24,237 nucleotides of DNA from a virus, in IMG/VR virus record IMGVR_UViG_3300013094_002227, positions 1 to 24,237 of that record. The stretch is one strand, 5' to 3'. Shown one piece after another: positions 1-24,237 of the stretch. How positions within the stretch are numbered: position 1 is the first letter of the stretch; the number at the start of each line of letters is the position of its first letter. The position numbers and the translations under genes were made by a program. The notes under the pieces were generated by a model. That model was not told the origin of the DNA, did no database searches, and saw nothing but the letters and a program-made list of their open reading frames with translations.

Positions 1-1
1 C

Positions 2-301
2 ATTTATGAAGAAGGATATACTCCAGCACCTTACTTCTTGAATAGTGCGTTCAATCAACTTAATTTAAGTGGAACCAGTATGGCTAGCCCACAGATTACA
101 GGCTTGTCAGCATTGCTAGCAGAAATGAACCCGCAGGCTACTCCTGCACAGATTCTCGCTCAATTACAAAATATGGCAAGAAACAATTTGTATACTACTA
201 ATTCAGCTAATGATTACGGTGTGTTTAACGGTCTATGGGGCGCAAGTCCTAAGTTAGTCTACAATCAGTTTAACAATACTGTCAGCGCATACTTTGGTTA
301 A
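2..301 (+). CDS. Subtilisin-like serine protease, C-terminal fragment
   Basis: The gene starts upstream of the window; 99 codons are visible from base 2 to the TAA at 299-301. Residues 24-30 of the fragment read GTSMASP, the signature around the catalytic serine of peptidase family S8 (subtilases); the serine would be residue 26. The following helix and the stretch PQATPAQILAQLQ match the usual C-terminal end of the subtilase catalytic domain, where a segment of this kind describes how the chain packs behind the active site. The Asp and His of the triad would lie upstream, outside the window. An in-frame TTG at 38 is not a start, because the frame is open to the window edge. It lies directly before fibre-type genes, so it may be a virion or processing protease. 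Family call is firm; role is inference. Confidence 0.85.
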   Translation: MYEEGYTPAPYFLNSAFNQLNLSGTSMASPQITGLSALLAEMNPQATPAQILAQLQNMARNNLYTTNSANDYGVFNGLWGASPKLVYNQFNNTVSAYFG

Positions 302-306
302 CCAAT

Positions 307-345
307 TCTCTTTTGTAGCATTTTCCGATAAATATACAAAAGAGA
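307..345. repeat. 11-bp inverted repeat around a late promoter
   Basis: Bases 307-317 (TCTCTTTTGTA) are perfectly complementary to 335-345 (TACAAAAGAGA), with 17 bases between them. The intervening loop holds the late promoter octamer at 327-334. No T run follows on either strand, so it does not look like a standard intrinsic terminator. It starts 5 bases after the upstream stop codon. RNA initiated at the enclosed promoter would lack the left arm. Confidence 0.7.
327..334 (+). promoter_or_regulatory. Late promoter, T4-type octamer
   Basis: GATAAATA differs from the T4 late consensus TATAAATA only in the first base. It stands 18 bases before the ATG of the gene at 353. The same core occurs before genes at 12006, 17870 and, as CTAAATA, at 8273 and 21729, which supports its use by a phage late sigma factor (gp55 type). 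Confidence 0.65.
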
Positions 346-352
346 GCAGATT

Positions 353-937
353 ATGACCTTACAAACAATTAACCTAGGAACCTATGCCAATGACGGCACC
401 GGCGATGATCTACGCACTGCATTTACCAAAGTTAATGCTAATTTTGCTGCATTAAATGGATCTGTCACCATTGCTGGAGCTAGAAATATCGGAGCCGGTG
501 TTGGTTTATTTAATGATGTTAATGGTGTAAATTTAGAATTTAAAACCGTGACCAGCATTGACGGCACTATAGTTATTACAGCAGGTTCCGGAACTATTGA
601 TTTATCTGCAAGTTCAAGATTACAAAATGATCCTAATCCTACATTAAAGCCATATAATCCACAGAGTCAAAATAATGCTAACTTAAATTTAAATGGCAAT
701 TTTATCTACGGTGGAGATACTAAAACTACTGTATATAATATTGATGTACAAAAAATAAATGGTTTAATAAGCCTACTTATATCGAACAAAAATACTGCAC
801 CGGTTGATCTAGGTTCTATAGCATTGCCAGCAGGCGGTACTGGATTACCAGGGGATAGTGGAATCTTATTAGATTTTGGTTATTTCACTGACACTAACAG
901 CAGAGCTACTGTAGCGGATTTTGGTAGCTTTTTCTAA
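353..937 (+). CDS. Fibre/baseplate-type structural protein
   Basis: 194 residues. The N-terminus (INLGTYANDGTGDDLRTAF followed by TKVNANFAALN) is the pattern often seen at the start of short tail or baseplate-fibre proteins of T4-like aquatic phages; the same kind of start is seen in the protein at 3728. The rest is rich in Gly, Asn, Thr and Ser with alternating hydrophobic residues, as in beta-structured fibre domains. No enzymatic motif is visible. It opens a late block with the genes at 948 and 3728. The start is supported by AGAG upstream and by the late promoter at 327. The exact place in the virion cannot be told from sequence alone. Confidence 0.7.
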   Translation: MTLQTINLGTYANDGTGDDLRTAFTKVNANFAALNGSVTIAGARNIGAGVGLFNDVNGVNLEFKTVTSIDGTIVITAGSGTIDLSASSRLQNDPNPTLKPYNPQSQNNANLNLNGNFIYGGDTKTTVYNIDVQKINGLISLLISNKNTAPVDLGSIALPAGGTGLPGDSGILLDFGYFTDTNSRATVADFGSFF

Positions 938-947
938 GGAGAACTAG

Positions 948-3731
948 ATGACCGCAGTGTCTTCTATTTGGACAGCACAATCAGGTTACTCTTTTGGAAC
1001 ATTTCCCGAAGGTATAATTTTCTCTCAGGCATTGCCAGTTTCGGGAGATACCGGAGTTGCATACCAAGTTATATCAGGTAAATTGCCCGGCGGACTTTTT
1101 GTAAAAAGAAATCCAATAACCAATATCGCAGAAATTAGTGGTACTCCTTACGAGGTAGTACGAGATACTACATATACTTTTTGCATAAGAGCTAGCCTCA
1201 ATGGTAGTATAAGCGATCGCACATTTTCTATCACAATTCAAAATACAGACGGTCCTACATTTATCTATCCTTCAGGCCGACTACCACTAGGACCAAATAA
1301 TCAATTATTTGTAGCCAGCCTTGATTATGTAGATTTCCAAGTAGAAGTAAACGATCCTAATATAAGTGCGGGTGCTAATCTTACCTATGCTATATTAGAA
1401 AATGGTGGAGAATTGCCTCCGGGACTAATGTTAACTAATACTGGTAGAATTGTAGGATTTGTTCAACCAACTCTAGTAATATCATTAACTGACGGTAGCG
1501 GAACCTATGACGAAGGTTTATATGATGCAGTTGCATATGATTTCGCATTGGTACCAACCAATGGATATGATAGTTATTTTTACGACAATGTATTCTATGA
1601 CTATAGCTTGCCTAGTAAAAATCCTAAACAATTGAATACTAACTATCAATTTAAAATTACAGTATCAGACGGCAATGTATCTGCCAGCAGAACTTATAGT
1701 ATTTTTGTTGTAGGCGATAGTTATTTCCAAGCTGACAATACTCAATTAGATGATAGCTCAACAGTTATTACAGCAGATACTAGTTTTGTTTTAGCGCCAG
1801 TCTGGCTTACTCCTGCTAATTTAGGACTACATAGAGCCAACAACTACCTCACTATTCCCCTTAATACATACGATCGTGAACTAGTAACATTCAACTCAGA
1901 AGCTGTTAATGCTGACATCATTGTTACAAGTCAAAAAATTGACTCAGGTGATAATCTATTGGGTGGGACAACTGTAGGAGTGTTTACTACAAACGGTGTT
2001 CCCAGTGCGGGGCAATATTTTACATTAGATAATAGAATAGGCGGAGTGACTAGCCGAGTTTACAAAATAATAAGTGTTCAATCATATGATGGAAATCTTT
2101 ATAGATTAACTATAGACCAATCATTAGAAATTACCATACCTCAGGATCTAGTATTCATTGTCGGTGGATTAGCTGACGATTTATCTAGGATAGGTCTTAG
2201 TTATGACAGTGGTGACAGTATTCTTTATGGACAAGTCCCGTATCAACCTGCGGTTACACAAACTTATACATTTACAATATCTGCTACTCGCTTAGGGTTT
2301 AATCAAGAAACTGCCTTCACTGCAAGAAAATTCACAATTCAAATTATAGGCGATGTCGAATCTGTAATTAAATGGACTACCCCCAATGACTTAGGAATAA
2401 TAAATTCAGGCTATATTTCAAATTTATTTGTAGAAGCTAGTACTACTATACCAAATGCTGCTGTGGTTTATAATTTAAGTAGTGGAAATCTACCTCCTGG
2501 ACTAAGCATGGATCTCAGCGGTGAGATCATAGGTAAAGTGAAACAATTTGGTCGAACTGTGTTCGCTGGCGGAAATCCCACAATATTCGATCATAATACA
2601 ACATCATTTGATACTGCTACAACCATTTTTGGTGGTAGTACTTCTATCACAGCATTACCTAGCGGGAATGGTAGCCCTACTTTATTTGATCACGGGGCTG
2701 CAACTTTTGATCACAGGCTTACAATTTTTGATCGATTATATCAACCCGGTGAAACTAGTTTTTATGACATCGTCAACCATACTAAAAAATATATGACTTT
2801 TGATTCTAAGACTAGTACATTTGATCAGGTGTTTACATTTACTGTAACAGCTAGGGACCAGTTTGGATATAGTGCCACATCTAAAACATTTAAGATACGA
2901 GTAGTTCCGTTGGATACTACATCATATAGCAATATTAGAGTACAACCATATTTGTCATCTGTACAAAGAAATTCATTCAGTGAATTTATTAATAATAACA
3001 CAGTGTTTACTCCAAACAATATCTATAGACCTGCTGATCCTAATTTTGGAATACAGAAAACCCTCAGCATGATTATATATGCAGGTATAGAAACTACAGC
3101 GGCAGGAGCTTATATCGGTGCAATGGGGTTAAATCACAAAAGAAAACAATTTTATTTTGGTGATATAAAAACAGCAATAGCTTATAATCCGGGAACTACA
3201 GATGCGTTATATGAAGTAGTATATGTGCAAATGATAGATCCATTAGAATACAATGGAAGTTATTTGCCACATGAAATAAAAGATCAAAGATCGCAAACAG
3301 AAATACTTTCAGCAGATAATAGTATTATTGATCAATCACTAACTGTTTTTAATCAATCCATAACAGTCGATGGTCAGGCCTATCAGATAAGTAATCCTAG
3401 GGCTAATAACTATTTTCCAAGCAGCGTTAGTATCTGGCGTGATAGGATAAGTGCTATAGGGGCCACAGAAAGAGATTATTTACCATTATGGATGCGTAGT
3501 ATCCAGCCAGGTACTAAACAAGAACTTAATTTCCAATTAGCTATTCCGCTATGTTTTTGTAAGGTGGGTACTAGTGCTAGTATTGTACTCAACATTAAAA
3601 ATTACCTTGCAACAACAGATTTTGACTTCAAAAACATCAATTACACCGTAGATCGATACATAATTGACAGTATCAAAGATCTAGCAGGTGATAAATATCT
3701 AGTATTTAGAAACGATAGGATAACCTTATGA
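948..3731 (+). CDS. Large Ig-like (He_PIG) fibre/baseplate protein
   Basis: 927 residues, probably a tail-fibre or baseplate adhesin-like protein. Several putative Ig (He_PIG/cadherin-like) modules carry the hallmark LPPGL...G.I.G: around residues 40-70 (KLPGGLF...ISGTP), 147-174 (ELPPGLML...GRIVG) and 505-535 (NLPPGLSMD...GEIIG). Two short-period repeats interrupt these modules: a 5-residue aromatic-Asp repeat at residues 187-221 and a 7-residue Phe-Asp repeat at 547-631. The C-terminal quarter lacks these motifs. There is no signal peptide or membrane segment. The start has a strong site, AAGGAG, and follows the previous stop by 10 bases; the stop overlaps the next ATG (ATGA). He_PIG domains are known from surface and adhesion proteins; the host-recognition role is inferred. 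Confidence 0.75.
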   Translation: MTAVSSIWTAQSGYSFGTFPEGIIFSQALPVSGDTGVAYQVISGKLPGGLFVKRNPITNIAEISGTPYEVVRDTTYTFCIRASLNGSISDRTFSITIQNTDGPTFIYPSGRLPLGPNNQLFVASLDYVDFQVEVNDPNISAGANLTYAILENGGELPPGLMLTNTGRIVGFVQPTLVISLTDGSGTYDEGLYDAVAYDFALVPTNGYDSYFYDNVFYDYSLPSKNPKQLNTNYQFKITVSDGNVSASRTYSIFVVGDSYFQADNTQLDDSSTVITADTSFVLAPVWLTPANLGLHRANNYLTIPLNTYDRELVTFNSEAVNADIIVTSQKIDSGDNLLGGTTVGVFTTNGVPSAGQYFTLDNRIGGVTSRVYKIISVQSYDGNLYRLTIDQSLEITIPQDLVFIVGGLADDLSRIGLSYDSGDSILYGQVPYQPAVTQTYTFTISATRLGFNQETAFTARKFTIQIIGDVESVIKWTTPNDLGIINSGYISNLFVEASTTIPNAAVVYNLSSGNLPPGLSMDLSGEIIGKVKQFGRTVFAGGNPTIFDHNTTSFDTATTIFGGSTSITALPSGNGSPTLFDHGAATFDHRLTIFDRLYQPGETSFYDIVNHTKKYMTFDSKTSTFDQVFTFTVTARDQFGYSATSKTFKIRVVPLDTTSYSNIRVQPYLSSVQRNSFSEFINNNTVFTPNNIYRPADPNFGIQKTLSMIIYAGIETTAAGAYIGAMGLNHKRKQFYFGDIKTAIAYNPGTTDALYEVVYVQMIDPLEYNGSYLPHEIKDQRSQTEILSADNSIIDQSLTVFNQSITVDGQAYQISNPRANNYFPSSVSIWRDRISAIGATERDYLPLWMRSIQPGTKQELNFQLAIPLCFCKVGTSASIVLNIKNYLATTDFDFKNINYTVDRYIIDSIKDLAGDKYLVFRNDRITL
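1506..1610 (+). repeat. Coding pentapeptide Tyr-Asp repeat
   Basis: Residues 187-221 of the protein at 948 read as seven 5-residue units: YDEGL, YDAVA, YDFAL, VPTNG, YDSYF, YDNVF, YDYSL. Six of seven begin with Tyr-Asp. The DNA copies are diverged (tatgat, tatgac, tacgac), so selection appears to act on the peptide rather than recent duplication. Confidence 0.75.
2586..2840 (+). repeat. Coding heptapeptide Phe-Asp repeat
   Basis: Within residues 547-631 of the protein at 948, 7-residue units recur: FDHNTTS, FDTATTI, FGGSTSI, then FDHGAAT, FDHRLTI, and finally FDSKTST, FDQVFTF, with short interruptions between groups. The DNA word TTTGATCA recurs several times here. Confidence 0.75.
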
Positions 3732-4594
3732 CAAGTGCTATAACCCCAGGAACAATTGATTCAACTTTTCCTATTGCAGGACAAGATAACGACACTCAGG
3801 GCTTTCGCAACAACTATGCTGCGATTAAAACTAATTTTACTACGGCAGCTAGTGAAATTACTAACCTACAATCAAATGCTGTTTTAACTGCAAATTTAAC
3901 AACTAATGCACCTGTTCAAAATAATTTGAATGGTAGTTCCATCACAAATGGTGTTATGTCCCAGATGAGTACACTAGCTAATGGTCCTATAACTGTAGGA
4001 TCAGCTACTACTGTAAGTTTTAACAATGGTAGTTTCCAAGCCTATGTAATGTCAGGAAATGTAGCATTTACTTTCCGTGATTGGCCGACTAGCGGCAATT
4101 ATGCACAAATTCGTTTACAATTGACCAGTAGCACAGCCACTACCCAAACTGCTACTTTCTACACTAACGGTGGTACAATAGAATTAGGTAATGCTGGTAT
4201 TAATCCGAATGGATTCCCAGCCACAGGAAATATTGTTTCTGGTACACCTATCGGTACACTGCCTGTACCAGCACAGTTTACATTTACAACAAATGGCGTT
4301 ACATCTAGTGGTAGTACCACAATAGTCTTGCATCATGCATTTAACATTCAAGTCGGTGCTACGATAACTTCGGGTGCAGGCGGATTACAATCAAACACCT
4401 ATATTGTTTCGGCAACTGGATATACCGTAACATTAAGTGCTGCTACAACAGCTAGCATCCCGGATGGAACCACTATTACAGTAAACTACTACAATACAGT
4501 ACCAGTTCCGAACTATATCGGTACAAGATTACTGGAAGCATGTACCTATGATGGCGGGGCAACTGTATGGTTGCGTCAACTTGCTGATTTCTAA
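3728..4594 (+). CDS. Fibre/baseplate-type structural protein
   Basis: 288 residues. The N-terminus has the pattern TFPIAGQDNDTQGFRNNYAA followed by IKTNF, which is common at the start of structural proteins of T4-like cyano- and pelagiphages and related to the start of the protein at 353. The C-terminal part is Thr/Ser/Gly-rich and beta-like, ending in a small module with ...TRLLEACTYDGG..W. No catalytic motif is seen. It overlaps the upstream gene by ATGA and the next gene by one base (TAATG), so the three genes are likely translated together. Virion location is not determined. Confidence 0.7.
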   Translation: MTSAITPGTIDSTFPIAGQDNDTQGFRNNYAAIKTNFTTAASEITNLQSNAVLTANLTTNAPVQNNLNGSSITNGVMSQMSTLANGPITVGSATTVSFNNGSFQAYVMSGNVAFTFRDWPTSGNYAQIRLQLTSSTATTQTATFYTNGGTIELGNAGINPNGFPATGNIVSGTPIGTLPVPAQFTFTTNGVTSSGSTTIVLHHAFNIQVGATITSGAGGLQSNTYIVSATGYTVTLSAATTASIPDGTTITVNYYNTVPVPNYIGTRLLEACTYDGGATVWLRQLADF

Positions 4595-4824
4595 TGCATC
4601 CATTTATTAATGATCTTGATCATTTAAAAGACTCTGAGGTCGAGGCCAAGATCAACGACCTCTCTAAAAAATATTGGATGACTTATAATACCGAAGTCCG
4701 CCAGCAAATTGTAATGGTATTAGATACTTACCGTGAAGAATTGGCTAAAAGACGTAAAGTAGAATATGAAAAAATGATGCAATCTCAAGGCAAAGGTCTT
4801 GACAAACTGATTAATATCAGTTAA
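4594..4824 (+). CDS. Small helical protein of unknown function
   Basis: 76 residues, highly charged (many Lys, Glu, Asp) and predicted helical throughout, with no Cys, signal peptide or membrane segment. The stretch from residue 13 to 60 (SEVEAKINDLSKKYW...VRQQIVMVLDTYREELAKRR) has heptad-like hydrophobic spacing and could form a coiled coil. Its ATG overlaps the upstream stop (TAATG), implying translational coupling to the fibre-type gene. I do not recognise a family. Confidence 0.65.
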   Translation: MHPFINDLDHLKDSEVEAKINDLSKKYWMTYNTEVRQQIVMVLDTYREELAKRRKVEYEKMMQSQGKGLDKLINIS

Positions 4825-4833
4825 TATTAGGCA

Positions 4834-5337
4834 ATGCGCCTAGACAACTATTCAAATCCTATTTTTAACGAACAAGATTTATTTGATGCCATCTATCAAG
4901 GTCAATCTTTAGATGGTGAAATCATAGTAGAAGAATTAACTCCAAACATTTTAAATCTTGAAAACCAAATAGGAAATAAATTCTGTTTATATTCCCCTAC
5001 AAATATAACCATTGAAGATTTTGATAAAATTAATCAAAACAAATGGTTTATGCCAGAAGAATATCAATTATTTGATATCATTGATTGGTTATATTCTAAG
5101 TGTAGTACCATTGAACAGAAGATTCGAGTCGCTGAAGAACTTGACGCATTTGCAGATCGTGATATGATCATGCTGTTAAAGTGGTTAAAATATTTCGTAG
5201 ATACCATGGAAAAGAATAATATAGTTTGGGGAATAGGTAGGGGAAGCTCAGTGGCCAGTTATGTATTATACTTGATAGGTGTACACAGTATAGACAGTAT
5301 GAAATATAATTTAGACTGGCGTGAATTCCTGAGATAA
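4834..5337 (+). CDS. DNA polymerase III alpha-like palm fragment
   Basis: 167 residues. The C-terminal third (IVWGIGRGSSVASYVLYLIG, then VHSIDSMKYNLDWREFLR) resembles the segment of bacterial DnaE that reads GRGS..GS.V.Y.LGI..IDP..Y.L.FERFL, the start of the C-family polymerase palm, where the Gly-Ser belongs to the Pol-beta-like nucleotidyltransferase motif. In DnaE the catalytic Asp-x-Asp follows shortly after; here the protein ends first, so polymerase activity is not expected. The preceding helical part (residues 80-125) could match the region before the palm. The ribosome site is weak (TTAGGC). It may be a decoy or regulatory domain that binds host polymerase, or a diverged remnant; a structural role is also possible. 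The resemblance is seen; the role is unknown. Confidence 0.6.
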   Translation: MRLDNYSNPIFNEQDLFDAIYQGQSLDGEIIVEELTPNILNLENQIGNKFCLYSPTNITIEDFDKINQNKWFMPEEYQLFDIIDWLYSKCSTIEQKIRVAEELDAFADRDMIMLLKWLKYFVDTMEKNNIVWGIGRGSSVASYVLYLIGVHSIDSMKYNLDWREFLR

Positions 5338-5361
5338 GTAAGCATATATTAGGAGATTGCT

Positions 5362-5655
5362 ATGGCAATGAAAGAAAAACCAAGACAAGTATACAAAACT
5401 ATGCAGGGCAAGATTGTAGACATGCATAAACTTGTTCAACAAAACGAAATGACTGTTGCTGTTGGTAACAAAAAAGTTAATGCACGAGGCGACGAATTAG
5501 GTCCAGGCGGTAAGATTATCCGTACTAGAGAAGAAATTCAAAGATCTGCAATGAACAATACTCCGGGTGTTCCTGCTCAACAGGCGCCGGTACAGCCTAC
5601 ACCAGTGGCTACTAAAAAAGATGTATCCGATATGGATCCGGAGGGCAATGAATGA
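5362..5655 (+). CDS. Conserved phage protein of unknown function
   Basis: 97 residues with a basic N-terminal half including VNARGDELGPGGKIIRTREE at residues 34-53, and a Pro/Gln/Ala-rich, probably disordered C-terminus. There is no signal peptide, membrane segment or catalytic motif. The ATG has a good site (AGGAG at 5350-5354); a second ATG two codons on (5368) is an alternative. It overlaps the co-chaperonin gene by ATGA, which ties its expression to that gene. No family recognised. Confidence 0.6.
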   Translation: MAMKEKPRQVYKTMQGKIVDMHKLVQQNEMTVAVGNKKVNARGDELGPGGKIIRTREEIQRSAMNNTPGVPAQQAPVQPTPVATKKDVSDMDPEGNE

Positions 5656-6050
5656 TAGGGCCTATCAAAGGTGATCTCAAACCACTCAACGACCATGTAT
5701 TAGCAACAGACATGGACTTTGGTGACCAAAGAACACAGTCAGGAATCATTATACCTAGCGATGATGGCAAAAACGAAGGTATCAGACCTCGTTGGTGCAG
5801 AGTATGGAAGATTGGGCATAAACAGAAAGATGTCAAAGTCGGCGATTGGATCCTAGTTGAGCATGGCCGCTGGACTCGCGGAGTACAATTAGAGCAAGCT
5901 GATGGAACTACTATAGATGTGCGTAGAATAGATGCATCTGCTATTATGGCCATATCAGATCATCGTCCAGGAGGTATCGAATGGGGAACTTTAACGACTC
6001 ACTATTCGGCCGACGAGCCAGAGTTTAACGATTTGCAACGAGCATTTTAA
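5652..6050 (+). CDS. GroES/gp31-like co-chaperonin
   Basis: 132 residues with a GroES (Cpn10) fold pattern: LKPLNDHVLA at residues 9-18, a Gly/Asp-rich mobile loop ending in the hydrophobic tripeptide of SGIIIPSDD (30-38), then VKVGDWILVEHG (61-72) and the closing DASAIMAI (94-101). In the family the loop tripeptide docks onto GroEL, and in T4 the equivalent gp31 lets host GroEL fold the major capsid protein. The order and spacing match Cpn10, with an extra C-terminal tail of about 28 residues. The N-terminus overlaps the previous gene by four bases. A terminator follows 17 bases after the stop, so it ends its operon. It is probably made late to help capsid folding; that timing is inferred. 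Confidence 0.8.
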   Translation: MIGPIKGDLKPLNDHVLATDMDFGDQRTQSGIIIPSDDGKNEGIRPRWCRVWKIGHKQKDVKVGDWILVEHGRWTRGVQLEQADGTTIDVRRIDASAIMAISDHRPGGIEWGTLTTHYSADEPEFNDLQRAF

Positions 6051-6067
6051 CCATTATGAAACGAGCG

Positions 6068-6098
6068 ATAGGGCCATTGACTGGCCCTATTTTCTTTT
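6068..6098 (+). terminator. Intrinsic terminator with promoter element in loop
   Basis: ATAGGGCCA (6068-6076) pairs fully with TGGCCCTAT (6082-6090) across a 5-base loop, followed by TTTCTTTT. It closes the co-chaperonin operon. The loop sequence TTGAC is also the -35 box of the next promoter. Confidence 0.9.
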
Positions 6099-6105
6099 GT
6101 ATAAT
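6077..6105 (+). promoter_or_regulatory. Consensus sigma70 promoter for clamp loader unit
   Basis: TTGACT (6077-6082) and TATAAT (6100-6105) are separated by 17 bases, a near-perfect host-type promoter. Expected start is around 6111-6113, giving a leader of only about a dozen bases with the ribosome site AGAGGA (6113-6118) at its very 5' end. The -35 lies in the loop of the upstream terminator. Confidence 0.85.
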
Positions 6106-6123
6106 AAGTAAAAGAGGATTGCT

Positions 6124-7038
6124 ATGAAAGAACTATGGGTAGAAAAATATCGTCCGTCAACTTTGGACGGTTATGTATTTAAAGACGAAGTATTAAAAAG
6201 CCAAGTTGAGTCTTGGATCAAAGACAAGAGTATTCCGCATATATTGTTCAGCGGATCAGCAGGGGTAGGTAAAACTACTATGGCTAAGATCTTAATTGAA
6301 CAATTAGATATACAGGATAGTGATGTATTAGCTGCTAACGGCAGTAAAGAAGCCCGTAAAATTGAGTGGGTAGACAAATTAATTGGCTTTTGCTCAACAA
6401 TGCCATTTGGTGATTTTAAAGTTGTACTAATCGACGAAGCTGACTATATGAATATACAATCAGTACAGCCGGCATTGCGTAATCTAATGGAAGACTATAG
6501 TCACAGTGTTAGATTTATACTTACTTGTAACTATCCTAATAAAATTATGCCGGCTATACATAGTCGTTGCCAGCACATTCACATTGAAAAAACAGATCTA
6601 ACAGAATTTACAGCTCGTGTAGCCACAATTTTAGTTGAAGAAAATATTGAATTCGAATTAGAAATTTTAGACAATTATGTAAAAGGCACTTATCCAGATC
6701 TGCGTAAATGTATTAATAATTTACAGATGAATAGTCTAGATGGTATTCTACATAATCCAGAAGCTGATGCTACTACTGCTGACTATAAAATTGAAATGGT
6801 CAATCTGTTCAAGGCAGGTAAAATCAGTGAAGCTCGTAAACTAGTTTGTACACAAGCACTTCCAGAAGAAATGGATGAGATATATCGTTGGCTGTATGAT
6901 AATGTAGAAATATTTGGGGATGAAGCTAAACAAGACAAGGCTATTCTTGTTATTAAACAGGGTCTAGTAGATCACTCGTTAGTTATTGATCCAGAAATTA
7001 ATTTGGCTGCAACACTTATTAGGTTGAAATATCTATAA
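6124..7038 (+). CDS. 44: Sliding-clamp loader large subunit (gp44-like)
   Basis: 304 residues, an AAA+ ATPase of the clamp-loader clade (T4 gp44, RFC small subunit). Visible: N-terminal WVEKYRP at 5-11, Walker A GSAGVGKT at 44-51, Walker B with DEAD at 104-107, sensor region [10 protein letters not shown] at 132-141 and the SRC arginine-finger motif at 147-149. The length fits gp44. With gp62 it would load the gp45 clamp for replication and late transcription; no gene 62 is seen next to it here. It has its own sigma70 promoter, consistent with early expression, and overlaps the ferredoxin gene by one base (TAATG), so both are on one message. Confidence 0.92.
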
Positions 7039-7361
7039 TGACTTATCTAGTTACAGAAGATTGTATTAATTGTAAACATACAGATTGTGTAGAAGTATGT
7101 CCTGTTGATTGCTTCCACGAAGGCCCAAACTTTCTAGTTATCAATCCTAACGAATGTATTGACTGCGGAGTATGTGTACCCGAATGTCCTATCGACGCTA
7201 TTATTGCTGATAACAATGTCGACACAGATATAGACAAGTGGTTAGAAATTAATACAAAGCTGAGTACTAAATGGCCGGTGATTACTAAGAGAAAACCTGC
7301 GCTACCTGATGCCGATATATGGCACGGACAGCCTGATAAAATCAAATTGTTAGAAGAATAA
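7038..7361 (+). CDS. fdxA: Seven-iron bacterial ferredoxin (FdxA type)
   Basis: 107 residues. The cysteine layout (C9, C12, C17, C21, C25, then C40, C43, C46, C50) is that of Azotobacter-type ferredoxin I: C9, C17 and C50 would hold a [3Fe-4S] cluster and C21, C40, C43 and C46 a [4Fe-4S] cluster. The text around them ([29 protein letters not shown]) and the C-terminal extension of about 50 residues with PLPDA-like ALPDADIW match the family over its full length. It would carry low-potential electrons in the cytoplasm. It is translationally coupled to the clamp loader. A bacterial-type 7Fe ferredoxin is unusual phage cargo; cyanophage ferredoxins I know of are plant-type 2Fe-2S. Its partner enzyme is not in view. 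Confidence 0.93.
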
Positions 7362-7383
7362 AAAGGGCACTAAGGGCCCTTTT
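7361..7383. terminator. Bidirectional intrinsic terminator
   Basis: AAAAGGGC (7361-7368) pairs with GCCCTTTT (7376-7383) across 7 bases. A T run occurs at the 3' side on both strands, and the element sits between convergent genes: it begins at the ferredoxin stop and lies 14 bases beyond the phoH stop. Confidence 0.88.
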
Positions 7384-7397
7384 ATTATGACATTATA

Positions 7398-8114
7398 TCA
7401 TTCTCCATAAACCGCTAACACCTCCTTCACGGCATTATGGCGTTCAATGTCTCTAGTTTCAAACTGCACAATATCTATGTGTTTGAGAACCGGTTTGTCT
7501 GAGATTAAGTTACAGAAATCAATCAGACCATTATCGCTCAATCGGTCTGCTTGTGCCAAATCTCCTGTCACTACCATCTTAGACCCTTCTCCTAAACGGG
7601 TCAGTAGCATTTTCATTTGATTTACTGTGGCATTTTGCATTTCATCTGCAACTATGTATGCGTTCTTAAATGTGCGTCCACGCATATACGCAAGTGGGCT
7701 TATTTCAATAACACCTTCCTCTAGCATTTTTGCTATGTCTTTTTGTTGGTAATATTCTCCAAAGACATCAAATATAGGACGAGTCCAGGGCGCCATCTTT
7801 TCATTTAGCGTACCTGGTAAAAATCCTAAATCTTCGTCTACAGAGACGGCGGGTCTTGTTACAACTATCTTATCTACAACGCCTTCTTGAAACATCTTGA
7901 TCCCGTGCTGAACTGCAAGCATTGTTTTACCTGTACCCGCAGGTCCTATGGCAAATACTATACTTTTAGTTTCATCTTGAAGTTTTTGAATGTAAACCTG
8001 TTGGTTTAAATTGCGTGGATGCAGGCTCACACGCTGCTTCTTTTGCGGAAGATATGTTGGAAAGTCAATGACTTTAACGTCGGAAGTAAAGCGTTTTTTC
8101 ACTCTTCTACTCAT
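7398..8114 (-). CDS. phoH: PhoH-like ATPase
   Basis: 238 residues, a PhoH-family P-loop NTPase with Walker A GPAGTGKT at 57-64, the conserved VVTRP at 84-88, Walker B with VADEMQN at 155-161 and the VVTGD sensor at 181-185. The family is very common in aquatic phages and is related to the helicase-like domain of bacterial PhoH; nucleotide binding is clear and RNA-related functions have been proposed, but the phage role is unsettled. It is the only minus-strand gene in the window, convergent with the ferredoxin gene. The ATG at 8114-8112 has a strong site, AGGAG (8127-8123), that is partly buried in a potential hairpin (see the leader feature). Confidence 0.92.
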   Translation of the reverse strand: MSRRVKKRFTSDVKVIDFPTYLPQKKQRVSLHPRNLNQQVYIQKLQDETKSIVFAIGPAGTGKTMLAVQHGIKMFQEGVVDKIVVTRPAVSVDEDLGFLPGTLNEKMAPWTRPIFDVFGEYYQQKDIAKMLEEGVIEISPLAYMRGRTFKNAYIVADEMQNATVNQMKMLLTRLGEGSKMVVTGDLAQADRLSDNGLIDFCNLISDKPVLKHIDIVQFETRDIERHNAVKEVLAVYGE

Positions 8115-8120
8115 CTAGTT

Positions 8121-8183
8121 GTCTCCTACTTATGAGAAAGTAGGACTTGTAGTGACCGCCTTTGATTACTACAGAGGTCCTAC
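8121..8183 (-). promoter_or_regulatory. phoH leader with two competing hairpins
   Basis: On the minus strand two mutually exclusive structures can form. In the first, GTAGGAC (8183-8177) pairs with GTCCTAC (8146-8140), with an inner stem TGTAGT (8173-8168)/ACTACA (8153-8148) closing a 14-base loop; this leaves the ribosome site free. In the second, CCTACTT (8144-8138) pairs with AAGTAGG (8131-8125), whose last three bases are the start of the AGGAG ribosome site (8127-8123). Bases 8140-8144 are shared, so only one can form. This is the architecture of a translational switch; no ligand or known riboswitch class is recognised. Confidence 0.5.
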
Positions 8184-8209
8184 ACAATTATTTAACCAAT
8201 CGCTATAAT
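8181..8209 (+). promoter_or_regulatory. Possible sigma70 promoter
   Basis: TATAAT at 8204-8209 is a perfect -10 box. At 17 bases upstream lies TACACA (8181-8186), a 4-of-6 match to the -35 consensus. It points to the gene at 8273. Weaker than the two sigma70 promoters at 6077 and 13465. Confidence 0.35.
8189..8195 (-). promoter_or_regulatory. Possible late promoter for phoH
   Basis: The minus strand reads TTAAATA at 8195-8189, one base off the CTAAATA form used elsewhere in the window. A start about six bases downstream would fall at the first base of the leader hairpin (8183). Weak on its own; the location is what makes it plausible. Confidence 0.3.
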
Positions 8210-8240
8210 AATAAAGTAATCAGATATCATTTAAAACCAG

Positions 8241-8247
8241 CTAAATA
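8241..8247 (+). promoter_or_regulatory. Late promoter, CTAAATA form
   Basis: CTAAATA lies 25 bases before the ATG at 8273, the same motif and a similar spacing as upstream of 21729. No strong ribosome site follows, only GGAC. Confidence 0.55.
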
Positions 8248-8272
8248 AGTATAGAAACTTCTGGACACTAAC

Positions 8273-8857
8273 ATGCATGATATTTTAGATGTAATTAAAA
8301 ACATAGACGATCTATACGAAAATAATACAAATTTAGCCATACTCAAGGATTTTGAGCGTGTGTTAGATGAGATGGATATGTATGTGTACGAAAACTGGGA
8401 GGATGGCGAATTAGCATCAGGCCCGTTTGTTGATCGTCACTGGATTACTGCAAGTTTTATGTGGCCAGAACATAAGATGCCAAATCCCGTTGCTGGCAAG
8501 CGTTTAACTGAACTGGGTTGCAAAGTAGCCTATCAAAAGAGTCATTTGATCGAGCCTCGCAAAATTAAGAAGCCTAGCGACATTCGTCCGGGTACTAAAA
8601 AGGGCAAATTAGATCATAAGCCAATCTGGATTGTGGAAATACAGATGCCGAAGAAAATAGCATTTGACATTTATCGTGGATATATGGACAAAATGCGTGG
8701 TAAGCTAGAAACAATTAAAGATACTCCTAAACCTACACAAGGTGGAGCACCTATGCCAGGAGCAGGTGGCGCTCCAGGAATGCCAATGGCGGGCGCAGCT
8801 CCAGGGGCTCCGGCAGCACCGGGCGGTAGTCCAGTTGGATCACCTACACCAGTTTAA
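8273..8857 (+). CDS. Conserved phage protein with Pro/Gly/Ala-rich tail
   Basis: 194 residues in two parts. Residues 1-145 form a compact, acidic-to-mixed domain with several Trp and aromatic residues (YVYENWEDGELASGPFVDRHW at 37-57, given here only as a landmark by position and its Trp, Glu and Asp residues) and a basic stretch around 95-115. Residues 150-194 are low-complexity Gly, Ala, Pro and Met, likely disordered. No catalytic motif or membrane segment is evident. I have an impression of similar proteins near structural genes in T4-like aquatic phages but cannot name a family. It opens a late unit with the gene at 8866, 8 bases on. Confidence 0.6.
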   Translation: MHDILDVIKNIDDLYENNTNLAILKDFERVLDEMDMYVYENWEDGELASGPFVDRHWITASFMWPEHKMPNPVAGKRLTELGCKVAYQKSHLIEPRKIKKPSDIRPGTKKGKLDHKPIWIVEIQMPKKIAFDIYRGYMDKMRGKLETIKDTPKPTQGGAPMPGAGGAPGMPMAGAAPGAPAAPGGSPVGSPTPV

Positions 8858-8865
8858 GGATAGCT

Positions 8866-9588
8866 ATGAGTTTAAAAGCAAATGATCTAAGAGGTTTCGT
8901 TAAAAAAGTTTTCGAAATCGATAGTTATAAAAGTAAAATCGGTAATGATGCAGAAACTGTAGTAGTCAGCTTTACAGTTGAGCAACAAGAACCTGCTGAA
9001 GATTTAGAAAATTTCTTAGAGATGGGTTATCCATTTGTTCTAGATGCAGATGTTAGCCCAGGTGAAACTGATGACGGCGTATATCAAGTGTTTGTTGAAC
9101 TTGAGCGTGGACGCCACATATCAGATCAGATTGTAGAAATGTTAGACGGTGTTAGTAAAATTACAGGCATTGATAATTTTAGATTCCGTTGGTTCAAAGG
9201 ATTTAAAAGCAAGGAAGCTACCTTAGAAAATTTAAAAGAAGTAATTCCTGCTAGTAAAAATGACTACGAAATATCATCAGAAAGAACACAATTAGAAAAT
9301 TTTTCAAACTTCTTTAAAAATAGTTACAGTGATAGCATTACAGTTCTAGATGAGAGTATAACATTTAGAAGAATATGGGCCGATCCACTTAAATTTAATA
9401 TTATCAATAGTGGTCCTAAACAAGAAGTTTATGAAAGTATACCTGGACCATTTATGTTAGAAAATCAACATATAGCAGAAACGCTCTATTTGACCAAACA
9501 AATTGGAAACTATAACATAACTAAGATTGGTAATACATTTATATTTGAAAACAGCGGATGGGCTGTTGCATTAGAAAGGATAAAATAA
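8866..9588 (+). CDS. Protein of unknown function, mixed alpha/beta
   Basis: 240 residues, acidic, with no signal peptide, Cys or membrane segment. The first 110 residues look like an alternating alpha/beta domain (VVVSFTVEQQ..., VYQVFVELERGRHIS, FRFRWFKGF), the rest like a second domain ending in NTFIFENSGWAVALERIK. The start has AAGGA overlapping the upstream stop region. Its stop overlaps the endolysin ATG by one base (TAATG), tying it to the lysis genes. No family recognised; a structural or assembly role is possible given the late context. Confidence 0.6.
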   Translation: MSLKANDLRGFVKKVFEIDSYKSKIGNDAETVVVSFTVEQQEPAEDLENFLEMGYPFVLDADVSPGETDDGVYQVFVELERGRHISDQIVEMLDGVSKITGIDNFRFRWFKGFKSKEATLENLKEVIPASKNDYEISSERTQLENFSNFFKNSYSDSITVLDESITFRRIWADPLKFNIINSGPKQEVYESIPGPFMLENQHIAETLYLTKQIGNYNITKIGNTFIFENSGWAVALERIK

Positions 9589-10214
9589 TGGCAGATTTTA
9601 CATTTGATTTTAGCTTGGCTAAATGTCAAGCAATATTACAAAACAATCCCTACAGCGAACACTGGTATGAAGCACTATGCAAGATTCTACCTGATTATGA
9701 TATTAATACACCCGAACGTGTTGCTTGTTTCATGGGACAGACTATGGTCGAATCAGCAGGTTATAAGGCCATTGTGGAAAACTTAAACTATCGTCCAGAA
9801 ACATTATGCAAGATATGGCCGCATTATTTTAATGAAAGCAATGTTGCTGAATATGCTCATAACCCAGAAAAGATAGCTAATCGTGCCTACGGCGGGCGTA
9901 TGGGCAACGGTCCCGAAGAATCAGGTGATGGATTTCGTTACTGCGGTCGTGGACTAATTCAAATCACAGGTAAAGATAATTATAGCCGTTTTGCCGAAAG
10001 TATTGATACACCATTAGAAGAGATACCAGAATTCTTAACAACATTTGAAGGTTGTGTACAATCAGCTTGCTGGTTTTGGGAAGCTAATAATCTGAATGCA
10101 CTTGCTGATAACGGTGATGTATTAGGATTAACCAAAAAGATTAATGGCGGGACATTAGGTTTAAATGAACGCCAACAACATACTGCTAATGCGCATCAGA
10201 TTTTACAAGGATAA
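9588..10214 (+). CDS. GH19-type endolysin
   Basis: 208 residues, related to family 19 glycoside hydrolases (chitinase-like phage lysozymes) that cut the glycan strand of peptidoglycan. The catalytic Glu is expected at residue 55 in FMGQTMVESAGYK (48-60); the family motifs NYRPETL (62-67 region), ANRAYGGRMGNG, DGFRYCGRGLIQITGKDNY and the CVQSACWFW segment all follow in order. An upstream in-frame ATG at 9558 would lie 30 bases inside the previous gene; the ATG at 9588 has AAGGA at 9575-9579 and is preferred. There is no signal peptide, so release would need the holin-like partner. It heads the lysis region. Confidence 0.9.
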   Translation: MADFTFDFSLAKCQAILQNNPYSEHWYEALCKILPDYDINTPERVACFMGQTMVESAGYKAIVENLNYRPETLCKIWPHYFNESNVAEYAHNPEKIANRAYGGRMGNGPEESGDGFRYCGRGLIQITGKDNYSRFAESIDTPLEEIPEFLTTFEGCVQSACWFWEANNLNALADNGDVLGLTKKINGGTLGLNERQQHTANAHQILQG

Positions 10215-10217
10215 TTT

Positions 10218-10676
10218 ATGTCTAGCTGGATGATGAATTTAATATTAGGACAAATTCCAGTATGGATATGGCCTGCTTTATCCGGCGGAGGCGTAGCAGT
10301 ATATTTGTTATCCGGAATACTTTCACATTTGCCACAGTTCACACCGTGGCATTATGTTTTAAGACCATTAAGTATTGTGGCTGTTTTATTTGGGGTGTTT
10401 ATGTATGGGGGTGCCGGAGTTACTGAAATACTACAAGCACAAATTAAAGAACAAGAAGCTCGAATTGCAGTAGCAGAACAAAAAAGCAATGATGCTAACG
10501 TGCAAATACAAACTAAGATTGTAACTCAAACTAAAGTTATACATGATACTAAAGTTGTTGTGCAAAAAGAACTAGTAGCAGATGCTAGTAAAATAGATGC
10601 CGAATGCAAAGTTGATCCAGCCGCAATTAAAGATTTAAATGATGCTGCTAAAAATCCGCTGGGGGCAAGCAAATGA
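10218..10676 (+). CDS. Rz-like inner-membrane spanin (putative)
   Basis: 152 residues with two hydrophobic segments (about residues 14-35 and 46-70) followed by a long coiled-coil-like stretch (about 73-125, rich in Gln, Glu, Lys) and a C-terminal motif with CKVDPAAIKDLNDAAKNP, reminiscent of the C-terminal end of Rz proteins. In Gram-negative phages the i-spanin crosses the inner membrane and joins an outer-membrane lipoprotein; a lipoprotein gene follows with ATGA overlap, as expected of a spanin pair. Most Rz proteins have one membrane segment, so the two here are unusual; a holin-like function for the N-terminal half is an alternative. Confidence 0.6.
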   Translation: MSSWMMNLILGQIPVWIWPALSGGGVAVYLLSGILSHLPQFTPWHYVLRPLSIVAVLFGVFMYGGAGVTEILQAQIKEQEARIAVAEQKSNDANVQIQTKIVTQTKVIHDTKVVVQKELVADASKIDAECKVDPAAIKDLNDAAKNPLGASK

Positions 10677-10948
10677 AAAAGTTAATAACCTTGTTTCTTA
10701 TTGTCAGCCTAGCAGGATGTGCAAGTACAACAAAAACCAATGTCAGCATGTCTTTTCCATCTGCTACACAAGATTTATTAACGTCTTGTCCTGATCTAGC
10801 TGTATTAGATCCTAACACACAAAAATTAAGTCAAGTATTAGAAGTTGTAAGTTCAAATTATAGTCAGTATTATGACTGCAAAGTAAAAGTAGATAGTTGG
10901 ATAGAATGGTACAACACACAAAAAAGTATAAGTGAGAGTGTAAAATGA
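10673..10948 (+). CDS. Rz1-like outer-membrane lipoprotein (o-spanin, putative)
   Basis: 91 residues beginning with a lipoprotein signal: basic MKK, hydrophobic core, and lipobox LAGC with the acylated Cys at 16. The mature part carries Cys at 39 and 69 and a pattern (SCPDLAVLD, YYDCKVKVDSWIEWYNTQK) I associate with Rz1-like proteins of large myophages. It overlaps both neighbours by ATGA. With the upstream gene it would fuse inner and outer membranes at lysis. Lipoprotein status is seen; the spanin role is inferred from position and pattern. Confidence 0.7.
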   Translation: MKKLITLFLIVSLAGCASTTKTNVSMSFPSATQDLLTSCPDLAVLDPNTQKLSQVLEVVSSNYSQYYDCKVKVDSWIEWYNTQKSISESVK

Positions 10949-11346
10949 AAAAATTATTATCAGTATGTGTATTTTTTACACTAGCTGGTTGTTCAGTTGT
11001 AGATGCCTACCTAATGAAGTATGACGGTAACGAATACCAAATTATAACCGAAATTAGGAGAGATGCGCAAGCATACAAAACATCATGTGATGATGAATTA
11101 ACAAGCACAGTAAATTCCGTAGCTTTAGCAGATAAAACAAGATTATTTATGTTGTTTAGCGAACATTATCCACATAATGAACCTACTATTAAAGCTAGCA
11201 TAGAATTAGATAAAATTGCACAAGGTCTTAAAACACAGTATACCAATGGCGGAAAAGTAAATCCGCTATTTTGTAAAATAAAATTTGAATCAATTGAAAC
11301 TAGTGCAGAAAGCATGCAAAAAGTTATAGGAGCTAAACCAAGATGA
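10945..11346 (+). CDS. Second phage lipoprotein of lysis region
   Basis: 133 residues with a clear lipoprotein signal peptide: MKK, hydrophobic core, lipobox LAGC with Cys at 16. The mature part is helical with cysteines at 49 and 111 that could form a disulphide in the periplasm. Overlaps both neighbours by ATGA. The signal peptide resembles that of the preceding lipoprotein, yet the mature sequences show no obvious similarity. It might be an accessory spanin, a lysis regulator or a superinfection-exclusion lipoprotein; the sequence does not decide. Confidence 0.7.
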   Translation: MKKLLSVCVFFTLAGCSVVDAYLMKYDGNEYQIITEIRRDAQAYKTSCDDELTSTVNSVALADKTRLFMLFSEHYPHNEPTIKASIELDKIAQGLKTQYTNGGKVNPLFCKIKFESIETSAESMQKVIGAKPR

Positions 11347-11600
11347 CTATCGAATACAATCAAAGCCTACTAGCCAGCATCAGTAGCCAAAATCCAGATG
11401 TAAATGCGGCCGCATCGCAAGTAAATCAATATACAGAAATGTGTAAAGCAGGGCAGATAAGTAGAGAAGAATATGCTCAATTATTAAGAGATATTCAAAG
11501 TCAGATTAATATTCAAGCATCTATGGCTGAATTAGATGCTATGGAAACATTAAATACTGCTATTAACGGACTTATAACTATAGCATCGTTGGTAGCTTAA
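11343..11600 (+). CDS. Small helical protein in lysis operon
   Basis: 85 residues, predicted helical, Gln/Ala/Ser-rich, with a mildly hydrophobic C-terminal end (INGLITIASLVA at 74-85) too short for a clear membrane segment. No signal peptide. It overlaps the upstream lipoprotein gene by ATGA, so it is part of the same translational chain. No family recognised. Confidence 0.6.
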   Translation: MTIEYNQSLLASISSQNPDVNAAASQVNQYTEMCKAGQISREEYAQLLRDIQSQINIQASMAELDAMETLNTAINGLITIASLVA

Positions 11601-11614
11601 TAAGGAGAAGTATC

Positions 11615-11980
11615 ATGGGATGGTTTACAAATTTAGAAAAGAACATTGCAGGAAAACTAGCTAGTGCTTTCATGGAGGCAAAGACTTTGTCTGAGCAAGC
11701 CAGTGACGATCTAGTAAAAGCAGAAGCTAATTTAGTACGAGCAAAACAAAGAGCCGCTGATCTAGCTGCAGCCGCACATCAAGCTGCCGTAGCTGCTGTA
11801 GAAAAAGCTACACAAGAAACAGAAAAGCTCATGGAAGAAGCGAAAGCTGCGAAAGAAAAAGCTGAATATCATGCAGGACTAGTTGTGTCTCCACAAGAAC
11901 CAACTATGGATCTAACTCCGGCCGTGGAGCCTACATTAGCACAGCAATATGCGGCGTCACAGACTACTGCACAGCAATAA
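11615..11980 (+). CDS. Alanine-rich coiled-coil protein
   Basis: 121 residues. From about residue 10 to 88 it is an almost uninterrupted Ala/Glu/Lys-rich helix with heptad-like spacing, likely a coiled coil or an amphipathic helix that lies on membranes; the last 30 residues are Pro/Gln/Thr-rich and probably flexible. There is no signal peptide. The start has a strong site (AAGGAG at 11602-11607). The stop codon is embedded in the late promoter at 11976 of the next unit. Function unknown; phasin-like or scaffold-like helices look similar by eye, so no call is made. Confidence 0.65.
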   Translation: MGWFTNLEKNIAGKLASAFMEAKTLSEQASDDLVKAEANLVRAKQRAADLAAAAHQAAVAAVEKATQETEKLMEEAKAAKEKAEYHAGLVVSPQEPTMDLTPAVEPTLAQQYAASQTTAQQ

Positions 11981-11983
11981 ATA
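11976..11983 (+). promoter_or_regulatory. Late promoter overlapping a stop codon
   Basis: AATAAATA fits the T4 late octamer in seven of eight bases and contains the TAA of the upstream gene (11978-11980). It is followed by CTAG, giving ATAAATACTAG, the same 11-base word as at 17826. The ATG at 12006 lies 22 bases on with AGGAG in between. Confidence 0.6.
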
Positions 11984-12005
11984 CTAGTATTAAAGGAGCG
12001 AACAA

Positions 12006-12587
12006 ATGGCATTATTAGATTCAGTATTAAGTCTAATCACAAAACAACCTAAAGACCCTAATGCACCAAAACCACCAGTAGGTAGCCGTAGCGAGCGTGA
12101 GGCAAAGATTAAAGATAAAGCAGGTATGGTCATCAATGTGTTTGCATTGTTGCTGGCACTCAACGCTTGGTATGGCGGTAAACTGTCTAGCACTGTTTTA
12201 AATAATACTATCGCTGCCAATGACACTTATGCATTTTATCAAGCTAAGAGCTTGAAACAAACCCTGGCAGAACAAAATCTTTATGAAGCCAAACACAATA
12301 GCGACAAGGCCCGTGCTGAAGAAATGGCTAAAAAGATTGAAGACTACGAAAATGGTCCAGAAGGTAAAAAAGCATTATTAGCAAAAGCTAAGAAGATGGA
12401 GGCCGACAGGGACGAAGCTAAAAAATCTAGTCCTTGGATCGGGTATGCATCAACCGCATATCAGTTGAGTATCGTTATTCTTTCAGCTAGTATTTTAGCT
12501 GTTAGTATGCCTTTGTTTTGGAGCAGTTTTTTAGTAGCAGGACTTGGTTTATTTTTAAGTCTAAATGGCTTATTTCTTTGGTTTTAA
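12006..12587 (+). CDS. DUF4337-like membrane protein
   Basis: 193 residues. The layout resembles the bacterial DUF4337 family: a charged N-terminus, a membrane segment (about 38-57), the conserved-looking ANDTYAFYQAKSLKQ (71-85), a long charged helix (85-140), and two C-terminal membrane segments (about 145-166 and 169-193). The family has no known biochemical function. The ribosome site AGGAGCGAACAA is almost identical to that of the next gene, pointing to shared origin or matched expression. Placed between the lysis genes and the holin-like gene, it may act at the inner membrane during lysis; that is inference. Confidence 0.65.
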   Translation: MALLDSVLSLITKQPKDPNAPKPPVGSRSEREAKIKDKAGMVINVFALLLALNAWYGGKLSSTVLNNTIAANDTYAFYQAKSLKQTLAEQNLYEAKHNSDKARAEEMAKKIEDYENGPEGKKALLAKAKKMEADRDEAKKSSPWIGYASTAYQLSIVILSASILAVSMPLFWSSFLVAGLGLFLSLNGLFLWF

Positions 12588-12604
12588 AATTTTAGGAGCG
12601 AACA

Positions 12605-13273
12605 ATGTCACATAAAAGCGAAAGTAATTGGATGCAGACGTTATGGCGTCCAATGATGGGTTGGATGTACATGCTTATCTGTTTACTAGACATGGCAGTA
12701 TTTCCAGTGCTATGGGCGCTATGGCAAGGTATTAATCATGCACCAATTACACAATGGAATCCGCTAACACTACAAGGTGCCGGTTTATTCCATATTGCGA
12801 TGGGTGCTGTATTAGGTATCAGCGCATTTGGTCGTACACAAGAGAAACTAGCAGGCACAGCCGCTAATCCAACAGCAACTAGTCAAACTGTAACTAACAA
12901 TACTAACATGAGTGGTGTTCCATCAGGTATGGGCGGTATGCAAGGTAGCATGGGTGGAGGGTTTGGAGGTTCAATGAGTTCAGGAGGCTTTGGCAGTGGA
13001 AACAACTCATCATTTGGCGGGGCTCCAGCATTTGGCGCACCTGCGTCAGGAGGATTCGGTTCCTCCACCGGTGGTTTTGGTTCAACACCAGCACCATCCA
13101 GCTTTGGTGGAGGCGGCTTTGGAAGCACACCTTCAACAACAACACCCCCAGCAACAGCGGGAGGTTTTGGATCGGGTTTTAACAGCGGGTCAGGGGCAAC
13201 ACCCGCATCAACACCAGCAGTAACAGCTAGTGGTAAAAAAGTTGTTCCACCAATAGATCAACCTCCACTATAA
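12605..13273 (+). CDS. Holin-like protein with FG-repeat tail
   Basis: 222 residues. Residues 1-85 resemble 3TM-type phage holins: RPMMGWMYML followed by hydrophobic stretches (about 16-38 and 58-76) and the closing AFGRTQEK that matches the R-x-x-EK end of that holin family. Residues 95-205 form a Gly/Phe/Ser/Thr-rich low-complexity tail with nine Phe-Gly dipeptides in GGFGS- or SSFGG-type units. The C-terminus ends in KKVVPPIDQPPL. As a holin it would form inner-membrane holes that release the GH19 endolysin; the tail is not a usual holin feature. Start supported by AGGAG. The holin call is moderate, the tail is directly seen. Confidence 0.65.
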   Translation: MSHKSESNWMQTLWRPMMGWMYMLICLLDMAVFPVLWALWQGINHAPITQWNPLTLQGAGLFHIAMGAVLGISAFGRTQEKLAGTAANPTATSQTVTNNTNMSGVPSGMGGMQGSMGGGFGGSMSSGGFGSGNNSSFGGAPAFGAPASGGFGSSTGGFGSTPAPSSFGGGGFGSTPSTTTPPATAGGFGSGFNSGSGATPASTPAVTASGKKVVPPIDQPPL

Positions 13274-13282
13274 GGAAATAAA

Positions 13283-13456
13283 ATGAAAAAACTATTAGCA
13301 CTATTAATTGTAGCTGTATTTGCTAGTTCAGCAATGGCCGCTGAAACGGCCAAAGCACCTACTAAGCCAGCAGTTAAAAAAGAAGTTAAGCATCACAAAA
13401 AAGCAGAAGGTACAGAAATAGCAGGTACCAAGCCAGATACAGTCAAGAAAAAATAA
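13283..13456 (+). CDS. Small Sec-secreted Lys-rich peptide
   Basis: 57 residues. Residues 1-19 form a clean Sec signal peptide (MKKLLALLIVAVFASSAMA) with cleavage expected after AMA; the mature 38 residues are Lys/Ala/Pro/Thr-rich with HHKK, and would be a small basic periplasmic peptide. The start has AAGGA at 13272-13276. It is the last gene before a strong terminator. Small signal-bearing Lys-rich peptides of this look are common in proteobacteria, which hints at host origin. It could bind the cell wall, lipopolysaccharide or a lysis partner; nothing in the sequence decides. Confidence 0.7.
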   Translation: MKKLLALLIVAVFASSAMAAETAKAPTKPAVKKEVKHHKKAEGTEIAGTKPDTVKKK

Positions 13457-13464
13457 TCAGACTC

Positions 13465-13493
13465 TTGACCGGTCCAATTAAATATAGTATAAT
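13465..13493 (+). promoter_or_regulatory. Consensus sigma70 promoter for dnaJ-def-clpA
   Basis: TTGACC (13465-13470), 17-base spacer, TATAAT (13488-13493). Expected start near 13500, leaving a leader of about 26 bases. The -10 box overlaps the loop of the terminator at 13471-13519. The bases after the -35 (TTGACCGGTCC) resemble those of the promoter at 6077 (TTGACTGGCCC). Confidence 0.85.
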
Positions 13494-13519
13494 TAACTAT
13501 ATTACATTGGACCTTTTTT
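13471..13519 (+). terminator. Two-part stem intrinsic terminator
   Basis: Outer stem GGTCCAAT (13471-13478)/ATTGGACC (13506-13513), a 2x2 internal loop, inner stem AATATAGT (13481-13488)/ACTATATT (13496-13503), a 7-base loop, then six T (13514-13519). It ends the lysis operon 14 bases after the last stop. RNA started from the enclosed promoter contains only the right arm and cannot fold it. Confidence 0.88.
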
Positions 13520-13525
13520 ACGACT

Positions 13526-14407
13526 ATGCAAGACTACTACTCAATATTAGGTGTTGGCGAAAACGCATCACCGGACGAAATTAAAAAAGCGTACAGGAAG
13601 TTGGCTAATCAGCATCATCCTGATAAGGGCGGAGATCAAGCAAAATTCAAAGACATTAGTGTTGCCTATGACAACCTAAGTGATCCGCAGAAAAAAGCTG
13701 AATATGATCAACAACGCATGTACGGTGGTATGCCAGGTGGAGGATTCCCAGGTGGAGGATTCCATTTTACTACCGGAAATCCATTTCCGGGAGGCAATCC
13801 TTTTGGTGATATCTTTGGCAATCAGCACCCATTTGGTGATATCTTTGGCCACATGCGCGGACAACAGGTTAGAAGAAATAGAGATTTAAATATAAGTTGC
13901 AATATAAGTTTACTTGATTCGTATCAAGGAAAACAAATTGAAGCTAATTATCAATTGCCTAGCGGTCGCAACCAGACCGTAGTTATTAATATTCCTCCTG
14001 GAATAGAACATGGTGGTACTATCAGATACCAAGGATTAGGAGATGATAGTATACCCGGCGTTCCCCGAGGAAATCTTAATGTCACTATCATAATACTAAA
14101 TGACCCTAATTTTTCAAGACGCGGAGATGACCTATACACTGAGGTATCAATATCACCTATTGAAGCCATGATAGGATGCAGAAAGCGTGTAAACACTATT
14201 ACTGGTCAGCAGATGGATATTGAAATACGCCCAGGTGTTACTTCAGGTACTGAGTTTGCCAGCGGTGGATTAGGATTTACGAATCCACATAATGGAATTA
14301 AAGGACGATTTATTAGTGTAGTAAATATTAAAACTCCTGCCATTACGGATCAAGATCTTATCGCAAGGCTTAGACAACTCAATGATGAAATTAATCAAAA
14401 GTACTGA
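13526..14407 (+). CDS. dnaJ: DnaJ/CbpA-type J-domain co-chaperone
   Basis: 293 residues: J domain at 1-65 with the HPD motif at 31-33, a Gly/Phe-rich linker (about 70-115) and two C-terminal substrate-binding beta domains (about 120-290). The CxxCxGxG zinc-finger repeats of full DnaJ are absent, so it is a type II (CbpA-like) J protein. It would stimulate the ATPase of host DnaK and deliver substrates to it. No good ribosome site precedes the ATG. It is first in an overlapping set with deformylase and ClpA behind a sigma70 promoter. The HPD is intact, so activity with host DnaK is expected. Confidence 0.93.
13733..13849 (+). repeat. Tandem repeats in the G/F linker of dnaJ
   Basis: A 15-base unit (CCAGGTGGAGGATTC) occurs twice in direct contact at 13733-13747 and 13748-13762. 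An 18-base unit (TTTGGTGATATCTTTGGC) occurs at 13802-13819 and again at 13832-13849, 30 bases apart. Both are perfect and in frame, giving PGGGF twice and PFGDIFG twice; the perfect DNA identity suggests recent duplication. Confidence 0.85.
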
Positions 14408-14900
14408 TCCTATACTAAAAACTAAGTCTGAACCTTGGCGTTTTGAAACCCCTGAAGATTTTTCAGAAGCCCGTCAGATTGAAATCGATATGGTTCAATT
14501 CATGATAGAAAACAATGGAGTTGGACTAGCTGCAAATCAAATCGGCATCCTTAAACGAGTCTTTGCTATTAGATTAAAAGACCAAGTGCCCTTTTGTATG
14601 TTTAATCCCTGGATTATATCAGGGGACGATGAAATGATCGATGACGAAGAGGGATGTCTAAGTTTTCCCGACCTGTGGTTAAATGTTAAACGACATAAAA
14701 AAATAACAGCCGGATACATTGACAGACAAGGAAATAAATGTATAATAGAATTAACAGACCGAGATGCTAGATGTTTTCAGCATGAACTAGATCATTTAGA
14801 TGGTGTATGTTTTACAGATAATATTAGTCCACTTAAACTTGCATTAGCAAAAAAGAAACTTGAAAAACAGAGGAAAAAGAATGGTAGAGCCAAGCGATAA
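14382..14900 (+). CDS. def: Peptide deformylase
   Basis: 172 residues with all three metal-site motifs: [10 protein letters not shown] (46-55), EGCLSFP (90-96) with metal ligand Cys92, and QHELDHLDG (133-141) with His134, His138 and catalytic Glu135. It removes the formyl group from nascent proteins. The C-terminal helix rich in Lys (150-172) is longer than in the very short cyanophage deformylases. The ATG at 14382 lies 26 bases inside dnaJ; the next codon is also ATG. The 3' end overlaps clpA by 20 bases. The active site appears complete. Confidence 0.93.
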
Positions 14901-17181
14901 TTTACAAGCAGTATTTGAAAAAGCAATTGATACTGCTAAAAAATTACACCACGAATATTTAACTATCGAGCATCTGCTATTAGCCATGCTAATGGAGGAA
15001 CAGTTCTGTAATTGCATCACAGGGTACGGTGCCAATGTTGAGGAGTTGCGCAAAAATCTAGCCGACTATCTTACACATAAATGCCAAGAAATGACTGTAC
15101 CAGACGTAGTAGTTAAACCAAAGAAAACTCAAAGTGTAGAGCGTATACTTAATAGGGCATTTACACAAGTATTATTCAATGGTCGCCAGCGTATTGAACC
15201 AACAGATGTATTTCTTGCTATGATGGGAGAGAAGCGTAGTTGGAGTTTCTATTACATTCAAAAGGCTAATATTGATAAAGATAAGTTTGCCGACTACATC
15301 AATAACCAACTTGACGGTGAAGGCGAAGTAGAAGAAAATGAGGGTGGTGGCCAAGGCGGTATTGGAATGGCTGCAGCAAAGGCGTTGGCCGCCTATACTA
15401 CTAACTTGAATGAACAAGTTAACAAAGGCAAGATTGATCCTGTGATCGGTCGTGTTGATGAATTAGAAAATATTGCATTGGCTATGGGTCGCCGCAGCAA
15501 AAACAATGTGATACTAGTAGGCGATCCTGGCGTAGGTAAAACTGCCATTGCAGAAGGCCTAGCTCACAATATTGTTAATGGGGCAGTTCCTGAGTTCTTA
15601 AAGGATTATACAGTTTATAATTTAGATATTTCAGCCATGCTTGCAGGTTCAAAATATCGTGGCGATTTTGAAGAAAGATTTAAATTAGTTTTAAAAGCTC
15701 TTACTAAGAAAGGTAAGACTGTGTTGTTTATTGACGAGGCGCATATGATCAGTGGTGCTGGATCAGCCAGTAACAGCTCAAATGATCTTGCTAATATGAT
15801 GAAGCCAGCTCTAAGCAAAGGCAATATCAAGGTAGTAGCATCAACTACCTGGGAAGAATATCGCAAGCACTTTGAAAAGGATCGTGCTCTAATGCGCCGT
15901 TTCCAACGCATTACTGTTGACGAACCTAGCGAATCAGTTACATTACAAATCCTTAAAGGTATTAAAAAATACTACGAAGGGTTCCATAGTGTTACTATTA
16001 AAGATGATGCACTCCAAGCCGCTATTAGATTGTCAGTCAAATATCAAACAGATAAAAAATTGCCAGATAAAGCCATTGACTTAATTGACCTTGCTTGTTC
16101 TCGTTTCAATCTAAAATTATCTGAAAATAAAGTAGTGACTGAACAAGAAATTGAATTTGAATTGAGCAAAGCTATTAATATGCCGATTGAGCAGATTAGT
16201 GAAATTGAAAGTTCAGGAATAGTAACGCTCAAAGAAAAGATTGATCTTGAAGTATTTGGACAAGATGTCGCTGTAGAAGAAGTGGTTGATAAAATTATTG
16301 TTTCGCAAGCGGGTCTTAAATCAGAAAATAAACCTATTGGATCATTTGTGTTCATGGGACCAACTGGGTGCGGTAAGACTGAAACTGCCAAATCACTTTC
16401 TAAGAATTTAGGAGTTAAGTTACTACGCTTTGATATGAGTGAATATCAAGAAAAACACAGCATCAGTAAACTAATTGGCAGTCCTCCAGGCTATGTTGGC
16501 TTTGAAGAAAATGCTGGATTATTGATTACACAGATACAAGAAGCTCCAAATGCTGTCTTGCTATTTGACGAAGTTGAAAAAGCACATCCTGATGTAATGA
16601 CTGTATTATTACAAATGATGGATAACGGATTTATAACTGGCAGTAATGGCAAGAAAGCTGATTGCCGTAATTTAATCCTTATTCTCACTACTAATGCTGG
16701 AGCGGAGGATGCTGATAAAAATGCCATCGGATTCGGAAGTCAACAAAAGGACTACAGTGATAAAGAACTTAAGAAATTCTTTACTCCGGAATTTCGTAAT
16801 CGTTTAGATGCTATTATTACCTTTAATAAATTAAGCCGAGAAACTATGATTTTAGTTGTAAACAAATTCATCGACGAATTGCGCAATCAAGTTAAAGATA
16901 AATCAATTAAGATTAAAATCACAGACGATGCCGTTAATTGGCTATTGGCAAAAGGTTTTGATCCTAAGATGGGTGCTCGTCCATTGGCTCGTGTAATTGA
17001 TAAAGAAATCAAACGCAGTATGGCTAAAATGATGCTATTTGGCGAATTGCGTGGCGGCGGTTGGTTGCAAATTGATGCCATTGATGACAAAATACAACTC
17101 ACTGCCAAACCAAAGGCTCCTAAAATGCCGTTACTTACTATAGATAGTACTGAACTAGATCATGTTAACCAAGACCAGTAA
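14881..17181 (+). CDS. clpA: ClpA-like AAA+ unfoldase
   Basis: 766 residues, full ClpA architecture: N-domain (1-140) of the type that in E. coli binds ClpS, a Gly/Glu linker, D1 with GDPGVGKT (214-221) and FIDEAH (283-288), and D2 with GPTGCGKT (493-500), LFDEVEKAHPD from 561 and FRNRLDAI. In D2 the loop carries IGF at 616-618, the (I/L)G(F/L) motif by which ClpA and ClpX dock on ClpP. No ClpP gene is seen here, so host ClpP would be the partner. No ClpB-type middle coiled coil is present. An ATG at 14860 in frame exists, but 14881 has GAGGAAAA just upstream and matches the family start better. Confidence 0.92.
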   Translation: MVEPSDNLQAVFEKAIDTAKKLHHEYLTIEHLLLAMLMEEQFCNCITGYGANVEELRKNLADYLTHKCQEMTVPDVVVKPKKTQSVERILNRAFTQVLFNGRQRIEPTDVFLAMMGEKRSWSFYYIQKANIDKDKFADYINNQLDGEGEVEENEGGGQGGIGMAAAKALAAYTTNLNEQVNKGKIDPVIGRVDELENIALAMGRRSKNNVILVGDPGVGKTAIAEGLAHNIVNGAVPEFLKDYTVYNLDISAMLAGSKYRGDFEERFKLVLKALTKKGKTVLFIDEAHMISGAGSASNSSNDLANMMKPALSKGNIKVVASTTWEEYRKHFEKDRALMRRFQRITVDEPSESVTLQILKGIKKYYEGFHSVTIKDDALQAAIRLSVKYQTDKKLPDKAIDLIDLACSRFNLKLSENKVVTEQEIEFELSKAINMPIEQISEIESSGIVTLKEKIDLEVFGQDVAVEEVVDKIIVSQAGLKSENKPIGSFVFMGPTGCGKTETAKSLSKNLGVKLLRFDMSEYQEKHSISKLIGSPPGYVGFEENAGLLITQIQEAPNAVLLFDEVEKAHPDVMTVLLQMMDNGFITGSNGKKADCRNLILILTTNAGAEDADKNAIGFGSQQKDYSDKELKKFFTPEFRNRLDAIITFNKLSRETMILVVNKFIDELRNQVKDKSIKIKITDDAVNWLLAKGFDPKMGARPLARVIDKEIKRSMAKMMLFGELRGGGWLQIDAIDDKIQLTAKPKAPKMPLLTIDSTELDHVNQDQ

Positions 17182-17821
17182 AAATTTATTCTGGAATAGA
17201 TATTCTTATAAGATTGTTCTTGTATGTGCTGGCGCACGATGGTTTAGATCCAACAATTTAGATCAGGTATATAAAGATCTATTAGATTGTATGCCGTTAG
17301 TTAACAAAAAAGAAACAGACCATACTAATGCGTATTGGATTACTAAAATTAAAACACACGAAGAATTAGACTATTGTTTTAAAATACATGATAGATTAAG
17401 TAAAATGCAGGACTACTTTTTAAGGGTTGAGAGTCCTTGGCTGACTATCTACAGCAATACTAAGAAAGATATCGATGCTCTGTCTAAAATAGATAGCAAA
17501 CAGGTCAAATATGTCTGTATCCCTCCGGAAAATACTGAATTAGAAGTTGGTACTGTTATTATGTCGAAGACTAACTTTGACTATAAAGTTACTTTAGGCA
17601 AAACTAAACAGAGTTACGAACCATTTGTTTCATGGGTTGACAGCAATAAAAAACTTAAACTAACTAATAGCTGTCGTAGGGATCTTGCTAAATCAAGCAG
17701 TTTCGGTGGTACGCATTTCTTTGTCACAGGAGATAAGAATCTCATGCTGGCTAAAGTACATTTAGGCGGTGCTATCAACAAAGTAGAACGCATTGTTAAA
17801 CAGTCTGTAGCTAAAAGCTAA
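17162..17821 (+). CDS. Phage protein of unknown function
   Basis: 219 residues, basic, no signal peptide or membrane segment. The N-terminal 80 residues look like a ferredoxin-like alpha/beta domain (YKIVLVCAGARWFR... then YWITKIKTHEELDYCFKIH), the second half mostly beta followed by a basic helix (VERIVKQSVAKS). It starts 20 bases inside clpA and is the last gene of the sigma70 unit before a late promoter. I have seen similar-looking proteins in T4-like cyanophages without assigned function. A nucleic-acid-binding role would fit the basic charge but is only a guess. Confidence 0.6.
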   Translation: MLTKTSKNLFWNRYSYKIVLVCAGARWFRSNNLDQVYKDLLDCMPLVNKKETDHTNAYWITKIKTHEELDYCFKIHDRLSKMQDYFLRVESPWLTIYSNTKKDIDALSKIDSKQVKYVCIPPENTELEVGTVIMSKTNFDYKVTLGKTKQSYEPFVSWVDSNKKLKLTNSCRRDLAKSSSFGGTHFFVTGDKNLMLAKVHLGGAINKVERIVKQSVAKS

Positions 17822-17824
17822 ATC

Positions 17825-17832
17825 GATAAATA
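17825..17832 (+). promoter_or_regulatory. Late promoter, T4-type octamer
   Basis: GATAAATA follows the stop at 17821 by three bases and starts the last late block. It continues as CTAG, like the promoter at 11976. Transcription would start near the palindrome at 17837. Confidence 0.65.
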
Positions 17833-17836
17833 CTAG

Positions 17837-17848
17837 ACCCGTACGGGT
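17837..17848. repeat. 12-bp perfect palindrome at a late start site
   Basis: ACCCGTACGGGT equals its own reverse complement. As RNA it can make a 4-bp hairpin with a GTAC loop, extendable by TAG (17834-17836)/CTA (17851-17853) across a 2-base bulge. It sits 4 to 16 bases after the late octamer, that is at the expected 5' end of the transcript. Confidence 0.7.
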
Positions 17849-17869
17849 GACTAATATTTTGGGTTTATT

Positions 17870-18244
17870 ATGCGTATAAGAGAACTATTCGAAAATCAAG
17901 GCTTTAAAGAAGAAGATTATGTTGAGGGCGAAGGATCTGGCAAGCACTCAATTAATTATGATCTCGCTGAAGATCTAGCATTTTATATGCATAACAACGA
18001 TGACTGCTATCGTAAGCATGTCTATCCTGTAATTGCTCACTGTCTACACCAAGTTAAGAATAAGAAGTCAACAAGTCCAGAGGCATTTGCTAAAGCTGTA
18101 GACGAATGCTACGAAAACTATATTAAAGAATACCCAATACGCCAGCTTCCAGACAAAATAGACAAGAAACTCAAAGAAGAAATCTGTACTAGATTACACG
18201 ACGAATTGCGCGGACACATAGAACACGGGCATTATAAGGATTAA
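17870..18244 (+). CDS. Small protein with RELFE N-terminus
   Basis: 124 residues. The start MRIRELFE resembles that of the next gene (MLLRELFH). After a short acidic linker (GFKEEDYVEGEG) comes a helical domain (about 25-124) with Cys at 47, 59, 80 and 107 and His at 58 and elsewhere, ending RLHDELRGHIEHGHYKD. No known family. The N-terminal 8 residues with a Glu at the end resemble the capsid-targeting peptides of T4 internal proteins, so it may be a packaged protein; that is inference. Weak ribosome site. Confidence 0.6.
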   Translation: MRIRELFENQGFKEEDYVEGEGSGKHSINYDLAEDLAFYMHNNDDCYRKHVYPVIAHCLHQVKNKKSTSPEAFAKAVDECYENYIKEYPIRQLPDKIDKKLKEEICTRLHDELRGHIEHGHYKD

Positions 18245-18246
18245 TA

Positions 18247-21195
18247 ATGCTACTCCGTGAATTATTTCATAGGTTAACTCCTGCTATCTTCGAAGGTGGC
18301 AATTTATCTAGCCATGACATAGCTGGTAATCCAACTGTGGGCTGGACAGGTATAGCCGGTCAACATTCAGCAGGTAAAATTGATTCTGAAAATCGTAAAG
18401 CCATGGTGCCAGTGGTTAAACAGCTACTAGTAGATATTAACAACGCATTTGCACAACAATATGGACGCCATATATGGAATCAACAACTTATTGATCAAGA
18501 AGTACATACATTTATTAGCGGAAGCAGTAAATGGTTTATGTTCTTGCGACAGCACAATCCTAATTTTAATCCGCAACAACCTGAATCAGAAACTAATCCA
18601 AAGATGATTGGTATTGAAGATGCTGATTTTAAAAGAGTAAAAAAGAAAGTTGGCGATATTGACACGCAAATTGATCGTAGACTTGAACCACAGATAGAAG
18701 AATTCGTACACAAGAATATAGGTAAGAGTGTAGGTAGTGCTACACTAGTAGGTACTAAAAAGGGAAGTGATCAGTGGCTTGCACTTTGGCAAATTAATGA
18801 ACCTCCTATTACCCTACAAGTTGATTTAGAGTTTGTCGATTATACTACAGATTCTAGGGGATTTGAAATTCCTACCGAATGGGCTCAAATAAGCCACGGT
18901 AGTGAAATAGAAGATCTAAATGAAGGAATCAAAGGTGTGTTTAGACAATGGTTATATCGTTCATTGGCTAAAGTTGCACCATCAGATAAGTATGTTGCCA
19001 AAGTAACTGGTGCAGGTAAGAACAAAGCGATGCGAGTATTCGGAGGCGATGACATGAAAGAACATGTCACCGATTATGACAATCCTCCGCCCCCATTCCG
19101 TGATGCTAATTTCAGTTTTGCTGTGGCCAGTGTTGGCGGAGGCGGAGTGAGAGCCAAATACCGCGCTCCCAACCCAGAAGAAAATGTACCAAAGGAAATA
19201 AATGGCATTCCTGTTCTAGTACCACTTACTCCAGCTGAAAGTGATTATATAAAGGACATGAGTCAACAGTTTGAACAGTTCTTTGGCGAGATGCCGTCTG
19301 GCAATGAACAACAATTAATGCGTAGCCTAGTTGGTACTATAGAATTAATGAAAAAACATTTTACAGCCACCCAACAACAAACTGCCGCGCATGAGTTTAT
19401 TAAATTGTGTTTTGGACCAGCAGCGCAAATGATCGATGCTGACGACCCGGAAGCAGATTTTAAAACTAAAATGCCTGCTGTTGATTATTTACTAGATCAT
19501 CTAGGAATGAAAAATCATCGCAATAGTGTACTACAACTTGCTGATCAATATGAAAAGGCATATCATGCCAAGTCTAAAAAGGCACAACCATTAGCAGAAG
19601 CAGAAGTCAAAGCACAGCTACGCAAAGGTATGCCACACTTACATGACTTGAAGGCTCCGGATTTTTTAGATTTGATTGATGAGTTACACGATGGCAACGG
19701 TCGTTTTAAACTACAAAATATTCCTTTGAATGTTAAGGTTGATGGTTTTGGCGGGCGCTTTGGTAAAAATGCCGAAGGGAAGCCTTTTATGGGTACTAGC
19801 CGAACTGAGCCACGCTATGAAGCATCATTTGTAAAATATCATCAAGAAAAAGGCACTACTGATCCTGATATATTGAACCGTGCTAAAATGTTTGATGATT
19901 TATTTTATGAGATGATGAACGCTATCAAATTAGTTGACGGCAAATTAGGGCCTGATTTCCTAATCAATAAACAGGTAACTTGTGAAGTATTATTCTTGCC
20001 ATTTGCAACAGAAACACCAGAAGGAAAATTAAAATTCGTAGGCATCCACTATGATAAATTACCTAAAGGAGTTAAATTAGCATTAGTTCCGTTCCATATT
20101 GTTGAAGCAGACACCGGGGAACCTGTCGATGATGCAGGTAAAACTCTTAATGCACTATTAGATTTAGGTCAACAAGGTAGTGTTATGTTCCTTAATAATA
20201 GGCTAAAACAAAATCAAGGGTTGGATGTTACGGAGATAATTAATCCGTTAGACAATATCGAAGAGCTTAAACGCATAGTTAGTGATACTAGTGGTAAACG
20301 AGATAAAATAAGTTTACAATTAAAACGCGAAGTTGAAGAAAAATTACAACCTATTAAGATCGCACTTGAAAAAGCTATTATTGCAGATCCTAACATCGTT
20401 GGTAAGGATCTATTAGGACAGAACTACGAAGGAATTGTAATCAACAGTCGCCTAGGGCCTATTAAAATTACTAGCCAAGAACAGCGAGATGTCATACAAG
20501 CTAAAAAAGATGCCATGGCAACTGCTAGGACCGAAAGACCTAGAGGCGAAGCTAAAACAGCAGTAGTAGCCATCGGCAGTTTTGTCGGTCATAAAGGACA
20601 TGAACAACTATTTAATTTTACAATTAGCAAAGCTAACGAACTAGGCGGAGATCCATACTTGTTTATAGGCAACGCTGAAGGTAAGGATGATCCAATTCCG
20701 CCAAGTGTAAAAGTACAAACATGGCATAAACTTTATCCGCAGTATGCAAAAAATATTAGTACTGTAACCCATGAAGGCGGTACACTAATTCAAAAAGTTA
20801 AACATGAACTTATAAATCCATTACCCGGAAAACCACCTCGCTATGATAATATCATCATCATGGTCGGCGAAGATCGGGCAGGATTAAGTATGCCGCAGGC
20901 ATTGATGAAAGCTGTAAACAAATTCCAAGGCTACGAACACGTCAAAGTCAGCTTAGAAGTTACTCCAAGAGGTACCGGAATAAGTTTTAGTGCATTACGA
21001 AATGTACTAAAAGACCATAATATGACAGAAGAACAACAATTAGATGCATGGTGTAAGGGATTTGATGAAGCTAAGTTAGGTCGAGATTGGATACATCATT
21101 TGATGAATCTTACAAAGAAAGGTATGGGGCTAGCTGAGTCAAGTATTAAATATGCCAATCGCATGTATCGTATGCTTAGAGAAATGGCACTATGA
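18247..21195 (+). CDS. Large protein with three putative nucleotidyltransferase domains
   Basis: 982 residues. (1) About 60-250: Pol-beta-like nucleotidyltransferase pattern with Gly-Ser at 92-93 (FISGSSKW), GDID at 136-139 and a third Asp at 193 (VDLEF). (2) About 465-745: covalent nucleotidyltransferase (RNA/DNA ligase) pattern with motif I KVDG at 497-500 and Arg504, a Glu580 strand (VTCEVLF), motif IV EGIV at 728-731 and motif V lysine at 740 (GPIKIT). (3) About 770-920: HxGH nucleotidylyltransferase (NMNAT/cytidylyltransferase superfamily) with GSFVGHKGH at 777-785 and ISFSALR at 912-918. A C-terminal helical tail follows. The start, MLLRELFHRLTPAIFEGG, has AAGGA before it and looks like a T4-style targeting peptide with an I-x-E/G cut site. 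Domain 3 is the clearest, 2 good, 1 tentative. Substrate unknown. Confidence 0.75.
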   Translation: MLLRELFHRLTPAIFEGGNLSSHDIAGNPTVGWTGIAGQHSAGKIDSENRKAMVPVVKQLLVDINNAFAQQYGRHIWNQQLIDQEVHTFISGSSKWFMFLRQHNPNFNPQQPESETNPKMIGIEDADFKRVKKKVGDIDTQIDRRLEPQIEEFVHKNIGKSVGSATLVGTKKGSDQWLALWQINEPPITLQVDLEFVDYTTDSRGFEIPTEWAQISHGSEIEDLNEGIKGVFRQWLYRSLAKVAPSDKYVAKVTGAGKNKAMRVFGGDDMKEHVTDYDNPPPPFRDANFSFAVASVGGGGVRAKYRAPNPEENVPKEINGIPVLVPLTPAESDYIKDMSQQFEQFFGEMPSGNEQQLMRSLVGTIELMKKHFTATQQQTAAHEFIKLCFGPAAQMIDADDPEADFKTKMPAVDYLLDHLGMKNHRNSVLQLADQYEKAYHAKSKKAQPLAEAEVKAQLRKGMPHLHDLKAPDFLDLIDELHDGNGRFKLQNIPLNVKVDGFGGRFGKNAEGKPFMGTSRTEPRYEASFVKYHQEKGTTDPDILNRAKMFDDLFYEMMNAIKLVDGKLGPDFLINKQVTCEVLFLPFATETPEGKLKFVGIHYDKLPKGVKLALVPFHIVEADTGEPVDDAGKTLNALLDLGQQGSVMFLNNRLKQNQGLDVTEIINPLDNIEELKRIVSDTSGKRDKISLQLKREVEEKLQPIKIALEKAIIADPNIVGKDLLGQNYEGIVINSRLGPIKITSQEQRDVIQAKKDAMATARTERPRGEAKTAVVAIGSFVGHKGHEQLFNFTISKANELGGDPYLFIGNAEGKDDPIPPSVKVQTWHKLYPQYAKNISTVTHEGGTLIQKVKHELINPLPGKPPRYDNIIIMVGEDRAGLSMPQALMKAVNKFQGYEHVKVSLEVTPRGTGISFSALRNVLKDHNMTEEQQLDAWCKGFDEAKLGRDWIHHLMNLTKKGMGLAESSIKYANRMYRMLREMAL

Positions 21196-21488
21196 AGCAG
21201 TACAGAATCACTAGCGATAATCTAAATCAAGATAGTACAGATGACTGCTATCTAGATCCTAACGATCCTGTACATGAAATCAAGAGCTTACAATATCTAG
21301 CTGGACTAGGGCATAGTGCCAGATTACACGAATACAAGGTAGAACAAGGTAGCAATATCAGCGTCACTGGATCTGAAAAACGCGAAATAGAAAGACAGCT
21401 AAATATACAACCGGGGGATTTAGAATGGTTTAAGCTATGGTTTAGCCGCCCCTATTGGCTTGGTACGCCACCGGAATTTAAAAATTAA
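21192..21488 (+). CDS. Small acidic protein of unknown function
   Basis: 98 residues, acidic, with no signal peptide or membrane segment. It overlaps the large nucleotidyltransferase gene by ATGA, so the two are translated together. A Trp/aromatic-rich C-terminus (LEWFKLWFSRPYWLGTPPEF at 75-95 region) may be an interaction surface. No family recognised. Confidence 0.6.
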   Translation: MKQYRITSDNLNQDSTDDCYLDPNDPVHEIKSLQYLAGLGHSARLHEYKVEQGSNISVTGSEKREIERQLNIQPGDLEWFKLWFSRPYWLGTPPEFKN

Positions 21489-21489
21489 T

Positions 21490-21702
21490 ATGCGAGTACA
21501 CGAAATAATTGGATTAACAGAGTCAGCTACTGCCGGAGCAACTAGTTCCGGAAATATTGCTACAGTAGTAAGTCCGACTATGGCGTACAGCAAAAAAACT
21601 AAGCAGCGTAAAGTAAAACGCGGTAGAATGAAGGGCACTGCTGTCAATGCGCTAGATATGAAAGGCGTATCATTGTTTGGCGGTCCGGCAATAAAACGCT
21701 AA
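21490..21702 (+). CDS. Small basic protein, possible internal head protein
   Basis: 70 residues. An in-frame ATG at 21460 exists, but 21490, one base after the previous stop, gives MRVHEIIGLTESATAG, parallel to other N-termini in this block. The first 11 residues end in LTE followed by Ser, which fits the (L/I)-x-E cut rule of T4 prohead protease gp21. The middle is Gly/Ala/Ser/Thr-rich (ATAGATSSGNIATVV) and residues 32-48 are strongly basic (KKTKQRKVKRGRMK), suitable for binding DNA. A packaged DNA-associated protein is a reasonable guess; the family is not named. Its stop overlaps a late promoter. Confidence 0.6.
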   Translation: MRVHEIIGLTESATAGATSSGNIATVVSPTMAYSKKTKQRKVKRGRMKGTAVNALDMKGVSLFGGPAIKR

Positions 21703-21705
21703 ATA
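21699..21705 (+). promoter_or_regulatory. Late promoter, CTAAATA form
   Basis: CTAAATA includes the TAA stop of the upstream gene (21700-21702) and lies 23 bases before the ATG at 21729, where CGGAG serves as ribosome site. Confidence 0.55.
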
Positions 21706-21728
21706 TATGAAGATAACGGAGTATACTC

Positions 21729-23150
21729 ATGCAAACTAACAAGGGTCAATCAGCAGTAGCTGATCTACTAAAACTAGCAACTTATTCAAATAAGCTAGGA
21801 GATAGCTTAAACAACGGAATAGTATTGGAATCTTGGATCACAGATAAGATCACTAGAGCTGTTGACGATCTAGCCAGTGTCTACCACTATGTAGAATACG
21901 AATCAAAATTTAATGAATTTAGCCAATTGCTAGAGAGCACTTCATTGACAGAAAGTCAACAACATGCATTGAGTTCTCGCCTTGTAGAAGCTAAAGAAAA
22001 GATGAAAGATCTTAAATTAGCTCAAGCTAAAAAGATGAAGGCTAAGAAAGAAGAAAAAATGGACGAAAGCATGATGGAGCCATGTGGACATTGTGGCGGT
22101 GCTGGGCATGTTGAGAAAAAGATTCCCGAAGAAGTTAAAACTAAAGTAGAAAAGTATAACCGTTTAATGAAGGCTACTAAAGCAGCTCACAAGCGTATGG
22201 ATGCCAACCACAATGGTATTCCAGATGACGAAGAGAATATCAAAGAAGCCAAAGGTGCCAAGCCAGACTTTTTAGATTTAGACAAAGACGGCAACAAAAA
22301 AGAATCAATGAAGAAGGCAGCTGCCGATAAGAAAAAGTCTAGCATGAAAGAAGGTAAAATGTCAGCTGGACAGATGTCGCATCATCATGCTTGTGAATAT
22401 GCTAAACATCACAAGGCTGGTAATTTAGAATTAGCTATGCATCATAAAGAAGCATGTGAAGAATGTGGTGGTATGATTACTCATGGCACCATGGGCGAAT
22501 GTATGCATACACATCCAGGTATGAATATGGGACAGGCCTATGAGTGCTATGGCTCTGGTTCTATGATGCCTACTATGGAGGCTAAAAAGTCTTCTAAATC
22601 AACTAAAGCTGATAAAGACTACGACGGTGATGGCAAGATCGAAAGTACTAAAGATGAAGTTTGGGGAAGCCGTGCTAAAGCAGCTGCCAAAGCAGGCCAT
22701 CCTTTCAAAGAAGATGCAGATCGCAAACCAGCTAAAGAAAAAGAACGCGAAGTAACATTGCCAAGCGGTGCTAAAATTAAATCTCGCACAGTGCAAGGTT
22801 GGCAAAGTCAAAAAGCTGACAAGACATCCAGAGACGATAGTGATATCGAAGACGAACCAAAAAAATCTACAAAGAAAAAAATGGAAGAAGCTAAACCAAG
22901 CGCAGGAATGAGCAAAGGTGCTAAGTCTGCTCTTGTTAAAAAAGCCAAAGCAGGTGGAGACATTGGCAAACCAGGTAAGAGCTTTGACAAAGTAGCTAAG
23001 GCTGCTGGTGGTGGTGAGAAAGGCAAGAAGATTGCCGCAGCTGCTATGTGGAAAAATGCACATGAGTCAGTTGAACTCAGCCCTGTTGCTATCAACGAAT
23101 CTGCAGATCTAACACGCCTTAAAGAGTTAACACATCGCCTGCTAGGATAA
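21729..23150 (+). CDS. EF-hand-motif, Lys-rich probable structural protein
   Basis: 473 residues. A helical N-terminus (1-105) is followed by a long Lys/Ala/Glu-rich, mostly disordered body with metal-binding motifs: an EF-hand loop with all ligand positions at 158-169 (D-x-N-x-N-G-x-x-D-x-x-E), DLDKDG at 183-188 with Glu192, and DYDGDG at 297-302 with Glu305. A CGHCGGAGH knuckle at 119-127 and a His/Cys-rich stretch at 218-260 (HHHACEY, HHKEACEECGG) may bind zinc. Such DxDxDG-bearing Lys-rich proteins are familiar in T4-like cyanophage structural regions. It may be an internal scaffold or head protein. Late promoter upstream; base use like its neighbours. Confidence 0.65.
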   Translation: MQTNKGQSAVADLLKLATYSNKLGDSLNNGIVLESWITDKITRAVDDLASVYHYVEYESKFNEFSQLLESTSLTESQQHALSSRLVEAKEKMKDLKLAQAKKMKAKKEEKMDESMMEPCGHCGGAGHVEKKIPEEVKTKVEKYNRLMKATKAAHKRMDANHNGIPDDEENIKEAKGAKPDFLDLDKDGNKKESMKKAAADKKKSSMKEGKMSAGQMSHHHACEYAKHHKAGNLELAMHHKEACEECGGMITHGTMGECMHTHPGMNMGQAYECYGSGSMMPTMEAKKSSKSTKADKDYDGDGKIESTKDEVWGSRAKAAAKAGHPFKEDADRKPAKEKEREVTLPSGAKIKSRTVQGWQSQKADKTSRDDSDIEDEPKKSTKKKMEEAKPSAGMSKGAKSALVKKAKAGGDIGKPGKSFDKVAKAAGGGEKGKKIAAAAMWKNAHESVELSPVAINESADLTRLKELTHRLLG

Positions 23151-23154
23151 TATC

Positions 23155-24237
23155 ATGGATATGAAGCGCATACTTGAAAATTTCAATTCTGCAGCTTCTA
23201 AGCCTAAAGCAGAAAAAGGCGACATGGATCGCTTTGTTGCTATAGTCGCAGGGGCAAATGTAGAAGGTCCACAAGTCTTGATGGAAGATAAGACCAATAG
23301 GCTTTCTCAGGCCGAGCAACTTGTAATGCAACATTACAAAAAACCACAACTTCCTTCTGATAGCCTACTAGGCAAATATTTAGAAGATATCGAAACTGAA
23401 GTTAAAGAAAGCCAAATTAAAAAAGCTCAGATACAAAGACAATACAGTCAACAAATTGCTAATCGCGTTCTAATGAAAGAAGGACGCGATTCAATAGGCA
23501 ACCCCAAAGTATTGAATGAAGAAGAATACGATTACTACCGTGATTATAAAAACGGTTTAATTTCTTACGATGAATATCAAGACCTAGTTAGACAATTTAA
23601 TCATAGATCTAGATCACATCATAGAGAGGATAATAGAACATACTATATTTTCATAGATGGAAAGCCATTCAAAGATAAGTCTACTGGAAAACCAGCGGAA
23701 TTTAATGGTGAAAGTCACGCAAGAAATACAGCTTATAAATTAATGAAACACGAATGGAATAAGGATCGTAAATTCCATATAAGCACTAATCCTAATTTCA
23801 CACCAGATGTAACAGAAGCATGGAGTGAGAAATATAAGCGCAGTATCAATTGCAGTCATCCTAAAGGATTCAGTCAAAAAGCTCACTGTGCAGGCAAAAA
23901 GAAACACAATGAGAGTATGCAAGTTATGGAAATGACATGCCCTGATTGTGGAATGTGCCAAACACACGGTAACCTTAACGAAATTAAAAAAGGTGCTAAA
24001 GATTCAAATGGCTTTACTCGTTGCTGGCCAGGCAAACATGCGGTAGGCACTAAGAAAGGTAAGAATGGTGGACAAGTTCGTAACTGTGTGCCTAACGAAG
24101 GCATGGCGGAAGCGCATGATCCTAAATTTGCAGGATTTATGAATCAAGCATTAGGCACACGCCAAGATAAAAAACCACTTCGAGTTGATCCAAAAACTGT
24201 TATGAGTATGAATAACATGCCAGGCTACAAACATGCG
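23155..24237 (+). CDS. Cys-rich probable structural protein, 5' part
   Basis: 361 codons are visible with no stop before the window edge, so the gene is partial. The start at 23155 has AGGA upstream, 4 bases after the previous stop. N-terminus MDMKRILENFN again has an L-E-N pattern like its neighbours. Residues 1-160 are helical and charged; 163-225 hold a compact domain with DGKPFKDKSTGKPAEF. A Cys/His-rich part follows: C233 and C245 (SHPKGFSQKAH between them), C262, C265 and C268 (CPDCGMC), C290 and C311, with WPGKHAVGTKKGKNGG between the last two; zinc binding is likely. This module type recurs in T4-like cyanophage structural proteins as I recall. Role not determined. Confidence 0.65.
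   Translation, partial: MDMKRILENFNSAASKPKAEKGDMDRFVAIVAGANVEGPQVLMEDKTNRLSQAEQLVMQHYKKPQLPSDSLLGKYLEDIETEVKESQIKKAQIQRQYSQQIANRVLMKEGRDSIGNPKVLNEEEYDYYRDYKNGLISYDEYQDLVRQFNHRSRSHHREDNRTYYIFIDGKPFKDKSTGKPAEFNGESHARNTAYKLMKHEWNKDRKFHISTNPNFTPDVTEAWSEKYKRSINCSHPKGFSQKAHCAGKKKHNESMQVMEMTCPDCGMCQTHGNLNEIKKGAKDSNGFTRCWPGKHAVGTKKGKNGGQVRNCVPNEGMAEAHDPKFAGFMNQALGTRQDKKPLRVDPKTVMSMNNMPGYKHA

Follow-up and report, generated by a model that had tools for sequence, protein, structure and literature searches.

We analysed a virus record of 24,237 bases (the window), which is a fragment of the genome of a large freshwater phage and in which an earlier note had described an overlapping dnaJ-pdf-clpA cassette. 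The genes dnaJ (13526..14407), pdf (14382..14900) and clpA (14881..17181) are three intact open reading frames on one strand (+), with overlaps of 26 nt between dnaJ and pdf and of 20 nt between pdf and clpA. The clpA frame was listed from a TTG at 14860, and the ATG at 14881, which is preceded by AGAGGAAAAAG, is the likelier start; a clear Shine-Dalgarno sequence is absent before dnaJ. One ClpA scan of viral contigs gave 498 relatives, and the best 80 of these, all uncultivated, were read. Nearly all of these best 80 of 498 relatives, where the contig reaches, have kept the order of dnaJ, pdf, clpA and the genes at 17162 and 17870, and a chance overlap of open reading frames was therefore rejected. 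Gene-neighbour conservation had been set beforehand as the test that could refute the cassette; the genes are not scattered in the near relatives, and the cassette is real. However, it does not end with three genes, because a fourth gene (17162..17821, +) also belongs to the operon: all four genes are present at 67 loci including the window, and at nine loci pdf is missing and clpA directly follows dnaJ. Judging from the sequences, we consider it fairly probable that these four genes constitute a phage proteostasis operon with the functional roles proposed below. The synteny among phages argues for vertical descent within phages over a transferred bacterial operon.

The dnaJ product matched the J domain and DnaJ_C above the Pfam gathering scores. 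It has a J domain with HPD, a G/F region and a C-terminal domain, without a zinc finger, as in class B (CbpA/DnaJB type) proteins, and the nearest solved structures were DnaJ2-type chains. Assignment to class A DnaJ failed, with the CxxCxGxG zinc fingers absent in 78 of 78 sequences and a TIGR02349 score (191.6) below the cut-off (377). The HPD motif was conserved across the J proteins of the relatives. The pdf product exceeded the Pfam gathering score for Pep_deformylase and the cut-off of TIGR00079 (135.1 against 103.95), and it has the three intact catalytic motifs of a peptide deformylase, GxGLA(A/G)xQ, EGCLS and HExDH, of which EGCLS and HELDH were kept in the relatives (one has HELEH). 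Among the best 80 of 498 relatives, pdf was missing in 9 of the 76 scorable loci with dnaJ-clpA retained, and well-supported branches of the ClpA tree require three or more switches between its presence and absence. The pdf gene is dispensable, which argues against a tight three-part mechanism.

The clpA product contains Clp_N, AAA, AAA_lid_9, AAA_2 and ClpB_D2-small, all above the Pfam gathering scores, and aligns with residues 10-743 of Escherichia coli ClpA without a large insertion. We took as ClpA-type a protein of about 760 aa with an N-domain, two AAA+ modules and no coiled-coil insertion; the phage protein has this layout of an Hsp100 without M-domain, with Walker A and B motifs in both modules, which the relatives also keep intact, and a loop of the IGL/IGF type, here IGF, for docking to ClpP. 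Its best family, over the full length, was the NCBIfam equivalog TIGR02639, and since the score (878 bits) is under the cut-off (993), we label it ClpA-type and make no equivalog claim. The earlier note had the phage bring parts for three host machines, those of DnaK, GroEL and ClpP. For ClpP this need not hold, because the relatives encode it. The clpP gene was present in six of 11 long records of relatives, 31-53 kb upstream of clpA as computed from coordinates, and these six were the only records reaching at least 49 kb upstream; ClpP was not found in the other five, which extend upstream of clpA by no more than 6-42 kb. In the two frames inspected, those of L086 and L087, the catalytic triad motifs look intact. 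ClpP proteins of about 50-70% identity were found in the isolates PA5oct, Phosso and Atu_ph07, that of PA5oct carrying a mass-spectrometry note. The ClpP of the window's own phage is not visible because the window is a 24 kb fragment. Since the relatives encode ClpP, the phage ClpA need not use the host enzyme; it probably works with a phage ClpP, so that protein turnover is probably carried out by machinery of the phage itself and not just by what it borrows from the cell.

The other two parts of the claim are supported. Neither DnaK nor GroEL was detected in the 11 incomplete records of relatives, and the phage DnaJ should therefore depend on DnaK of the host, and the GroES-like protein on its GroEL. 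The GroES-like gene (5652..6050, +) lies in a separate transcription unit; its product scored 28.0 bits with Pfam Cpn10 (cut-off 21.1) and below the cut-off with NCBIfam GroES, belongs to phrog_931 (head morphogenesis), and has a homologue in PA5oct in the same order.

The fourth gene overlaps clpA by at least 11 nt in 81 of 81 loci. Its 219-aa product gave no Pfam, NCBIfam or PHROG family, no tblastn match among phage isolates and no match in the PDB (best Z of a second look, 5.8). The AlphaFold model is confident (pLDDT 92), and in fold the protein is related to phage proteins that are themselves uncharacterised, one of them from Atu_ph07. The end of the operon is marked by a late-promoter-like motif, CGATAAATA (17824..17832, +), before the next gene (17870..18244, +; 124 aa), which lies outside the operon. 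We call CGATAAATA putatively late-like by analogy with T4 TATAAATA; it was counted 91 times in 1.09 Mb, against 2-9 times for rearranged controls. The sequence GATAAATA precedes the next gene in 80 of 80 relatives (the best 80 of 498) and was found within 120 nt before dnaJ in none of 65 loci. Farther downstream (18247-21195), the window encodes a protein of 982 aa, part of which is cytidyltransferase-like (PHROG 3041); it is conserved in few relatives only.

The earlier note had placed the genes behind one strong host-type promoter. A strong site of sigma70 type (promoter 1, 13465..13493, +; TTGACC-17-TATAAT) is indeed present upstream of dnaJ, but it is not a single promoter that was found there: two promoters and a terminator accompany the operon. 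Just three TTGACN-TATAAT sites with a spacing of 16-18 occur in the window, and two of these serve the dnaJ-pdf-clpA operon. Promoter 1 is nested in an intrinsic-terminator hairpin, GGTCCAAT...ATTGGACC, which encloses its -10 box and the greater part of its spacer and is followed by a T-run (13471..13519, +, with the hairpin at 13471-13513; -18.2 kcal/mol). Among the best 80 of 498 relatives, a strict form of this element stands upstream of dnaJ in 51 loci, as 39 distinct sequences. In this form, the hairpin again takes in the -10 box and the greater part of the spacer of TTGACA-17-TATAAT, and the T-run and then ACGACTATG follow. The spacing was 17 in 33 of 33 elements of the first scan, and TTGACA occurs in 31 of these 33 and in 37 of the 39 distinct elements, whereas the window itself has TTGACC. 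The hairpin folds in all 39, and its arms covary, with several distinct arm families (GGCTCC/GGAGCC, GGTCCAAT/ATTGGACC and GGTCAAG/CTTGACC). Arm pairing averaged -11.7 kcal/mol within sequences versus -6.9 between them, and none of 2000 permutations was as good, a figure that the kinship of the sequences makes optimistic. We considered whether the nested element is phage-wide. Nested-type matches numbered 59 in 1.09 Mb over 81 sources, and we rejected a general repeat because most of the matches read stand before this operon. In four loci (L018, L021, L026 and L027), one or two genes resembling, by eye, 2OG-Fe(II) oxygenases lie between the element and dnaJ, and the element is still ahead of the enlarged operon. 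Two other loci (L007 and L008) have a different overlap upstream of dnaJ instead, with TTGACA in the loop and TATAAT after the T-run. In the window itself, a terminator hairpin before the clamp-loader gene (6067-6105) holds in its loop the -35 box of a TTGACT-17-TATAAT promoter, and similar overlaps occur in L005, L049, L054 and L076.

Promoter 2 (14719..14746, +; TTGACA-16-TATAAT) lies inside pdf, 134 nt 5' of the clpA ATG. In 58 of 58 distinct pdf genes the best promoter site was at the same place, 124-137 nt before clpA, with hexamer matches of 12/12 in 39 genes and 11/12 in 16, and a spacing of 16 in 57. Synonymous shuffles of single pdf genes made the site only moderately extreme (average best score, 9.8). 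A by-column codon test of 38 pdf genes under 85% identity is the stronger test. Here, the Asp codon in the promoter was GAC in 36 of 38 genes (background, 0.35), whereas GAT is preferred at the other Asp columns of good conservation, and the two Ile codons were ATA in 24/24 and 31/33 (background, 0.19). Promoter 2 thus appears to be held by synonymous codon choice in the 58 relatives and would serve clpA. Where pdf is missing, a sigma70-like site occupies the short interval preceding clpA; it has 10-12 of 12 matches in six of the seven loci tested.

Among known phages, the Pseudomonas phages PA5oct, Paride and MIJ3 (Wroclawvirus) were the isolates nearest to the window in the clamp-loader comparison (54%). 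They share adjacent dnaJ-clpA, a terminator-like hairpin before dnaJ, a weaker sigma70-like site before clpA and GATAAATA ahead of the following virion gene, and have ClpP 13 kb upstream; they differ from the window in a shorter J protein, the absence of pdf from the operon and the lack of the fourth gene. PA5oct has nine window genes in collinear order, from a polIII-like fragment to clpA, a hairpin immediately ahead of dnaJ, and GATAAATA at the same place, before a structural (virion) gene with a mass-spectrometry note. Near the ClpP of PA5oct (173-188 kb, L173), FtsH, an FtsH-interacting membrane protein and a 'polyubiquitin-like protein' are annotated. Sinorhizobium phage Phosso (PV764938) has dnaJ-pdf-clpA in the same order and a phage ClpP, with identities to the window of 32/39/45%; unlike in the window, dnaJ and pdf are separated by a gap of 42 bp, the fourth gene and the terminator-nested promoter are absent, and the three genes are preceded, within one run, by two small ones. 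Agrobacterium phage Atu_ph07 also has a phage ClpP and adjacent genes for ClpA (gp292) and DnaJ (gp293), but no pdf between them, a different upstream region and no description as an operon. It has ClpS, and its authors already suggested aggregate clearance (PMC6102473). The operons of Phosso and Atu_ph07 have a TAAATA-like site upstream and no sigma70-like one, and timing may therefore differ between lineages. A CTAAATACGT motif, possibly of late type, stands before the first gene of their dnaJ-clpA runs (L082 near 7190 and L083 near 7240). In RaK2, GAP32 and others, clpA is present but no dnaJ was detected.

We propose that unmodified host RNA polymerase would read the operon from its sigma70 promoters, probably from early infection, in a genome region that seems otherwise to be served by late-type promoters. 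Gene content and its conservation, the conserved promoters and terminator, and ClpP in relatives are what the sequences show; the timing, partners and substrates named here are what we infer, and strong promoters of sigma70 type are no proof that expression is early. The hairpin around promoter 1 would stop transcripts from the upstream lysis genes, transcription of the operon would start within its 3' half, and promoter 2 would uncouple expression of clpA and the fourth gene from that of dnaJ-pdf. Host DnaK would be recruited by the J protein, ClpA would unfold chosen proteins and pass them via its IGF loop to the phage-encoded ClpP from elsewhere in the genome, and the deformylase, as an optional member, may keep N-terminal processing up under heavy synthesis. 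It is a speculative and, in this full form, quite unlikely extension that a dedicated viral ClpAP protease has this operon as its core, with the fourth protein as substrate selector, ClpA output set by the promoter in pdf, and the terminator-nested promoter as a switch that has the module read only when host polymerase starts there.

Other roles can be weighed against the same data. ClpA might act mainly without ClpP, as an unfoldase or remodeller for virion assembly or replication complexes that partners DnaJ-DnaK without degradation. Translocase or assembly roles were proposed for jumbo-phage ClpA by Iyer et al. 2021 (PMC7824862), and several jumbo phages have clpA beside structural genes without dnaJ (GAP32 and Vibrio 2.275.O); however, the docking loop is IGF in 83 of 83 ClpA sequences, and ClpP accompanies dnaJ-clpA in relatives and isolates, so that we regard this role as unlikely. 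The J protein could instead hijack or inhibit DnaK like Rki of phage RB43, stabilising sigma32 and raising host chaperones, while its neighbours only share the promoter. This is a rather improbable reading: the precedent of Rki, which is early expressed and DnaK-dependent (PMC3486835), and the failure to find a phage DnaK in the 11 records are in its favour, but the phage protein has every part of the class B architecture, including a C-terminal domain for substrate binding, which suggests a generic co-chaperone, and the dnaJ-clpA linkage is deep.

The earlier note had further proposed an N-degron takeover, in which deformylation and ClpA would lead to destruction of host proteins by their N-termini. 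ClpA does have the N-domain that ClpS binds, and the hosts, if beta- or gammaproteobacteria, would have ClpS. Removal of the formyl group, however, leaves Met, which is not a classical N-degron. ClpS was not detected in the 11 incomplete records of relatives, and pdf is dispensable, being lost in the nine loci above and absent beside dnaJ-clpA in PA5oct and Atu_ph07. The idea is therefore unsupported and, in our judgement, very improbable. Deformylation could even protect proteins, because a role of fMet itself as a signal for degradation has been proposed (PMC4745127).

Published jumbo phages (PMC6102473, PMC7824862, PMC12619734) had already shown the parts of the operon and the adjacency of dnaJ and clpA. 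The Clp and J proteins of these phages have hitherto been listed singly, with guessed roles. A description as an operon with these promoters was not found in the open-licence literature, of which our coverage is incomplete, and the regulatory layout appears undescribed. Two of its devices are concrete: in one, a sigma70 promoter sits within a terminator whose arms covary, and in the other, synonymous choice preserves a promoter within a coding gene. Together with the phage ClpP in relatives and the fixed partner gene, the conserved operon and its dedicated promoters make the role testable in terms of which proteins are destroyed or refolded, and when. Some relatives can be cultivated, among them Paride, a phage that replicates on Pseudomonas aeruginosa in the dormant state (PMC10761892).

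We also considered the affiliation of the phage. Moraphages are freshwater jumbo phages with core ClpA and PhoH and, in some, DnaJ (PMC12619734); they have predicted Bacteroidota hosts, Lys-tRNA ligase in most and DnaK in some, and membership was unsupported, as neither Lys-tRNA ligase nor DnaK was found in the 11 records of relatives. Two sequences named 'Acinetobacter phage MD-2021a' (CAKLQF020000008.1 and CAKLQH020000043.1) contain clpA, clpB, cbpA, dnaJ and clpP; they resemble bacterial contigs and were left out of the comparisons. Behind the clamp loader (7038-7361), the window has an FdxA-type ferredoxin gene over the NCBIfam FdxA_Protbact cut-off, which occurs in few relatives (L018). 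As a host marker it was rejected, and because its best bacterial identity is about 66%, the host is given only as proteobacterial.
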